A DNA stretch of 64,000 nucleotides, taken from the NCBI GenBank assembly GCA_028289605.1, contig JANQON010000005.1:1-64000 (forward strand), written 5' to 3'. This document shows positions 1 through 64,000 of this stretch, in pieces. Below the pieces are notes generated by a model. It was given only the letters and a program-made list of their open reading frames with translations, made no database searches and was not told the DNA's origin. The stretch comes from Hyphococcus sp. Its GTDB lineage: Bacteria; Pseudomonadota; Alphaproteobacteria; Caulobacterales; Parvularculaceae. Position numbers and translations under genes: made by a program. Numbering within the stretch: the stretch's first letter is position 1; each line of letters begins with the position of its first letter.

Positions 1-1
1 T

Positions 2-328
2 ACGCTGCTGCCGCTCGGCGGCATCGGGGTCGAGGAAGACGGAGCGGAAGCGGCGAACGAGAGGCAGGAGGCCAACTACCTGTTCTCGCCGGACCCGCAG
101 TCGCTCATGCAGGAGCTCTTGCCTGCGTACTTCCGCACGACGGTCTGGAACGACTTTCTCCAGGCTTTGGTCAGTGAACATCTCGCCCGCATGGTCGCCA
201 TGAAGAACGCGACGGACGCGGCGGACAAACTCATCAAGACGCTCACCCGCCTGTACAACCGGGCGCGTCAGACGCAGATCACGAACGAAATCGCCGAGCT
301 CATGGGCGGCGTAGAAGCGCTGAAGTAG
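2..328 (+). CDS. atpG: ATP synthase F1 gamma subunit (3' part)
   Basis: C-terminal part of the central rotor stalk of F1 ATP synthase; the 5' end lies before the window. The frame is open from base 2. The visible end carries the conserved gamma C-terminal helix, with the ASEHLARMVAMKNATDAA-like stretch (here VSEHLARMVAMKNATDAADK) and the terminal ARQTQITNEI motif that sits inside the alpha3beta3 ring. It ends 18 bases before atpD in the usual atpG-atpD-atpC order, so it is co-transcribed with them. Identity is firm; only its length is unknown. Confidence 0.97.
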   Translation, partial: TLLPLGGIGVEEDGAEAANERQEANYLFSPDPQSLMQELLPAYFRTTVWNDFLQALVSEHLARMVAMKNATDAADKLIKTLTRLYNRARQTQITNEIAELMGGVEALK

Positions 329-1795
<1,467 letters not shown>

Positions 1796-1801
1796 CGGGC
1801 G

Positions 1802-2197
1802 ATGGCCGATAAACTTCACTTCACTCTCGTCTCGCCGGAACGCGAGCTGATGTCCCAGGATGTCGACCAGGTCGACATTCCGGGGTCGGAAGGCTGGATG
1901 GGCGTGTTCGCGAACCATGCGCCGCTGATGGCGACGCTGGCGCCGGGCATGGTCAAGATCCGCGACGGTTCGGACGAAAAACGCATCTTCGTGCGCGGCG
2001 GTTTCGCGGAGATCTCGCCCGCGGGCCTAACGGTGCTCGCCGAAGAGGCGATGCCGGCGGAAGAACTGAACGCGGAAAAAATCGCTCGGGCGATCAAGGA
2101 CGCGGAAGAAGACGTAGCCGACGCCGACACCGACGAAAAGAAACTCGCCGCTCAGCAGTCGCTGGATCGATTGAAAGAGCTGCAAACGGCGTTGTAG
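1802..2197 (+). CDS. atpC: ATP synthase F1 epsilon subunit
   Basis: Small regulatory subunit of the F1 rotor, 131 residues. The N-terminal beta-sandwich is recognisable (FTLVSPERELMSQDVDQVDIPGSEGWMGV, shown here only as the family pattern ending in GxxGxMGV), followed by an Ala/Glu-rich helical C-terminal domain (AEELNAEKIARAIKDAEEDV). It starts 6 bases after the atpD stop and closes the operon, with a large palindrome just downstream. The gene order and length leave little doubt. Confidence 0.97.
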   Translation: MADKLHFTLVSPERELMSQDVDQVDIPGSEGWMGVFANHAPLMATLAPGMVKIRDGSDEKRIFVRGGFAEISPAGLTVLAEEAMPAEELNAEKIARAIKDAEEDVADADTDEKKLAAQQSLDRLKELQTAL

Positions 2198-2202
2198 TTT
2201 GC

Positions 2203-2242
2203 CCGTCATCCCGTGCGCGCTGCATTGCGCAAGGGATGACGG
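2203..2242. terminator. palindrome between convergent atpC and rluA-like genes
   Basis: A perfect 10-bp inverted repeat CCGTCATCCC (2203-2212) / GGGATGACGG (2233-2242) encloses a second 5-bp stem, TGCGC (2214-2218) / GCGCA (2227-2231), with an 8-base loop. It fills the 45-base gap between two convergent genes, so it probably ends transcription both ways. There is no good T-tract, so it may instead be a REP-like repeat; CGTCATCCC palindromes are often dispersed in genomes. Confidence 0.6.
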
Positions 2243-2962
2243 TTACTCATTTAGCTTTTCGATAATCTCCGCCATCGCCGCCGGCGGTTCCGCCTCCACG
2301 GTGATCGCCGGTTTCAGTTTCGCGAGCGGAACGACCACGCGGCGAGCATGCAGCATCAGCGGCTCCGCGCGCTCAAGCGCGGACAAGTTCCCATACAGAG
2401 GATCGCCGAGGATCGGCGCTCCGATAGAGGCCAAATGCACGCGGATCTGGTGCGTGCGCCCGGTTTTCGGCTTTGCTTCGATAAAGGAAAGCCCGTCCTT
2501 TTGCGCCAGCACGCGATAGGTCGTGCGCGCTTTGAGCGCGGTCTCATCGCCTTCGGCGGCGATATGCATGCGCCAGCCTCGCTTCTGTTTTCCCTTCATC
2601 AGCGGCGCGTCGATGGCGCCGGACAGTTTTTCCGGAACGCCCCGGCAGACCGCCCAATAGGTCTTGTCGACTTTCCCTTCAAAGAACAATTTGTGCAGTT
2701 TGCGCAGCGCCTTGGGGTGTCGGCCCAGGATCAGGCAGCCCGTGGTATCGCGGTCGAGCCGGTGGGCGAGCGCCGGCGGTCTGGGCAGTCCGAACCGCAA
2801 TGCGTCGAAATAGTCTTCCAGGCTTTCGCCGTCGGTCTCCCGGACCGGGCCGGGCCTTGCGTGAACGACCAGCCCCGCCGGCTTGTCGATGACCAGCATC
2901 AGACCGTCGCGATGGAGCACGCGGGAGAGCAGAAAGTCCTTTTCGAACCGATGATCCGTCAT
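2243..2962 (-). CDS. RluA-family pseudouridine synthase
   Basis: Isomerises uridine to pseudouridine in rRNA or tRNA. The RluA catalytic motif HRLDRDTTG with its active Asp is present, as are LVIDKPAGLVVH near the N terminus and KTGRTHQIRVHLASIG near the C terminus. From ATG 2962 it has 239 residues and no S4 domain, like the short RluA-type enzymes. Longer in-frame starts up to 3031 would overlap the divergent SOUL gene, so I chose 2962; no clear ribosome site supports it. The substrate position cannot be told from sequence. Confidence 0.88.
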   Translation of the reverse strand: MTDHRFEKDFLLSRVLHRDGLMLVIDKPAGLVVHARPGPVRETDGESLEDYFDALRFGLPRPPALAHRLDRDTTGCLILGRHPKALRKLHKLFFEGKVDKTYWAVCRGVPEKLSGAIDAPLMKGKQKRGWRMHIAAEGDETALKARTTYRVLAQKDGLSFIEAKPKTGRTHQIRVHLASIGAPILGDPLYGNLSALERAEPLMLHARRVVVPLAKLKPAITVEAEPPAAMAEIIEKLNE

Positions 2963-3006
2963 CTTGGGGCGAGCGTACCTTAGGTGAATTTGACAAAGAC
3001 GCTCCC

Positions 3007-3666
3007 ATGCAAAGCAAAATGGCGCGGCCAATGCAATTCGCGAGCGTTATCGCAGCGCTCGGCGCTGCGATAGCGTCGTCCGCGGGGCAGGCCATGGCGG
3101 AACAATATGAACAGCCGGACTACCGGGTGGTGTCGGCTCATGACGACCAGATTGAAATCCGCCAATACCCGTCGATGTTGCTGGCGGAAGTCACCGTGAC
3201 AGGCGATCGCGGCGAGGCGGCCAACAAAGCGTTTTCGATCCTGTTCGGATACATCTCAGGCGGCAATGTCGCGCGTTCGGAGATCGCTATGACGGCGCCG
3301 GTGACGCAGTCTGCATCTCAAGAGATTGCGATGACGGCGCCGGTAACGCAGTCCGAAAGCGGCGACGGCGTTTGGAACGTCGCGTTCATCATGCCGTCAA
3401 CGTTCACGCGCGACACGTTGCCTGTCCCAAAGGACGATCGCGTCCGGATCGTTGAACGGCCTGGCCATCGGGCCGCCGCCATCCGTTTCAGCGGGCGTTA
3501 CACGATGGACCGCCTTAAGAAGTTCGAAAACCGACTCTTGCAATTTGTGAAGACTGAAGGATTTCGCATCGCCGCCGACCCGCAATTTGCCTTTTATAAT
3601 AGTCCGTTCACGCCGTTTTTCTTGCGGCGCAATGAGATCATCGTCGAGCTTGTGGAGCAGTCTTAG
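3007..3666 (+). CDS. SOUL family heme-binding protein, secreted
   Basis: 219 residues with an N-terminal signal-like segment (ending around AGQAMA), then a SOUL/HBP fold: YRVVSAHDDQIEIRQYPS, NKAFSILFGYISGGN, and the family hallmark IAMTAPVTQS. That hallmark occurs twice in tandem, at about residues 97-107 and 111-121, encoded by non-identical codons. Family members bind heme or tetrapyrroles; the role in bacteria is poorly known. It is likely periplasmic. It is divergent from the pseudouridine synthase, and its 3' end overlaps the convergent rppH by 4 bases. Confidence 0.85.
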   Translation: MQSKMARPMQFASVIAALGAAIASSAGQAMAEQYEQPDYRVVSAHDDQIEIRQYPSMLLAEVTVTGDRGEAANKAFSILFGYISGGNVARSEIAMTAPVTQSASQEIAMTAPVTQSESGDGVWNVAFIMPSTFTRDTLPVPKDDRVRIVERPGHRAAAIRFSGRYTMDRLKKFENRLLQFVKTEGFRIAADPQFAFYNSPFTPFFLRRNEIIVELVEQS

Positions 3667-4178
3667 AGCGTTCGAATAAAGTCCCGCAGCGGCGTAAAGG
3701 CCGCCATTAATTCTTCATAGACGTGACGCTTGAACGGAACGATGAGGGACGGCGCCTCTTCCAACTCGCCCCAGCGCCAGTCATCGAATTCCTGGTGGTC
3801 GTCCGCCTCTAAATCAATCTCCGACTCATCGCCTTCAAACAACATCGCCGCCCATTTCTGGCGTTGCCCGATCCAGTCGCGTTTGCGGTACCCTTCGGGA
3901 AATCGATACCATAGCCATCCCGGCGTGACCGAAAGCAGACGCGCCGAGGAAACGCCCGTCTCCTCCTTGAGCTCGCGATAGGCTGCGTCAACCACATGTT
4001 CGTCCGTATCAATGCCGCCCTGCGGCATCTGCCAGCGCCATTCGCCCGCCGCGTTCTCGCCGGACCGGACGCTTGACGCCATTTTCGCGCGACGCCCCAG
4101 AAAGACGCGTCCTTGTTCGTTGAACAGCGCGACGCCCACATTGGGGCGAAACTGGTTTAAAAACGTCTCATCATACAT
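3663..4178 (-). CDS. rppH: RNA pyrophosphohydrolase (Nudix)
   Basis: 171 residues. RppH removes pyrophosphate from 5'-triphosphate mRNA ends and so triggers decay. The Nudix box GGIDTDEHVVDAAYRELKEETG-type pattern (Gx5Ex7REUxEE) is intact, preceded by RPNVGVALFNEQGRVFLGRR and WQMPQGG, which are typical of RppH/NudH. It is last in the minus-strand run from obgE, 36 bases after yibQ. This position beside yibQ and ctpA is common in Alphaproteobacteria, which supports the RppH assignment over a generic Nudix enzyme. Confidence 0.93.
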   Translation of the reverse strand: MYDETFLNQFRPNVGVALFNEQGRVFLGRRAKMASSVRSGENAAGEWRWQMPQGGIDTDEHVVDAAYRELKEETGVSSARLLSVTPGWLWYRFPEGYRKRDWIGQRQKWAAMLFEGDESEIDLEADDHQEFDDWRWGELEEAPSLIVPFKRHVYEELMAAFTPLRDFIRTL

Positions 4179-4214
4179 AAGGCTGCGCGCATCTGATCGG
4201 CTACGCGGAACGGC

Positions 4215-5462
4215 TTAGCGGGATGCGTAGCGGGACGGCAAGGCCGATGACGCCGGGGCGAGCGTGAGCCCTTTCTTTTCCAACGATTGCGCCCAGCTCT
4301 CGATTTCGTCGATGGTCGCCGCGTGGGCGAACGTTTTGCCGAGCGCTTTGCCGTCGCGCCGGGCGGATGCTTCCAGACCGTCCAGAGCGCGCCGCACCGA
4401 GGCGCGGGCGGCGTCGTTCGGCGCGGGCGGAATGACGCGGGTGACGGCGGCGACGGCGGTTCCGCTGCGCCGTGCGATCGACTGCGCCGCGCCGGTATCG
4501 TCTACATAGGCGACGCCGGCTTCGCGAAGACGGGTCAGCACCGGCGCCATGGATTTCGGGTCCGCGGCGAATTTGCCGCCAAGATAGTTTGTGGCGGCGA
4601 AATAGCCGCCGAATCTGGACATCAGCCAATCAAGGCGCTGCAGGTTTTCTTCCGGCGTGCGCGAGGTGAGCAGCCCTGCTGCGCCGAGCGCCGAGGGCTC
4701 GCCCCTATAGGTTTCCATGGGCAGTTCAATCAGCACTTCATGGCCGGCGTTTCGCGCCTTTTCCGTCCAGAATGGAAGGTCTTCGGCATAGGGGGCGAAC
4801 GCCAGCGAGATCTCAGGAGGCAGGTTGTCGATCGCGCGCTCCGTGATCGATTTGTTGAGGCCGAGCCCGCTGACGATGAGCGCAACCTGCGGCGCCCCGT
4901 CGCCGCCGTCGAAAGACGCCCGGTAGTAGTTGAGCGCCAAGCGACCGTCATTCGCCGGTTTCGGAATCTTGCCGAACGGCGTGCTTCGCAAAAGCGCCGG
5001 GTCCGCATCCGGGATCGGCCTGGCGCGGGGCTTCGTGGCGGAAGCCGTGGTGACGGATGTCACGCGCTGGCCGCTGCCGGCGATCGTAATCACAACGTCG
5101 TCCGGGTCAAAAGGCATGACATCGTCCGGCGGCGTTTCGGGAACATCAAACTCGTCCGGATACGCAAGAACATCGACCGTTTCGGTCTCGTCGCCTGTCT
5201 CCGGATCTTTGGGGAACTCTTCATCAACGCCCGGCGCGGCGAGGCGCAGCCCGCCCGCGCGCGCCGGTGCGGCCGGTTCCTGGCGCGCCATGACTTCAAC
5301 CCCATCCACCGGGAGTGAAATCCTGCCGGCGCCGTCTCCGACAAGCGCCGGGAAAAGAGCCGCGCCGATGATCAACCCGGAAACGCAAAACGCCGCCGTC
5401 CAGGCTATGGTTAGCCGGGAGATGACGGGGCGTCTGTATTTGCGTCGCGGTCCGGGGCGCAT
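4215..5462 (-). CDS. divergent polysaccharide deacetylase (YibQ/DUF610)
   Basis: 415 residues: a short cytoplasmic N terminus, one membrane anchor (about residues 16-40), an acidic Pro/Asp-rich linker (about 70-150), then a NodB-like fold starting near residue 190 (VALIVSGLGLNKSITERAI, LAFAPYAEDL, VLIELPME, FAATNYLGGKF, VAYVDDTG). This is the YibQ-type divergent deacetylase family, whose substrate is unknown. It normally follows ctpA and envC genes, as here, which suggests a cell-envelope role. A strong hairpin (5539-5597) separates it from ctpA, so it may have its own promoter. The start codon has no good ribosome site. Confidence 0.87.
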   Translation of the reverse strand: MRPGPRRKYRRPVISRLTIAWTAAFCVSGLIIGAALFPALVGDGAGRISLPVDGVEVMARQEPAAPARAGGLRLAAPGVDEEFPKDPETGDETETVDVLAYPDEFDVPETPPDDVMPFDPDDVVITIAGSGQRVTSVTTASATKPRARPIPDADPALLRSTPFGKIPKPANDGRLALNYYRASFDGGDGAPQVALIVSGLGLNKSITERAIDNLPPEISLAFAPYAEDLPFWTEKARNAGHEVLIELPMETYRGEPSALGAAGLLTSRTPEENLQRLDWLMSRFGGYFAATNYLGGKFAADPKSMAPVLTRLREAGVAYVDDTGAAQSIARRSGTAVAAVTRVIPPAPNDAARASVRRALDGLEASARRDGKALGKTFAHAATIDEIESWAQSLEKKGLTLAPASSALPSRYASR

Positions 5463-5538
5463 AAATCTGGCGTGGGCGCGCCGTTCGGCGCGTCATTACG
5501 TTGCTTCGGTCGGGGATTCTTTTTGGTGGAATAGGGTT

Positions 5539-5597
5539 AATCAATAGAAAACAGGGCCGCCTCACGAGGCGGCCCTGATGGGCGATTTCTATTGATT
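5539..5597 (-). terminator. nested double palindrome after ctpA
   Basis: An inner perfect 12-bp stem, CAGGGCCGCCTC (5552-5563) / GAGGCGGCCCTG (5566-5577), has a 2-base loop. It is flanked by a second perfect 12-bp inverted repeat, AATCAATAGAAA (5539-5550) / TTTCTATTGATT (5586-5597). On the minus strand the GC stem is followed by TTTTCT, so it reads as an intrinsic terminator just after the ctpA stop. The AT-rich outer arms are unusual for a plain terminator. Confidence 0.8.
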
Positions 5598-5606
5598 CTC
5601 CGTCCG

Positions 5607-7079
5607 CTACTGCGCGCGGGCGGCGCCGGCGTCGGCGAGAAGCTGGCGGTAGGACGTGGCGTCGGCGAGAATCTCGATCGCCCGCTCCAGCTGGCAATCG
5701 TTAATCGTTTCGCCGTCTTCTTCATAGCCGCACTGGACCGGCGCAGGTCCGTTGTCCTCGTTCTCGTCGCTGGCGACGTCCTCGTCCGGGACGGCCTCGT
5801 CGAGACGACTGGTGAGCGACGGATCGATTTCGTTAACGTCCAGCGCATTCGGCAAATCAGCCTCAGAAGGCCGTTCCGGGCGCTCTTCGGCGTCCTGGCC
5901 CGGATAAATCACCGGCATGTCGATATCAGGTTCGATGCCCAGCGCCTGGATGGAGCGGCCGGACGGCGTGTAGTAGCGCGACGTTGTCAGCCGCAGCGCG
6001 CCCTGAAGGCCGTTTTGGAGCGGTATGACCGTCTGCACCGAGCCCTTGCCGAAAGACTTTGTGCCGAGAAGCAGCGCCCGATTCCGGTCCTGCAGGGCGC
6101 CGGCGACAATTTCCGACGCCGATGCGGAGCCGCCGTTGATCAGAACGATGATGGGCTTGCCGTTCAATCTGTCGCCGGGCGTGCCCATCTCACGCAGCGT
6201 GTCGCGCGGGCGCCGGCCCCGGGTGGAGACGATTTCGCCTCCTTCGAGGAACATGTCCGACACCGACACCGCCTGATCGAGCAATCCGCCGGGATTGGAG
6301 CGCAGATCGAGTATCAGCCCCTTCATGCCGCCGGAGATTTCGCGATTGAGCTCTTTGATCGCTTTTTTGAGACCATCGTCGGTCTGTTCGGAGAACGTTG
6401 CGATGCGCACATACCCGAATTGTCCTTCGGCGCGGTGAGTGACCGATTGGACCGTGACAATGTCGCGGATGAGAGAAAGCTCAAAAGGGTCGGCGTCGCG
6501 ATCGCGCACAACTTTGATGTTGACGCGCGTGCCTTTCTCGCCCTTCAAGTGCGAGATCGCTTCGTCAATGGACATGCCGAGCACCGGCTTTCCGTCGATC
6601 TCGACAATAAGGTCGTTCGTCTGCATGCCGGCGCGATCTGCTGGCGTGTCGTCAATCGGCGCAACGATTTTGACAAATCCCTTGTCCGGACCGTCATTGT
6701 CCATGGTGATCTGGATGCCAAGGCCCGCAAAAGAGCCTCGGGTTTGTTCCTGCATGGCCTGGAAATCGTCGGCCGACAGGTAGTTCGAGTGCGGATCAAG
6801 CGTCGACAGCATGCCGTCGATGGCGCCTTTGATCAGGTCGGAGTCTTCCGGTTCGGCGACATAGTTTTCATGCACCTGTTCGAAGACCTCCCCGAAGAGG
6901 TCAAGTTGGCGGAAGGTGTCGGCTGAAATCGATGCGCGCGCGAAAACCGCGCTTGAAAGGGCCCCGAACACGAGCGCGCCGCCAAAGGCCGCGGCGACGA
7001 GCGCCCCGGTAGAATAGCCCTTTTGCGGCTCGCCGGCGTGTCGGCGGCGCGACGGGGAAAGGAACTTCGAATGTTTCAT
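5607..7079 (-). CDS. ctpA: carboxy-terminal processing protease, S41
   Basis: 490 residues. It has an N-terminal membrane anchor (about residues 22-48), a PDZ domain (GIQITMDNDGPDKGFVKI... ADRAGMQTNDLIVEIDGK) and an S41 peptidase domain with the catalytic Ser in GGSASASEI and the Lys in GTKSFGKGSVQT. It acts in the periplasm on the C termini of envelope proteins. It partners the EnvC-like gene immediately upstream, a conserved pair in which cell-wall hydrolase activators are controlled by proteolysis. I use ATG 7079, with AAGG 10 bases before it; the in-frame GTG at 7088 would lie inside that ribosome site. The acidic C-terminal tail may be regulatory. Confidence 0.94.
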   Translation of the reverse strand: MKHSKFLSPSRRRHAGEPQKGYSTGALVAAAFGGALVFGALSSAVFARASISADTFRQLDLFGEVFEQVHENYVAEPEDSDLIKGAIDGMLSTLDPHSNYLSADDFQAMQEQTRGSFAGLGIQITMDNDGPDKGFVKIVAPIDDTPADRAGMQTNDLIVEIDGKPVLGMSIDEAISHLKGEKGTRVNIKVVRDRDADPFELSLIRDIVTVQSVTHRAEGQFGYVRIATFSEQTDDGLKKAIKELNREISGGMKGLILDLRSNPGGLLDQAVSVSDMFLEGGEIVSTRGRRPRDTLREMGTPGDRLNGKPIIVLINGGSASASEIVAGALQDRNRALLLGTKSFGKGSVQTVIPLQNGLQGALRLTTSRYYTPSGRSIQALGIEPDIDMPVIYPGQDAEERPERPSEADLPNALDVNEIDPSLTSRLDEAVPDEDVASDENEDNGPAPVQCGYEEDGETINDCQLERAIEILADATSYRQLLADAGAARAQ

Positions 7080-7111
7080 GAACAACACCTTGTCTCACAT
7101 TGAGGCCCGCC

Positions 7112-8353
7112 TTAGAGGGCAAGCCCGTCCACATCTTTGCTGGAGAGCCAAAACGCAGGGTTAACAGGCTCGCCGTTTTTCCGGATCTCCAGATCCAGCA
7201 CTCCGTCCCCTTCGGCCATCTGCGCCACCGGTTCTCCAGCCGATATTCGCTGGTTTTCCTCAACCAGAATGTCGCCGACGCCCAGCAACAGTATATGATA
7301 CCCGCCGCCAACGTCCAGAATGACGAGGTTGCCGATCGGCTGCCAATCCCGCGCAACCACGATCCTGCCTTCGAACGGCGCCGTAACGATGGCGTTACTG
7401 CGGGCAGCAAATCGCATGCCTTCAAAATAGCCGCCCTCAGGCCGGGGTTTGCCGAACTGGCCGGTTAACCGTCCTGCGACAGGGGGGCGCAACACCCCTT
7501 TCGCCGATTCAAACGTCTTGCGCGCGATGAACGGCGTCGGGGACGCCTCCTTGATGCTGGGGGGCGTCGGCGCCGTTGCGGTTAATGCGGGCTGCGACCC
7601 AACCGGCGCCGCCTTCGGCGCCGGCGGCTTGAGACGCGGCGTCACCGAGTGGGCGAGGCGCTCAAGACGGCGAACAATCTCGCGCAGAGACGTCGCCCGA
7701 ACGGCAAGGCGGGCGGTTTCCTTTTGCGCGGCGGCGGCGAGGCTTTCAGCGACATCGCGCTCTTGTTCTTTTTCCGCCATGAGATCGGACAGCACATCCC
7801 GGCGGGCGGCGAGCTCGCGATTGGTCGCCTCATACGACGCGCGTTCTTCGGCAAGCTTAGCGGCGAGTTCCGTCAGGCGCGCTATTGCATCGCGCAGGCG
7901 GTTCGCTCTCGCTTCCACCTCCGGCGCCGCTTCAGCCATCACCATAGCGGCGCGGGCGGCTTCATTGGCGTCGCCCGGCGAGACCAGCAGCGCCGGCGGG
8001 CGAGACAGTTCAAGCGCCTGCAGCGCGGCGAGCAGGTCGCTCACATTCTCGCTTTCGGCGGCGAGGGACGCGTCGGCTTCGGCCTTTTCCGTCTCCAATT
8101 CCGCGATCGTTTCTTCAAGTCCGGTGATGCGCCGCTCCGCTTCCTGAATCGAATTCGCGGTTTCGATCATGCGGTGGCGCAGCGCCGCGACCTCCTGGGC
8201 TTTCTCCTCCGCCTCGCGGCGCAGTCTTTTTTCTTCTTCTGCGCGGTCTTTGAGGCGACGTTCGACTTCCTGCAGTTCGTTAGGATTGGTCTGCGCCGCC
8301 GCCGGGGCCGCCGTCAGCGCCGCCAGGAAAACATATGCCGCCAGTCTCATCAT
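7112..8353 (-). CDS. envC: EnvC-like murein hydrolase activator
   Basis: 413 residues: signal peptide (about 1-20), two long coiled-coil segments (about 25-240, e.g. ELQEVERRLKDRAEEEKRLRREAEEK), and a C-terminal LytM/M23 domain. The zinc ligands of active M23 enzymes are missing: the usual HLHFEVR is VLDLEIR here. That is the known EnvC state, in which the domain activates amidases rather than cutting peptidoglycan. The start ATG overlaps the rlmH stop (ATGA), giving translational coupling. Followed by ctpA in the same operon. Confidence 0.9.
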   Translation of the reverse strand: MMRLAAYVFLAALTAAPAAAQTNPNELQEVERRLKDRAEEEKRLRREAEEKAQEVAALRHRMIETANSIQEAERRITGLEETIAELETEKAEADASLAAESENVSDLLAALQALELSRPPALLVSPGDANEAARAAMVMAEAAPEVEARANRLRDAIARLTELAAKLAEERASYEATNRELAARRDVLSDLMAEKEQERDVAESLAAAAQKETARLAVRATSLREIVRRLERLAHSVTPRLKPPAPKAAPVGSQPALTATAPTPPSIKEASPTPFIARKTFESAKGVLRPPVAGRLTGQFGKPRPEGGYFEGMRFAARSNAIVTAPFEGRIVVARDWQPIGNLVILDVGGGYHILLLGVGDILVEENQRISAGEPVAQMAEGDGVLDLEIRKNGEPVNPAFWLSSKDVDGLAL

Positions 8354-8829
8354 GCGCGGTGATAAGGGTGACCGGAAAGAATTGTCATAGACCGGTATAG
8401 TTGCTCCGCCAGCATCGCCCTGACAAGCATGTGCGGCCACGTCGCTTTTCCAAATGCGATGGACCGGCGCGCCTGCGCGACGATTGCCCGGTCATGGCCG
8501 TCCGCCCCGCCGATCAGCATGGCGACCCTTTTCACGCCGGCGTCTCGCCAGTCCGCCAGCATCGCGGCCAGATCCTGGCTGCTGATATTGTCGCCGCGCT
8601 CGTCAAGCGCAACCACCGCCGCCGCCCCCGCCGCGGACCGAAACCACTCGGCTTCCTTGGCTGTGCGCTTGGGCCCGGCGAGGCCTTTCGGCGGCTCGTA
8701 CTCCTGCAGGGACGGGCCGGAAAACCCCAGCGGCTTTCCTGCGTCGCTGGCGCGCTTCAGATAGGTTTCAACAAGCGTCGCTTCGGCGCTTCCGCGCATT
8801 TTGCCGACGGCGCATACGACTAGTTGCAT
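8350..8829 (-). CDS. rlmH: 23S rRNA (pseudouridine1915-N3)-methyltransferase
   Basis: 159 residues, normal for RlmH. SPOUT fold with the SAM-site motif LIGGADGH and the characteristic C terminus GHPYHR. It methylates pseudouridine 1915 of helix 69 in the 70S ribosome. It lies between rsfS and envC in the usual alphaproteobacterial order and shares a 4-base overlap with envC. Confidence 0.97.
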   Translation of the reverse strand: MQLVVCAVGKMRGSAEATLVETYLKRASDAGKPLGFSGPSLQEYEPPKGLAGPKRTAKEAEWFRSAAGAAAVVALDERGDNISSQDLAAMLADWRDAGVKRVAMLIGGADGHDRAIVAQARRSIAFGKATWPHMLVRAMLAEQLYRSMTILSGHPYHRA

Positions 8830-8863
8830 AGTTGCGCCTCAAGCCGGGCGAGGGGAAAGAGGG

Positions 8864-9382
8864 TCAGGCGTCCGCTTTCACCGGCGCATGCGCCGCTTCG
8901 GACCAAACCCGCTCCAGATTGTAAAACTGTCGGACTTCCGGTCGGAATAGATGAACGATAATGTCGCCGGCGTCGATCAGGACCCAGTCGGCGGCGCCCG
9001 CGCCCTCGACCTGGGCGCGGCCGAACCCCGAATCCTTCAGTCTACGGACGATCTTGTCCGCCATGGCGCTGACGTGACGCGCCGACCGGCCTGATGCGAC
9101 GATCATGTGATCGGCGATGTCTGACTTGCCCGCGAGCGGAATAGTCACGACATCTTCAGCTTTGTCGTTTTCCAACTCGTCTTTGATGATCGAAAGAAGC
9201 GCCCCGCTCAGTTCTTCAGGGCTAAGATCGGCGAGTGCGCCGGATTTCGTTTCATCGACCGCGTCGCCTTCATTGGCGACCAGCCTTAACGCGGCCTTTT
9301 CGGCGGCCGCGGATGCGCCGTTCAGTGAACTCAGCGTCGTCCTCCATAAACACCGCGAGGGCCCGCACTCTCCCTCGCCCAT
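8864..9382 (-). CDS. rsfS: ribosomal silencing factor
   Basis: RsfS binds uL14 and blocks subunit joining when nutrients are short. The core (about residues 57-160) has KAEDVVTIPLAGKSDIADHMIVASGRS and WVLIDAGDIIVHLFRPEVRQFYNLERVW, both diagnostic. At 172 residues from ATG 9382 it has about 55 extra N-terminal residues compared with the core. A GGAGG at about 9338 without a nearby ATG leaves the start uncertain, and a shorter form from a CTG is possible. Directly downstream of nadD-egtD, as is usual for nadD-rsfS. Confidence 0.93.
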   Translation of the reverse strand: MGEGECGPSRCLWRTTLSSLNGASAAAEKAALRLVANEGDAVDETKSGALADLSPEELSGALLSIIKDELENDKAEDVVTIPLAGKSDIADHMIVASGRSARHVSAMADKIVRRLKDSGFGRAQVEGAGAADWVLIDAGDIIVHLFRPEVRQFYNLERVWSEAAHAPVKADA

Positions 9383-9428
9383 AAAATATAAGACCGTTCA
9401 CGGCCGCCTCCAACCGCCGGAGGCGAAA

Positions 9429-11012
9429 TTATCTGTTGCTCAAAAGGCACGCCGCAAACCAGTGGTTTTCGTCCGTCCAAACCTGCTCCAGACGCCAGGG
9501 CGTTTCGGAGAAAAGCGCCTTTAGACGGTTAATCGAGTATTTGTGAGAATTCTCGGTATGAATGGTTTCGCCTTCGGAAAACGCAAAAGACGCCTCGCCC
9601 AGGGCGATCTCAGTGCGCCTTTTGGCCCGTAAGTGCATTTCGATGCGGCAGTCGCGCTCATTATAGAAGGCGAAATGCTCAAAGTCGTCCGGCGTCAGGC
9701 GGGCCCCGAGCTCCCGTTGCATGCGCGAGAGCAAATTGAGATTGAACGCCGCCGTGACGCCGGCGGCGTCATTGTATGCGGCGTTGAGAATGGCGGGATC
9801 CTTTTCAAGGTCGACGCCCAATAGGAATTGCGCGTCCTCCCCGAGGGTTGCTCCCGCACGGCGCAGAAAGCGGGCGGCCTCTTCAGGCGTCATATTGCCG
9901 ATCGTCGAGCCGGGAAAGAAGCCCATCCAACGCCGGGGTTCGGGAAAAGCGCCCTCCGGTATTTTGACGTGTCCGTAAAAGTCGGCGCACACCGCCGCGA
10001 CCGGCAGGTCGAATTTCTCCGCAATCGCTGTCGCGCTGTCGATCAGATAGTCGCGGGAAATATCCATCGCGACATAGGCGCAGGGATCAGCAAGACCATT
10101 GAGCAGCCATTCAATTTTTTCACTTGCGCCTGAACCGTACTCGAAAATGGCGGCGTTGGCGCCGGGCGCAGCGGTAATGTCGCTGGCGTTATCGAGAAAC
10201 ACTGCTTTTTCCGTGCGCGTTGGATAGTATTCGGGCAGTTCGGTGATTTTCCGAAACAGCCGTGAGCCGATTTCGTCGTAGAAGTATTTCGGACTGAGCG
10301 ACCTTTGCGGCTGGGAAAATCCTTCCATTACGTCCGCACGGAAGTCGCCGACGGCAGGGTGGAGGTCGAGGAAAAAAGCGAGCGGGCCATATGGCGCTGT
10401 CAAATCGGTCAATGAACTGGCGTTCCCATTTGCTGTATTTCTAAGCGCAGTTGATGACAGTGGATTGTCGGTGTCTTCAAAATAAATCCACGCCGGCGGT
10501 TCGCGATCAACGAGGCTTTCGCCGTCGCTGTTGATCCGGAAGCTAGCGAGCGCCTCAAACGCCTCGCTTTTTAGCGCCTCAGATCTGTATCCAGGCCGAT
10601 TAAACACCGCGATCGGGACAAGCTCGGCGATGCGCCGCCAATCCTTCCATTTATGAAAAGACGCGAGGCTGTCGGCGCCCATCAACCAGACAAATGTCGC
10701 GCCGGGATTGTCGTCCTTTATCTGCGTCAGCGTATCAACCGTATACTGAAGGCCGCGGCGTTGTTCGAAATCGCTGACGACGATATTCGGATGGCTTGCG
10801 ATAGCGCGCGCCTGATGCAGCCGATCGTCATAGGCTTCGTAACTGGCGGGATCCTTCAAGGGATTGCCGGGCGTGATGAGCCACCAGACGGCGTCAAGGT
10901 CCAGACGCTTCAACGCTTCGAGGGAAATCTCCCGGTGGCCGGCATGCGCCGGATTGAAGGAGCCGCCTAATAGGCCGATACGGCGCCGTGGGGCTATGGG
11001 TTTGGAAGCCAA
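9429..11012 (-). CDS. nadD: NadD - EgtD-type methyltransferase fusion
   Basis: One uninterrupted 527-residue frame with two enzyme domains. Residues about 8-195 are nicotinate-nucleotide adenylyltransferase: GGSFNPAHAGH (nucleotidyl-transfer HxGH), WLITPGNPLK, FVWLMGADSL and LSSTALR. Residues about 208-527 are a full-length EgtD-type (Methyltransf_33) SAM methyltransferase: FRADVMEGFSQPQRSLSPKYFYD-like start, ELPEYYPTRTE, EYGSGASEKIEW, FFPGSTIGNMTPEEA, FNLNLLSRMQREL. NadD makes NaAD; EgtD makes hercynine from histidine. No egtB is in the window. The start is TTG (11012) with no ATG or GTG upstream. The position upstream of rsfS is the normal nadD site. A sequencing error joining two genes cannot be excluded, but no in-frame ATG would start a complete EgtD. 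Confidence 0.9.
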   Translation of the reverse strand: MASKPIAPRRRIGLLGGSFNPAHAGHREISLEALKRLDLDAVWWLITPGNPLKDPASYEAYDDRLHQARAIASHPNIVVSDFEQRRGLQYTVDTLTQIKDDNPGATFVWLMGADSLASFHKWKDWRRIAELVPIAVFNRPGYRSEALKSEAFEALASFRINSDGESLVDREPPAWIYFEDTDNPLSSTALRNTANGNASSLTDLTAPYGPLAFFLDLHPAVGDFRADVMEGFSQPQRSLSPKYFYDEIGSRLFRKITELPEYYPTRTEKAVFLDNASDITAAPGANAAIFEYGSGASEKIEWLLNGLADPCAYVAMDISRDYLIDSATAIAEKFDLPVAAVCADFYGHVKIPEGAFPEPRRWMGFFPGSTIGNMTPEEAARFLRRAGATLGEDAQFLLGVDLEKDPAILNAAYNDAAGVTAAFNLNLLSRMQRELGARLTPDDFEHFAFYNERDCRIEMHLRAKRRTEIALGEASFAFSEGETIHTENSHKYSINRLKALFSETPWRLEQVWTDENHWFAACLLSNR

Positions 11013-11085
11013 GAGCGGGTCTCGTTGCGACGGTTCCCCAACATAGAGATCGCAGACGCAAATTCCAGTATCAGCGCAAAAGCGG

Positions 11086-12126
11086 TCAAGGCGCCCATTC
11101 GTTTTCGCTATTTGCGTCAGCGCTTTCCTGCGCGCGCATTTTGCCCGTCAAAACGGCGAGTTCGCCGAGGAGCGGTTTGACCCCGATGCCGGCGGCGCCC
11201 GAAATGACGCGCGGCGCCGCGCCGATCGCGTCATTGAGCGCCTTGGCCTTTTCGGCGATCACCGCGTCATCCAAAGCGTCGATTTTGTTGAGCGCTACAA
11301 TCTCCGGCTTGGCGGCGAGCTCCCCGCCATACGCCTCCAGTTCCGTGCGCACGGTGCGATAGGCTTCAGCGACATCGTCTTGCGTCGCGTCGACGAGATG
11401 CAGGAGCGCCGCACATCGTTCCACATGACCCAGGAACCGATCGCCGATGCCGGCGCCCTCTGAAGCGCCCTCGATGAGTCCTGGAATATCGGCGAGAACG
11501 AAACTGGCGCCCTCGCCGAGTCGGACGACGCCAAGCCCGGGGTGAAGCGTTGTAAACGGATAATCGGCGATCTTCGGTTTCGCCGCCGTGACGGCGGCGA
11601 GAAACGTCGACTTGCCGGCGTTCGGCAGGCCGATTAGGCCGATGTCGGCGATCAGCTTTAATCGCAGCCAGACCGTGCGCTTCTCCCCCGGCTGACCCGG
11701 ATTGGCTTTGCGCGGCGCCTGGTTGGTCGACGATTTAAAGCGCGCATTGCCGAAACCGCCGTTTCCCCCTTTGGCGAGCAGAACGCGTTCGCCGACGACC
11801 TCGAGGTCGGCGATCAAGGTTTCCTCGTCCTCTTCGAAAATTTGCGTCCCGACAGGCACCTTGACAATGAGGTCGGCTCCGTTTGCGCCGGTGCGGTTCG
11901 ACCCTTCGCCGGGGCGGCCGTTTTTGGCGCGATAGTGCTGCTGATACCTGAAATCGATGAGTGTGTTCAGGTTGTCGACCGCTTCGGCCCAGACATGACC
12001 GCCGCCGCCGCCGTCGCCGCCGTTCGGGCCGCCGAACTCAACGAACTTCTCGCGCCGGAACGAGAGGCAGCCGGCGCCGCCGGCGCCGCTTTCAATATAG
12101 ATCTTGGCTCGGTCGAGGAACTTCAT
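11086..12126 (-). CDS. obgE: Obg GTPase
   Basis: 346 residues from ATG 12126. N-terminal glycine-rich Obg fold ([33 protein letters not shown]), then a G domain with G1 [10 protein letters not shown]3 DIPGL and G4 NKID. Obg proteins act in late 50S assembly and stress responses. The longer in-frame start (12192) adds residues unlike the family, so it was not used. In many relatives proB and proA lie between obgE and nadD; here nadD follows directly, 73 bases on. Confidence 0.95.
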
Positions 12127-12239
12127 GAGCAGGCTTATAGCGAACAGGCTCGATAACGCCATCTCTGCATTCTTTTGGTGCTTCCGCTCCAATCACCCCT
12201 TAAAGTCCGCCGGATACCCGCCGCTCAAACGGAGTTTCT

Positions 12240-13340
12240 ATGCCTTCCACCGACGTATTGTTCCGGTCATTCACGCTCAACGGGATGGCCATCCCAAACC
12301 GGATCGTAATGGCGCCAATGACGCGCAGTTTTTCGCCGGGCGCCGTTCCGGGCGAGGACGTTGCTGCTTACTATCGCCGCCGGGCGGAAGGCGGCGTCGG
12401 ACTGATCCTGACCGAGGGCGTGCATCCGAACACGACAACAGCGGACGGGACGCCCAACGTGCCGACGATCGCCACGGCTGAATCGCAAGCTGGCTGGAAA
12501 AACGTCGTGGACGGCGTGCACGCGGCCGGCGGGCTGATCGGCATCCAGATCTGGCACGAAGGACCGATGCGCAAGCCTGAAAACACCGGGCATCCCGAGA
12601 TCGAGTCCTGGTCGCCGTCAGGTTTCAACATCCCAGGCAAACAAAAATGGACGCCGATGGACGAGGCCGAGATCGAACAGGCGATCACCGAGTTTGTCGA
12701 CGCGGCGGTCGCGGCGAAGGCGGCCGGATTTGACTGCGTCGAGTTTCACGGCGCGCATTCCTATCTGCTCGACAGCTTTTTCTGGGACAAGACCAATCTG
12801 CGTGATGATCAATGGGGCGGCGACTGGGAAGGGCGTACACGGATGGCTTGCGAGATCATCCGCAGAACGCGCGAGAAAGTCGGCGCCGACTACCCGCTCA
12901 TCATTCGCATCTCGCAATGGAAACAGATCGATTTCGACGCCAAAGCCGCAAGCAATCCGGACGAATTCGCCGTCTGGCTTGGGCTGCTAAAGGATGCAGG
13001 GATCGACGCGTTTCATTGTTCTCAACGGCGATTTTGGGAGCCTGAGTTTGAAGGCTCCGATCTTAACTGCGCTGGTTGGGCGAAAAAACTATCGGGTCTG
13101 CCGACGATTTCGGTCGGCTCGGTGGGATTGAGCGGTGAATTCGTGGCGGCCTATTCGGGTGAAGCGTCCGAACCTGCGTCGCTCGACCGGTTGATTGAGA
13201 TGATGGAGCGGGATGAATTTGATTTGATCGCTGTCGGGCGCGCTTTGTTGCAGGACCCTGAATGGGTCCAAAAGGTGCGCGACGGACGTAATGATGAACT
13301 GATGTCGTTTACAAAAGAAGCGCTCGGCAAACTCTACTAA
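12240..13340 (+). CDS. NADH:flavin oxidoreductase (Old Yellow Enzyme family)
   Basis: 366 residues, an FMN-dependent TIM barrel. N-terminal LFRSFTLNGMAIPNRIVMAPMTR is the FMN-binding start of the family; GFDCVEFHGAHSYLLDSFFW carries the active-site HGAH in place of the HxxH/HxxN pair of other members, and IAVGRALLQDPEW closes the phosphate site. These enzymes reduce activated C=C bonds with NAD(P)H; the substrate is unknown. It runs divergently from obgE and 16 bases ahead of a GST gene, so the two are probably one operon for electrophile handling. Confidence 0.9.
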   Translation: MPSTDVLFRSFTLNGMAIPNRIVMAPMTRSFSPGAVPGEDVAAYYRRRAEGGVGLILTEGVHPNTTTADGTPNVPTIATAESQAGWKNVVDGVHAAGGLIGIQIWHEGPMRKPENTGHPEIESWSPSGFNIPGKQKWTPMDEAEIEQAITEFVDAAVAAKAAGFDCVEFHGAHSYLLDSFFWDKTNLRDDQWGGDWEGRTRMACEIIRRTREKVGADYPLIIRISQWKQIDFDAKAASNPDEFAVWLGLLKDAGIDAFHCSQRRFWEPEFEGSDLNCAGWAKKLSGLPTISVGSVGLSGEFVAAYSGEASEPASLDRLIEMMERDEFDLIAVGRALLQDPEWVQKVRDGRNDELMSFTKEALGKLY

Positions 13341-13356
13341 CGAAAGGCGCCGGATA

Positions 13357-14025
13357 ATGATCACGGTACACCATTTGGAAAATTCGCGTTCCCAGCGCGT
13401 GCTCTGGCTGCTTGAGGAATTGGACGTTCCCTATGAAGTGAAACGCTATGAGCGGGACAAGAAAACCAACCTGGCGCCGCCCGCGTTGATGAAGGTCCAT
13501 CCGCTTGGCAAGTCTCCCGTCATTGAAGACGGCGGCGCGGTCTATGCGGAAACCGGCGCCATCGCCGAACATATCATCGACGCTCATGGACAAGGCCGGC
13601 TCAAACCGGCGGCCGGAACGGACGCCCATCGTCGCTACCAATACTGGATGCACGCCGCCGAAGGCTCCTTTATGCCGCCGCTGGTGATGGCGTTGTTCCT
13701 GAACCGCATGGAAACGGCGCCGATGCCGTTTTTCGCCAAGCCGATCGCGAAGAAACTCGTCAACGCCGTCCGCGGCGGATATCTCGATCACACCACCAAG
13801 GCGCTGTTTGACCATGTCGACGCTGAGCTGCGGAAAAGCGCATGGCTCGCCGGCGACGCGTTCACCGCCGCGGATGTGATGATGAGTTTCCCGCTGGAAG
13901 CCTCGCTCACGCGGATCGACGTCGCCAGGAAATCTTCGGCGATCAAAGACTTCGTGGAGCGGATTCAGGCGCGGCCGGCCTATGCCCGCGCCCTCGAACA
14001 GGGCGGGCCGTACGCCTACGCTTGA
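13357..14025 (+). CDS. glutathione S-transferase
   Basis: 222 residues. The N-terminal thioredoxin-like domain (ITVHHLENSRSQRVLWLLEELDVPYEV, HPLGKSPVIEDGG, YAETGAIAEHI) and all-alpha C-terminal domain (LAGDAFTAADVMMSFPLEA) are those of bacterial cytosolic GSTs. The Ser in NSRSQRVLW is the probable glutathione-activating residue. It sits in a likely operon with the flavin oxidoreductase. gshB is present elsewhere in the window (about 32 kb), so glutathione is available in this organism. Confidence 0.93.
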   Translation: MITVHHLENSRSQRVLWLLEELDVPYEVKRYERDKKTNLAPPALMKVHPLGKSPVIEDGGAVYAETGAIAEHIIDAHGQGRLKPAAGTDAHRRYQYWMHAAEGSFMPPLVMALFLNRMETAPMPFFAKPIAKKLVNAVRGGYLDHTTKALFDHVDAELRKSAWLAGDAFTAADVMMSFPLEASLTRIDVARKSSAIKDFVERIQARPAYARALEQGGPYAYA

Positions 14026-14179
14026 GAGAAGGGGCGGCGCAGCGCCGGTCACAATTTCGTGTATAAGGCGCCGCAGCGCCGCCCGAGGGCGGCCATGGTT
14101 TCGTCATCGCCGGAAACTAGATAGATCAGGGTAAACACCTTGCAGCGCACGCGCGCGCCGATGCGGAAAGGGCGACGAC

Positions 14180-14986
14180 ATGAATTTCGCGGTGATGACG
14201 GCGATCTCGGCAATATGTGTGGAATCAGCGTTGTTCGGGACGCCGGTCGTTGTCGCGCAACAGGCTGGCGCGGCGATCGCCGTCGCCGAAGAGGCGCCGA
14301 CGCCGGCCCAATCCCAGAATGAAACGCTGATAGAGGAATTACCCGCGCCTCGGCCTGAAGACCTGGACGCCGCGCCGGTCCAAAACACCGGCGACAACAT
14401 CATTTTGGATGACGAACAATTCTCGGGCCCGCTGGCGTTTGAGGGTGAGAGCGATGACGCCGTGGTCGCGCGCCTGGTTGACTACATCGAGACAATCGAC
14501 ACGCTGCAAGGCGACTTTACGCAGATTTCGCCCTCCGGCGCAGTCTCAGAAGGGCGGTTTTATCTGCGCCGTCCCGGACGGGTCCGTTTCGAGTATGACC
14601 CGCCGACGCCGCTCTTGATTGTCGCCAACAGCGGCATGGTTTACGTCCGCGACGACGCCCTGGAAACAACCGATTCCTATCCTGTGGGTAGGACCCCGTT
14701 GAAGTTCCTGCTCGGCGACAAAGTCGAGCTTGGCGATGCAGAGGTGGTCGGCGTCGATCGCGGCGTCGATTCCCTGGCTGTCACCCTGGCGTCAAAGGAC
14801 GAGGAAACCGAAGGCGAGATCTCGATCATTGTCGCGGCGCCGGAAATGCGCCTCAAGCGCTGGATCGTTCGGGACGCGCAGAACGGTATTACCGTCGTCC
14901 ATCTCGACAATGTCGTGCCCGGCGAGCGCTTAGCCAATCGCCTGTTCCGGGCGCCCGACGCCGGCGGGCAGTTTCTTAAAAATTAG
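14180..14986 (+). CDS. lolA: outer membrane lipoprotein carrier LolA
   Basis: 268 residues with a signal peptide, a non-conserved acidic/Pro linker to about residue 90, then the LolA fold (YIETIDTLQGDFTQISPSG, GRFYLRRPGRVRFEYDPP, YPVGRTPLKFLL). LolA carries lipoproteins across the periplasm from LolCDE to LolB. The N-terminal linker makes it about 50 residues longer than E. coli LolA. The ribosome site AAAGGG lies 8 bases before ATG 14180. Confidence 0.88.
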   Translation: MNFAVMTAISAICVESALFGTPVVVAQQAGAAIAVAEEAPTPAQSQNETLIEELPAPRPEDLDAAPVQNTGDNIILDDEQFSGPLAFEGESDDAVVARLVDYIETIDTLQGDFTQISPSGAVSEGRFYLRRPGRVRFEYDPPTPLLIVANSGMVYVRDDALETTDSYPVGRTPLKFLLGDKVELGDAEVVGVDRGVDSLAVTLASKDEETEGEISIIVAAPEMRLKRWIVRDAQNGITVVHLDNVVPGERLANRLFRAPDAGGQFLKN

Positions 14987-15058
14987 CAACCAGGGGCCAA
15001 AAACGGCTCCCGGACCGTGTCAAGCAGTCACAATCAAGAAGAAACTCAGTCTCGCCTA

Positions 15059-15088
15059 TTGAAAAGGCGGCGTGTGATGCGTTAATGT
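15059..15088 (+). promoter_or_regulatory. candidate sigma70 promoter of small RNA
   Basis: TTGAAA (15059-15064), an 18-base spacer, then TAATGT (15083-15088). Predicted start is near 15095. It is the best -35/-10 pair in the 303-base gap between lolA and the 199-residue gene, and lies at the right distance ahead of a strong terminator at 15204-15240. By eye only. Confidence 0.4.
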
Positions 15089-15094
15089 AACACC

Positions 15095-15240
15095 ACGCGA
15101 TGAGCGCTCACATGGGCCGGCGTTGCCCCCCCGCTTGCAGGTCCATTTGGCTTAACGCGTCGCCGGAATATCCCCTCCCGGCGTAGGCGCAACAGCGCAG
15201 CTTGGCGTCCGATTCCTATAGGGATCGGACGCCTTTTTTT
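15095..15240 (+). ncRNA. candidate small or leader RNA
   Basis: A region of about 145 nt without a plausible ORF that ends in a very strong intrinsic terminator. Visible pairing: CGCCGG / CCGGCG enclosing a C-rich loop (AATATCCCCTC), GTTGC / GCAAC, and GCGCT / AGCGC closing a longer arm; a run of seven C is also present. C-rich loops are typical of alphaproteobacterial small RNAs that mask ribosome sites. It could instead be a 5' leader controlling the gene starting at 15290, 50 bases beyond the terminator. I do not recognise it as 6S, SRP or tmRNA. Confidence 0.5.
15204..15240 (+). terminator. intrinsic terminator
   Basis: A 13-bp stem (15204-15216 with 15221-15233, one G-T pair) has a TATA loop and is followed directly by seven T (15234-15240). 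It is the clearest Rho-independent terminator in the window. It acts on plus-strand transcripts before the gene at 15290. Confidence 0.9.
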
Positions 15241-15289
15241 GCTAAAGCCCCTGCATGCCGACAGCGGCTGAACAAGAGGCCATACCGCG

Positions 15290-15889
15290 ATGGACGAGGA
15301 CGATCTGGAAAGCCTGGAGCGTGAGCTGCCGGGGCTGAATGTGATGGTGCGGTTCGCGCGCACCCTCGACCGCATTCCGTGGTTCGCCAATCTCGGCGAG
15401 CCGTTAAGTCCCGGCGCGCGGCGGGCCGCTGAGACCTATGCGCAGCGGCTCGGCTTTCCTCAGGCGGAGATCGCCATACTCGTCGATTGGGACGATGCGG
15501 CCGCCGCCGCAGAGAGCCTGGACTGGCAAAGCGAGTGGTGGGAGGCCGAAGAATTGCTGCGGTCTGACCTGACGGGCCGGGCGCTTGAGGCCCTGTCGGA
15601 AGAAGCGCTGCGGATCGGTATGACCGTGATCTCCGAGAAAATTGTTGATCCCGCGCAGGAAGGCATGGAACAGGCCGCTGTCATATTCGATGCCGAGGAC
15701 GAGGCGTCCAAGAATCTCGCCGTCGGTTCAGCTGTCCAGGCGGCGCACGGCGCAGCGCTGGCGCTGCTGGCGGCTGCGCAGGATCCTGAGTTTGAAATTG
15801 AAACTCACGCCTTCACGGCCAAGTTTCAGCTGTTTGAATTCGGCCGCTGGCCAGTCGCCATCACCGGGTCGTCATTCAATTTGTTCTAG
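15290..15889 (+). CDS. conserved-looking hypothetical protein, 199 aa
   Basis: I do not recognise this protein. It is acidic and mostly helical, with no signal peptide or membrane segment. The middle (about residues 60-150) is Ala/Glu-rich, and the C-terminal third ends in a hydrophobic stretch (TAKFQLFEFGRWPVAITGSSFNLF as composition, not as a motif). It is probably cytoplasmic. Its 3' end overlaps the convergent TauE-like gene by 4 bases. Coding is supported by the codon pattern and the long open frame. A strong terminator 50 bases upstream may control it. Confidence 0.75.
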   Translation: MDEDDLESLERELPGLNVMVRFARTLDRIPWFANLGEPLSPGARRAAETYAQRLGFPQAEIAILVDWDDAAAAAESLDWQSEWWEAEELLRSDLTGRALEALSEEALRIGMTVISEKIVDPAQEGMEQAAVIFDAEDEASKNLAVGSAVQAAHGAALALLAAAQDPEFEIETHAFTAKFQLFEFGRWPVAITGSSFNLF

Positions 15890-16659
15890 GTAGGGCTGCG
15901 GGCCAGCTCCAGTCCCGCGGCAACGAACAAGTAGGCCGCAATAATCGTCAGAACCCATTTGAATCCCTGGCGAAAAAGCGCTTCGGGCATACGTCGCAGA
16001 AACCGTGTGCCAATCCACGTGCCGGCGAAGCCGAAGCCGAGTATGGCCGCAAGCAGCCAGATCCACTCGCCATAGGCGAACCCCAAGGCCCCGAAAATAA
16101 GAATCTTGAGGCCGTGCTGAGCGACCATGCAGGCGGCATGCGTGGCGACGATTTTCAGTCGGTCCAGTTTTGTTACTGAGAGCATGGTGGCTGCAATGGG
16201 CCCCGTTGCGCCAAAAAACATGGTCAAAAAAGAGCCGACCGCGCCTGTCGAGAAGAACGACACCGGGCCCGGCGAGAAGCCTTTCAGGCTCGGGCCCCAC
16301 ACGGTGTAAAGAATAAAGACGCCGACGCCGCCGCGCAGCGCCCATACCGGCATTTCCACCGCGAGCCGCCCGCCCGCAAGCGCGCCGAGCACACCGCCGG
16401 CGGCGAACCACAGGACGATCGGCCATACCGTGTCTTTCATTTGCAGGATGAAACGCCCGGCGTTTGACCCGATTTGCGCGACGCCGTGAATTGGGATGAC
16501 CGCCTGAGCTGGAAAAACGGCGCTCATAATCGCCAAGAGCGCTAGTCCGCCGCCAATGCCGAATGCAGCCGTCAGCGCGGCCGCGCAAAAGGCGCCGACT
16601 ATCGCGGCGACCGCAGCCCATGCGGGCACGGCTTCAGGCAGAAAAAATGCGATGTCCAT
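15886..16659 (-). CDS. TSUP (TauE/SafE) membrane permease
   Basis: 257 residues with about eight hydrophobic segments. The paired GxGGG-type motif (AAFGIGGGLALLAIMSAVFP) and its C-terminal counterpart (GFAFAGTWIGTRFL-like) are the internal repeat of the sulfite/anion exporter family. Substrates of members include sulfite, sulfoacetate and other organosulfur anions; none can be assigned here. Convergent with the 199-residue gene; divergent from xthA. Confidence 0.85.
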   Translation of the reverse strand: MDIAFFLPEAVPAWAAVAAIVGAFCAAALTAAFGIGGGLALLAIMSAVFPAQAVIPIHGVAQIGSNAGRFILQMKDTVWPIVLWFAAGGVLGALAGGRLAVEMPVWALRGGVGVFILYTVWGPSLKGFSPGPVSFFSTGAVGSFLTMFFGATGPIAATMLSVTKLDRLKIVATHAACMVAQHGLKILIFGALGFAYGEWIWLLAAILGFGFAGTWIGTRFLRRMPEALFRQGFKWVLTIIAAYLFVAAGLELARSPT

Positions 16660-16782
16660 CTTAAGGGCTGCGTAGGGCCGCCCGCGATGCGCGGCAAGTC
16701 TGTTCGGCGCCTGGTTGACGGCCTTCGCCGGCGGCCCTACCTCGGGCGTCTATCCGGCCTCCCGGCCCTTGAAGGCGTCCTC

Positions 16783-17586
16783 ATGAAAATTGCAACCTGG
16801 AATATCAACTCCGTCCGTTTGCGCATCGATATCGTCACGCGATTTTTGCAGGAAGCGGATCCAGAGGTGCTGTGTCTTCAGGAGATCAAGTGTCTTGAAG
16901 ACAATTTTCCCGCCAAGGCGTTCCGCGACGCCGGGTATGACCATATCGCCGTTTCGGGTCAGGCCGGTTATCACGGCGTGGCGATCGTCTCAAAGTCGCC
17001 GTTGAAGAAAATCGAAAAACGCGAATTCTGCAATAAGGGCGACAGCCGACATATCGCCGCCAGTCTGCCCGGCGGGGTTCGCATCCACAATTTCTACGTG
17101 CCGTCCGGCGGCGACGAGCCTGATCCCAAATCGAACGAAAAATTCGCCCACAAATTGGCGTTTCTCGACGAGATGACTACGTGGTTCGCCGAGCTTGGGC
17201 CCCGATCGAAGGCGATCGTTGTCGGCGACCTGAACGTCGCGCCGCGCGAGCATGATGTCTGGTCGCACAAACAGCTCCTGAAGGTGGTCTCGCATACGCC
17301 GGTCGAGGTCGAAAAACTCGATCAGGTTGTCGCCTCGCACGGGTTTATCGATGTCGCGCGCGAACTCGTTCCGGAACCGGAAAAACTTTATACGTGGTGG
17401 TCTTATCGGGCCAAGGACTGGCGCGCGTCCAACCGGGGGCGGCGCCTTGACCATATTTGGGTCAGCCCCGCCTTGAAAAAAGCCGCGCTTGCGGGCGGGC
17501 GCAACGGATTTCAGATCCACGATCACGCGCGCAGTTGGGAAAAGCCCTCAGACCACGTTCCGGTTACGCTGAAACTGGCTGTTTAA
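16783..17586 (+). CDS. xthA: exodeoxyribonuclease III
   Basis: 267 residues from ATG 16783. AP endonuclease family fold: MKIATWNINSVRLRI, CLQEIK, GDLNVAPREHDV, RLDHIWVS and the catalytic SDHVPV are all present. It repairs abasic sites and 3' blocked ends. The frame is open further upstream to 16687, but MKIATWN is the invariant family start and has GAAGG 10 bases before it. The 3' end overlaps the convergent aminotransferase gene by 4 bases. Confidence 0.95.
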   Translation: MKIATWNINSVRLRIDIVTRFLQEADPEVLCLQEIKCLEDNFPAKAFRDAGYDHIAVSGQAGYHGVAIVSKSPLKKIEKREFCNKGDSRHIAASLPGGVRIHNFYVPSGGDEPDPKSNEKFAHKLAFLDEMTTWFAELGPRSKAIVVGDLNVAPREHDVWSHKQLLKVVSHTPVEVEKLDQVVASHGFIDVARELVPEPEKLYTWWSYRAKDWRASNRGRRLDHIWVSPALKKAALAGGRNGFQIHDHARSWEKPSDHVPVTLKLAV

Positions 17587-18698
17587 GGTTTCACGTGCTG
17601 TTTCAGCACCGAAACGAGCGTATCGATGTCAGCTTCTTCATTGTAGAGATGCAGAGATACCCGCACTGCGCCCTTCCGCGTGTCATGACCGACGCCGGCG
17701 TCTTTGAGATCGCGCGCGGCCGCTTCATAGTCCGCAACAGCGATCAGCGCCGCTGACCCGCGAGCGCCTTTGACCGTCGTCGACAGGAAAGCCTCGCGGG
17801 GCAACGCATCGAACAGCTGGTCGAGCAGGGCCTGATTGTACGCGTAGATATTGTCGACGCCGCGCGCCGCCAGAATCTCGTGCGCGGCGCAGGCGCCGGC
17901 CAACGGCGCCACGGACGCGGTGCCGCCGGCATAGCGCGCCGCGCCGGGCGCATATTCAAAATGGTGAATGTCGAACTCAAACGGATCCGCATGCGAAAAC
18001 CACCCGGCGTCCATGGGCGCGCACCGCCCAGCCGCGTCTTCATCGGCGAACAGCCAGGCGGCGCCGGTGCCGCCGCAGAGAAACTTTAACGATGTGCCGA
18101 CGGCGAAATCCGCGCCCCATTCGCGCAGGCGAACCGGCACCGCGCCAGCCGCTTGCGCCACATCCAGCAGGGAGAAAACGCCGCGTTCACGCGCGCGGCG
18201 GCAAATTTCCGCGCAGGGCGCGAGGACAGAGGTGTTGGAATAGACCTGCGTCGCCACCACCATCTGCACATCGTCGCTGAACGCCGGCGCCCATGCGTCC
18301 GGATCGGCGAGGCGTTCGCCGCCGGGAAGAAAAACCAGCTCGTATCCAATGCGCCGGGCTTGTGCGAGGGCGAATCCCACGGTCGGAAAATCATCTTCAG
18401 TCAGAACGATCTTGGTGCGCCGCGCACGCTCGGGCAAAGAGAAAAGAACTTTTGAGATCCCGGACGACACATTGCCTTGCGGGCAGATCTCCGACGGGCG
18501 CGCCCCGACCAGGCTGGCGAGCCCGGTTTTGAAGCGCTCAATAGAGTCGAACCACGGCGTCCAAACTTCAAACCCGTCATTGCGCCACGGTTCGGCGAAC
18601 CCCTGGTCCAGGGCCGTCCGCCATCCCTTAGGCTGAGCGCCGACCGAGTGAGACAGAAAGTAATGCCTGCCCGGCAAATGAAATCGGCTGCGATCCAT
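17583..18698 (-). CDS. class V aminotransferase, kynureninase-like
   Basis: 371 residues, a PLP fold-type I enzyme. LLDVAQAAGAVPVRL holds the Asp that binds the PLP pyridine nitrogen, and GTSLKFLCGGTGAAWLF holds the Schiff-base Lys with the glycine-rich segment found in kynureninases. FDIHHFEYAPGAARYAGGT resembles the kynureninase substrate loop. No kynurenine-pathway genes are nearby, so the substrate is open (kynurenine or a cysteine-type substrate). It lies 4 bases after the universal stress gene in one operon. Confidence 0.82.
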   Translation of the reverse strand: MDRSRFHLPGRHYFLSHSVGAQPKGWRTALDQGFAEPWRNDGFEVWTPWFDSIERFKTGLASLVGARPSEICPQGNVSSGISKVLFSLPERARRTKIVLTEDDFPTVGFALAQARRIGYELVFLPGGERLADPDAWAPAFSDDVQMVVATQVYSNTSVLAPCAEICRRARERGVFSLLDVAQAAGAVPVRLREWGADFAVGTSLKFLCGGTGAAWLFADEDAAGRCAPMDAGWFSHADPFEFDIHHFEYAPGAARYAGGTASVAPLAGACAAHEILAARGVDNIYAYNQALLDQLFDALPREAFLSTTVKGARGSAALIAVADYEAAARDLKDAGVGHDTRKGAVRVSLHLYNEEADIDTLVSVLKQHVKP

Positions 18699-18701
18699 CG
18701 G

Positions 18702-19196
18702 CTATCCCGCCAGCCGGCGCAACTCGTCGCGGCTGGCCGCGCCGGGCACAAAGACGATCGGGATGGGCCGGCGGCTGAGGGACGACGGATCTTTCGCGAC
18801 GGCGGACACAAGCGGGCCGGGAGACTTCTCTTCCTCTGAGACGCCGAGAAAGATAAACGAAATATGCTCATCTTCGCTGATCAGCGTGCGGATTTCTTCT
18901 TTCGCCTCGCCCTCGCGCTTGATCAGTTCCGGGTCCTCTCCGGACTGGGCTTTCACTTCCGCGGCGAATTCCTGCAATAGGGCTTCGGACTCCTCTTCGG
19001 CCTCGATGCGCATTGTTTCCGCAACACTCGCCCAGTGCCCGAATTCCGGCGGTTCCATGACATGCAGAAGCGTTACGCGGGCGTTTGAGTTTCTGGCGCG
19101 CCGACCGGCGAAAAACGCCGCTCTGCGCGCTTCGTCGCAGTCGGACGCCACCACAAGAAATTTAATGCGGCCGTCGCCGGCGTTGGTTTCGGTCAT
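18702..19196 (-). CDS. universal stress protein family
   Basis: 164 residues from ATG 19196. Single Usp/HUP domain: KFLVVASDCDEARRAAFFAGRRA at the N terminus, VTLLHVMEPPEF, a helical Glu-rich middle, then FIFLGVSEEE and a C-terminal PIPIVFVPG strand. The usual nucleotide-binding GxxGx9GS motif is not clear, so it may not bind ATP. A GTG start at 19235 is possible, but its ribosome site would be too close. First gene of a two-gene operon with the aminotransferase. Confidence 0.8.
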   Translation of the reverse strand: MTETNAGDGRIKFLVVASDCDEARRAAFFAGRRARNSNARVTLLHVMEPPEFGHWASVAETMRIEAEEESEALLQEFAAEVKAQSGEDPELIKREGEAKEEIRTLISEDEHISFIFLGVSEEEKSPGPLVSAVAKDPSSLSRRPIPIVFVPGAASRDELRRLAG

Positions 19197-19297
19197 GGCG
19201 GCGAGACAATGCCTTGAAAGGAGCGTTGCGTCCACTTCCTTCGCTTGACGGACCGGTTGCCGGGCCGCTACCGCCGTATTGAGAAGGAAAACCGGCT

Positions 19298-19816
19298 ATG
19301 CGCGGCTATTTCGGCATTGGGGTGGAAAGGATTTCAAAACCCATGAATCTGGGCGCCTTGTTGCGCACCAGTCATGCGTTCGGGGCGAGTTTCGCCTTTA
19401 CCGTCGCCGCGCACCATCGGGCCAGAGACGTTCGGCTCGCCGACACGGCGAAGAGTGCGGGTCATTTGCCGTTTTACGAATGGGACAGCTTGGCCGCGAT
19501 GCGATTGCCGACGGGATGCATGCTGGTGGGCGTTGAGCTTTGTGAAAACGCCATTGACCTGCCGAGTTTCCGTCATCCCATCAACGCTGCGTATATTCTC
19601 GGTCCGGAGAAAGGCGATTTGTCCGATGAAGCGCGGGACTTGTGCGCGCATCTCATCAAGATTCCCACCAAGTTTTGCGTCAATGTTTCGGTCGCCGCAG
19701 CGATTGTCATGTATGACCGCGCCGTCAGCCTTGGCGGATTCGCCGAACGTCCCGTTGGCGCGGGCGGTCCGCCGGCGAGCGACCAATGGCGTCTCGTGAA
19801 GCCCTTGAAACAGTAG
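19298..19816 (+). CDS. SpoU/TrmH-type RNA 2'-O-methyltransferase
   Basis: 172 residues, a minimal SPOUT domain. Motif 1 NLGALLRTSHAFGA, motif 2 YILGPEKGDLS and motif 3 IPTKFCVNVSVAAAIVMYDR are intact and form the trefoil knot that binds SAM. It lacks the substrate-binding N-terminal extension of TrmH or RlmB. It could act on tRNA (TrmL-like) or another RNA; the exact target cannot be told. A hairpin terminator follows. Confidence 0.88.
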   Translation: MRGYFGIGVERISKPMNLGALLRTSHAFGASFAFTVAAHHRARDVRLADTAKSAGHLPFYEWDSLAAMRLPTGCMLVGVELCENAIDLPSFRHPINAAYILGPEKGDLSDEARDLCAHLIKIPTKFCVNVSVAAAIVMYDRAVSLGGFAERPVGAGGPPASDQWRLVKPLKQ

Positions 19817-19836
19817 CCGCGCCATTGGCGCAAAGA

Positions 19837-19868
19837 AAAACGCCGCCAGCGCGAGCTAGCGGCGTTTT
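19837..19868. terminator. bidirectional terminator
   Basis: AAAACGCCGC (19837-19846) and GCGGCGTTTT (19859-19868) form a 10-bp stem with a 12-base loop. The A-run on one side and T-run on the other let it work in both directions. It sits between the convergent RNA methyltransferase and MarR genes. Confidence 0.85.
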
Positions 19869-19888
19869 CATCATGTATTGTTTCGGAC

Positions 19889-20437
19889 TTACCGGCGCTT
19901 GGTCCGGCGCTTGGCCTTTTTCTTTGTCGCCTTGCGCTTTGCGGGCGCCTTGCGCTTCGCGGCTTTGCGTTTCGTCGTTTTGCGTGCAGGCGCGGCGCCT
20001 TGCTCGTCCATCTTGTCCAGGGCCTCAGCATAGGCCGTGAGCGCCTTCATGAACGCCGATTGCTGCGTTTTCGGCAAGACAGCAAGCACGGCGTTGTCGG
20101 ATTTGTTCACCTTCGATTCCGCAGACTTGAGCATCCGGCGACCGGAAGCCGTAATGGAAACGGCGTTCGCGCGCGCGTCCTCCTTGGTGCGCTTGCGCGA
20201 CAGGAGGCCCTTTTTCATCATGCGGGCAATCATATCGGCCAGCGTGGAACGGTCGATGCCAGTGTGGCGTACGAGATCGGTCTGGCTCAGACCTTCGTTC
20301 TGGGCGACCACGTGAAGGACTTCAAACTGGCGCGGGGTCGGGCCGCTTGATCCGACCTCTTTCGAATAGAGGTCATGGCCGTATTGTTGCGCGCGGCGCA
20401 GAAGGTGGCCGGGTGACTTCTTTAAGGAGTAAGCCAT
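19889..20437 (-). CDS. MarR-family regulator with Lys/Arg-rich tail
   Basis: 182 residues from ATG 20437, with GGAG 10 bases upstream. Residues about 10-145 are a MarR winged helix: PTPRQFEVLHVVAQNEGLSQTDLVRHTGIDRSTLADMI, MMKKGLLSRKRTKEDARANAVSITASG. After about residue 147 comes a 35-residue tail made almost only of Lys, Arg, Ala and Pro (AAPARKTTKRKAAKRKAPAK...), like histone H1 or AlgP tails. The tail should bind DNA non-specifically, which is unusual for MarR proteins. Targets are unknown. Confidence 0.88.
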   Translation of the reverse strand: MAYSLKKSPGHLLRRAQQYGHDLYSKEVGSSGPTPRQFEVLHVVAQNEGLSQTDLVRHTGIDRSTLADMIARMMKKGLLSRKRTKEDARANAVSITASGRRMLKSAESKVNKSDNAVLAVLPKTQQSAFMKALTAYAEALDKMDEQGAAPARKTTKRKAAKRKAPAKRKATKKKAKRRTKRR

Positions 20438-20704
20438 TATTTGTCTCCGTATCTGGCTCGGTGAAGGAACGATTGGGAAAGCCGTGTGCATACGATCAGG
20501 CGACGGCGTAGTTTGAAGCCAGGCAATAGCGCGATTCCGTACAGAATGCAAAATACGCCTGACGCGGACGTTTTTTTTTGAGCGTTAATAAAGGGTAATT
20601 GGGCCGCCGTCACCGGTAATTTTGCCACAGCTGTTCAAGATCGTAAAATAATGTGCTTTGAACGGATGAATGTGCCGCGGCGAGCGCGGATTTTATCCAA
20701 ACCC

Positions 20705-21238
20705 ATGTCATACAAAATGTCATTCGAACCCAAATTCATGAAAACGATCCCGCAGGGAGACGACCGCGAACGCGACGTCTGCGAGCGATGCGGGTTCATC
20801 GACTACCAGAACCCTAAGATCGTGGTTGGATCCGTAGCGCTGTGGGAGGAGAAGATCCTGCTGTGCCGGAGAGCGATTGAGCCGCGCCTGGGCTTTTGGA
20901 CGCTGCCTGCCGGTTATCTGGAGCTTGGGGAAACTGCCGAAGAAGGGGCTTGCCGGGAAGCGATGGAGGAAGCCGGCGCGCAGTTGCATCTTGAACGACT
21001 GCTCGCCGTTTACTCCGTGCCGCGAATTTCCCAGGTGCAGATTCTGTTTCGCGCGCGCCTTGAGACGCCGTCCCTCGCCGCCGGACCGGAAAGCCAAGAG
21101 GTGGGGTTGTTCCCATGGAGCGACATCCCCTGGGGCGACATCGCATTCCCAACCGTCGGGTGGGCGTTGCGACACTGGCGCGCGTCCCGGGACAGCGCCG
21201 ACTTCGCCCCCTTTTCCAATCCCGTCGAGGGACTTTAG
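20705..21238 (+). CDS. Nudix hydrolase with N-terminal zinc ribbon
   Basis: 177 residues from the ATG at 20705. It starts with a short CxxC segment (VCERCGFIDYQNPKIVVG), as in NudC-like and YjhB-like hydrolases, then a Nudix domain with the box GYLELGETAEEGACREAMEEAGA. Only one CxxC pair is seen, so zinc binding would be incomplete. Substrate probably an ADP-ribose or nucleotide-sugar type compound; this is inference. The start is uncertain: ATGs at 20651, 20663, 20717 and 20738 are also in frame and none has a good ribosome site. Confidence 0.85.
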   Translation: MSYKMSFEPKFMKTIPQGDDRERDVCERCGFIDYQNPKIVVGSVALWEEKILLCRRAIEPRLGFWTLPAGYLELGETAEEGACREAMEEAGAQLHLERLLAVYSVPRISQVQILFRARLETPSLAAGPESQEVGLFPWSDIPWGDIAFPTVGWALRHWRASRDSADFAPFSNPVEGL

Positions 21239-21306
21239 GAGCCGCGTCGGAAATATTCAGATTTTCATCACTGAATGCGCAGCATTGCAGGTGCTGATTT
21301 CCACCA

Positions 21307-22056
21307 TCATCCGGCTTTGGGCGGTTCCTCTTGCATGTGTTTGGCGATCAACGGCGCCTGCAGCGCGGTGAAAACCAGACTGAGAATGGTGAACCCGAAC
21401 GCTTTGAGCTGCACCCACTGGGCTTCGCCGGCGCATTGCGTCGTTTGCGCGCTCCCGCATTCTCCAAGCAGCCACCCCCAGGCGCCGGCCCCCGGCGCAA
21501 TCGCCGGTTCCGGCGGGCAGCCCGCGGTGAGCCAGCGCCAGGCGACTTCATTGAGCAACGCCAGGCCGATGAAGAAAACCGCGTAGCGCTGGGTCAGCGT
21601 CTTCCACGCGGCGTCAGGCATGTGAAGGGCGCCGTCGAAGACGATTTTGAGAAAGTTCCGCTGCGTCGCCAGTCCCGCTAACAACACGCCGCCGAAGAGC
21701 AGATAGACGATCGTCGGCTTCATATAGAAGAAGGTCTTATTCTGCAGGACAAGCGTCAGCGAGCCCAGCACCCCAATGATAACGCCGCTGACGAGCAGCA
21801 TCGGCGCCACCCTTTTTTCCTTCCAAACGCTGTAGACAAATGCGACCGCAAACGCCGGCATGAAAGCGGCGACGGCGAGGTACATTTCAGCGCCTTCGCG
21901 TAGGCACCATGTCGCCCCGGCGATGTCGCCGGCGACGCCGACAAGCCGTCGTCCGAAGAAATAGGCGACGATGAAAATCAGCAGCGGAACAAAATCGACC
22001 GCGAACTTGCGGCCCCCCGTCAGCCGTTCCCCGTTATTCGTATTTTCGCTCATCAA
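21307..22056 (-). CDS. yciB: inner membrane spanning protein YciB (septation protein A)
   Basis: 249 residues with five or six membrane segments. KFAVDFVPLLIFIVAYF at the N terminus, FFYMKPTIVYLLFG and WRWLTAG with a C-terminal QEEPPKAG tail fit the YciB/IspZ family, which takes part in septation and envelope synthesis. Between about residues 179 and 210 there is an insert rich in Gly, Ala and four Cys (GCPPEPAIAPGAGAWGW...) not found in the E. coli protein. It follows ftsY in the same direction, a common alphaproteobacterial pair. Confidence 0.9.
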   Translation of the reverse strand: MMSENTNNGERLTGGRKFAVDFVPLLIFIVAYFFGRRLVGVAGDIAGATWCLREGAEMYLAVAAFMPAFAVAFVYSVWKEKRVAPMLLVSGVIIGVLGSLTLVLQNKTFFYMKPTIVYLLFGGVLLAGLATQRNFLKIVFDGALHMPDAAWKTLTQRYAVFFIGLALLNEVAWRWLTAGCPPEPAIAPGAGAWGWLLGECGSAQTTQCAGEAQWVQLKAFGFTILSLVFTALQAPLIAKHMQEEPPKAG

Positions 22057-22087
22057 AACCGCCTTTTACCAGTCGCGACATTCTCAA

Positions 22088-23281
22088 TCACTCGCTCACC
22101 CCTGCAAGGGCGCGCGCAAAACTGTCTGCTCGGAACGGCTGCAGGTCGTCGACGCTCTCGCCAACGCCGACGAAATGAATCGGAAGCTTGAATTTATCCG
22201 CGAGGGCCACCAGAACGCCGCCTCTGGCGGTGCCGTCGAGTTTCGTCATGATCAGACCGGTGACGCCGGCAATATCGGAAAACGCCTGCGCCTGGCTCAC
22301 CGCATTCTGGCCGACTGTCGCGTCGAGAACGAGCACGACGTCGTGAGGCGCGGTGTCGTCCAGTTTTTTCAGGACCCGAACGATCTTCGCCAGTTCGTCC
22401 ATCAGCGCCGATTTGTTTTGCAGGCGGCCGGCCGTGTCGATCATCAAGATGTCAGCGTTCGTATCCTGGGCCTGTTTCAGCGCGTCAAAGGCGAGGCCGG
22501 CGGCGTCGGCGCCGACGTCGCGTGAGACGACCGGGGCGCCGGTGCGTTCGCCCCAAGCGGTCAGTTGTTCGATGGCCGCGGCGCGGAAAGTGTCTCCCGC
22601 CGCCAGCAGAACCGATCGGCCTTCGTCTTTGAACTTGCGCGCCAGTTTGCCGATGGTCGTTGTCTTGCCGGCCCCGTTGACGCCGATCATGAGCACGACA
22701 TGGGGCTTCCTCGATGGGTCGACGGCGAGCGGTTGCTCCAGAGGCGACAGCGTTTCGGAGACTTCCGCCGCAAGGGCTTCGCGCACCTCCTCGTCGGTGA
22801 TCTCCTTGTCAAACTTGTCCTGGGCGAGCGTGTCGGTAATGCGTTCCGCCGCGGCGACGCCGAGGTCAGCGGTAATCAATAATTCTTCGAGTTCTTCCAG
22901 CGTTTCGTCGTCGAGCTTGCGCTTGGTGAAGATGCCGGCGACGCCGTCTCCGAGCTTGGCGGAGGATTTCGAAAGCCCGTCTGTGAGCCGGGCGAACCAG
23001 GTTCTTTTTTTGCCGTCGGCAGCCTCCTCGCGGGGCTCAGAATCCATTGTTTGGGATTTGGGCGCAGGTTCGGGCGCGGGTTCCGGCGCGGGCGGTTGGG
23101 TCTCGATGTCTGGCAGATCTGCGGTCGGCGGCGCGGCCGGCTCGTCTGTTTCCGCCGCGGGCGTCTCTGGGGGCGCGGTCGCTTCCTCAGTCAGTTCAGG
23201 CTTCTGCTCTTCCGTTTCGTCAACGGCTTCCGGCGTTTTGTCCTTGCGACCGAAAAGTCCGGATAAGAAGTTTTTCGCCAC
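22088..23281 (-). CDS. ftsY: signal recognition particle receptor FtsY
   Basis: 397 residues. Acidic N-terminal A domain (about 15-95, Glu/Pro/Ala-rich), NG domain from about residue 100: P-loop [49 protein letters not shown]. FtsY docks SRP-ribosome complexes at the membrane. It lies in a minus-strand run mtaB-ftsY-yciB. Length and motifs are normal. Confidence 0.97.
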
Positions 23282-23332
23282 CGGCGTTTTTTCCTTTTCT
23301 TCGTCGGGTGATGCAGATGATCTGGGCTGCGC

Positions 23333-24595
23333 TTACACCGGGATTGCAACGACTGTGTCGCCGTCACGGGCGCCAAGGCGAAGTTTTACCGTATCGCCGG
23401 CGGCGCCGGCGCGCCGAGCCAGTTTGGCCACTGCAAAATTTCCCAACCGGGCCCTGCCGCCGCTTTCGATGACGGCGATTTCTTCCCGGCCCTCAAGCCC
23501 GTCCAAAAACGCATGCAGGCGAGATTCTGCCTTGTCGCGCAGGCGCTGAGCGCGTTCCTTCACAATCGGCCTCGGCGTCTGCGGCATCCGCGCCGCTGGC
23601 GTTCCTTCGCGGGGCGAAAACGGAAAGACATGCACAAACTGCAGTCCTGCGTCGTCAATGAGCTTCAGACTCTGTTCGAACATCTCTTCGGTTTCTGTCG
23701 GAAACCCGGCGATGATGTCAGCGCCAAACGCCGCCTCCGGTCGGCGCCGGCGAATGGTCCGACAAAGCTCGATCGCCTGTTCGCGCGTGTGCCGGCGCTT
23801 CATGCGTTTGAGCACCATGTTGTCGCCAGCCTGGAGCGAAAGATGAAGGTAGGGCGCAACGCGGCGATCACCGCAGATACGCTCCAGCAACCTGTCGTCA
23901 ATCTCAGCGCCGTCAATTGATGACAGCCGCAGGCGAAAAAGATCGGGGACGCCGTCAAGGATCGCATCGACCAGCGTTCCAAGCGTCGCCTTGGGCTTGA
24001 GGTCGGCGCCGTAAGAGGTAATGTCCACCCCCGTGACGACCAATTCGCGATGTCCGTTGTCAACCAGGCGTCGCGCCTGGTCGACGACGTTTGCGACCGG
24101 CGTTGAGCGCGATTGCCCGCGACCATAAGGAATGATGCAAAATGTGCAGCGGTGATCGCATCCGTTTTGAACCTGCAGAAAGGCGCGAGCGCGATCGCCG
24201 TATCCGTCGATCATCTGCGGCGCGGTTTCGCGCGCCGACATGATATCGTTGACGCGCATCACGTCGTCCGCCGAAGCGTGTTCAAGGGCCCGCCATTCGT
24301 CGGCGTTGAGTTTCTCGCTGTTGCCGAGCACCACATCCGCTTCCGGCATGCGTGCGAAGACATCCGGCGCAGTCTGCGCCGCGCAGCCGGTGACGATCAC
24401 CCGGGCGCCCGGATGGTCGCGCTTCGCCCGCCGCACCGATTGGCGCGACGTGCGCGCCGCTTCGTTGGTGACGGCGCATGTATTGACGATCACCACGTCG
24501 CCGACATTGGCGTCCGTCGCCATACGGCGCATGGCTTCGCTCTCAACGGCGTTGAGGCGGCATCCATGGGTCACGATAATTGGCGCGTCCGGCAT
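23333..24595 (-). CDS. mtaB: tRNA t6A37 methylthiotransferase MtaB
   Basis: 420 residues from ATG 24595. Radical SAM methylthiotransferase: N-terminal UPF0004 domain (THGCRLNAVESEAM, VNTCAVTNEAA, VIVTGCAAQ supply three Cys for one cluster), radical-SAM loop CDHRCTFCIIP, then a C-terminal TRAM-like segment. The HGCRLN start and lack of the MiaB signature favour MtaB, which makes ms2t6A37 in tRNA. A TTG start at 24616 is also possible. It is between flbT and ftsY. Confidence 0.92.
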   Translation of the reverse strand: MPDAPIIVTHGCRLNAVESEAMRRMATDANVGDVVIVNTCAVTNEAARTSRQSVRRAKRDHPGARVIVTGCAAQTAPDVFARMPEADVVLGNSEKLNADEWRALEHASADDVMRVNDIMSARETAPQMIDGYGDRARAFLQVQNGCDHRCTFCIIPYGRGQSRSTPVANVVDQARRLVDNGHRELVVTGVDITSYGADLKPKATLGTLVDAILDGVPDLFRLRLSSIDGAEIDDRLLERICGDRRVAPYLHLSLQAGDNMVLKRMKRRHTREQAIELCRTIRRRRPEAAFGADIIAGFPTETEEMFEQSLKLIDDAGLQFVHVFPFSPREGTPAARMPQTPRPIVKERAQRLRDKAESRLHAFLDGLEGREEIAVIESGGRARLGNFAVAKLARRAGAAGDTVKLRLGARDGDTVVAIPV

Positions 24596-24651
24596 AATCC
24601 GGGCTATGTGGGGCAAACGGCGGCCGAGGACAAGTCGCCCGTCGGGCGGTT

Positions 24652-25077
24652 TCAGCTCGCCGCCGGGCGGGCGCTGGAGGCGGACGCGCTTTTGGACGTC
24701 GCCGGCGACGCGGGCCCTTTTTCGATCAGCTGCCCGATCAGGCGCATGGCCTTGTAAAAATCGCCAGCCCGGGCGAGGGCGTTCAGTTCGTCACGCAGTT
24801 GCGCCGAAACTGCGGCTTCAGGTTCGCCCAATGCGTTTTCAATGATTGCGGCGGCGTCGCCTGGCTTTAAGTCTCCCGACACCGCCGTTTGCGCCGCGAA
24901 GTAAGCGCGTTTCAGGGGCGTCGTCGCCTCTTCCGGACGCATGGCGTCGCGCAGGCGCAAAATCTGCGCGCCTTCTGTGCAGACCCGCAGCTGGGCCTTG
25001 CGGTCGCCGTTCTCAACCACCACGCCGTTGATCAATAGCTGCTCGCGGGGCCGCAATTTCAGTATCAAGCCCGCCAT
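24652..25077 (-). CDS. flbT: flagellar biosynthesis repressor FlbT
   Basis: 141 residues. MAGLILKLRPREQLLINGVVVENGDRKAQL and the RMRDAM/ATTPLKRAYFAAQ-like block fit FlbT, an alphaproteobacterial protein that destabilises or blocks translation of flagellin mRNA. AGGA lies 10 bases before ATG 25077. Unusually, no flagellar gene (flaF, fljK, flgE and so on) is in the window; FlbT stands between lptG and mtaB. It may be a relocated copy or have another mRNA target. The C-terminal Ser/Ala/Lys tail is low complexity. Confidence 0.87.
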   Translation of the reverse strand: MAGLILKLRPREQLLINGVVVENGDRKAQLRVCTEGAQILRLRDAMRPEEATTPLKRAYFAAQTAVSGDLKPGDAAAIIENALGEPEAAVSAQLRDELNALARAGDFYKAMRLIGQLIEKGPASPATSKSASASSARPAAS

Positions 25078-25158
25078 GGATACATCCTGTTCGGTTGGGC
25101 GAAAGGCGTCGAACGCTATTACAACCCAAAATTGAACAATGTGCAACCGATGGTAGCG

Positions 25159-26241
25159 CTAGTTTTCCATCGATAAAATGATCGAAAAGCCGACAATTAG
25201 AAATAAAGCCAAAGGAAAAAACGCGCCGATTATTGCAGGTATTACGCCCAGCTTGCCGAGCGCGAGGGCCAAATTCTCTGCGACAAAATAGGTGAAACCG
25301 AGGGCGGAGCCGGTAACCGCGCGCACCAGAAGCACGCCCTGCCGATGGACGCCGAATCCGGCGATCGCGCCGAGAAGGGGCATGACGAGCGTCGACATCG
25401 GCTTTGAAAAACGACTTAGGAATGAGGTCATGGCGTCGCGCGCATCCGCCTGGTCTTCGCGCAACTGGCCAATCTTGCGGATGAGTTCCCCGAGGCTTGT
25501 CTGGTCGGGTTTCAGCGCCAGCGCGAACAGGAAGTCCGGGTCAAGACTATTTGTCCATACGGCCGAATCCGATTGCCGAACTGTTAGCGTCGCAGGGTCA
25601 AGGGAGCGGACGTCGAACAGGCGCCAGACGCCTTCCTCGTGCAGCGCCGAGCGCGCTTCGATGACGCTTTCGGCGATACCGTCGTCGTTGACCCGGTAAA
25701 TGGTGACGCCGCGCATCGTTGTGCGCCCGTCCGAAAGCTCCGCGCTCTCCGCTTCAATAAACTCGCTGTCGAAGGACAGGCGAATATTTGTGCGGGTTTC
25801 CTGATCTTCCGGCAGGTTGAGCGCATAATCGTTGGCTTCCCAATAATCGAGCGCTTCAGATGACTTTACGGTGACAGTTTCGTGGAAGGTGAAGTGCGCG
25901 ACCATAATCAATGCGCACATAAACCCGAACGGCATCAGCACCCGGTTCACCGACATTCCCGCGGCGCGCATGACCGTAATTTCGCTGGTGTGACTAAGGC
26001 CGGCTAGGGTCAGAACAATCGCGAGCAAAGCTGCGAAGGGCGTAAACTGACTGACAATCTGCGGCGCGCGCAGTTGTATGTAGCGCAACAACTCAGCGCC
26101 GCCGGCGCCGTCGATCGCCAGGATGTCGCTGGACTTGTTCAGCAAGTCCAACATTTGAAGGATGACGACGAAAAAGATGAGCAGCCCGGCGAAACGAAGC
26201 AAAAACATCCGGCCGGCGTAGAACGTAAAGACGGTCTGCAT
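25159..26241 (-). CDS. lptG: LPS export permease LptG
   Basis: 360 residues with the YjgP/YjgQ layout: three N-terminal membrane segments, a periplasmic beta-jellyroll (about 115-260), and three C-terminal ones. It forms LptB2FG with the product of lptF, which precedes it by 3 bases. The complex pulls lipopolysaccharide out of the inner membrane. That it is LptG rather than LptF is inferred from gene order. Confidence 0.93.
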   Translation of the reverse strand: MQTVFTFYAGRMFLLRFAGLLIFFVVILQMLDLLNKSSDILAIDGAGGAELLRYIQLRAPQIVSQFTPFAALLAIVLTLAGLSHTSEITVMRAAGMSVNRVLMPFGFMCALIMVAHFTFHETVTVKSSEALDYWEANDYALNLPEDQETRTNIRLSFDSEFIEAESAELSDGRTTMRGVTIYRVNDDGIAESVIEARSALHEEGVWRLFDVRSLDPATLTVRQSDSAVWTNSLDPDFLFALALKPDQTSLGELIRKIGQLREDQADARDAMTSFLSRFSKPMSTLVMPLLGAIAGFGVHRQGVLLVRAVTGSALGFTYFVAENLALALGKLGVIPAIIGAFFPLALFLIVGFSIILSMEN

Positions 26242-26244
26242 CGA

Positions 26245-27450
26245 TTACTCCGCCGCGCCGCGTACGCTGTTGGGACCGGGGGCCTCTGAAACGCCCGCCA
26301 GCCTTACGGTTTCCTTTTGCCCGCGAGCGGCGACCTTGGCGGCCCGCGCCTGATCGATCGATCCGCTATAGAGAAAAACCGAGACGGCGAGGAAGATCGC
26401 AAAAATGCCCCACATGGAAATGTAGGGGGATAGTTCTCCATTTGCAGCCACGACCGTCGCCCATTCCTCCAGCAGCTCATGGTAGACGATCAGGATGGCG
26501 ATGCCGATCACCGGTTTCAGCGACGACGCCTTGCGCCGGCCGGTGACGCCCATGGCGATCGCCAGGATCGGCATGACGAGAAATGTGAGGGGATGAATAA
26601 TGCGCCAATGCAGCCCCGCCCGATAATCGTCATAAAGCGGCGACGCCTCTGCGTTCGGACTTCGCAATAGCGCCAGAATTTCGCCAAAGGTTGCTTCCCG
26701 TTCATCTCCGCCGCGTTCGGGAAATACGCCGATCGCCGGCAGATCGACCTCAATATCGAAAGAATCAAACTCTGAGCGCGATATCTGCGTCCCGTCGGGG
26801 CTGATGATCAAGGTGCGCCCCTCTTCGAGGTTTAAAAGAAGCGTGCTGATGTCCGGAGTGGTTGAAATGGCGCCTGAGCGAGCGGTGATCGTCGTTGTTC
26901 CGCCGTCCGTGGTTTTGCGTTCCAGGAATATTTGCTCCGCGTTGCGGGTCTCTCTGTTAATGGTCCCGAGACGGATCGTCACGCGGTCAGAAATCTCGAC
27001 AAACTCGCCTGCGGGAATCTTGATCCCGAGCGCCCCGCTGGTCACGTCGAAACGGATCTGACGATACTCATAGCGGGCGAAGGGCTGGATGTAGGAAACA
27101 AGCAGAAAGTCAAACACCATCAACAACAGCATAAGCAGATAGATCGGCCGCAGCATCCTCCCGAAAGAAGCGCCGCTTGAACTGAGCGCGTCGAGCTCGC
27201 TGGACATCGACAGATTACGAAAGGCCAGCAGCACGCCAAGAAAGGCGCCCAGCGGCAAGGCGAGGCCGAGATAGTGCGGCAGAAGGTTGGCGAGCATGCG
27301 CCACACCACATCCACCGGTCCCTGTTCCGCCAGGACGAAATCGAACAAGCGCAGCATCTGCTCAAGGAGCAGGAGCATGCCGGCGATGCAGAGCGCCAGC
27401 AGAAGCGGGGTCATCACAGCGCGGAGGATGTAGCGGTCAATCAGGTTCAT
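26245..27450 (-). CDS. lptF: LPS export permease LptF
   Basis: 401 residues: MNLIDRYILRAVMTPLLLAL is a typical LptF start, followed by two more membrane segments, a periplasmic domain (about 120-290) and three C-terminal membrane segments (GLHWRIIHPLTFLVMPILAIAMG). A short cytoplasmic tail of about 40 residues (SIDQARAAKVAARGQ) follows. It lies directly ahead of lptG with 3 bases between them, so the pair is co-translated. Confidence 0.93.
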   Translation of the reverse strand: MNLIDRYILRAVMTPLLLALCIAGMLLLLEQMLRLFDFVLAEQGPVDVVWRMLANLLPHYLGLALPLGAFLGVLLAFRNLSMSSELDALSSSGASFGRMLRPIYLLMLLLMVFDFLLVSYIQPFARYEYRQIRFDVTSGALGIKIPAGEFVEISDRVTIRLGTINRETRNAEQIFLERKTTDGGTTTITARSGAISTTPDISTLLLNLEEGRTLIISPDGTQISRSEFDSFDIEVDLPAIGVFPERGGDEREATFGEILALLRSPNAEASPLYDDYRAGLHWRIIHPLTFLVMPILAIAMGVTGRRKASSLKPVIGIAILIVYHELLEEWATVVAANGELSPYISMWGIFAIFLAVSVFLYSGSIDQARAAKVAARGQKETVRLAGVSEAPGPNSVRGAAE

Positions 27451-27561
27451 GGGGGCGCTGCGGCTCTACGGACGTGGCAAGGCGGCGCCGATGGCTGATA
27501 CAGCTGCGGCGCATTCAGCGTCTGTAGCGAATTCCGGGCCATTCTGAAAGCGACTTGCAGG

Positions 27562-28515
27562 TTATCGGCTGGCGGTCGAGCGGGCGAGCGGCGCCGTCGC
27601 CGCGAACAAGACGGCGTTGAATAACTGGGACAATCCGGCTTCTGCGACCAGCATGCCCGCCACTGCGGCCTCCGGCATGCCCACTATTGGGGAAAGGGCG
27701 AGCGCGGCAGTAAGGTAAACGACGTCCTGATTTGGCAGAAACGGGATCCGGCTGAGCACCAGCTGCATGGCGATAAAGACGAACCATGCCTCCAACGGGG
27801 CGCCCGGCAAAGCGGCCGCATACATGGCCGCATGAAGGCCGATAATGAGAATCTGACGGGTGGCGTGCACGCTGAGGAGCACCGGCATCACCCCTGGCGG
27901 CAAGGCGATCAGCCGTCGGCGAAAGACCATAACCAGAACAGCGAGGGTCGCTGCGGTCATAAAGGCGATGGCGAAAAGGACCCCGGCGCCGGGAAACGCC
28001 TCAACGCCTGCGCGCAGGCCGCCGGTTCCCGCAAGGAAAAAAATCAGGAGGACGGTCGCTGAATTCGACGTGAAAGCGGAGAGAAGATTATTGTCCTTCA
28101 CGCCGACGATGATTGTCTTGTCCGAAAGGCTTAGCCGGCGTCGAGCCCAGATCGTCAGGAAAGCCTCGCCTGAGTAACCCATGACGGCGAAATTGTAGAC
28201 CCGCTTGCGAATGAAGACGAAGAAGTGGCGAAGCAGCGGGGTTTGCCAGACAATTTCATAGATCGCTAACTCCGAAACGGGCAGGGCGAGAAAACGCAGC
28301 ACGAAGAAGAAATAAAACCAGGGCGACTGCGGCAGATTGTCGAAGACTTCGCCCCATCCCACGCTGGTCAGGCGATAGATGAGATAAACGACGACGCCCG
28401 TGAAAATCGTATAACGGGCGATTTTCAAGCCGAGCTGCACGTCTTCGCGGTCGCGCAGAACACGCCACCGATCGCGCACGCCGACGCCCAGACGCCTCCA
28501 GTCGATCAATGCCAT
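27562..28515 (-). CDS. multi-pass membrane protein, possibly flippase-like (UPF0104)
   Basis: 317 residues with about seven hydrophobic segments after a basic N terminus. I do not recognise a firm family. The general plan and features such as FLPNQDVVYLTAALAL resemble the membrane part of lysylphosphatidylglycerol synthases or UPF0104 flippases, but that is a weak match. It is divergent from a GT2 gene and close to two GT4 genes, so a role in moving or building a glycolipid is plausible. A hairpin terminator lies just upstream of its start. Confidence 0.65.
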   Translation of the reverse strand: MALIDWRRLGVGVRDRWRVLRDREDVQLGLKIARYTIFTGVVVYLIYRLTSVGWGEVFDNLPQSPWFYFFFVLRFLALPVSELAIYEIVWQTPLLRHFFVFIRKRVYNFAVMGYSGEAFLTIWARRRLSLSDKTIIVGVKDNNLLSAFTSNSATVLLIFFLAGTGGLRAGVEAFPGAGVLFAIAFMTAATLAVLVMVFRRRLIALPPGVMPVLLSVHATRQILIIGLHAAMYAAALPGAPLEAWFVFIAMQLVLSRIPFLPNQDVVYLTAALALSPIVGMPEAAVAGMLVAEAGLSQLFNAVLFAATAPLARSTASR

Positions 28516-28547
28516 GCGTCGTTTCTTTTCATTGCCCGATCAACTAG

Positions 28548-28579
28548 AAAAAGCCCGTCCGCTTGGTTCGCCGACGGGC
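28548..28579 (-). terminator. minus-strand terminator-like hairpin upstream of a gene start
   Basis: GCCCGTC and GACGGGC (28553-28559 and 28573-28579) pair over a 13-base loop and, read on the minus strand, are followed by five T (28552-28548). It lies 33 bases upstream of the start of the 317-residue membrane protein, in a divergent promoter region where no minus-strand gene needs ending. It could be a leader attenuator or the end of a short antisense RNA. Confidence 0.6.
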
Positions 28580-28622
28580 GCTGGGAAGCCTGAACCACTA
28601 CTAGACCGAAGAGAGCGGGGCA

Positions 28623-29423
28623 ATGTCTCAGAATTCGCGCTGGAGCGTCGTCATCCCGGCCTATAATGAAGAGGCATTTCTTCCGGCGACACTGGACTGT
28701 TTTTTTGCGCAAACCGCTGAACGGCCCAAACTCGTCCTGGTGGACAACCGGTCAACCGACGCCACCCGGGAACTCATGGATCGAACGGCGGCCAGTCATC
28801 CTGGGCGGAACATTACGATCCTCTCCGACGGCCGACCCGGAAAAATCAACGCGCTGGAAACGGCTATCAAAACGTTGGACACGGAGTTCGCAGCATTTTG
28901 GGATGCGGACACAATCTATCCGGAGGCCTATCTTCAGCGTGCAGAGGCAATTTTCGACGGCGGTGAAAATGTCGCCGCCGCGTTTGCGTTCGGCGTTTAT
29001 AGCGATGCCGGCGCGTTCGACGCCTGGTTCACAAAGAAAAAAGGCGCGTTTGCGGCGGCGCTGTTGCGCAATCAGGGTCATACCGGCGGTTACGGTCACG
29101 CTTTCCGGGTGTCTGCGCTGAAAGCGGCTGGCGGTTACTCGGCGAAACTGTGGCCGTTCATGGTCGCCGACCACGAAATCGTCAATCGCGTCCGAAAGCA
29201 GGGTGAGATCCGATATTCAGCAGACCACTATTGCGTAACTTCGGCGCGGCGGGATGATCGAGGGCGCGTTGATTGGACGCTTCGCGAGCGCCTCTTGTAC
29301 AATGCAACGCCGGCGTCGCGGCATGATTGGTTTTTTTACGAGTTCCTGAAACCGCGGTTTGAGGCGCGCAAATTCTTCAACTCGAATCTGCGCGATCGGG
29401 ACTGGGAAAACGACGCGGAATAA
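28623..29423 (+). CDS. family 2 glycosyltransferase
   Basis: 266 residues, GT-A fold. WSVVIPAYNEEAFLPATLDCFFAQT is the nucleotide-sugar strand, and AFWDADTIYPEAYL carries the DxD metal site (DAD). There is no membrane segment, unlike processive synthases. It is divergent from the membrane protein and convergent with a GT4 gene. It likely adds one sugar in a lipid or surface glycan pathway; donor and acceptor are unknown. Confidence 0.9.
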   Translation: MSQNSRWSVVIPAYNEEAFLPATLDCFFAQTAERPKLVLVDNRSTDATRELMDRTAASHPGRNITILSDGRPGKINALETAIKTLDTEFAAFWDADTIYPEAYLQRAEAIFDGGENVAAAFAFGVYSDAGAFDAWFTKKKGAFAAALLRNQGHTGGYGHAFRVSALKAAGGYSAKLWPFMVADHEIVNRVRKQGEIRYSADHYCVTSARRDDRGRVDWTLRERLLYNATPASRHDWFFYEFLKPRFEARKFFNSNLRDRDWENDAE

Positions 29424-29431
29424 ATGCGCCG

Positions 29432-30616
29432 CTAGGCGGCCGCGCGGGCCACTCTCTTTTCTTCGGTCAGGCGCGCATAGTGCTCGAACAATATCTGGAA
29501 ATGATCCGTTGGCGTATTAATTCGGTTGGCTCCGGCGCGGGCTGCGAGCGACAGTGTGTTGCGATCCCGGTCTTTGATGCGGAGCATGGCGTCATATAGC
29601 GCTTCTGCGTCGCCGGCCCTGTAGGTTTCCGCATAAGTCGGATGCGTCAGCTCCGCCGCGCCGCCCATGTTCGGCGCAATGAGAGGCAAGCCTGACGCCA
29701 GCGCCTCGGCGACCACGAGGCCAAATGTCTCTGCAGCGCCGCCGTGAAGGAAATAGTCGCCGCTCGCTAGCAGTCTGGCGAGGCGCTCGCGATCCCTGAC
29801 GGGGCCGGCGACATGAACGCCGGGCGCTTCGGCGGCGCGTTTTTCTACCCATGACCGCGATGGACCGTCGCCGATAAGATACAGCCCCGCAGGGTGGTCC
29901 TTGGCGAAAGCCTGAAAGCCCTTGATCAACGTTCCAATCCGTTTTTCAGGGTGATGGCGGCTGACAGCGATAAACAGCGTCGCCTGGGGGTCGCGCACGC
30001 CGCAGGCGAGCAGCATTTCCTTGCGCGCCGCGTCGTTGCGCAGTTCGTGAGAGAAGAGCGACTTGTCGACGCCCATGGGCGCGTGAATCGGGCGCTTGAC
30101 CCCGTAGTTTTCGAACCGCGACGCTAGCCAGTCCCCGCCGACGACGACGGAATCAAAGCGCGCCGTCAGGCGACGCAGGTAGAACCAGAACCAAAAACAG
30201 AGCTTGTCGACCGTGCCGGCGTTAAGAAACGGCGTCAGGAAGGTTTGCGGATACACCGCCACGGGGTCCTGGTGAGCGAACAAAACTTTCGGCGCCGCGG
30301 CTTTCCAACCGGCGGCGATCCATGCGCCGCGCCACGTTGATGAGGCTTCGACAAGCGTCGGTTTGATGTCGTTGAGAACCTCATGCACCGGCGCCGAACG
30401 CCAGAAAATATGATATCGCGGGTCGGGCGCCAGCGTCGGCGATTTCACCCAGACGACTTCGCCGCCGGCGCGTTGCTCACGGCGGTCTTCGGGCCCAGGC
30501 GCGATAATGCTGACCGACTGTCCAAGCCGCGCCGCCGCATCGAGTTTCTGGTCGATGTAGGTTTTCACACCGCCGCCATTCTCGCTGTAGAACTCGCAGA
30601 TATCCGCTATCCGCAT
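29432..30616 (-). CDS. family 4 glycosyltransferase (first of two)
   Basis: 394 residues from ATG 30616 (GAGGGG upstream). GT-B fold: FYSENGGGVKTYIDQKLDAA at the N terminus, FIAVSRHHPEKRIGTLIKGFQ and the C-terminal EX7E donor site in GGAAETFGLVVAEALASGLPLIAP. A retaining enzyme using a nucleotide sugar, likely at the cytoplasmic face. It is 37 bases after a second GT4 gene in the same direction, so the two probably build one disaccharide head group. Confidence 0.9.
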   Translation of the reverse strand: MRIADICEFYSENGGGVKTYIDQKLDAAARLGQSVSIIAPGPEDRREQRAGGEVVWVKSPTLAPDPRYHIFWRSAPVHEVLNDIKPTLVEASSTWRGAWIAAGWKAAAPKVLFAHQDPVAVYPQTFLTPFLNAGTVDKLCFWFWFYLRRLTARFDSVVVGGDWLASRFENYGVKRPIHAPMGVDKSLFSHELRNDAARKEMLLACGVRDPQATLFIAVSRHHPEKRIGTLIKGFQAFAKDHPAGLYLIGDGPSRSWVEKRAAEAPGVHVAGPVRDRERLARLLASGDYFLHGGAAETFGLVVAEALASGLPLIAPNMGGAAELTHPTYAETYRAGDAEALYDAMLRIKDRDRNTLSLAARAGANRINTPTDHFQILFEHYARLTEEKRVARAAA

Positions 30617-30653
30617 GATCGCCCCTCTTTCGCCTCGCTGCGTCGCCCAATCG

Positions 30654-31892
30654 TCATGCGGCCGCCGAATAGGTTTGGCGCTGCGTTTCATTCCGGCCGG
30701 CGCCGTTATATTGCGCAATCGCCTCCCGATAGTTCGTAATAAGATCGTCGAGTATTGTTTCCCAAGAAAAGGTTAACGCTTTGGCGCGCGCCGCTGCGCC
30801 CATCCGCACGCGCAGTTCGCGAGACCGCGCAAGCTCGATCAATTTTTCCGTGAACGCATCGACTCGCGCCTCCGCGATGAATCCGGTTGTATCGTGATCT
30901 ACGAGAGAGAGGCTCCCCGCGGCATTGGCGCAAAGCGACGGCAGGCCTGAAGCCATCGCTTCAAGGGTGACCTGCCCGAATGTTTCGGTGATGGAGGGAT
31001 TAAAGAAGACGTCGCCGCTTGCGTATGCGCGCGCCAATTCATCGCCTTCCTGATGGCCGATGAAGACAGCGTCGGGACTGACGGATCGGAAGTGTTCCAA
31101 CTCGGGGCCTGCGCCAACGACGAGCGGGCGCAGCGCCGGAACGTGTTCGCGTGCGGCCGTAACCGCCGACGCGAAATGATCAATTCCTTTTTCAAGAACA
31201 AGCCGGCCGACAAACAACACTGCGATATCGTCGTCGGCGATATTGACCGACTGTCGCCAGGCGAGATCACGCTTTGCCGGATTGAACTGTTCGCTGTCGA
31301 CGCCGCGCGTCCACAGCCGCATTTCCTTGCCGATGCCCTCGGCGAGCAACTCGTCCGCCATGGACTGCGACGGCGGATAGACGTGCACGCAGCGGTTATA
31401 GAAATACTTCATGTATTTGGTCAGCAGACCCTCGGCCCAGGCCATGCCGTAATACCGCGGATAGGTGTCAAAACGCGTATGGAAGGAAGCGACCGCGGGA
31501 ATATTGTTTTTGCGGGCGAAATTCAGCGCGCCAAGGCCGCCGAGATCCGGGGCTGAAATGTGAATGAGATTCGGCGCAAAAGCTTGAAGGCGCTTTTTGG
31601 CTTCGCCATGCAGGCCAAGTCCGATCCGGTATTCCGGACGGCGAGGCGCAGCCGTCGACGGCAGCGAGATCAGCTCGCCAGCATGATCGAGATAACTGAT
31701 TTTTGACGTCGGCGCGAAGACCAGAACGTCGTGTCTGCGCCGCTCAAGGTGGGCGACCAATTTATTCAGCGCACGGACCGGTCCGTCCATCACATAATTG
31801 TAGTTGCCGGAGAAAAGCGCAACGCGCAACGTCTCGCCGTCGACGCCGGGGGCGCGCGTGTCGTGGGCCGCATGCGAGTCGTCAGATGACAT
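30654..31892 (-). CDS. family 4 glycosyltransferase (second of two)
   Basis: 412 residues. N-terminal LRVALFSGNYNYVMDGPVRALNKLVAHLERRRHDVLVF and IHISAPDLGGLGALNFARK resemble the MgtA/Sqd2/GtfA lipid glycosyltransferases that act on diacylglycerol. The donor site is NPSITETFGQVTLEAMASGLP. It has no membrane segments. With the neighbouring GT4, GT2 and membrane protein it suggests synthesis of a membrane glycolipid. That pathway call is inference. Confidence 0.9.
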   Translation of the reverse strand: MSSDDSHAAHDTRAPGVDGETLRVALFSGNYNYVMDGPVRALNKLVAHLERRRHDVLVFAPTSKISYLDHAGELISLPSTAAPRRPEYRIGLGLHGEAKKRLQAFAPNLIHISAPDLGGLGALNFARKNNIPAVASFHTRFDTYPRYYGMAWAEGLLTKYMKYFYNRCVHVYPPSQSMADELLAEGIGKEMRLWTRGVDSEQFNPAKRDLAWRQSVNIADDDIAVLFVGRLVLEKGIDHFASAVTAAREHVPALRPLVVGAGPELEHFRSVSPDAVFIGHQEGDELARAYASGDVFFNPSITETFGQVTLEAMASGLPSLCANAAGSLSLVDHDTTGFIAEARVDAFTEKLIELARSRELRVRMGAAARAKALTFSWETILDDLITNYREAIAQYNGAGRNETQRQTYSAAA

Positions 31893-31955
31893 GGCGACCC
31901 GTTTTCAAGCGCGCGCGCCGCATTTCCGGCTCGCTGAAATATGCAGCGCGCGGAT

Positions 31956-32900
31956 TCATTTTTCCTGGTGTCCTTCGACCCAATCCCAGAACAGGGCGGA
32001 TATGTCGGCCCCGCCGAACTGACGCACTTCCTGAACGCCCGTCGGCGAAGTCACGTTGATCTCTGTCAAGTAGTCGCCAATGACGTCGATGCCGGCGAAC
32101 ACAAGGCCGCGTTCGGCAAGCGCCGGGCCGATGCGATCGCAGATTTCCTGATCTCGCTCTGTCATCTCAACGGGTTCAGCCTTGCCGCCGACATGCATGT
32201 TTGATCGCGTTTCGCCCTTTGCAGGCACGCGGTTGATGGCGCCCACCGCTTCCCCATCGAGGAGGATGATGCGTTTGTCTCCGCTGGTGACAGCCGGTAT
32301 GAATTTTTGCGCAATCATCGGTTCACGGTATGTCAGTGCAAAGAGCTCCAAAAGCGCGTTAAAGTTCCCATCGTCGGGTTTGACGCGGAATACTCCTTCG
32401 CCGCCGTTTCCGTAGAGCGGTTTCAGAATGATATCGCCATGCGCCAGCCTAAAGTCCTGAACTGCTTTCATATCACGAGTGATTAAGGTCGGCGGCGTGA
32501 GGTCTTCAAATTCTGTTACGAAAAGTTTCTCCGGCGCGTCGCGAATGGCGCGCGGATTGTTGAGTACGAGGGTTCGCCCTTCGAGCCTCTCGAGAATTTG
32601 AGCGGCTGTGATGTAGGCCATGTTGAACGGCGGATCCTGCCTGATCAGTACAACGTCAACGTCGCCGAGATCGAGCAGCGCTTCGTCGACAAGATGGACA
32701 TGCGCGCCCTGTTCCCGTTTGAGATTGTTCGCGCGCCGGACGCGGGCGCGCACCGCGCCGTCTTGGAGCTGCAGCGTTTCCGGACCGAAAACAAAGACTT
32801 CGTGACCGCGCCCGAAAGCCTCCAGCGCCATGTCAAATGTCGTGTCTGCGTGGACGTCGACGTGCTCGATCGGGTCCATCTGGATGGCGATCTTCAACAT
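31956..32900 (-). CDS. gshB: glutathione synthetase
   Basis: 314 residues. ATP-grasp enzyme joining gamma-Glu-Cys with Gly. MLKIAIQMDPIEHVDVHADTTF is the family start; VLIRQDPPFNMAYITAAQ, ILKPLYGNGGEGVF, FIPAVTSGDKRIILLDGE and INVTSPTGVQE are GshB hallmarks. Upstream on the same strand lie BON, yraN and rsmI, a common alphaproteobacterial gene order. gshA is not in the window. Confidence 0.97.
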   Translation of the reverse strand: MLKIAIQMDPIEHVDVHADTTFDMALEAFGRGHEVFVFGPETLQLQDGAVRARVRRANNLKREQGAHVHLVDEALLDLGDVDVVLIRQDPPFNMAYITAAQILERLEGRTLVLNNPRAIRDAPEKLFVTEFEDLTPPTLITRDMKAVQDFRLAHGDIILKPLYGNGGEGVFRVKPDDGNFNALLELFALTYREPMIAQKFIPAVTSGDKRIILLDGEAVGAINRVPAKGETRSNMHVGGKAEPVEMTERDQEICDRIGPALAERGLVFAGIDVIGDYLTEINVTSPTGVQEVRQFGGADISALFWDWVEGHQEK

Positions 32901-32929
32901 GAGGCTCTCCTGTCAGGTTGGCCGCGGCG

Positions 32930-33472
32930 CTATTGCGCATCGCCCGGCTGGCGGACGAGGACGTGGCTTACGACTTTGTTCACGCCGCCGATGGTCCGGG
33001 CGAGCGACACCGCTTCTTCAAGCTCGGCCTGGTCGCGCGCCGCGCCGATCATATAAACCGCGCCCCCGGAAACGGCGATTTTGTAACGACTTGAGGTGAC
33101 GTCGCCGTCGGTCAGCAGTTTCGCCTTCAGGGTCTGGTCGATGCGCGTATCCGCCAGGCCCTGTCCGAATGACGTTTTATCCCCAATGAAAACCTCGTCG
33201 ATCACCTGATCGACGCCGTCCGCTTTCCAGGCGTTTTCAATCAATTTGTCGCGACCGGCCTCTGTGCGCATGGTGCCGGTGAGCATCAGGCGTCCCTCGA
33301 AAAGGGTAATATCGATGTCCGAATAATCGTGGGTGCGGTCGGTGAAGAGAACGCCTTTCAGGTCGGCGTTGCCGGCAATGTCGGACAGGCTGGCGTCCAG
33401 CGACCGGCTGGAGGCGCAGGCGGCGGAGAGAAGGACGACGGCGACGGTGAGGGACAAGCGTAAGAAATTCAT
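32930..33472 (-). CDS. BON-domain lipoprotein
   Basis: 180 residues from ATG 33472. N-terminal signal ending in LLSAAC, a slightly atypical lipobox (Ser at -3). Two BON domains follow (about 35-105, DYSDIDITLFEGRLMLTGTMRT; and about 110-178, YKIAVSGGAVYMIGAARDQ). BON lipoproteins such as DolP are periplasmic and bind phospholipids at the outer membrane. In E. coli dolP is also near yraN and rsmI, which supports a DolP-like role. Confidence 0.87.
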   Translation of the reverse strand: MNFLRLSLTVAVVLLSAACASSRSLDASLSDIAGNADLKGVLFTDRTHDYSDIDITLFEGRLMLTGTMRTEAGRDKLIENAWKADGVDQVIDEVFIGDKTSFGQGLADTRIDQTLKAKLLTDGDVTSSRYKIAVSGGAVYMIGAARDQAELEEAVSLARTIGGVNKVVSHVLVRQPGDAQ

Positions 33473-33553
33473 TGTTTTTCGGCCTTTACTCTTTTCTGGA
33501 TCGAAACAGGCCTCGACCTTGAGCCATTTCGCCAAAATTGAAAACGTCGTCCG

Positions 33554-33937
33554 TTATTCGCCGAAGCGCCAGGCAGCACGGACATGGCGAACCCCGTGAC
33601 GCGATATCGCGACGATATCGTATCGCATGGCGCAATCGGCAAGGTCGGGGCGCTGTGCGATGTACATGTCCGCGGCGCGTTCGATCCGGCGCCGCGCCTT
33701 TGCGCGCACGGCGCTGAGGGCTTCGTTCACGCTCCGCCGTTGCTTGACCTCGGCGAAAACAAGAATCTTGCCCCGCCTGGCGATGAGATCGATCTCACCG
33801 CTGTGGACGCGATAGCGCATTCTCAGGATGCGATAGCCCTTTGCCATCAGGACCAGAGCGGCGAGCCATTCCGACCGACGGCCTGCGCGCTCAGCGCGCC
33901 GCCGCGCTCCCCCCGACCTGTCCGGTGTGGGGGCCAT
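33554..33937 (-). CDS. YraN family endonuclease-like protein (UPF0102)
   Basis: 127 residues. RRAERAGRRSEWLAALVLMAKGYRIL, SGEIDLIARRGKILVFAEVKQR hold the PD-(D/E)xK-type residues (GEIDLI...FAEVK) typical of the UPF0102 family, and ITxRK-like basic helix follows. The cellular role of the family is not settled. It lies 6 bases after rsmI, as in many Proteobacteria. Confidence 0.93.
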   Translation of the reverse strand: MAPTPDRSGGARRRAERAGRRSEWLAALVLMAKGYRILRMRYRVHSGEIDLIARRGKILVFAEVKQRRSVNEALSAVRAKARRRIERAADMYIAQRPDLADCAMRYDIVAISRHGVRHVRAAWRFGE

Positions 33938-33943
33938 GGACGG

Positions 33944-34792
33944 TTACGCCTTTCTCAGCGCCAGCGCACGCTCATAGGCTTCCTTCCGCGACACGCCCAG
34001 CGCGTCCGCCGCTGCGCGCGCCGCGTCTTTCACCGTCATGTCCGATAGGGCGTTCGTCAAAAACGCATCCACATCTTCCGGCGTCGATTGCGTGGTTTCC
34101 CCGGGAAAGACCAGGATGACGATTTCTCCCTTCGCTGGCGTTTGCGCATAATGCGCATGCAAGGACGCGAGATCGCCTTCGCGAAACTCTTCGTGAATTT
34201 TTGTCAATTCCCGCGCGACCACGCAGGCCCGACCGTCGCCGAACGCGCGCGCCATGGCGGCGAGGCAATCGGCGAGCCGCGGGCCTGTCTCATAAAACAC
34301 AAGCGTCCCCGGCGTTGAGGAGAAATCGCGCATAAACGTTTCCCGCGCCGCCTTTTTGGGCGGCGGAAACCCCGCGAATGTAAACCGGTCCGTCGACGCC
34401 CCGGCCGCGCTGAGCGCCGCGGTGACCGCGCTCGGCCCCGGCAGGGGAAAGACGTCGACGCCCGCGCGGCGCGCCTCGCGCACCAGCTTGTATCCGGGAT
34501 CGGCGATTAAGGGCGTGCCGGCGTCGGAAACCAGGCAAATCGTCTGACCATCCTGTAACTTTTTCAGTATGCCGGGGCGCGCCTGCGTCGCGTTGTGATC
34601 GTGGTACGCCTGACGCGGCGTCGTCACCTGATAGGCTGCGCAAAGCTTCGCCGTCTGCCGCGTGTCCTCACACAAAATGAGATCTGCGGTCTTCATCGTT
34701 TCAATGGCGCGATAGGTCACGTCGCCAAGATTGCCGATCGGCGTTGCGGTCACATAAAGGCCCGGTTTCACCTGTTTGCTATCTTTCGTCAT
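33944..34792 (-). CDS. rsmI: 16S rRNA (cytidine1402-2'-O)-methyltransferase
   Basis: 282 residues, tetrapyrrole-methylase fold. LYVTATPIGNLGDVTYRA, ILCEDTRQTAKL, CLVSDAGTPLIADPGYKLV and TFAGFPPPKKAARETF are the RsmI signatures. It methylates C1402 in the 16S decoding centre together with RsmH. It heads a minus-strand unit with yraN, BON and gshB, divergent from the lpoA-like gene. Confidence 0.97.
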   Translation of the reverse strand: MTKDSKQVKPGLYVTATPIGNLGDVTYRAIETMKTADLILCEDTRQTAKLCAAYQVTTPRQAYHDHNATQARPGILKKLQDGQTICLVSDAGTPLIADPGYKLVREARRAGVDVFPLPGPSAVTAALSAAGASTDRFTFAGFPPPKKAARETFMRDFSSTPGTLVFYETGPRLADCLAAMARAFGDGRACVVARELTKIHEEFREGDLASLHAHYAQTPAKGEIVILVFPGETTQSTPEDVDAFLTNALSDMTVKDAARAAADALGVSRKEAYERALALRKA

Positions 34793-34816
34793 TATGAGAG
34801 TGATGACTGGACTGGG

Positions 34817-34843
34817 GCCCCCGCGTCAATGCGGGGGCGTTTT
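34817..34843 (+). terminator. terminator-like hairpin in lpoA leader
   Basis: GCCCCCGC (34817-34824) and GCGGGGGC (34831-34838) form a perfect 8-bp stem with a 6-base loop, then GTTTT. It points toward the lpoA-like gene and lies 82 bases before its start, inside the divergent promoter region with rsmI. It may attenuate lpoA or end a short divergent transcript. Confidence 0.6.
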
Positions 34844-34924
34844 ACGTTGTTTACCGCCCGGACGGGGCGGGCTAGGGTCGCCGCCGGGGCGATTGCATGC
34901 CGAGACAGGGCAGAGGGACCAAAG

Positions 34925-36274
34925 ATGCAGGTATTAGCGGCTATTGTATTGCGGGCGGGCGCAGCGTTGGCACTGGCGACCGCCGTCGCGTCATGTGCGT
35001 CTTCCGCGCCGACGCGACCCGCGGGCCCCGTGATTTCCCAGCCCGACTCCCGCGACATCGAACTCGCGCCGATCCCGGACGAACAGGAAGAGCTAACCCG
35101 CTATGACCGGCGCGGGTTTGTGCAGCCGCGCCACCTTGACGGCGAAGAGCCGGTGCGCGTTGCGCTGCTCCTGCCGTTCACCTCGCCCAACAAGGCCGCC
35201 CAGAAGGTCGCCTCGGCGATGTTCGACGCGGCGCAGCTCGCCGCGTTCGACGCCGGCGACGATCGCTTCCTTTTGATTCCCAAAGACACGAAAGGTCTGC
35301 CGGACGGCGCGGCCGCGGCGGCGCGGTCGGCGCTCGCGGACGGGGCGGAGATCATCTTGGGCCCGCTCTTTTCCGAACTCACCGCCGCAGCGGCGCCGGT
35401 GGCGCGCGCCGCCGACGTGCCCATGATCGCTTTTTCGTCTGACTTACGGGTGGCGGGCGACGGCGTTTATTTATTGAGCTTCCCGCCCGAACTCGAAATT
35501 CAACGGGTGACCGACTACGCCGTCGCGCAAGAGATCACCCGGTTCGGCGTGTTGGCGCCCATGAGCGAATACGGCGCGCGCGTATCCGGCGCCTTCGCGC
35601 AGGAAGTCTTTGGTCATGGCGGCGTCATCGTTCACGAAGAGCGCTATCAGCAAGAGCCTGACCTGATGCTGGAGCCGGCCAAACGTCTTGCGCGCTATTC
35701 TCAGGAGTTGGTGCCGCTGGAACTGCGCCACGAATTTGAAGGCGACCGCAAAGCGGCCGCCGCGGAATCGACCGGGAACCCGGGTTACACGCAAGGTTAT
35801 CAAGCCGTGCTGATGCCGGAACAGGGAACGCTGTTGCGCGCGCTCGCCCCGTTGTTGCCCTTCTATAATGTCGACATTACCCGCGTGAAATTGCTCGGGG
35901 TTTCAGGGTGGAACAATCCGCGACTGACCCGCGAGCCCGCCTTGAGAGGCGGCTGGTTCGCAGCGCCTGATCCCGCCATCACGCGCAACTTTGAAGATCG
36001 TTTCGCCGTTGCGTTCGGCGCGCCGCCGCCGCGCCTGGCTTCGCTCGCCTATGACGCCACGCTGTTGTCCGCGCGCCTGGCGGCGACGCAGCGCCGGCGC
36101 AATCGTTTCTCCGTAAACGCAATTACCGACCCGAACGGCTATTTCGGCGCCGACGGCCTGTTTCGTCTCAACCCGGACGGATCGGTTGAACGGGGGCTCG
36201 CCATCCTTGAAATTCAGCCCGGCGGCATCGAGGTTATCGATCCCGCGCCGCGGAGTTTTGCGCCGGGATACTAA
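34925..36274 (+). CDS. penicillin-binding protein activator (LpoA-like lipoprotein)
   Basis: 449 residues from ATG 34925 (AGAGGGA 8 bases before). Signal with a lipobox-like ending (AVASC), then a type I periplasmic-binding fold: VRVALLLPFTSPNKAAQKVASAMFDAA, ILGPLFSELTAAAAPVARAADVPMIAFSS, LGVSGWNNPRL. This matches the LpoA C-terminal domain, which activates PBP1a in the outer membrane lipoprotein of Gammaproteobacteria. The usual N-terminal TPR domain is absent, as in other alphaproteobacterial forms. Divergent rsmI is the conserved neighbour. Confidence 0.85.
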   Translation: MQVLAAIVLRAGAALALATAVASCASSAPTRPAGPVISQPDSRDIELAPIPDEQEELTRYDRRGFVQPRHLDGEEPVRVALLLPFTSPNKAAQKVASAMFDAAQLAAFDAGDDRFLLIPKDTKGLPDGAAAAARSALADGAEIILGPLFSELTAAAAPVARAADVPMIAFSSDLRVAGDGVYLLSFPPELEIQRVTDYAVAQEITRFGVLAPMSEYGARVSGAFAQEVFGHGGVIVHEERYQQEPDLMLEPAKRLARYSQELVPLELRHEFEGDRKAAAAESTGNPGYTQGYQAVLMPEQGTLLRALAPLLPFYNVDITRVKLLGVSGWNNPRLTREPALRGGWFAAPDPAITRNFEDRFAVAFGAPPPRLASLAYDATLLSARLAATQRRRNRFSVNAITDPNGYFGADGLFRLNPDGSVERGLAILEIQPGGIEVIDPAPRSFAPGY

Positions 36275-36324
36275 AGCATCAACAAGTCGTCGGGGGGCGC
36301 TTTTCCAGTGAAGGAGCGTCGCCC

Positions 36325-37041
36325 ATGCGGTGGTTTTTAGTTTGCGTCTTTTCCGTGCAGTCTTTTGTCGCTGCTGCGGAAGAATCGCGCGGCGAGTCTC
36401 GCGATCCGAAGGACGCGTTGCTCGCCGCGGCGACGCTTGCCGAAGCGCATGCGGATGCGCGGTTTGCGTTCTCCGTCGAGTATCGCGGCAAGAGCAAGGA
36501 CAAAGAAACCCTTCTGCAGGTTCGCTACGATCCGCGCCTCCCCGAAGGAGAGCGTTGGCGACTACTGGACGGTTCGTTCGATGATCTGGAAAAGAGCGCG
36601 CAAGACCGCATCAAGAAGCTCGAAAGCGAAGAGCGACCGGACGACGCCGTCGTCTATGACAGGATCGGGGACCTGATCGATACGATCGAACTGGTGGACG
36701 AAACCGATGCGGCGTTCATCTTCCGCGGTCCTCTCGTCGACGATGACCTGCCTGACGCGCCGTTTGAAGCCACGCTCACTCTCGACAAAACCGAAGGTCA
36801 TATTGAGAGGATTGAGCTCAGAGCGCTGGACTCGTTCAAGCCGGCGCCGGTTGCGAAGATTAAGTCCTTTTATCAGGTTCAGTCTTTTTCGGCGCCGACC
36901 GGCGGCGGGCCGGCGCTGATCGCGGAAAGCCAAAACAGGGTGCAGGGCAAGGCGATGTTCAGGTCATTCGCGGCTGACGTCACTCAGCGCTTTTTCGATA
37001 TAGAGCGCGTCGACCTTTCGCAGGTCGTGGCCGCGGACTAG
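36325..37041 (+). CDS. secreted hypothetical protein, 238 aa
   Basis: Not recognised. A clear signal peptide (about residues 1-18, ending AAAEES) is followed by an acidic/basic mixed region and beta-rich sequence (ALTLDKTEGHIERIELRALDSFKP-like) that could be an outer-membrane-associated fold. No Cys lipobox. It follows the lpoA-like gene by 50 bases in the same direction and may be co-transcribed with it. The gene converges on the DUF2721 gene with 3 bases between them. Confidence 0.75.
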   Translation: MRWFLVCVFSVQSFVAAAEESRGESRDPKDALLAAATLAEAHADARFAFSVEYRGKSKDKETLLQVRYDPRLPEGERWRLLDGSFDDLEKSAQDRIKKLESEERPDDAVVYDRIGDLIDTIELVDETDAAFIFRGPLVDDDLPDAPFEATLTLDKTEGHIERIELRALDSFKPAPVAKIKSFYQVQSFSAPTGGGPALIAESQNRVQGKAMFRSFAADVTQRFFDIERVDLSQVVAAD

Positions 37042-37044
37042 CAT

Positions 37045-37494
37045 TCAGTCTTTCATAAATAGCTCCGCCCGAACGCGCAGCATGCGCGTGGCGAAGGTCA
37101 CTTCCGCCAGAAAAAGCGACAGACCCGCAATCAAGATCAGCATCGCGCCGACAAACATAATGGCGATCAATGCCGCGGCGTTGAGATTGGCGAGTTCGGC
37201 GATAAACAGCATCGCGACGACGCAACACACCAGCAGCGCCGACAGGGAGCACATGGCGATGGAACGCTGCGCCAGCAGCACCCGCCGGTCGAGGATCCGC
37301 AGTTCGCCGCGAATGCGCGGCGCGTCCATCCCTGACGGTCCGGCGATAAGGCGTTCTTCGAGAATGCGGGCGCGATCGACCGCCCGGCCAAGGCGCGCCG
37401 TCACCACGTTCAATAACGCGCCGATGCCGGCGAGGAGAAACACCGGCGCAACTGAAAGCTGTATCGTGCTTGCAATATCGGAAAGCGCATCCAT
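37045..37494 (-). CDS. DUF2721 membrane protein
   Basis: 149 residues: one N-terminal membrane segment (about 10-30), a basic cytoplasmic loop with NVVTARLGRAVDRARILEER, and two C-terminal segments (SALLVCCVVAMLFIAELANLNAAALIAIMFVGAMLILIAG region). This is the plan of DUF2721, whose function is unknown. It is 14 bases downstream of hemW on the same strand. Confidence 0.82.
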   Translation of the reverse strand: MDALSDIASTIQLSVAPVFLLAGIGALLNVVTARLGRAVDRARILEERLIAGPSGMDAPRIRGELRILDRRVLLAQRSIAMCSLSALLVCCVVAMLFIAELANLNAAALIAIMFVGAMLILIAGLSLFLAEVTFATRMLRVRAELFMKD

Positions 37495-37508
37495 TGATTG
37501 TCCTGGTC

Positions 37509-38630
37509 CTATCCGAGTAGTTCGTACAGCACTCTGTTCAGCACGGCGCGGCCTTTGGTGGTCGCCCGCAACGCCCCGCAGTCATGACGCAGGAAACCTT
37601 CGTCAAGAAGGCGTTGAAGCGAAAAGACTCGTTGCTCATTGGCATAAAAATAATCATCTGCGTACAATGCGACGCCTTCTTTGAGCCGCAGTCCCATAGA
37701 GAGCCGTTCGATCAATTGCGCCTCCTCGTCAAGCGCCTCAGTCTCCCCCTCGGCGCCGGCGAGATAGGCTTCCGGCCGGTCAGGCGCCTTGGTCGCGATC
37801 CGTTTTCCGTCGATCGTCAGCCGCCCATGGGCGCCCGGACCCACGCCGATATAGTCATGATACCGCCAGTAGATCAGGTTATGGCGCGATTCAGCGCCAG
37901 GCCGGGCGTGGTTCGATATCTCGTAAGCTTCAAGGCCGTGCGCCGCCGTCATGTCCTGGGCGAGTTCGTATTGTCGGCGCTGAACATCATCGTCCGCAGG
38001 CGCCCAGCGTCCCGCATTCACCGCGCTGGCGAACGCGGTGCCGGGCTCAATCGTCAACTGATAGAGCGATAAATGTTCGGGATCATATGAAAGCGCCTCG
38101 GAAAGCTCCGCCCGCCAATCATCTAGGCTTTGTTCGGGCCGACCATAGATAAGATCAAATGTCGACATGGAAAACGCCGCCTGGCCGGCGTCGATCGCGC
38201 GCCGCGCCGTTTCCGCGTCATGGTCGCGCCCGAGAAAACGCAACGCCCTATCGTCGAAAGACTGAACGCCAAGCGACAGCCGATTGACGCCCGCCTTTGC
38301 GAGCGCATCAAAGCGGGCTTCGTCTGCATCGTTGGGATTAGCCTCCAGTGTGATCTCCGGCTCGCCGCCCAAGCCGAACAGCCGCTGTGCTGTTTCAACA
38401 ACGTCTTCAACAACGGAAACAGGAGCAAGCGCCGGCGTGCCGCCGCCGAAGTAAATGCTGGTCAGCGGCTGCCGCTCAATTCGGTCCGCCCAGCGTTCAA
38501 TGTCGTTGGTAAGGGCCTTTGACCACGCGTCTGCGTCGGCGCCGCGATTGAGATAAACGTTAAAGTCGCAATAGGGGCAAATCCGCGCGCAAAACGGCCA
38601 GTGCACGTAGAGCCCCAGCGGCGCCGTCAT
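37509..38630 (-). CDS. hemW: heme chaperone / radical SAM protein HemW
   Basis: 373 residues. [23 protein letters not shown] holds the CxxxCxxC cluster motif; [20 protein letters not shown] and [20 protein letters not shown] are those of HemW rather than HemN, so it likely delivers heme and is not a coproporphyrinogen dehydrogenase. Its ATG overlaps the rdgB stop (ATGA). The rdgB-hemW pair is common in Proteobacteria. Confidence 0.94.
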
Positions 38631-39229
38631 GGCGCGAGGCACGCCGCAATGAACTGATCGAAGGCGCGGGCGCGGTGGGACAGGGCGCGTTTTTCAGACG
38701 CCTCCATTTCGGCGAATGACCGATCGTGACCCTCCGGAACGAATATCGGATCGTAGCCGAAGCCCTTGTCGCCGCGCGGCGGGAACCGCAGCGCGCCTTT
38801 GACCTCGCCCTCAAAAAGCGCCTCCTCGCCGTCAGGCCAGGCAAGGCACAGAACGCACACAAAGCGGGCGGAAAAATCCTCTGTCCCCGCGTCCGCGAGG
38901 GCCGCTTCCACTTTGGCCATGGCGGCGGCGAAATCTTTCTTCTCCCCGGCCCAGCGGGCGGAATAGACCCCAGGGGCGCCGCCCAGAGCGGTCACAGCCA
39001 AGCCTGAATCGTCGGCCAGCGCGGGTAGGCCGGACGCGCGCGCGGCCGCCCGAGCCTTCAATGCAGCGTTGCCGGCGAAGGTTTTTTCGGTCTCTTCGGG
39101 CTCGTCCAGGTCGAGGGCGCCGGCGGCGACCGCCTCAATCTGGAAGGGCTCAATCATCCCTTTGATTTCATTTAGTTTTCCAGCGTTGTGGGTGGCGATA
39201 ACAAGCTTCCCAGGCCCCAATTTCCGCAC
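38627..39229 (-). CDS. rdgB: XTP/dITP pyrophosphatase
   Basis: 200 residues, Ham1/RdgB family. [46 protein letters not shown] and [12 protein letters not shown] are the conserved motifs. It removes ITP, dITP and XTP from the nucleotide pool. It is the first gene of a unit with hemW and DUF2721, divergent from the operator-rich promoter at 39.25-39.32 kb. Confidence 0.96.
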
Positions 39230-39252
39230 AGTTTCGCCCCTTTATTTATCCC

Positions 39253-39318
39253 TTATCGAAAAAAAATTATCGTTTTTCGGCAAAAAACACTTGCATCGTT
39301 TTTCGATAAGTCTATATT
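39253..39318 (+). promoter_or_regulatory. promoter with repeated TTATCG operator half-sites
   Basis: -35 TTGCAT (39291-39296), 16-base spacer, -10 TATATT (39313-39318). Overlapping it are an 11-bp inverted repeat TTATCGAAAAA (39253-39263) / TTTTTCGATAA (39299-39309), a third TTATCG at 39267-39272, and an 11-bp direct repeat ATCGTTTTTCG (39269-39279 and 39295-39305). One half-site sits in the spacer, so binding there would repress. The XRE protein encoded by the last gene of the downstream operon is the obvious candidate ligand. Confidence 0.65.
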
Positions 39319-39493
39319 GATAATCAACAAGACGGCGAAAACACCGCCGCACCCAAGAAACCGGCGCCGGGCCGGACTTTCAACCGGAGAAGAGCTCGAA
39401 AGGGCAAAAAAAAAGCGGCCGGACGAACCGACCGCTCAAGAAATCAGAATGAGTTGCGTTCAGTTAACAAGGGAAAAGAAAAGGAGAAACCCC

Positions 39494-39628
39494 ATGTCAC
39501 GCAAAAACTCGACAGATAACTACGGCGGAATCGGCGGCGTTGTCAATGGCTTGGCCGTCCTGGTCACCATCGGCCTGGTTGGAGCCGGCTATCTCTCCGC
39601 GATCGGCGCATTTGCGGGCGTTGCGTAA
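39494..39628 (+). CDS. small single-pass membrane protein, 44 aa
   Basis: First ORF of a compact operon. The ribosome site AAGGAGAAA lies just before ATG 39494. The protein has a polar Ser/Asn/Gly N terminus and one hydrophobic helix (about residues 16-42, GLAVLVTIGLVGAGYLSAIG). Its stop TAA shares a base with the next ATG (TAATG). A 5' untranslated region of about 170 bases precedes it and contains a hairpin (AGCGGxCGG / CCGxCCGCT near 39411-39434). Unknown function. Confidence 0.6.
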   Translation: MSRKNSTDNYGGIGGVVNGLAVLVTIGLVGAGYLSAIGAFAGVA

Positions 39629-39792
39629 TGTCCCGCCTGGTCCACGGCGCCGCGGCGCTGGCGTTAATCGCCATCGCCGCCTTTTGCCTCCTCGGCCTGA
39701 CCGGGGCCGGGGCCGAATCAAGGGCTGGCGACGGGTCCGCGGCGGCGGGTTCGTCCTGTCAGACTGTTGTGTGCATGTTCGCCATCAGCTGA
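39628..39792 (+). CDS. small secreted or membrane protein, 54 aa
   Basis: Starts at the ATG overlapping the previous stop (TAATG) and ends in TGATG, overlapping the next start. One hydrophobic segment (about residues 7-28) reads as a signal peptide, cleavable near AGAES, leaving a short tail with two Cys (residues 44 and 49) that could form a disulfide. It has no recognised family. Evidence for expression is the overlap on both sides and the matching codon use. Confidence 0.5.
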   Translation: MSRLVHGAAALALIAIAAFCLLGLTGAGAESRAGDGSAAAGSSCQTVVCMFAIS

Positions 39793-39848
39793 TGAATCGG
39801 CCGACAAAGAAGGCCTTAAGGCTCTTCACGCTCATAAGGGGTGCATAA
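39792..39848 (+). CDS. 18-codon coupling ORF
   Basis: ATG at 39792 overlaps the preceding TGA, and the TAA at 39846-39848 overlaps the ATG of the DUF2975 gene. The peptide is basic with no stable fold expected. Its likely job is to carry ribosomes to the next start (translational coupling), not to make a product; this is inference. It is too short to prove. Confidence 0.4.
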   Translation: MNRPTKKALRLFTLIRGA

Positions 39849-40318
39849 TGCGTGCGATCGGCAAAGGCTCGCTGTCCTCAATCCTCGCAGTTGGACTGCA
39901 CATCACGCGGGTGATTATTTTCCTCGCGATTTTCGGCCTCGCCATGGCCATGATTTTCATGCCGCTCGCGTCCGACGGTCCGGAGTCGGTTAGCGGTTAT
40001 TTTGACGTCGCCTACAGCTTCATTGCGGCCTTGGTCATGCTTTTCGTCGTGACCCGCCTTCTGGAGATATTGAAGACGCTCCGTTTCGGCTCCCCATTTG
40101 TGAAAGAGAACGCCGACCGCTTCCGCCAGGTCGGCTACGCGCTCCTCATCGGGGAAGGCGCCAAATTCGTGTTCAGTTTTCTGTCGCTCATCTTTGGGGC
40201 TGATCTCGATATCGATATCGAACTGATCGCCTGGATCGCCATCATTGCAGTGTTCGTTCTCAGCGAAGTCTTTCTGGAGGGCGCGCGCATGAAAGAAGAA
40301 CAGGATCTGACGGTTTAG
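39848..40318 (+). CDS. DUF2975 membrane protein
   Basis: 156 residues with about four membrane segments (about 15-40, 54-70, 97-118 and 124-142). FGSPFVKENADRFRQVGYALLIGEGAKF and the paired XRE gene 2 bases downstream define the DUF2975-XRE pair, found in many bacteria but without a firm role. It starts at the overlapping TAATG. In other species the membrane protein may sense a signal and control the regulator; here that is inference. Confidence 0.85.
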   Translation: MRAIGKGSLSSILAVGLHITRVIIFLAIFGLAMAMIFMPLASDGPESVSGYFDVAYSFIAALVMLFVVTRLLEILKTLRFGSPFVKENADRFRQVGYALLIGEGAKFVFSFLSLIFGADLDIDIELIAWIAIIAVFVLSEVFLEGARMKEEQDLTV

Positions 40319-40320
40319 GT

Positions 40321-40551
40321 ATGACGATTTCGGTCAAATTGGATCGCGTGCTGCTCGATCGCGGCATGTCGCTGACGGAGCTCTCCGAGCGCGTCGGCGT
40401 CACGATCGCCAATTTGTCGATCCTGAAAACCGGCAAAGCGAAAGCCATTCGTTTTTCAACCCTTGAGGCGATCTGCAAGGAGTTGAATTGCCAGCCTGGC
40501 GACATTCTTTTTTTCGATGATGACGGCGCCGTTTCCGAGGCCGCCGAATGA
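40321..40551 (+). CDS. XRE-family transcriptional regulator (YozG-like)
   Basis: 76 residues, one Cro/CI helix-turn-helix: LDRVLLDRGMSLTELSERVGVTIANLSILKTGKAKAIRFSTLEAICKELNCQPGDILFFDD. This is the short form always found beside DUF2975. It begins 2 bases after the DUF2975 stop. It probably binds the TTATCG half-sites at 39253-39309 and autoregulates the operon. Convergent with the MFS gene. Confidence 0.9.
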   Translation: MTISVKLDRVLLDRGMSLTELSERVGVTIANLSILKTGKAKAIRFSTLEAICKELNCQPGDILFFDDDGAVSEAAE

Positions 40552-40552
40552 C

Positions 40553-41836
40553 TCACCGATAAGGCGCTGAAGCAGGGCGTTCGTCAGGAGCTTCCGGCGC
40601 GCCGGCGCGTGCGTCACGAATGGCGCGGCTCATCAAAGCGTAGCCGCCGATCAGAAAAGCCAGCACAGAGGTAAACATATAGGGTATTTGCGGCGCCACC
40701 CCATAGAGCGTCATTCCGATAAAAGGCGCTACGATAAAGCCGGACGCGCCGGCGGCGTTGGCGAGTCCGATCGCGCTTCCCTGTTCTTCGGCGGAAACCG
40801 CCAGGGAGGCGGCGGCGTTAAAGCCGGGAATGGCGAGGCCGCTGCCAAAGCCTGCGATCACCATGCCGAACACCACCGTACCGAGATCCGCCGTGGCCCA
40901 GATAAGCGTGTGGCCGACGATAACGAGGCCCGGGGCGACGCGCATCAGCATCCCGGGGCTGAGACCGAAGCGCTGGACGATCACGAGCTGCGAAAACAAA
41001 CTCGCCATCGCCCCGCCCATGAGGCCGACGCCGACAAACTGCGGCGCGAGGTCCGTTGAGAATCCGAGCCTGTCAATGAAGTAAAAGCCGATCGTCTGCA
41101 TCGGGATCGAATTGATGACGCCGAAGATCAATCCGAAAATGAGAAACGGGCGCAGCCGGGGATCGGTCAGTCGCAGTTTCGGCGGCGCCGGCTTTTCTGT
41201 GGGCGCGCGATTTTCCGGTAAAAACAAAAAGACAGCGATGGCCATGACGCCGGTCAAGACGGCCATGGCGTAGAATGGCGCGATCGGTCCCATGACCGCC
41301 GCCGCGGCGCCGAACCCGGGTCCCAGCATGGCGCCCAGGCCGAAGGCGGCGGCGAAGCCGGCCATGCCCGCTGTCCGCTGGGCCTTACTCGTCCTGTCGG
41401 CGATATAGGCTTGCGCTGCAGGAGGACCGGCGGACCCGAGGAAGCCATAAAGACTTCGGGACAGGATCAAGAGCAACCAAAGCGGGGCGCCGGCGACGGT
41501 CCCGAGCAGGCCGACCTGCAGCGACATTGCGAAAAGGATCATCGAGAACGCAAATCCCACAAGACCAAGCAGGATGAACGGTTTGCGTCCGCGTTTGTCG
41601 CTGGCGCGTCCCCACAAGGGTCCGCAGAATACCCAGAAGCACGCCGACACCGCAAAAATGATCCCCGTTTGAAGATCGCTCAGTCCCACGTCGCGGGCGA
41701 GCGGCGGCAAAACGGAAAAAACGATCGTCTGTCCCATGCCGGCCGCCAGGGCGCCGACCAGCAGGAGCGCGAACGCGGCCTTGCGCGGCGGTTGCGCGGC
41801 GGCTTGCGACTGTGAAGACGATGTAACGGCGTCCAT
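40553..41836 (-). CDS. MFS transporter (TetA-like)
   Basis: 427 residues, 12 membrane segments. Motif A is recognisable as GRASDKRGRKPFILLG after segment 2, and the drug:H+ antiporter-type motif C (LGAMLGPGFGAAAA) is in segment 5, so it is likely an efflux pump. The start is uncertain: ATG 41836 is chosen, and the frame is open to 41872. The regulator gene of the neighbouring operon ends 1 base away but is convergent, so they are not co-transcribed. Confidence 0.88.
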   Translation of the reverse strand: MDAVTSSSQSQAAAQPPRKAAFALLLVGALAAGMGQTIVFSVLPPLARDVGLSDLQTGIIFAVSACFWVFCGPLWGRASDKRGRKPFILLGLVGFAFSMILFAMSLQVGLLGTVAGAPLWLLLILSRSLYGFLGSAGPPAAQAYIADRTSKAQRTAGMAGFAAAFGLGAMLGPGFGAAAAVMGPIAPFYAMAVLTGVMAIAVFLFLPENRAPTEKPAPPKLRLTDPRLRPFLIFGLIFGVINSIPMQTIGFYFIDRLGFSTDLAPQFVGVGLMGGAMASLFSQLVIVQRFGLSPGMLMRVAPGLVIVGHTLIWATADLGTVVFGMVIAGFGSGLAIPGFNAAASLAVSAEEQGSAIGLANAAGASGFIVAPFIGMTLYGVAPQIPYMFTSVLAFLIGGYALMSRAIRDARAGAPEAPDERPASAPYR

Positions 41837-41938
41837 GCGGGCTGTTCGAGCACGGGCGCCCGCTTCGCGCAATACAAGCGCGTTTGCGGCGCTGTTTTGG
41901 AAGCTGCTAACGTCGGAGTAGCGGCAAAAGGGATCGCG

Positions 41939-42421
41939 ATGACTGCAACATCAACAGAACCGAGCGGCGGTTGTGCGTGCGGCGAGATCCGCTATCGGCT
42001 GACAGCCCGGCCGATGTTCGTCCATTGCTGCCACTGCCGGTGGTGCCAGCGTGAAACCGGCTCGGCGTTCGTCACAAACGCCCTGATTGAGACAAGCCGC
42101 GTTGACGTAACGAAGGGCGCACCCGCGCCGGTGAAGACGCCGTCAGAAAGCGGTCAGGGACAAATCATCGTGCGCTGTCCTTCATGTCAGGTGGCTGTCT
42201 GGAGCCATTACGCCGGCATGGGACCGAACATCGCGTTCCTGCGCGCGGGAACCCTTGACGATCCAGGCGCGTTTCCCCCTGACATCCATATCTTCACATC
42301 CTCCAAGCAATCCTGGGTGCGTTTTGACGACGGCGCGCCAATCGTCCCGGAATACTATCGTCGCTCCGACTATTGGTCGGCCGAGGCGATCAAACGGTTC
42401 CAAGCGGCGCGCGGCAGGTAA
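41939..42421 (+). CDS. GFA family protein (glutathione-dependent formaldehyde-activating fold)
   Basis: 160 residues from ATG 41939 (AAAAGGG 8 bases before). Zinc-binding Mss4-like fold: GGCACGEIRYRL (first CxC), CCHCRWCQRETGSAF (CxxC), VRCPSCQVAVWSHY (CxxC). The family name rests on one member; most, including this one, have unknown substrates. Divergent from the MFS gene. Confidence 0.9.
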   Translation: MTATSTEPSGGCACGEIRYRLTARPMFVHCCHCRWCQRETGSAFVTNALIETSRVDVTKGAPAPVKTPSESGQGQIIVRCPSCQVAVWSHYAGMGPNIAFLRAGTLDDPGAFPPDIHIFTSSKQSWVRFDDGAPIVPEYYRRSDYWSAEAIKRFQAARGR

Positions 42422-42618
42422 GGACGCGCGGCGAACCCTGATGCGCCGCCCGAATTTACGGCCAATGCCGAGAATGACGCTGATTGCAGCTTTGCGGAGG
42501 CGAGTGACGTTGCTGAGCGCGCGAGAGAGCTGCGCAAACGAAAGAGGCGGCCTCCGACTTTCTGAACGAAAGAGGGTTTTGAGCGAAAGCTTCGTAAATT
42601 CGGCTCGTGTACTTTGGG

Positions 42619-43941
42619 CTACGGCGTTTTATACGCCACGCCTTCCTTCATCACAAAATCGACATCTTCGAGCTCGGTAACATCCGTAGTCGGATCGCCG
42701 TCGACGGCGATAATGTCGGCGTATTTGCCGGGCGCGATCGAGCCAAACTTTTCATACTCGCCGAGATGTTCGGCGGCGACGACGGTGGCGGAGCGGATCG
42801 CTTCGGTCGGGGTCATGCCGGCCTCAACCAGCAATGCAAATTCGCGAGCGTTGTCGCCATGCCGTGAGACGCCGGAATCCGTGCCGAAGGCGATTTTGAC
42901 CCCGCCGTCATGGGCGCGCCTGACCGCATCGATCATTCTCGGTCCGACCGTCAGCGCTTTCGCTCTTTGCGGCGGCAACAGAAAAGAGTCGGGGTCTTCG
43001 GCCCAGGCGCCGACGGTGACGCCGGCAAGCACCGTGGGCACGAGATACGCGTCGTTGCGCTTAAACAGGCGGATCGACTCATTGTCGAGAAATGTTCCGT
43101 GCTCGATGGAATTGACGCCGGCCCGGAGCGCCGCGTTGATGCCCTGTACGCCGTGGGCGTGGGCGGTCACTTTGCGGCCCATTGCGTGAGCGGTCTCCAT
43201 GATCGCCTTGAGCTCGTCTTCGAAGAACTGCTGTTCAAGGCCTGCGGCAGTATTGGATAAAACGCCCGCCGTCGCGGTGAGTTTAATATGGTCGGCCCCG
43301 CGGCGCACCTGTTCGCGCACCGCTTGTCGGCAATCGCCGACGCCGTCGCAAACGCCGGTTGAATGCATGAGGCGGGCGACATCGTCGCGGTATCCTTGCG
43401 TGCCGTCGCCGTGACCGCCGGTCACCGAGATGGTGGAGCCGGATGCGAATAGTCGCGGCCCGTCCACGTCGCCGCGGGCAATGGCGTCGCGCAGGGCGAA
43501 AACCGCGTCGCCGCCGGAAGCGCCGACGTCGCGGACGGTCGTAAAGCCGGCCATCAGCGTCGTTCTGGCGAAGCCGGCGCCCAACATGGCGCGGTCCGGG
43601 TCGGACATTTCCACGCGTTGCAGCCGGCCCTTCGGATTGTTTTCGCTTGTAATATGAACGTGGCTGTCGATGAGACCCGGCAAAACGAAATGCTCGCGCA
43701 GATCGTGAACCGTCACTTTGTCATCCGTTTCGGCGGCGACGGACGCGGCGTCGAGATAGCCAGCTTGAACAGAGCTGATGACGCCGTTGCGAACAACAAT
43801 GCTCTGTTCGCTCGCCGCCGGCCGGCCCGGCTCCGCGAGCAGCGCGCCCGCATGGATCAAGACAATTTCTTCCGCCGCCGCCGTGGCCGATATCGCCGCC
43901 GCGCCCATCGCCGCCGCCGCCGCTCGCCAAAATCGTCTCAT
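42619..43941 (-). CDS. amidohydrolase, secreted (Xaa-Pro dipeptidase/carboxypeptidase-like)
   Basis: 440 residues with a signal peptide (about 1-22). Metal-dependent TIM barrel: LPGLIDSHVHITSE (HxH), HIKLTATAG with the carboxylated Lys, KVTAHAHG, SIEHGTFLD and FGTDSGVSRHGDN (Asp), ending IAPGKYADIIAVDGDP. Relatives of this type are periplasmic Zn carboxypeptidases or prolidases acting on C-terminal Arg or Lys peptides. It precedes the retropepsin gene by 22 bases on the same strand, which may point to peptide turnover. Confidence 0.87.
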   Translation of the reverse strand: MRRFWRAAAAAMGAAAISATAAAEEIVLIHAGALLAEPGRPAASEQSIVVRNGVISSVQAGYLDAASVAAETDDKVTVHDLREHFVLPGLIDSHVHITSENNPKGRLQRVEMSDPDRAMLGAGFARTTLMAGFTTVRDVGASGGDAVFALRDAIARGDVDGPRLFASGSTISVTGGHGDGTQGYRDDVARLMHSTGVCDGVGDCRQAVREQVRRGADHIKLTATAGVLSNTAAGLEQQFFEDELKAIMETAHAMGRKVTAHAHGVQGINAALRAGVNSIEHGTFLDNESIRLFKRNDAYLVPTVLAGVTVGAWAEDPDSFLLPPQRAKALTVGPRMIDAVRRAHDGGVKIAFGTDSGVSRHGDNAREFALLVEAGMTPTEAIRSATVVAAEHLGEYEKFGSIAPGKYADIIAVDGDPTTDVTELEDVDFVMKEGVAYKTP

Positions 43942-43963
43942 TCGACGTCCCCTCGTGTTGTTT

Positions 43964-44953
43964 TTAGTTTGTGTTTGAACGGCGCGAGCGCCGCGTGTTT
44001 ATCTCAGGCCCCAGGTGAATGCGTCTGTCCGGGAAATCAATCACAACCCCTCGGTCCTCTATAAGGTCCGCGCCGAACAGTCCGTACGGCTCTTCGCCCA
44101 CGCCCAGCTCTTCGAACACTTCAGAATTGAAAACGCTGACAATATGGTCTCGCCAAACGGCGCGGCCGACCTTGATCCGTTGAATGCGAACGAGTTGTGA
44201 TGTCTGTTCGTTGCCAAACAGGTCCTGCACTTTGGGATTGCGCGATGTTGTGCCGGCGCTGCGCACATTGACCCTGCGCGTGGTCAACATGTCCTGCAAC
44301 GCAGGAAAGTTTATCAGTGTTCCTGAAGCCCCGAGATCGAGAATGAACGGGTAAAGCTTGCCGCGCACGCGGGCGCGCAAGGTGTAAAGCGGCCGCGCGC
44401 TTGAAGCGAAAAAAACCGCATTCAGTCTGGCGCTGGTCCATTTGCGCGCATTCACCACGTCCGGAACGCCGCCCTGATACAGCCGGAGCGTGCTGGCCGC
44501 CGGATCTATTTCGATAACGTATTGGGACAGAAAATCGAGGCCCAAAACCCCTTGCGGCGTTACGCGGGGCGCCAGCCAGTCTTCAATAACGACACTCGTG
44601 ACGTCCTCTAGCGCCTGGCCTCCGGCTTCGATCCGGCCGATATATCGCGGCGGCAAATTGTTCGCTTCAATAAGACCCAGAATCCGCTTGGGATCGCCGT
44701 CGACAAACGGGAATTCCTGTTGTTCGGAAAGATTCTCAAAAACCACCGACAGTGTTGCGCCGGTGTCGACAATGAAATCATAAGGACCCTGATCGTTGAC
44801 CGTAACCGGAATGGTGATCCAGCCGCTGTAGTCGTATCGATAGGGGATTTCCGTAATCAGAGTTTGCGCCCTGACGCCGACGGTCAACACGACCAGCATC
44901 GCTGCCGTCAGTGCGAAAACGCGGATCGCAAAATATATTGCCGCCAAACGCAA
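43964..44953 (-). CDS. retropepsin-like aspartyl protease, secreted
   Basis: 329 residues with a signal peptide (about 1-27). Two retropepsin-like halves: the first has a normal active site (YDFIVDTGATLSVVF, Asp at about residue 61); the second has DLGASGTLI in place of DTGAS. The mutated second site may still work, since the Asp is kept. Between the halves is a linker with VLGLDFLSQYVIEID. It follows the amidohydrolase in one likely operon. Substrates unknown. Confidence 0.83.
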   Translation of the reverse strand: MRLAAIYFAIRVFALTAAMLVVLTVGVRAQTLITEIPYRYDYSGWITIPVTVNDQGPYDFIVDTGATLSVVFENLSEQQEFPFVDGDPKRILGLIEANNLPPRYIGRIEAGGQALEDVTSVVIEDWLAPRVTPQGVLGLDFLSQYVIEIDPAASTLRLYQGGVPDVVNARKWTSARLNAVFFASSARPLYTLRARVRGKLYPFILDLGASGTLINFPALQDMLTTRRVNVRSAGTTSRNPKVQDLFGNEQTSQLVRIQRIKVGRAVWRDHIVSVFNSEVFEELGVGEEPYGLFGADLIEDRGVVIDFPDRRIHLGPEINTRRSRRSNTN

Positions 44954-45159
44954 CGCTGTTTTCCTGTTCGCCGCCCGACCCCGATGATAGTCTGTTGTCA
45001 GTCGAAATCCAAAGCAGATGCAACCGGATCCCCGTCCTTAAGCAATAGAGACAGTGCAAGGCTGCAACAGCTCAAGCCGGAAGTTCGCGCCGGGACTGGA
45101 AAACGCCGGCGGCGGCGCCCAGCTGCCAATGACAGGTATTGTCTGCAAAGGGACGGAAA

Positions 45160-45261
45160 ATGATCGATTGGGCTAAAAACCTGCCCAAGCCGGCGCAATT
45201 GGCGCTCTGGGCCGCTTCCATCGCGGCCGCTGGCTTGGGACTTTATTTCTTGCTGCAATAG
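45160..45261 (+). CDS. small single-pass membrane protein, 33 aa
   Basis: ATG 45160 with GGGACGG 7 bases upstream. The peptide is a short amphipathic N terminus with Lys and Trp (IDWAKNLPKPAQLALW) then one hydrophobic helix (about residues 14-32). The clean ribosome site and membrane-helix composition support a real small protein. It ends 10 bases before the rpmI promoter. It is not in a recognised family. Confidence 0.5.
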   Translation: MIDWAKNLPKPAQLALWAASIAAAGLGLYFLLQ

Positions 45262-45270
45262 CGAAAAGCC

Positions 45271-45298
45271 TTGAAACCCTGAGGCTTCGCGGTATAAA
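45271..45298 (+). promoter_or_regulatory. rpmI-rplT promoter
   Basis: TTGAAA (45271-45276), 16-base spacer, TATAAA (45293-45298), with a start expected near 45305. This gives a leader of about 92 bases ahead of rpmI. It is the best promoter-like pair in the region. Confidence 0.6.
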
Positions 45299-45312
45299 CC
45301 GCGCTCTTCACG

Positions 45313-45361
45313 CCTCGCCGGGCCCCGTTTGGGAACAGTGGCATGCCTTGGCGAGGATTTT
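45313..45361 (+). promoter_or_regulatory. leader stem with T-tract before rpmI
   Basis: CCTCGCC (45313-45319) and GGCGAGG (45350-45356) can pair over a 30-base region with its own inner CCC/GGG pairing; ATTTTT follows. In other bacteria L20 represses its own operon by binding the leader, and a leader stem with a T-tract is what such control could use. No L20-binding fold is shown; this is a candidate only. Confidence 0.4.
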
Positions 45362-45396
45362 TACGCACCCGAAAGGGCCCTTTAAGGAAGAGCGAA

Positions 45397-45597
45397 ATGC
45401 CCAAACTGAAGACGAAAAAGGCCGCGGCCAAGCGGTTTAAGGTGACCGCCAGCGGCAAGATTAAGCACGGAGTCGCGGGCAAGCGGCACCGCCTGATCAG
45501 CCATAACGCCAAATACATCCGCCAGCAGCGCGGCACAGAGGTCATGTCCGATTGCGACGCTGTCGTCGTCAAACGCTACATGCCGTACGATCGCTAG
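45397..45597 (+). CDS. rpmI: 50S ribosomal protein L35
   Basis: 66 residues from ATG 45397 (AAGGAAG upstream). [23 protein letters not shown] and [19 protein letters not shown] are the L35 pattern. The frame is open to 45343, but the extra residues are not L35. It starts 14 bases ahead of rplT and is the first ribosomal gene of the pair. No infC precedes it here. Confidence 0.97.
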
Positions 45598-45610
45598 GGA
45601 GGGTTGAACT

Positions 45611-45967
45611 ATGGCTCGCGTTACCGGGGGCACGTCCGCCCACGCCCGTCATCGCAAAATCGTCAAACGCGCCAAAGGGTACTACGGCCGTCGCAAGAAC
45701 ACGTTTCGCGTCGCCAACCAGGCGGTGGAAAAAGCCGGGCAATACGCCTATCGCGACCGCAGGGCGCGCAAACGCAATTTCCGCTCCCTCTGGATCCAGC
45801 GCATCAACGCAGCGTGCCGCCAATACGGTTTCACCTATGCGCGATTTATCAATGGTCTCGCCAAGGCCGGCATTGAGGTCGACCGCAAAGTGCTCGCCGA
45901 TATCGCCGTGCACGAGCCTGATGCGTTTAAGGCCTTGACGGAAAAGGCGAAAGCTGCGCTCGCATAG
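45611..45967 (+). CDS. rplT: 50S ribosomal protein L20
   Basis: 118 residues. [55 protein letters not shown] is standard L20, which helps start 50S assembly and represses its own operon in E. coli. It closes the rpmI-rplT unit, with an intrinsic terminator 29 bases downstream. The usual neighbour pheS comes only after another gene and its own promoter. Confidence 0.97.
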
Positions 45968-45995
45968 GCGTCCGCCAGATACCAGTCCAGATCAG

Positions 45996-46027
45996 CCGGC
46001 GTCGGAACCGCTCCGTCGCCGGTTTTT
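45996..46027 (+). terminator. intrinsic terminator after rplT
   Basis: CCGGCG (45996-46001) / CGCCGG (46017-46022), then a T-T mismatch and an inner CGGA / TCCG stem (46003-46006 / 46012-46015) around ACCGC. It is followed by TTTTTC. The hairpin ends rpmI-rplT transcripts, so pheS needs its own promoter. Confidence 0.85.
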
Positions 46028-46085
46028 CTTCGTCCGGCGGCGGCCGCCGTTTGCGAGGCCCGTCAAGGCTCATATTCACGCCGAG

Positions 46086-46139
46086 CTGAACATTTAATAA
46101 TCTGTTCAGTCTTGACATTTTTGACAGGTAAACTAAGTA
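46086..46139 (+). promoter_or_regulatory. promoter with upstream inverted repeat
   Basis: TTGACA (46112-46117), 16-base spacer, TAAGTA (46134-46139). Directly upstream is a perfect 7-bp inverted repeat CTGAACA (46086-46092) / TGTTCAG (46103-46109) with a 10-base spacer, in the right place for an activator. It serves the 108-residue gene at 46217. Confidence 0.5.
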
Positions 46140-46216
46140 GTGTTCCAACGCCATATAACAAAAACAAGGCGTTGCGGTTGCGTTGAGTTGCTCTAAGCCA
46201 TTGAAAGAAAAGAAAA

Positions 46217-46543
46217 ATGAAACCCCTCCTGAGAACAGCGCTGGCTGTGCTCCTTGCCGGCTGGGCGGCGTTCGCGTCCGCGACGGCTGCCGGCGCGGAC
46301 TGGCCCCCTGAACGCGACGCCTTTTCCGATCCTGCCTATGTTGAATCCGTCTTCAAAACCATTGTGGAGACGGCGGTGGATACGTGCCGGGAAGAGCTCC
46401 GCGATGACGTGTTCGGCAATTTTCGGCTCGAAGCCTGCGTCGACAAAAAGGTCACCGCAGCGCTTGAGGCGGTCGGATCCCCGGCGTTGAACGAATTGGC
46501 GAGCCGGAACCCGCAATTTCTTCTCGTCGCCTTCGACGGATAG
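46217..46543 (+). CDS. secreted hypothetical protein, 108 aa
   Basis: Not recognised. Signal peptide (about 1-27, ending TAAGADW), then a short acidic helical domain with two Cys (about residues 59 and 75) that may form a disulfide. Probably periplasmic. AAAGAAAAGAAAA precedes the ATG. It is a single gene with its own promoter, between the rplT terminator and the pheS leader. Confidence 0.7.
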   Translation: MKPLLRTALAVLLAGWAAFASATAAGADWPPERDAFSDPAYVESVFKTIVETAVDTCREELRDDVFGNFRLEACVDKKVTAALEAVGSPALNELASRNPQFLLVAFDG

Positions 46544-46553
46544 AGGGCGCACC

Positions 46554-46581
46554 CTCGACAAAGGCTTTCCGTCTTTATAAA
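46554..46581 (+). promoter_or_regulatory. candidate pheS leader promoter
   Basis: CTCGACA (46554-46560) and TATAAA (46576-46581), spaced 15-16 bases. A start near 46588 would put the leader ATG (46590) almost at the 5' end, so the leader peptide could be translated without a normal ribosome site. Only sequence inspection supports this. Confidence 0.45.
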
Positions 46582-46589
46582 CGGGAAGC

Positions 46590-46661
46590 ATGAACATCGC
46601 AGGTCGTCACTTTCGCGAATGCTTTACGCGCGCGGTGGGCTTTTTCGGAAGCTTGCCGTGA
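46590..46661 (+). CDS. phenylalanine leader peptide, 23 aa
   Basis: A 23-codon ORF (ATG 46590, TGA 46659) with Phe at positions 8, 12, 18 and 19, including a Phe-Phe pair at 46641-46646 and one shortly before the stop. This is 4 of 23 residues, much above average, and it sits before a Phe-tRNA synthetase gene, like E. coli pheM. GGGAAG lies only 1 base before the ATG, so translation may be leaderless. It is the sensor of the attenuator that follows. Confidence 0.7.
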   Translation: MNIAGRHFRECFTRAVGFFGSLP

Positions 46662-46725
46662 CCGGATGACGACGGGCGAAAACGCCGATGAGCGTCATTC
46701 GGAAACGGATGGCGCTTTTTCTTTT
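46662..46725 (+). promoter_or_regulatory. pheS attenuator: antiterminator and terminator
   Basis: Terminator: an 11-bp stem 46691-46701 / 46706-46716 (two G-T pairs) capped by GAAA, followed by TTTTTCTTTT (46716-46725), ending 19 bases before pheS. Antiterminator: CCGGATGACG (46662-46671), beginning right after the leader stop, pairs with CGTCATTCGG (46693-46702), the 5' arm of the terminator. A ribosome stalled at the Phe-Phe codons would leave the first segment free and open the terminator; a ribosome reaching the stop would cover it and end transcription. Confidence 0.75.
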
Positions 46726-46744
46726 GATGATGGAGACGGACGCA

Positions 46745-47824
46745 ATGTCCGAAATAGAAACTCTCGAACGCGAGATACTCGCCAAGATCGCCGCCGCGGA
46801 AACAGCGTCTGCGCTTGAAGAGACGCGCGTCGCCGCCCTTGGGAAAAAAGGCGTCGTGTCTGAGCGTATGAAAACGCTGGGCAAGATGAGTCCCGAAGAG
46901 CGCAAGGAGATCGGACCGGCGCTCAACGGCTTGAAGACCCGCATCGCCGACGCCATCGAGGTCAAGAAAGCGGCGCTTGAAGAAGCCGCCCTTGACGCCC
47001 GCCTGGCGTCGGAAAAGGTCGACGTGACGTTGCCGGTGCGGCCTGAACCGAAGGGCAAGATCCACCCGGTTTCCCAGGTCACAGAGGAAATTGTCGCGAT
47101 TTTCTCCGCTATGGGCTTTGACGTCGCCGAGGGGCCGGACATCGAAGACGACTTCCATAACTTCACAGCATTGAACTTTCCGCCCGACCATCCCGCGCGA
47201 GAAATGCACGACACGTTTTTCTTCGAGCCGAAAGAGGATGGCTCGCGGAAGCTGTTGCGTACCCACACGTCGCCAGTGCAAGTGCGCACGATGATGACTC
47301 AAAAGCCTCCGATCCGCATTATCATCCCGGGACGGACATTCCGTTGCGATTCAGATCAGACCCATACGCCGATGTTCCATCAGGTCGAAGGATTGGTGAT
47401 TGATCGCGACTCTCATATGGGCCATTTGAAGGGCACGCTGGAAGCGTTTGCGAGGACGTTCTTTGAAGTGGACAGCGTCAAGACCCGCTTCCGGCCGCAC
47501 TTCTTTCCGTTCACCGAGCCGTCGGCGGAAATGGATATCGGCTATGAGCGCGTCGGCAATGAAATCCGCATCGGCCAGGGCGAGGCCTGGATGGAAATTC
47601 TGGGTTGCGGCATGGTGCATCCGAACGTGCTCAGAAATTGCGGGCTCGATCCGGATGAATATCAGGGCTTCGCCTGGGGGATGGGCGTCGACCGGCTTGC
47701 CATGCTCAAATACGGAATTCCGGACCTGCGCGATTTCTTTGCGTCCGACGCGCGGTGGATCGAACATTACGGCTTTGACCCGCTCGATCAGCCCAATCTC
47801 GCTGTGGGGCTCAGCCGCAAATAA
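46745..47824 (+). CDS. pheS: phenylalanine-tRNA ligase alpha subunit
   Basis: 359 residues from ATG 46745 (GGAG 9 bases upstream); upstream in-frame ATGs lie inside the terminator. N-terminal coiled-coil (about 1-85), then class II core: motif 1 near [20 protein letters not shown], motif 2 [26 protein letters not shown], motif 3 [25 protein letters not shown]. Expression appears controlled by Phe attenuation. Unusually, pheT does not follow: a glycosyltransferase starts 12 bases later, and a second one lies on the other strand. Confidence 0.97.
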
Positions 47825-47836
47825 GGCGGGGTTCGC

Positions 47837-49057
47837 ATGAAGCCGCGCATATTGTTTCTTGCGCCGAGTTACGCCTGTGCGCCCGTTACAGGCGGCGGTC
47901 AGCGGACCATGCTTTTGTACAATGCGTTGGCCGACGCATATGCCGTCGATGCGCTGGTTGTCGACGAGTGGGGTGCGCAAGGCGCCGACAAACTATTTGC
48001 ACACGGAGGATTTGATTATCTCCGCGTAACGCGGCCGGGCAAGCGCGGCGTTGTTGGGCTTTTGCCCGGCGTCAATCCCGCGGCCGCGGATAAGCTCGCA
48101 ATGGTGCTATATGGCCGAAAAGTCTCTTACAGACGTGATGCGAAGGCCGCTGTTGATTTTGGAGCCTATGATCTGATTGTCTCTCGATATTTGCGCCCGG
48201 CAGCGCAGGCGGGCGCGTTGGAAGACGGTGTCGAGACGCCGACGCTGATCGATATTGACGACCGAGACGATCAGGTCCTGGATGCGCGACTCGCCGAGTC
48301 GCCCAACCCCGCCACGCGGGCGATGCTCAAACGGCATCGAGACGAGATGCGCATTTTATTCCGTGAGTTGACGGAGAGGGCGGCGCACCTTTGGGTGGTG
48401 ACGGAAACAGATCGCACCGCAATCAGTCATCGATCGGTTTCTCTGTTGCCCAACATTCCATTTCACATACCTGCGGACGCACCCCCTAGGCCGCGGTCCA
48501 GTCATACGCTGTTATTTGTCGGCGCCGGCGGACACCGGCCGAATATCGAGGGCGTTTTTCGATTTGTCGACAAGGCGTGGCCAGCCATTCTCGCCGCCGC
48601 GCCGAACGCCAGGCTGCGCATCGTGGGCAGCGGTCCGTGGGCCCGCCATGCTGAAAAACTGTCGGCGCCGGGCGTTTCGCTCATTGGTGCGGTGGATGAT
48701 CTGGCAGCGGAGTACGCCGACGCCGCGATCGCCGTCTGTCCTGTTTTCGAAGGCGGCGGATCCAAGATCAAAGTTCTTGAAGCGCTCGCCCACAACTGCC
48801 CGGTCGTTTCGACGATCCATTCCGCCCGCGGGTTCGTGTCAGACCTGACGGAACGGGCGCTGGTGACGGCGCCGGACGAAGCGGGCATGGCGACGGCCTG
48901 CATCGCGCTGTTGCGCGATCCCGCCGCCGCCGCCGCGCGAGCGGCCGCAGGACGAGAAATTGTCCTCGCCAACTACTCACGCGGCGGATTCGCCGCCGCC
49001 GTCCTTGCGGCATGCCGCCGAGTGCTGGACGAAAGCCGTGGCTCGGAAAACCGATAG
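47837..49057 (+). CDS. family 4 glycosyltransferase between pheS and pheT
   Basis: 406 residues, GT-B type: LFLAPSYACAPVTGGGQRTMLLYNALA at the N terminus, LLFVGAGGHRPNIEGVFRFVDKAWP and the donor region FEGGGSKIKVLEALAHNCPVVST. This form resembles glycosyltransferases of exopolysaccharide clusters. With only 12 bases after pheS it is probably on the same attenuated mRNA. It is not a usual partner of pheS, so it looks inserted. Convergent with the next GT2 gene. Confidence 0.88.
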   Translation: MKPRILFLAPSYACAPVTGGGQRTMLLYNALADAYAVDALVVDEWGAQGADKLFAHGGFDYLRVTRPGKRGVVGLLPGVNPAAADKLAMVLYGRKVSYRRDAKAAVDFGAYDLIVSRYLRPAAQAGALEDGVETPTLIDIDDRDDQVLDARLAESPNPATRAMLKRHRDEMRILFRELTERAAHLWVVTETDRTAISHRSVSLLPNIPFHIPADAPPRPRSSHTLLFVGAGGHRPNIEGVFRFVDKAWPAILAAAPNARLRIVGSGPWARHAEKLSAPGVSLIGAVDDLAAEYADAAIAVCPVFEGGGSKIKVLEALAHNCPVVSTIHSARGFVSDLTERALVTAPDEAGMATACIALLRDPAAAAARAAAGREIVLANYSRGGFAAAVLAACRRVLDESRGSENR

Positions 49058-49081
49058 CCTTTCGGTCTCAATTCCCCTCGA

Positions 49082-49876
49082 TCACAGCGCGCGGGCGAGA
49101 GACCTCAGGGCGCGAGGCGTGTCTGCAAACATGGCCGCAAGGGCGAACATCTTGCGGTAGTACAATCGGCGTACGCCGTGATCGGCCATGATTTCCGTTT
49201 CGAACTGGTCGCACAAAATTCGCCAGTTCTCATAAGAGCGCCGCCAGTTCTTTCTGGTGATCTGATCAGGCCGATTATCGCGATACCAGATTGCGTGAAT
49301 CTCGGGGATGTGCATCCCTTTGACGCGGCGGATGAGCCTGCCGACGAATTCCACGTCTTCAAAACACGTCATCTGCTCGTTGAACAAAAAGCTTTCGACA
49401 ATGCGCCGACGAATGGCCAGTGCGTTAGTATGAACATAGCGCCACTTCAAAAACGGGGTCATTTCCGGCGGGCCGGAAGACACAGTCAGCGTTTCTCCGT
49501 TGGGTCCGATATGGCGGGTTGCGCTGTATACGAAATCCACTTCAGGATGGTCGGCGAGCGCGCTCGCCTGGGTCGTAAACTTGCCGGGCAAAATCTCGTC
49601 ATCGTCGTCCAGAAACGTGATGATGTCGCCGGATGCGTGCTTTATTCCAAGATTACGGCTTGCCGGGATCGGCAGCATCTTTGAAGACCTGACGATGCGC
49701 AACGGCGCCGTTGTCGAGATGTCGTTCGCCGCCAGCGGTTGATCGGCGGCGTTATCGACAACAATAAGTTCAAAATTCCCATAGTCTTGATTGTTGACGC
49801 TCGCCACGGCGCGGCGCAGCAACGCCAGTCGATGACGCGTCGGAATGATTACGGAAATCAGCGGAAGATCAGCCAT
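49082..49876 (-). CDS. family 2 glycosyltransferase between pheS and pheT
   Basis: 264 residues from ATG 49876. GT-A type: LISVIIPTRHRLALLRRAVASVNNQDY, IITFLDDDDEILPGKF (DxD). Together with the GT4 gene it separates pheS from pheT. The order GT4 (+) then GT2 (-) points to an imported piece of a polysaccharide locus; no mobile element is visible. The ribosome site is weak. Confidence 0.87.
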   Translation of the reverse strand: MADLPLISVIIPTRHRLALLRRAVASVNNQDYGNFELIVVDNAADQPLAANDISTTAPLRIVRSSKMLPIPASRNLGIKHASGDIITFLDDDDEILPGKFTTQASALADHPEVDFVYSATRHIGPNGETLTVSSGPPEMTPFLKWRYVHTNALAIRRRIVESFLFNEQMTCFEDVEFVGRLIRRVKGMHIPEIHAIWYRDNRPDQITRKNWRRSYENWRILCDQFETEIMADHGVRRLYYRKMFALAAMFADTPRALRSLARAL

Positions 49877-50295
49877 GGGGGAATCTTTTCGGCGCTTTAA
49901 AGGCTCAAAAGCGATTGGCGGCCTGTATTCGAGTCCCATCCACAGACGGATCAGGAATAGTCTGAAGTGCTATATTTCGATTATAATGTAGCTCGCCAAT
50001 CAAATCCATTTCTTTTTCCCCGGTAAACGTTTCCAAACGCGTATCGCTCCGCCTGTGCCGTCAGCGCGCCGCGACGTCCCGATTCCTCGGCGCCGAGCGG
50101 GACTCCTACGGCGAAACGCCAATCGGCCGCGGCCAGCCAACCCCCGCTGCGGCTGTCGCAGGGTATTGCGCTTGACTTAGCACCCGTCAGGCGTTTTGAA
50201 GACAAATTCGACTCTGGTCCTGAGCCGGATCCTCGCAGGAAAGCTCCACGCCAACCCGAACCTGTTGCAAAGAAAGGCGTTCGTCGCTTCGTCCC
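49877..50295. other. 419-base gap before pheT
   Basis: Holds the divergent starts of GT2 (minus) and pheT (plus). A TATAAT is at 49982-49987, and TTGACT with a weak TTTGAA at 17 bases is near 50174-50202. AAAGG lies 12 bases before pheT. I find no Phe-rich leader ORF and no T-tract hairpin, so pheT seems not to share pheS attenuation. A long ORF on the other strand here is a shadow of pheT. Confidence 0.5.
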
Positions 50296-52707
50296 ATGAA
50301 ATTCACGTTGTCCTGGCTCAAAGAGCATCTGAAGACTGAAGCGTCCCTGGACGAGATCGCCGACGCGATGATCGCGGCTGGCCTGGAGGTGGAGGACGTC
50401 GATGACCCGGCGGCGCGTCTCTCCGCATTTACGATCGGCGAGGTCGTAGAGGCGCACAACCATCCTGACGCTGATAAACTGAGAGTCTGCAAAGTCGCGA
50501 CCAAAGACGGCGAGATGCAGATCGTCTGCGGCGCGCCGAATGCGCGCAAAGGCATCAAAGTCGCCTATGCGCCGGTCGGCGCCTATGTGCCTGGCATTGA
50601 TATCACCTTGAAGAAAGCAAAGATCCGCGGGGTCGAATCCCACGGCATGATGTGCTCGGCGCGGGAGCTGGAATTGGGCGAGGATCATGATGGGATCATT
50701 GAAGCGCCGGAGGGCGCTAATGTCGGCGATCCTGTCGCCGCGTGGCTTGGCGCCGACGACCCGGTCATCGACTTCGAGGTCACGCCGAACCGACCCGATA
50801 CGAACGGGGTAAACGGCGTCGCCCGTGATCTCGCCGCCGCTGGCCTCGGCGACCTCACAACGCCGGCGCCGCAGGCGATCAAAGGCGAATTTGAAAGCCC
50901 GCAAAAAATTGAATTGCGCTTGCCTGCGGGCGCCGAAGACGCCTGTCCCTGTTTCGCGGGGCGATATGTGAAGGGCGTCAAGAACGGCCCCAGTCCCCAA
51001 TGGATGCAGGCCAGGTTGCGCGCCATCGGCTTGCGCCCGATCAACGCGCTGGTGGATATGACCAACTACATATCCTATGACCGCGCCCGCCCGCTTCATG
51101 TCTATGACGCCGACAAACTCAAAGGCGTTATTCATGCGCGCCTGGGCGAAAAGGGCGAGCGTTTCGTCGCCCTTGACGGTAAATCGTACGACGTGGATGA
51201 GGCCATGACAGTAATCGCCGACGACAACGGCGTTTTGGGTTTCGGCGGCGTGATAGGCGGCGAAGATACAGGCTGTACTGAAGAAACGACGAACGTTTTT
51301 ATCGAATGTGCGTATTTCGATCCGCTGCGCACGGCAAAAACCGGCCGCAAGACGGGAATTGCGTCTGACGCGCGCTATCGCTTTGAGCGCGGCGTCGATC
51401 CGAACTTCATTATCCCCGGGCTGGAACTCGCAACCCAAATGGTGCTCGACATGTGCGGCGGCAGTCCGAGCGACATAGAGGTCGCCGGGTCCGTTCCCGC
51501 TTTCGATCATTGCGTTCTTTATCCGACGACGGAGGTGAAACGACTGACAGGCATGGACATCGCGCCGGAGAACCAGGAGAAAATTCTGACGGCGCTTGGC
51601 TTTGTCGTTCGAAAATCCGACCCCTGGCAGGTCGACGCGCCCAGCTGGCGCCCGGATGTGGAGGGCAAAGCGGACATCGTCGAAGAAGTCGCCCGCATCG
51701 CCGGCTTCAACAACTTGCCCGTCGCGACATTGCCGTTAACGACCGCGGTGGAATCGCCGAAGCTAACGCCGGCCCAGGACCGGCGCGGCCGGGCGCGGCG
51801 CGCCCTGGCGGCGCGCGGATTGATGGAAGCGGTGAGCTGGTCCTTTATGGATGAACGTCACGCCGCCCTCTTCCGCAGCGCAAACGAATCGCGGGCGGCC
51901 GGCCTCGTGCTTGCCAATCCCATCGCCTCCGATCTCGGCGTGATGCGGTTTTCAATCCTTCCGAATTTGATCGCGGCGCTGCAAAGAAACGCCGACAGAG
52001 GGCGCGACGATCTCGCTCTGTTCGAAGTGGCGCCCACCTATGCGGATGACACCCCGCAGGGCCACAAAGACGCAGCGGCCGGCGCGCGCAGAACCGCCGC
52101 AGCCCGCCACTGGTCCCCGGGCGCGACCGAAGACGGCGTGTTTCAGGTGAAAGCCGATGCGCTCGCCGCCATTGAGGCGGCCGGCGCGCCCATGGGTAGC
52201 ATTCAGACGGCTCATCCGGGGCCGGACTATTTTCATCCGGGGCGGTCCGGCGTCCTGCAACTCGGCCCGACGAAGAAACTCGCCGCGTTCGGGGAAATCC
52301 ATCCCCGCGTCCTCAAAGGAATGGATGTGGACGGACCGGTTTTCGGCTTTGAGATCGACCTGGGCGCGATCCCCGCGCGCCGGGCGAAAGCGACAAAGAC
52401 GCGACCCGCGCTCGACGCCTCGGACCTGTTGCCGCTGCGCCGCGACTTCGCGTTTGTCGCGGACGCCGCCGTGGAGGCCGAGGCGTTGCTGAAAGCCGTG
52501 CGGGCGGGCGACAAGGCCTTGATCGCCGGGGTTCGCCTGTTCGACGTGTATGAAGGCAAGGGCGTGCCGGAGGGGAAAAAATCCCTGGCCGTCGAGGTCA
52601 CGCTGCAGCCGCGGGACAAGACCTTGACCGACGAAGAGATCGAAGCGGTGTCGTCGCGCATCATCGCTCAGGTCGAAAAAGCGACCGGCGCAATCCTGCG
52701 TCAGTGA
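50296..52707 (+). CDS. pheT: phenylalanine-tRNA ligase beta subunit
   Basis: 803 residues, normal length. N-terminal tRNA-binding OB fold (FTIGEVVEAHNHPDADKLRVCKV), B3/B4 editing domain (GLRPINALVDMTNYISYD), B5 domain (VKRLTGMDIAPENQEKIL), core, and C-terminal FDX-ACB domain (RDFAFVADAAVEAEALLKAV ... LTDEEIEAV). It pairs with PheS as alpha2beta2. It has its own promoter region because two glycosyltransferase genes separate it from pheS by 2.5 kb. Confidence 0.97.
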   Translation: MKFTLSWLKEHLKTEASLDEIADAMIAAGLEVEDVDDPAARLSAFTIGEVVEAHNHPDADKLRVCKVATKDGEMQIVCGAPNARKGIKVAYAPVGAYVPGIDITLKKAKIRGVESHGMMCSARELELGEDHDGIIEAPEGANVGDPVAAWLGADDPVIDFEVTPNRPDTNGVNGVARDLAAAGLGDLTTPAPQAIKGEFESPQKIELRLPAGAEDACPCFAGRYVKGVKNGPSPQWMQARLRAIGLRPINALVDMTNYISYDRARPLHVYDADKLKGVIHARLGEKGERFVALDGKSYDVDEAMTVIADDNGVLGFGGVIGGEDTGCTEETTNVFIECAYFDPLRTAKTGRKTGIASDARYRFERGVDPNFIIPGLELATQMVLDMCGGSPSDIEVAGSVPAFDHCVLYPTTEVKRLTGMDIAPENQEKILTALGFVVRKSDPWQVDAPSWRPDVEGKADIVEEVARIAGFNNLPVATLPLTTAVESPKLTPAQDRRGRARRALAARGLMEAVSWSFMDERHAALFRSANESRAAGLVLANPIASDLGVMRFSILPNLIAALQRNADRGRDDLALFEVAPTYADDTPQGHKDAAAGARRTAAARHWSPGATEDGVFQVKADALAAIEAAGAPMGSIQTAHPGPDYFHPGRSGVLQLGPTKKLAAFGEIHPRVLKGMDVDGPVFGFEIDLGAIPARRAKATKTRPALDASDLLPLRRDFAFVADAAVEAEALLKAVRAGDKALIAGVRLFDVYEGKGVPEGKKSLAVEVTLQPRDKTLTDEEIEAVSSRIIAQVEKATGAILRQ

Positions 52708-52830
52708 CGCCCGATCCGGGCTTCGCCGGGAGAGAAAAGGGGCCGCGCGGCCAGCGCGGCCTCGGCCCTCAAATCGCTTGCGGTCCCGGTTCGGCCGGGG
52801 TAAGACCCCCGCTCCGATCACTCGGAAAGG

Positions 52831-52906
52831 GCCGCTTTAGCTCAGTTGGTAGAGCACATCATTCGTAATGATGGGGTCACGTGTTCGAGTCACGTAAGCG
52901 GCACCA
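52831..52906 (+). tRNA. tRNA-Thr (anticodon CGU)
   Basis: Cloverleaf of 76 bases with encoded CCA. Acceptor stem GCCGCTT / AAGCGGC; anticodon stem CATCA / TGATG around loop TTCGTAA, anticodon CGT at 52864-52866; T stem ACGTG / CACGT. It reads the Thr codon ACG. It is alone, 123 bases after pheT; a GC-rich hairpin (52741-52761) without T-tract lies between. Confidence 0.97.
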
Positions 52907-52993
52907 TATCAGCTTCCACATGGATCCTGTTTCTCCGGGCGCACACGCGCCGTCGCCGCGCCTTGTGTTTTCCCGCAGCAGTTAGAGTCAACC

Positions 52994-53458
52994 TTACTTC
53001 GAATAATCGAAAGTATTCGACACGAGGCGCCGCCAGCGCTTCTGACGATGCTCATAGAATCGCTTCGCGAAGATCGCGACAAACGGCGTGAGTAAGCCCG
53101 CATCGACCGTAACCCGGTCGACATAAAGACTGCCGCCGTTTTGAGGGCTCACTTCGATCATGTGGTCCCATGTCTTGATAAGCCCGCCATGTCCGTTGTC
53201 TCGGAGAGACCAGGTGTCTCCTTTCATCGGCTGTTCTTCAATGCCGATCGATTGCCATCCAATGGGGACGATCCCTTTCCAGAACATCCGCGCTTTGTAC
53301 CGCCCTTCTGTCCATCGATCCGGAAAGCGCGGCGGATCAATCGGTTCAAACCGGATAACGCCCCTCGCAACGTATTCCAGCAGCGCCGATCGCCCCACGT
53401 GATCGCGGATGATCGCCGGCGGCGCGTCCAGAAAAGTCGCAATTTCGATCGTTCGCAT
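52994..53458 (-). CDS. SRPBCC (START/Bet v1-like) family protein
   Basis: 154 residues. MRTIEIATFLDAPPAIIRDHVGRSALLEYVARGVIRFEPIDPP, TWDHMIEV and a C-terminal helix fit the helix-grip SRPBCC fold that holds a hydrophobic ligand. The family is broad (lipid, polyketide or aromatic ligands), so no role can be given. Single gene on the minus strand, divergent from the PPOX gene. Confidence 0.78.
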   Translation of the reverse strand: MRTIEIATFLDAPPAIIRDHVGRSALLEYVARGVIRFEPIDPPRFPDRWTEGRYKARMFWKGIVPIGWQSIGIEEQPMKGDTWSLRDNGHGGLIKTWDHMIEVSPQNGGSLYVDRVTVDAGLLTPFVAIFAKRFYEHRQKRWRRLVSNTFDYSK

Positions 53459-53605
53459 GGCAGGGCGTTCGCACCGGATTTATTTGGCGTTTAGCACACC
53501 GCCGCGAGCATGGATATCGGCGGCGTCCATACTTGCGATAGGCCGTTGTGGCGCGATATCAAGACGGTGTGTTTGTTCCAACCAATCATTGTGTTCAGAA
53601 AGCAA

Positions 53606-54208
53606 ATGGCTGTCGTCAGAGACATAAGTACGCTTGAAGCGCTGTATGAGGCTCCGCTGTCGAGGGCATTGGACAAGGTCGCAGAGGAAATCACGCCTTG
53701 CTACAGACGTTGGATAGAAGCGTCGAGGTTCCTTGTTCTTTCAACGGTGGGTCCGGAAGGCACGGACGCCAGCCCGCGAGGCCACGACGGCGCCGTGGTG
53801 GTGATTGCCGATTCCAAGACTCTTCTTCTTCCAGACTGGCGAGGAAACAACCGCCTCGACTCTTTGCGGAATATTGTAAGGGACGGGCGCGTCAGCCTTC
53901 TGTTCATGGTGCCCGGCTGCAACAACGTTGTCCGAGTTAACGGTCAAGCGTTTCTGACGACAGACGCCAATATCATCAAGCGATTTGCGGAGGGCGGAAG
54001 GAACCCAAAAACGGTGATCGTCGCCAGCGTCAAGGATGTTTACTTTCAGTGCGCCAAGGCGCTGATGCGTTCTAACCTTTGGAACGCTGACGATGAAAGC
54101 AATCGTGTTCCAACAGCAGGCCAGTTTATCAAGGAGCAGGACGCCGCATTTGACGGCGCAGCCTACGATGCAAATTACGCGGACTATGCGAAGGACAAAA
54201 TGTGGTGA
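53606..54208 (+). CDS. PPOX-class FMN-dependent oxidoreductase
   Basis: 200 residues from ATG 53606. Split-barrel flavin fold of the pyridoxamine-phosphate oxidase family: IEASRFLVLSTVGPEGTDASPRGHDGAVVVIADSKTLLLPDWRGNNRLDSLRNIV. The DASPRG and LLPDWRGNNR blocks are those of the MSMEG_1061-type group. Substrates are unknown. A longer start at 53510 is open but lacks a better ribosome site. Confidence 0.85.
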   Translation: MAVVRDISTLEALYEAPLSRALDKVAEEITPCYRRWIEASRFLVLSTVGPEGTDASPRGHDGAVVVIADSKTLLLPDWRGNNRLDSLRNIVRDGRVSLLFMVPGCNNVVRVNGQAFLTTDANIIKRFAEGGRNPKTVIVASVKDVYFQCAKALMRSNLWNADDESNRVPTAGQFIKEQDAAFDGAAYDANYADYAKDKMW

Positions 54209-54376
54209 GAAAAAACGCGTCTTTCGTCCTCTCCCGGCCGCGTTGAGTTTGTTGTTGATAGATCAATGAACAACTACTCTATCCCTCGAGATGTCCGGCT
54301 GGCGTTGCGCTGAATGCAAATGCTGTTGTCACGCCGTCACTCGTCGCCAAGACACGGTGCAGATGGGTGGAAAGCG

Positions 54377-56107
54377 TCACTTTTGCTTTAACCTATTGCG
54401 ATCATCAGGGAGGCGCGTTGGTTTGACCCGTTCCAGCTTTAGGGTGTTGCCGAATGCAGCGGCTTTCCGGACCAAGGTCGCTGCATCTTCTTTGCCTGAA
54501 GAGCGCAACACGCTCGTCCCCGAGGCTAGCACATCGCCGCTTGCCGCATCAAAAACAACGCTGGTAACGGCAAGCGACTTTAAAGCGTCATCCACGGTGA
54601 CCATATGGCGTAATGCCCGGCCGTTGCCTAAGAGCGTTCCAAGGTTTGTCTCACGCGTTTGCAGGCGTTGCATGTTGTCGCCGTCAAACAAGTAACTGAC
54701 GACAATCACGTTGCGGCGCAGTATTTGCTCCCTTGTGACCGGCTGCTCCCAAAACTCTTCGAACAAATCCGCTGCAAGCACGGTGTCGACAACGATTCCC
54801 TGTCGACGTTTCAGCCGCCAAAGCTCATATCCATGCACGCCGTCGGTGGCGAAGAAATACAAATGCTTGCCAAGGTTTGTTTGCGCGATACTCGGCGATT
54901 GATCGACGACGCCTGGCGTCAAGGCGAAGGCGGGCGGCGTGAACGCGCTCGGAAAGGAATTACGCGACCTGCCTCCCGAGTCGTTTGTAAGATTGATGTC
55001 TTGGATCATCCGCGAAGTGTAACCGTCAAAAACAAACGGTTCCACATTGTGATCGGTGTCAGCAGTTCCCGAAAAGTAGAGCCGATTGTCAAAAACACGT
55101 AACTGCACTGGGGTCGGGATGTTGTCAGCGATTGCAATAGTGTCGCCATTGAAACGGTGAAGCGTCACGCCTTGAAAGCCGCGAGCGCTAAAGTACAGCG
55201 CATTATTGAACACTTCGAACTGGCCCGGGTGCGATCCTTCGCTGCCCGGGAAAAAGTCTTCCACCATTTCGGCCGTATCGCCATCATAACGCCAGAGTTC
55301 CGTACCGTGATTGGCGTCCCCGTCGTTTGCGGAGAAATAGAAACTGTTCTGAAACACAGCGCTGTCAACGCGCCGACTTAATGAATATACGCTGTCGCCG
55401 TTCGGATTTATGTCACCCAGTAACTTCAATACTGCGCCGTCAAAACTCCAGGGCTCTAGGCCAATTTGCTGGCCGTTGCGCGCGGCGAAAATCACTTCGT
55501 CCTCAAATCGAGCGCAACACGAGGATACGCCATCCGCCGGCCCTGGATTTACATCCGCCGCAAGCGTCGCCTCATTACCGTTGAATCGCCACAGTTCGTG
55601 GCCGTGATCGGGATCCTGAGCGCGGAAGTACAAGACGCCATTGACGACGACCAATCCCGTTGGGCTGCTTGACATTGGCCCGCCAATGTCGGCCGCGAGC
55701 GCCACGGCATTGCCGTCAAACCGATAGAGCTCTCTGCCTGATGGGCCGGTAGCGCTAAAATAGAGCGCGCCGCGATAAGAAACAAAATTTCTTGGATAGC
55801 TTCCTTGCGAACCTGGCAGCAAATCGGTCAGAAGTTCAGCCTGCTCACCATCGTACCGCCATACCTCCGCACCGTGAACGCCGTCATCGGCTTGAAAGAA
55901 GAGCGCATCGTCGAAGACGCCAACGTAGCTGGATCTGTAAAACAGCTCGTTTGTAATGCCGCTGGATCCTGGATTGATGTCGGTGAGGCGCTCTACCGCG
56001 TGCTCTTCAAAATTGGCGTGATTAACATACCACCATTTCGCTTGAGCGGACGCGTATCCCAAAGTGGAAAACAAAACGGCTAGAATACAGAGTTTACGAA
56101 ACCACAT
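54377..56107 (-). CDS. secreted ELWxxDGT-like repeat (beta-propeller) protein
   Basis: 576 residues from ATG 56107 (GGGAG upstream). Signal peptide (about 1-22), then eight repeats of about 45-50 residues ending in ELWRYDG-type motifs: HGAEVWRYDG, GRELYRFDG, GHELWRFNG, GLEPWSFDG, GTELWRYDG, GVTLHRFNG, NVEPFVFDG, GYELWRLKR. These resemble the ELWxxDGT repeats of large secreted proteins but lack the T. A helical C-terminal third (about 430-576) is not recognised. Probably an extracellular propeller; role unknown. Confidence 0.75.
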   Translation of the reverse strand: MWFRKLCILAVLFSTLGYASAQAKWWYVNHANFEEHAVERLTDINPGSSGITNELFYRSSYVGVFDDALFFQADDGVHGAEVWRYDGEQAELLTDLLPGSQGSYPRNFVSYRGALYFSATGPSGRELYRFDGNAVALAADIGGPMSSSPTGLVVVNGVLYFRAQDPDHGHELWRFNGNEATLAADVNPGPADGVSSCCARFEDEVIFAARNGQQIGLEPWSFDGAVLKLLGDINPNGDSVYSLSRRVDSAVFQNSFYFSANDGDANHGTELWRYDGDTAEMVEDFFPGSEGSHPGQFEVFNNALYFSARGFQGVTLHRFNGDTIAIADNIPTPVQLRVFDNRLYFSGTADTDHNVEPFVFDGYTSRMIQDINLTNDSGGRSRNSFPSAFTPPAFALTPGVVDQSPSIAQTNLGKHLYFFATDGVHGYELWRLKRRQGIVVDTVLAADLFEEFWEQPVTREQILRRNVIVVSYLFDGDNMQRLQTRETNLGTLLGNGRALRHMVTVDDALKSLAVTSVVFDAASGDVLASGTSVLRSSGKEDAATLVRKAAAFGNTLKLERVKPTRLPDDRNRLKQK

Positions 56108-56312
56108 TGGCCGATCTCCCGTTCCACGCCAAAGTGTCGAATAGCAACCTTGTTGCTCCAATTTGAATGAGCCACAAGACAACCTCCGAAACAAGTGTCT
56201 GCGGGCTACTAACCGGGATGTTCCGGCGATTTCGTTCCTTGGGTGTCCGCTTCGGGCCGAAGCCAGACGGTCAACGTGCAATCGCTCAGTCGCCCGCGGC
56301 TACGATCTCGTT

Positions 56313-56750
56313 TTACCGGCAGTAAAAAGTTTGGCCGTCGGCGTCGAAGGAATGCGGCCGCGCGTCGGGCGCAAGGCGGCCGGTCCACCCGCCGCGCCAT
56401 TCGTCCGGCGTATGATGAATTGTGTATTCCGCGTCGAATGTCGCCCAATCGTCGGAAAAGGCGATGCGAATCTCCCCGCGCGAATCAACTTCGGCCCATT
56501 CCCCCTCCAGCGTCCGCCCGGACAAGGCGCCGACAACGGAGCCAAGGTCCTTGTTGCGTAAGATGGCGAACACGCCTGCGGCTTTGTCCGGATCGAACCG
56601 CAAAAAGAAGGGACCGAACTGCGTACAGTAAAAGCGCTCGACAGGCGTTTCGTTCGTGGCGTGAACGTCCTTAGCGACAGCCGGCGCGCTTAACAGCGCT
56701 GCTAACGCCGCGCCGATCGCAAGACATGAATTCGGTTTGGAAATCGCCAT
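56313..56750 (-). CDS. secreted hypothetical protein, 145 aa
   Basis: Not recognised. Signal peptide (about 1-26, ending APAVAKD), then a beta-rich domain with RFYCTQFGPFFLRFDPDKAAGVFAI and a matching C-terminal TFYCR, so the two Cys (about residues 42 and 144) may be linked. Tyr, Phe and Trp are frequent. Likely a small periplasmic or extracellular fold. It is on the minus strand between the ELW-repeat gene and the small membrane protein. Confidence 0.65.
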   Translation of the reverse strand: MAISKPNSCLAIGAALAALLSAPAVAKDVHATNETPVERFYCTQFGPFFLRFDPDKAAGVFAILRNKDLGSVVGALSGRTLEGEWAEVDSRGEIRIAFSDDWATFDAEYTIHHTPDEWRGGWTGRLAPDARPHSFDADGQTFYCR

Positions 56751-56938
56751 TGTCTCAGCCCTCCATAGCCTCGCAAGGCTCTACCGCGGAGACGCTATGA
56801 CGACGAGTAATGTTCTGACGAAGCGTTGTCCCGCCGCGACGGGGCGAGATGAGATTCGGCCCTGGTCCCCGAACCTTGCGCCGGTTGAGTCAGCCCTTGT
56901 CCCGGGGCGCGCCGTTTGGCTTTACCGTTTGGCGCGGG

Positions 56939-57160
56939 TTAGTGCAGGAGCTTCATCACGGTCCAGATCAACCAGGCGAGCAATGCGCCGACGAGTGCGC
57001 CGGCCGCCGTCCCTGCGATCTTCAAAAGCATAGCCACGCCCATGATGCTCAAGATCGCCCAGGCAAGCGCGCCGACGGCGATCGCCCCGGCGGCAAACAA
57101 GATGAGCTCGAACGCGCGAAACGCGGCGTCGAACAGCTGGAAGATTTTCTCTAGTTTCAT
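56939..57160 (-). CDS. small two-helix membrane protein, 73 aa
   Basis: ATG 57160, MKLEKIFQLFDAAFRAFELILFAAG, then two hydrophobic helices (about 15-38 and 41-68) with Gly/Ala motifs (AGTAAGALVGALLAWL). It ends in a short basic tail. The open frame continues to 57304 but the extra part is not membrane-like. Unknown function. Confidence 0.6.
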   Translation of the reverse strand: MKLEKIFQLFDAAFRAFELILFAAGAIAVGALAWAILSIMGVAMLLKIAGTAAGALVGALLAWLIWTVMKLLH

Positions 57161-57436
57161 TGTCGCCAGTCGCCGTTTTTGAGAAATAGGCTCTGGGCAA
57201 CGCTTACGGTCAAAACCCTTTCCAATCTCGGAAGAACGCGCGCCAAACTGCTGAACGTCGCAAAAACAGGCCGTGTTTTGCTGGAGCGCCGGCGCCTGTT
57301 TCAAACTTTATCTATTGCCGCAAACATCCGTTAACTGACATTTGCGTTAAGTGAAATTTACCTAGAATTTTAGAAAACTTTTAGCGCCTTGGTTTCACTC
57401 TCCACACCATAGACGTGCATCGGGAGAGGCAAAGCC

Positions 57437-60388
57437 ATGATCAAAAGAGCATTGAAAAGCGGCGCGGCATCACTTGCTATAGCAATTGTGGGATCGGGTT
57501 TCGCATTTGCCCAGGACGAACCCGTCCCATCGGCAGAGATGCTTCAATCAGAACAGCTGTTGGCGCAGGGACAAGATTTCGTACTGGCGCCTCAGTCCGG
57601 ATTGGACGGCGACTATGGCAACCTCGATGCTTTCTGGGGCAACATCGACGCCTTCTACGGCAATCTTGATGCTTTTTACGGGAACCTGGACGCGTTCTGG
57701 GGAAATCTCGACGCCTTTTACGGCAACCTGGATGCGTTCTACGGCAATCTCGATGCGTTCTGGGGTAACCTGGATGCGTTTTACGGCAGCCTTGACGCCT
57801 TCTATGGCAGCCTAGACGCGTTTTACGGCAATCTCGATGCGTTCTACGGTAATCTTGACGCTTTCTCCGACGAACCGTCACAAAATCTCCCGGCGTTGTT
57901 CAAGCAGGCTGAAGCGAGTTTCGGCGTCGCCGTTGAAGCGCAGACGGGACAGTCCTTCCACGACGCGATTGTCGCGCCGCTTCTTGAAAAATACTGCATT
58001 GATGCTGATGACTTTGAGGCGCATGAAGAGTTTTCGAAGCAGCATTATGCGGCGATGATCTTGGAGCTGCATGATCGTCTGATGACGTTCACCGGGCTTG
58101 ATCACGTCGACCACTGGATGGCGCAAATCAACTGGTCGCCGGCAATTTCACAAAGTGCAAATGGCGGCAAAGGGGTTGTTGTTGGTCTTCTTGACACGCC
58201 GATCACGTCGTCGAACCTGATCGGCGGCGCCGTCACCGAATCCCAAGGCTTCGGCCTTTCAAGCGTTGATCACGGGGCGGGCGTCGCCAGTATCCTCGCC
58301 GGCGCTCATGACGGACAGGGCGTTATGGGCGTTGCGCCCAATACTGACTTTCTTGTGTTCAACCCGTTCGACGACACCTTCACCGCGAGCTGGGACGACG
58401 TAACGATGGGCATCCGGCGATTGGCGTTCTTGAGTGAAGCCAGCATCATCAACATGTCGCTGGGCGTTCAAGGCTATACGCTGCATCCAGACTGGCGGAA
58501 CGTTTTCTATGACATGGAAGCCGGCCTCGGAACGATTGACACGTTGCTTGTGAAGTCAGCGGGCAATTCGGGCGCTGCGCAAACCGAAGATGTGGACTTC
58601 GGTATCAGCGACGCCTTCCGCCGACTGATTGTCGTTGGCTCCGTTGACGCCGCCGGCAATATTTCCGAGTTCTCGAACCGCCCGGGTGATGCGTGTCTGA
58701 TCCATTGGGGTTCTTGTCGTGAAGGTAACCGCCTGATGGACCGGTTCCTCGTCGCGCCTGGCGAAATGGTGCTCGTTCAGGACAACGCTGGTAATCTGAC
58801 GCGCGCCAGCGGCACCTCGCTGGCGGCGCCGCAGGTCGCCGGCGCAGCGGCGCTGTTGCAGTCGCGATGGGAATGGCTGCGCAACTACCCGGCGGAAACC
58901 GCCGAGATTCTCCTCTCAACAGCAACCGATCTCGGCGCGCCGGGTACGGACGAAGTTTATGGCCGGGGCCTTTTGAATGTTGAGGCGGCGCTGGCGCCGA
59001 TCGACCCGAACGTTCTTTACGTTGAAACAAAAAGCGGGCGCGTCAACATCAACGACGCCGGCGGACTGTCCTCTGAGATGCTCGATCTAGTCAGCGCCGA
59101 TGCAACAATCACCGCCTTTGAGTCCATCGGCTGGACAAGGCGCGACTTTCAGGTGCCTGTGGAAGGCCTGAGCCTGACCGCTGCGATTGGCGCTGAGGAT
59201 CCTGTTTCATCGACGGAACAGTATATGTCGACGCAGCTGTCTGCGACGCCGGAACCAACAAAAGACAAGAAGAAGAAAAAGAAGAAAAAGAACAAGAAAA
59301 AGAAAAAAGACCGTCGCGACAAAGATGACGACGACTTCCGGTTTACGAACAACCTTGCTGTGGGAACGGCTGTCTTTGGCAACCTGGAATCCACGTGGAC
59401 TGCGAGCGTCACGTCAAACCGTCGTGATCCCCGCGAAATTGTCGAAGTCGACGCTATTCCCTTCCAGGTCGGCGCGGAAATGACCAACAACGCCAACGGA
59501 CTGACGCTGCGCTTCGGCGAAGGACAGGGCGCGCTTGCGTTCTCCGGCGGTTCGCAATTCGGCATGCTGTCCGACCACGACATCGCAACCGGCGGCGCCA
59601 ATCCGCTGCTCGGTCTGGCTTCGGGCGGTTTCTACGCCGGCGCTGAAATGCCCTTTGGCGAACGGTTCAGCGTCGCCTTCGGCTTTACCCGCGACACGGA
59701 TCGTCAGGGCATTGTTGATCCGGAATCCGGGGAATGGCGCGAGACCTTTAACGGCGTCGCCGACTATGAAGCGACGGCGCTGTCCATGGAGGTTGGCTAT
59801 GACGTGTCGGACGCCGTCACGCTGACCATGTCTTACACGCAGCTGAATGAAGAGACCGGTCTCCTCGGTCTGCAAGGCTCCGGCGCCTTTGCGCTGGAAG
59901 GGGGCGCGGCGACCGACGCGCTGACCCTCGGCGCCGCCGCCGATCTCGGCGGCGGTTACGCGCTGTCCGTCTCCGCCACCGGCGGCAAGACCCGGGCGGG
60001 CGACTTCGACCAGTCGCTGTTGTCTGTCGGCGACGGCGGCATTCATACGACGGCGTTCCAGATCGCGGCGTCCAAATTCGGCGTCTTTGGCAAGACGGAC
60101 AGCGTCCGTGCGTCCTTCGCCCAGCCGTTGCATGTGGAAGCGGGCGCCATCGGCGTCACCACCCTGCAGGTGGTTGATCGCGAAACCGGCGCAACCGCTT
60201 TCGTGACCGATCCTCTCGCCCTGGACGGCGCGAGCCGCCGGTTCGTTTCTGAGGTGCTCTATGCGACCCCGGTCATGGACGGTCTTGGCTCGGTAAGCGC
60301 ATTCGGTCAGGTTGAGTTGAACAATCGCGAGTTCGGCTACGAGCAAACCGCTGTCGCCGGCGGCGTCCGGTTCAGCGTCGGGTTCTAA
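57437..60388 (+). CDS. S8 serine protease with heptad repeats and outer-membrane barrel
   Basis: 983 residues, GGGAGAGG before ATG. Signal peptide (about 1-26). Residues 60-143: twelve 7-residue repeats of [YW]G[NS][LI]DAF. Residues about 240-500: subtilisin domain with Asp253 (LLDTP), His279 (DHGAG), Asn377 (SAGNSG) and Ser461 (GTSLAAPQVAG) all kept. Residues 609-633: a linker with 13 Lys in 14 residues followed by acidic residues. From about 640: a beta-rich region ending GVRFSVGF, like an autotransporter barrel with terminal Phe. It probably sits on the outer membrane with the protease outside. The hybrid kinase gene follows 121 bases later. Confidence 0.85.
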   Translation: MIKRALKSGAASLAIAIVGSGFAFAQDEPVPSAEMLQSEQLLAQGQDFVLAPQSGLDGDYGNLDAFWGNIDAFYGNLDAFYGNLDAFWGNLDAFYGNLDAFYGNLDAFWGNLDAFYGSLDAFYGSLDAFYGNLDAFYGNLDAFSDEPSQNLPALFKQAEASFGVAVEAQTGQSFHDAIVAPLLEKYCIDADDFEAHEEFSKQHYAAMILELHDRLMTFTGLDHVDHWMAQINWSPAISQSANGGKGVVVGLLDTPITSSNLIGGAVTESQGFGLSSVDHGAGVASILAGAHDGQGVMGVAPNTDFLVFNPFDDTFTASWDDVTMGIRRLAFLSEASIINMSLGVQGYTLHPDWRNVFYDMEAGLGTIDTLLVKSAGNSGAAQTEDVDFGISDAFRRLIVVGSVDAAGNISEFSNRPGDACLIHWGSCREGNRLMDRFLVAPGEMVLVQDNAGNLTRASGTSLAAPQVAGAAALLQSRWEWLRNYPAETAEILLSTATDLGAPGTDEVYGRGLLNVEAALAPIDPNVLYVETKSGRVNINDAGGLSSEMLDLVSADATITAFESIGWTRRDFQVPVEGLSLTAAIGAEDPVSSTEQYMSTQLSATPEPTKDKKKKKKKKNKKKKKDRRDKDDDDFRFTNNLAVGTAVFGNLESTWTASVTSNRRDPREIVEVDAIPFQVGAEMTNNANGLTLRFGEGQGALAFSGGSQFGMLSDHDIATGGANPLLGLASGGFYAGAEMPFGERFSVAFGFTRDTDRQGIVDPESGEWRETFNGVADYEATALSMEVGYDVSDAVTLTMSYTQLNEETGLLGLQGSGAFALEGGAATDALTLGAAADLGGGYALSVSATGGKTRAGDFDQSLLSVGDGGIHTTAFQIAASKFGVFGKTDSVRASFAQPLHVEAGAIGVTTLQVVDRETGATAFVTDPLALDGASRRFVSEVLYATPVMDGLGSVSAFGQVELNNREFGYEQTAVAGGVRFSVGF
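57614..57865 (+). repeat. twelve in-frame 21-bp repeats (YGNLDAF)
   Basis: Twelve exact-length units of 21 bases encode [YW]G[NS][LI]DAF without any indel. The first residue runs Y W Y Y W Y Y W Y Y Y Y, so Trp recurs every third unit in the first eight. Synonymous codons differ widely between units, so the protein pattern is kept by selection and not only by recent copying. Confidence 0.95.
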
Positions 60389-60411
60389 CCTTTTCATCAC
60401 TCTTTAAGAAA

Positions 60412-60438
60412 GCGAGCGGCGCGGACAGCGCCGTTCGC
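60412..60438 (+). terminator. hairpin between protease and kinase genes
   Basis: GCGAGCGGCGC (60412-60422) and GCGCCGTTCGC (60428-60438) form an 11-bp stem with one G-T pair and a 5-base loop. There is no T-tract, so termination is uncertain; it may protect the protease mRNA 3' end or pause transcription. Confidence 0.45.
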
Positions 60439-60509
60439 GCTATTGGTGCACGCCCTGTTAATCATCGTGGGTTACCTTTCATGCCCTTGTAGGTTAACGG
60501 AATATCCGT

Positions 60510-63029
60510 ATGCGGTGCGAATACAAGAACACGATTAAGCACAGTATTTGGGCGCTACTCTTTGTCTATTTGGCGGTGCAGCCAGTATTTGGTAAAGAAG
60601 AAAGCAATGACGCATCGTCGGCGCAGTTAATAGTGACCTTTGCCGATGCTGTCGACGTCGCGAAGCGCGAAATGGCCGGCGCGCCGCTGACCGCGCTTGA
60701 AAATGCTCAGGAGGCCGAACGCTTGGCGGCGGATGCAACTGAGCTCGATGCGCTTGAAACGGCGCTATGGCTGCAAGGCGAGGCGCTCACCAGAATGAAC
60801 CGCGCTGAAGAGGCGAGGCCCATTATAGAGCGCGCGATCGCGCAGCTTTCGGATCGTTCCTCAAAACTCGCAGGCGACCTGTTACTGGCGCGCGGACGGA
60901 TTGAACGCGTGGTAAGCGAGGAAGGCAAGGCGCTCGAAAGCTTTCAAGCGGCTTACAAGGTATTTGAACCATTGGGCGAGGCGCGCAGTCAGGCCCTGGC
61001 GTTGCAAAGCATCGGCACGCTTTACGACAGCGCGCACCAATATGAGCGCGTTATCGAATATTATGAGCGAGCCAGCGACGTCTATTCGGACGGCGCAATA
61101 CTCGATCTTGTTTCACTCAACAATCGGGCGAATGCGTATCGCGAACTTCAGCGTTATGACGAAGCGCGGCAAATGCTCACTGAGGCGCTCGGCATGGCGG
61201 AAGCGTCCGGCAGCGCGCTGCTGCAAGCGCGCATCCTGACAAACTTAGCGGTCTTGGAGACGCGCAGCGGCGACTACGCCGCCGCCGAAGACGCGGCCAA
61301 CCGAGGACTTGAACAAGCCCAGCACGATCAGGCGAAAGGATGGGCGCCGTTTGTTTGGGGCGCGAAGGCGGAACTGGAAATGGCGCGCGGGCGCACGGAC
61401 GCGGCGTTGGAGGCGATTCAGAGGGCATTCCAGGGGGTTGAGCTCGACAAGACGCCGGCGCCCTTTCGGGATTTTCACGAGACGGCGTATCGTCTCTTTG
61501 AACAAACCGGCGAGACGCAAAAAGCGCTGGCGCATCTCGCCGCTTTTAAGCGCCTCGACGATCAGGGTCGTAACGTCGCTGCGTCTGCGAACCTCGCGCT
61601 GATGAACGCGGAGTTTGAGTTCGCCAACAAGGAACTTCAAATTCAAACGCTGCGGGCCGATCAACTCGAAAAAGACGCGGCGCTGGTGAGATCGCAACAA
61701 CGCCAAGGGCGGATCATTTTCGTTGCGCTTCTATTGTTCGGTTTTGGTCTGGTCGCATTCCTTGGATTTGCCTACCGGTCGGCGCGCAAGGCCGAGCGGG
61801 TCGCAACATCGTTCAACGAAAAGCTGGAAACGAAAAATACGGAACTGGGGGAAACCAATATCGCGTTGGAGAAAGCGAACCAGGCGAAGCTCGAGTTTCT
61901 GGCGGTGACAAGTCATGAAATACGCACGCCTCTTAACGCTATCATCGGACTGTCGGATGTGGTTCTCGCCGGCGAAACCGTTCAGCCGAAAGACCGTGAA
62001 TATCTGGAAATGGTCAACAGCGCCGGCAAGAACCTGCTTACCATTGTCAACGACATTCTTGACGTGTCGAAACTGGAGTCGGGCCGATTGATCATCGAGA
62101 AAGCGCCGATGGACATTGGCGGCTGCATTCTGAATGTCGCAGAAATTTGGCGGAAGGCGGCGGAAGAAAAGGGCCTCAAATTCAACGTAGAAGTCGCCGA
62201 TGACGGCAACTTCTTCATCTGCGACGGTCGGCTCATTCGGCAGGTCGTTTCCAATCTACTTTCCAATGCGGTCAAGTTCACCAAAGAAGGCGGCGTTACG
62301 ATTCGGTATCGTCCCGCCGATGAAGGCGGCTTTCATATTGAAGTCTCTGATACCGGCGTCGGCATTGCTCCCGAAAAACGCGAAGAGATTTTTGACGCCT
62401 TCAAACAAGCTGACGGGCATCTGCAGCGTGACTATGGCGGGACGGGGCTAGGCCTGGCGATCGTGCGTAAGATCGCTGAAGCGCTTGGGGGCAGCGTCGT
62501 CCTGCAAAGCGAAGAGGGATTCGGATCGACATTTGCGGTTCTGATTCCCGCCGAGAAAGCCACGCTTGACCAACGCGAGGATTGCCGTGATCGAGACGCC
62601 GAAGCCCGGAACAGCGCGGAAAACGCGCAAGCAGACTTGAGCGAAATGAAAGTCTTGATCGTTGAAAACAATGAAACAAATGCAGCGCTTATGCGCGCAT
62701 TCTTGCAAGACGATGTCCGGGAGATTGAAATCGTGGAAAACGGCGCGCTCGCCGTCGACGCTGTGGAAGAGGGCTCGTTTGACGTTGTGTTGATGGACAA
62801 GCAGATGCCCGTTATGGACGGCGTTGCGGCGACCAAGGCCATTCGCTCATTGCTCGGTCCGGTTCGGGATATCCCGATTATAGCGGTGACGGCGGAGGCC
62901 TTTGATGATACCCGAAAGCAAGTCCTCGACTGCGGTATGGACGGGTTCGTTAGCAAGCCGCTAGATGCGCAAACGCTGAAGGACGCAATTCACGCGGCCT
63001 TTGCGGCGAAGATGCGTAGAGCAGCTTAA
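60510..63029 (+). CDS. TPR-sensor hybrid histidine kinase
   Basis: 839 residues. Signal or anchor segment (about 12-28), periplasmic TPR repeats (about 55-370, e.g. ALQSIGTLYDSAHQYERVIEYYERASDVYS), one membrane helix (about 401-424), a coiled-coil, HisKA with His469 (TSHEIRTPLNAIIG), HATPase_c with NLLSNAVKFTKEGG, DTGVGI and GGTGLGLAIV, then a receiver domain (about 715-830) with Asp763 (MDKQMPVMDG). In the receiver the usual acidic pair is Glu719-Asn720, so one Mg ligand is missing. It lies 121 bases after the repeat protease; no separate response regulator is nearby. Confidence 0.93.
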   Translation: MRCEYKNTIKHSIWALLFVYLAVQPVFGKEESNDASSAQLIVTFADAVDVAKREMAGAPLTALENAQEAERLAADATELDALETALWLQGEALTRMNRAEEARPIIERAIAQLSDRSSKLAGDLLLARGRIERVVSEEGKALESFQAAYKVFEPLGEARSQALALQSIGTLYDSAHQYERVIEYYERASDVYSDGAILDLVSLNNRANAYRELQRYDEARQMLTEALGMAEASGSALLQARILTNLAVLETRSGDYAAAEDAANRGLEQAQHDQAKGWAPFVWGAKAELEMARGRTDAALEAIQRAFQGVELDKTPAPFRDFHETAYRLFEQTGETQKALAHLAAFKRLDDQGRNVAASANLALMNAEFEFANKELQIQTLRADQLEKDAALVRSQQRQGRIIFVALLLFGFGLVAFLGFAYRSARKAERVATSFNEKLETKNTELGETNIALEKANQAKLEFLAVTSHEIRTPLNAIIGLSDVVLAGETVQPKDREYLEMVNSAGKNLLTIVNDILDVSKLESGRLIIEKAPMDIGGCILNVAEIWRKAAEEKGLKFNVEVADDGNFFICDGRLIRQVVSNLLSNAVKFTKEGGVTIRYRPADEGGFHIEVSDTGVGIAPEKREEIFDAFKQADGHLQRDYGGTGLGLAIVRKIAEALGGSVVLQSEEGFGSTFAVLIPAEKATLDQREDCRDRDAEARNSAENAQADLSEMKVLIVENNETNAALMRAFLQDDVREIEIVENGALAVDAVEEGSFDVVLMDKQMPVMDGVAATKAIRSLLGPVRDIPIIAVTAEAFDDTRKQVLDCGMDGFVSKPLDAQTLKDAIHAAFAAKMRRAA

Positions 63030-63055
63030 TCCAACATACCCGATCGTTCGCGCGC

Positions 63056-63781
63056 TCAGCGCTCCGCCGATGCATGGGTTTGCAGGCGCCGTTCTGCGCC
63101 GTCGCGTTCGCGTTCAACACCGGCGAATCCGCTTAGGAGCAACCAGTCGGGAAACTGTTTTGCTAAATGGCTTGGTCCTTCGACCGCGATCGCGCCGGCG
63201 GCGATATCGCCCCTCAGATCGCGAAAGCCGCGCCAGCATTCAATGAACCGCCGAAGATCTGCGCGGACGATGACGTCCACGTCAAATCCTGGATGCTTCA
63301 AGCACATGTCGACGCCGTTTTCGCTGTGCACCAGCCAGAACATACGGCACGTCGGCGGCGCGCCGGCGAACTGAAACTCGATCACGGTCCGCCCGGGCGG
63401 CATGGCGCGCGCGTTGATCCGCTGATGCATGCTGTAAACCAGAAACGCCGGATCGAGATCTTCCGTCGTCATGTCGCGCGCCCATTTCTGTCCCCAGACC
63501 GCCATATCGTCGATGAGGGGGCCCAGTTCGCGCCCGGCTTCGGTCAACTGATAGTCATGGCCCCGGCCGCCTTCCAACGGCGTGCGCGTCAAGAGGCCCG
63601 CCGCCTCCAGATCCTCCAGCCTGCGCGCCAACAGGGTTGCGGAGATCTTCGGCACGCCGCGGTGTATCTCCGAGAAACGCCGGCAACCGTCGACGAGCCG
63701 GCTCAAAATCAGCAGGTTCCAGCGCTCGCACAGCACCTCGGCCGCCAGCGCCAGGGGACAGTATTGGCCGTAACGTGACAT
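63056..63781 (-). CDS. HxlR-family regulator with C-terminal SCP2-like domain
   Basis: 241 residues from ATG 63781. Winged helix of HxlR type: YCPLALAAEVLCERWNLLILSRLVDGCRRFSEIHRGVPKISATLLARRLEDLEAAGLL. Residues about 125-235 (MHQRINARAMPPGRTVIEFQF...) resemble the sterol-carrier-like domain of some longer HxlR proteins, which may bind a lipophilic ligand. It is divergent from a lipoprotein gene; the operator-like palindrome at 63814-63834 is 33 bases upstream. Confidence 0.9.
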   Translation of the reverse strand: MSRYGQYCPLALAAEVLCERWNLLILSRLVDGCRRFSEIHRGVPKISATLLARRLEDLEAAGLLTRTPLEGGRGHDYQLTEAGRELGPLIDDMAVWGQKWARDMTTEDLDPAFLVYSMHQRINARAMPPGRTVIEFQFAGAPPTCRMFWLVHSENGVDMCLKHPGFDVDVIVRADLRRFIECWRGFRDLRGDIAAGAIAVEGPSHLAKQFPDWLLLSGFAGVERERDGAERRLQTHASAER

Positions 63782-63813
63782 CGCCCCAGGATCGCTGAAC
63801 GGCGTTCCGAAAG

Positions 63814-63834
63814 CTACTCCAAAATTTACAGTAG
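63814..63834. promoter_or_regulatory. operator-like palindrome between divergent genes
   Basis: CTACTCC-AAAATTT-ACAGTAG: a 21-bp near-perfect palindrome with only two mismatched pairs around an AAATTT centre. HxlR regulators bind short palindromes in their own divergent promoter, so this is the natural candidate site. It could control both genes. Confidence 0.55.
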
Positions 63835-63893
63835 ATCGGCCGGGAGGCGCTCGGCAAAGTCGCGGCGGCCGACAGAAAAAGGAGGAGAGACCG

Positions 63894-64000
63894 ATGAGCC
63901 GCACCTTCAGACCCGTCACCGTCGCCGCAGCCCTGCTGTGTTTTTCAATCGTTGCGGCCTGCGCCGCATCCGGGCGCGCCGGCGCAGCCCCGCATAGCGT
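63894..64000 (+). CDS. lipoprotein or secreted protein (5' part)
   Basis: Only 35 codons are in the window. ATG 63894 has GGAGGAGAG 6 bases before. The sequence is a signal peptide with a Cys after IVAA (about residue 24), so probably a lipoprotein or a cleaved secreted protein. It is divergent from the HxlR regulator and likely its target. Function cannot be told. Confidence 0.6.
   Translation, partial: MSRTFRPVTVAAALLCFSIVAACAASGRAGAAPHS

Follow-up and report, generated by a model that had tools for sequence, protein, structure and literature searches.

In Escherichia coli, pheM lies beside rplT; it is described as a short peptide rich in Phe, accompanied by alternate stem loops (PMC5371410, in excerpt). 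The 5′ end of rnTrpL of the alphaproteobacterium Sinorhizobium meliloti begins with the ATG of trpL (PMC7298713, in excerpt), and at hisS the sensing systems that precede a terminator have been exchanged in different lineages (PMC2965389, in excerpt). The locus described here lies in a 64,000-nucleotide stretch of a Hyphococcus sp. genome (assembly GCA_028289605.1, contig JANQON010000005.1, positions 1 to 64,000), hereafter the window, for which an earlier note made from the sequence had proposed a Phe attenuator in front of pheS. As in E. coli pheM-pheST, a Phe-rich leader is combined with a terminator and an antiterminator downstream of rplT and before pheS, but a small gene separates rplT from the leader and pheT is not beside pheS.

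The earlier note had called the leader unrelated to pheM. In a search with the leader that was set against Rfam families rather than pheM directly, there was no match at the gathering score, and the lax threshold returned sub-threshold matches only (the best being ctRNA_p42d, which scored 17.8 bits where the cut-off is 50); the claim thus stands as far as Rfam families are concerned, to whose described leaders the leader and its stems appear to have no recognised sequence relation. In open PMC, no publication came up that describes attenuation before pheS in alphaproteobacteria; an excerpt of PMC1262725 there cites work that may contain an earlier prediction (Vitreschak 2004, Panina 2001). The mechanism is a known one, and its pheS-leader member appears to be new as far as the open PMC literature goes.

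Anatomy and folding of the region upstream of pheS

The features of this region are listed in Table 1. The 23-codon ORF with four Phe codons, two of them adjacent, that the earlier note had described can be read directly, as can the strong GAAA-capped terminator with a T-tract before pheS, and the segment that follows the leader stop is indeed complementary to the 5′ arm of this terminator. The locus has the parts expected of a leader-peptide attenuator: a short ORF with adjacent Phe codons (in the window and eight relatives), an intrinsic terminator between this leader and pheS, a mutually exclusive antiterminator whose 5′ arm could be covered by a ribosome at the stop codon, judging from complementarity and position, and a downstream gene, pheS, that uses Phe.

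Table 1. Features upstream of and including pheS in the window.
Feature	Position	Strand	Description and basis
rplT (L20)	45611..45967	+	Upstream ORF, which from its sequence we take to be rplT; homologous ORF between an rpmI-like ORF and pheS in relatives
Small gene between rplT and leader	46217..46543	+	No Pfam match at 0.001
−35-like TCGACA	46555..46560	+	Found 5′ of every one of the nine Phe leaders
−10-like TATAAA	46576..46581	+	Spacer 15; ends 8 nt 5′ of the leader ATG
Phe leader peptide ORF	46590..46661	+	23 codons, peptide MNIAGRHFRECFTRAVGFFGSLP; ATG 46590, TGA 46659-46661, Phe codons at 46611, 46623, 46641 and 46644; sequence and relatives
Segment 1 (GTCGTCA)	46603..46609	+	Predicted to pair with 46667-46673 without a ribosome; minimum-energy folds, window only
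Tandem Phe codons TTT TTC	46641..46646	+	Four codons ahead of the leader stop; register shared by 9/9 Phe-leader genomes
Segment 2, antiterminator 5′ arm	46662..46671	+	CCGGATGACG; abuts the leader stop; pairs with 46693-46702
Small GGCG/CGCC hairpin in antiterminator loop	46675..46686	+	Folds
Terminator, GAAA-capped, whole	46690-46725	+	Fold, terminator scan (12 pairs), alignment
Segment 3, terminator 5′ arm	46690..46701	+	In the alternative fold, segment 2 is paired with 46693-46702
Segment 4, terminator 3′ arm	46706..46717	+	GAAA loop 46702-46705
T-rich tail	46718..46725	+	TTTCTTTT; sequence
pheS, phenylalanine--tRNA ligase alpha subunit	46745..47824	+	TIGR00468, E 1.2e-100; PF01409

The terminator folds at -19.3 kcal/mol (z -3.69) and the alternative structure, in which segment 2 pairs with segment 3, at -29.0 kcal/mol (z -5.08). 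In this comparison of the two structures, which the earlier note had suggested, both surpassed all 200 shuffles; the whole leader reached z -2.58, with 3/200 shuffles as good. The terminator scan alone is weak evidence, because it returned seven terminator-like sites in the window against 6.1 expected in shuffles. In masked folds, a ribosome whose A site was placed on TTT gave the antiterminator and one at the leader stop gave the terminator. Moving the A site one codon on, to TTC, already gave the terminator in the full-length fold, which is a point against the model, although a shorter transcript, to segment 3, kept the 2:3 pairing. When no ribosome was placed, segment 1 took segment 2 and the terminator formed, and a candidate 1:2 pause hairpin is seen in the minimum-energy fold computed for the window sequence.

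The region is most likely an RNA switch that raises pheS expression when phenylalanine is scarce. RNA polymerase would transcribe the leader and a ribosome would translate the 23-codon peptide. If Phe-tRNA were scarce, the ribosome would stall at the tandem Phe codons, leaving segment 2 free to pair with segment 3, so that no terminator would form and pheS would be transcribed; with ample Phe-tRNA, the ribosome would reach the stop and cover segment 2, and the 3:4 terminator would halt transcription. If the leader were not translated, segment 1 would take segment 2 and the terminator would form too. The attenuated transcript is unlikely to extend to pheT, because two glycosyltransferase genes at 47837-49939 separate it from pheS, a group-1 gene on the plus strand and a family-2 gene on the minus strand, and for the same reason control of pheST as a unit is not a given. 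No convincing leader for a second attenuator was found in the 200 nt upstream of pheT at 12 loci (16 nt for L185), where most of the frames flagged as leaders turned out to be coding sequence, such as the end of pheS.

A scan of the window on both strands, which required in succession a start codon, tandem Phe codons close to a stop and a terminator, recovered the pheS leader and one minus-strand site near 39480, against none in 20 Markov-simulated 64-kb strands. The minus-strand site (39405-39500) comprises a short ORF, MGFLLFFSLVN, and a T-tailed hairpin, and precedes an ORF starting at 39229 on the same strand; since it contains, in reverse complement, a Shine-Dalgarno-like stretch that stands before an ATG of the plus strand, it was taken as a chance occurrence. 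Because this look-alike shows that sequence alone can mislead, the weight of the case lies on conservation.

Conservation of the terminator and of a Phe register

Relatives were compared, with "genus" denoting the 28 genomes grouped in the same genus as that of the window; among the best 80 of 579 confirmed PheS matches, the closest named ones belong to Marinicaulis and to Parvularculaceae MAGs (82-89% identity). A terminator search pattern, GCGTCAYYC...GRRTGRCGCTTT, was found in 25 of 60 relatives, namely 24 of the 28 genus genomes and one of the 32 others (G031), with no control hits. All 24 genus terminators lie between rplT and pheS. The genus genomes without the pattern (G005, G010, G018 and G024) are 76-89% complete, and a PheS match is missing in three of them and partial in G024. 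Each of the 25 matched genomes has the terminator at a single place (both strands of near-palindromic copies counted once), and a genome-wide repeat was ruled out by its single copy in the window's own genome. Another gene lies between the element and pheS in several genomes (for example G004, G020, G011, G013 and G017). In G020 and G004 (L144, L145 and L089) the Phe attenuator stands 5′ of other genes, followed by pheS, and we take one of the intervening ORFs to resemble a DmpA-type peptidase.

A Phe leader was identified in nine of the 24 terminator-bearing genus genomes (G000, G001, G004, G009, G015, G020, G022, G023 and G025). These leaders are 12, 23 or 31 codons long and together contain 44 Phe among 171 residues, compared with 3-6% Phe in RplT, PheS and PheT of the window. 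Their register is fixed in all nine, with a Phe run of FF to FFFF followed by four codons, TGA and segment 2; G001 carries LF in place of FF, and the leader of G020 ends in FFFFRNAF. In each case the TGA adjoins (A/C/G)CGG(A/G)TGAC and the distance from leader stop to terminator stem is 28 nt. Outside the Phe run the peptide varies from lineage to lineage, third-position changes preserve Phe at several sites, and the synonymous excess in frame among three close leaders is modest. The constant register and distance, together with masked folds that switch as predicted, bear out the earlier reading of these distances as fitting ribosome stalling, and the comparison strongly supports Phe attenuation of this type. 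On this sequence evidence, we assign a probability of about 0.87 to ribosome-mediated transcription attenuation before pheS that senses charged tRNA-Phe.

Pairing was counted in 28 aligned sequences, comprising nine with the leader, 15 from the genus without it and four from other genera. The 3:4 helix was paired in 95.5% of 336 cells (28-58% in slid controls; 0/500 shuffles as high) and the 2:3 helix in 88.6% of 308 cells (30-46% in slid controls). For the 2:3 helix no covariation beyond shuffles was detected (234/500 as high for cells paired, 70/500 for the covariation score), and this helix is characterised by strong complementarity, evidence from covariation being absent in the 28 sequences. 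The earlier note had proposed to look for kept Phe codons with covarying stems; the Phe run is kept in all nine leaders and both helices are kept, but the 2:3 stem shows no covariation beyond shuffles. In 27 of the 28 sequences the terminator arm has a longer complement upstream than shuffled sequence provides (p < 0.05); L088 gave p 0.14.

A covariance model, R1, matched 32/200 genomes of the order at E <= 0.01 and 37/62 genomes of the family at E <= 0.1. At 9e-7 or better it matched 31/62. These are the 24 genus genomes, G031 and six of the nine g6 genomes, and most of them had contributed rows to the model itself. New R1 matches in G118, G213 and G216 lie between rplT and pheS, and at the two weaker matches that were read (G024 and G219) pheS and rplT are missing nearby. 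In six loci of other alphaproteobacteria (L020, L052, L074, L080, L122 and L133), sequence complementary to the 5′ arm of a terminator between rplT and pheS lies upstream of it (z -2.7 to -3.4); these are possible rplT-pheS attenuators without a Phe leader.

The promoter is the weakest part of the predicted element, with a poor spacer and a poor -10 sequence, and the pair of boxes is absent from the output of a promoter scan that demands spacers of 16-18. TCGACA also falls within the loop of a GC-rich hairpin in eight relatives, which the same bases do not form in the window. The distance from this box to the ATG is 35 nt in five of the nine Phe-leader genomes (G000, G001, G015, G020 and G023), as expected for a start at +1, and from this spacing a leaderless leader mRNA is plausible, if from a weak promoter. 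These are not five independent cases, because four of the five form one clade in the trees. Such a start would resemble that of S. meliloti trpL, likewise an alphaproteobacterial attenuator; the differences are that trpL involves Trp rather than Phe, that the start proposed here is read from spacing in the sequence, and that the remaining four Phe-leader genomes have an ATG or GTG 54-64 nt from the box with a GGAG- or AGGA-like sequence upstream. G004 has an additional possible ATG at 24 nt.

Loci with the switch but without a Phe leader

In the other 15 of the 24 genus genomes the terminator and antiterminator lie close behind rplT, 64-110 nt from its stop in the genus genomes that were measured, without a convincing Phe leader, and all seven genomes read from two other genera are alike (G031, G032, G118, G169, G213, G214 and G216). 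Fourteen of these 15, and all of the seven, show no plausible ORF upstream in which Phe codons are adjacent. The earlier note had named relatives lacking Phe codons as refuting its proposal, and these genomes partly count against it; the Phe attenuator that it placed in this lineage is supported by the fixed register of nine of the 24 genomes and does not extend to the 15. G002 has a candidate TTG-start ORF, MSFFRPRPTPD, with 31 nt between its stop and the stem. In G016, an ORF in which Phe codons are adjacent overlaps the terminator and was ruled out as a leader, and short GTG-start frames (for example MTFHAEFD), which by eye start inside the conserved pairing segment 2 and in several genomes have another length or no stop, were not counted. 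Since neither these 15 genus genomes nor the few genomes from two other genera have a convincing leader, the switch exists without a Phe sensor, and a terminator and antiterminator alone are not proof of Phe sensing.

In most of 19 such loci tested, a segment complementary to segment 2 starts within ∼1-13 nt of the rplT stop, in many of them 6-10 nt after it; L002, L007 and L099 are exceptions. Compared with shuffles, this segment-1-type complementarity is only moderate, with 6/19 loci at z -2 or lower, and longer gaps between rplT and the element contain a self-complementary-looking insert. In our reading, a ribosome finishing rplT would cover the complement and so free segment 2; the alternative for these loci is an ordinary, partly leaky terminator.

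These loci are the argument for another view, in which the switch senses mainly the closeness of a ribosome behind RNA polymerase, not Phe, and in the window the leader ORF merely substitutes for rplT as the translated region. Attenuation of this coupling type has a precedent in E. coli rph-pyrE, and the 15 genus and seven other genomes with the element behind rplT, the complement soon after the rplT stop in many of them and the inserts in longer gaps would all fit. However, segment 1 is only moderate in these loci, and the fixed Phe register of nine genomes would be left unexplained, which makes this view improbable. It is very unlikely that the terminator simply ends an upstream transcript and that the Phe ORF is accidental: the other alphaproteobacteria that were read commonly have a terminator between rplT and pheS, and the window holds a look-alike Phe ORF with a terminator elsewhere, but the register is shared by all nine leaders, their distance to the stem is constant, segment 2 is conserved right after the stop, and the terminator in the window trails a pheS-proximal leader and not a gene end. 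Control of termination by a protein, PheRS or L20, bound to the conserved stems is scarcely credible, since base pairing accounts for the conserved columns and the Phe register would go unexplained, even though segments 2-4 are strongly conserved without the leader peptide.

Evolution of the leader

Stalling at Phe codons remains the preferred reading for the nine leader genomes, which are scattered on a PheS+PheT+RplT tree with an unresolved backbone. An AU test with these proteins rejects a single clade (p 0.006), and PheS alone does not decide the matter; a single origin of the nine was set aside on this tree, which does not join them. Because of the backbone, and because three of the genes in the tree flank the element and recombination could have carried them along with it, no direction of change is claimed. 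Six other Phe-leader genomes have an ORF similar to the small gene in the matching position (seven of nine with the window), with a remnant in G022 and none found in G020; at L004, a small-gene-like ORF lies upstream of rpmI-rplT. Across the leader genomes the box, small gene and leader register look homologous, which leaves three possible histories: transfer between members of the genus, loss on several occasions, or an error in the tree. The occurrence of the arrangement without a Phe leader, behind rplT (type A), in the genera g6 and g5 suggests that it may be the older form.

A tentative and rather doubtful scenario would have one termination switch served by two sensors within one genus. 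In most species the decision would fall to the ribosome finishing rplT, which would report on translation in general or on the supply of L20. In a minority, a Phe leader peptide that has a promoter of its own would have been added to, or lost from, the same antiterminator and terminator, its mRNA being leaderless in some lineages. As in the hisS attenuators, the same gene would have different sensors ahead of a terminator depending on lineage, but there a T-box and a leader peptide alternate between distant lineages, whereas here the same terminator and antiterminator occur with or without a leader in one genus.

The window thus adds a well-supported candidate Phe attenuator before pheS in an alphaproteobacterial family, with a sequence unrelated to Rfam leader families. 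The difference of sensor inside one genus is the more interesting part: close genomes that carry the same switch with or without the Phe peptide provide a natural comparison for the gain or loss of a sensor on an RNA switch.
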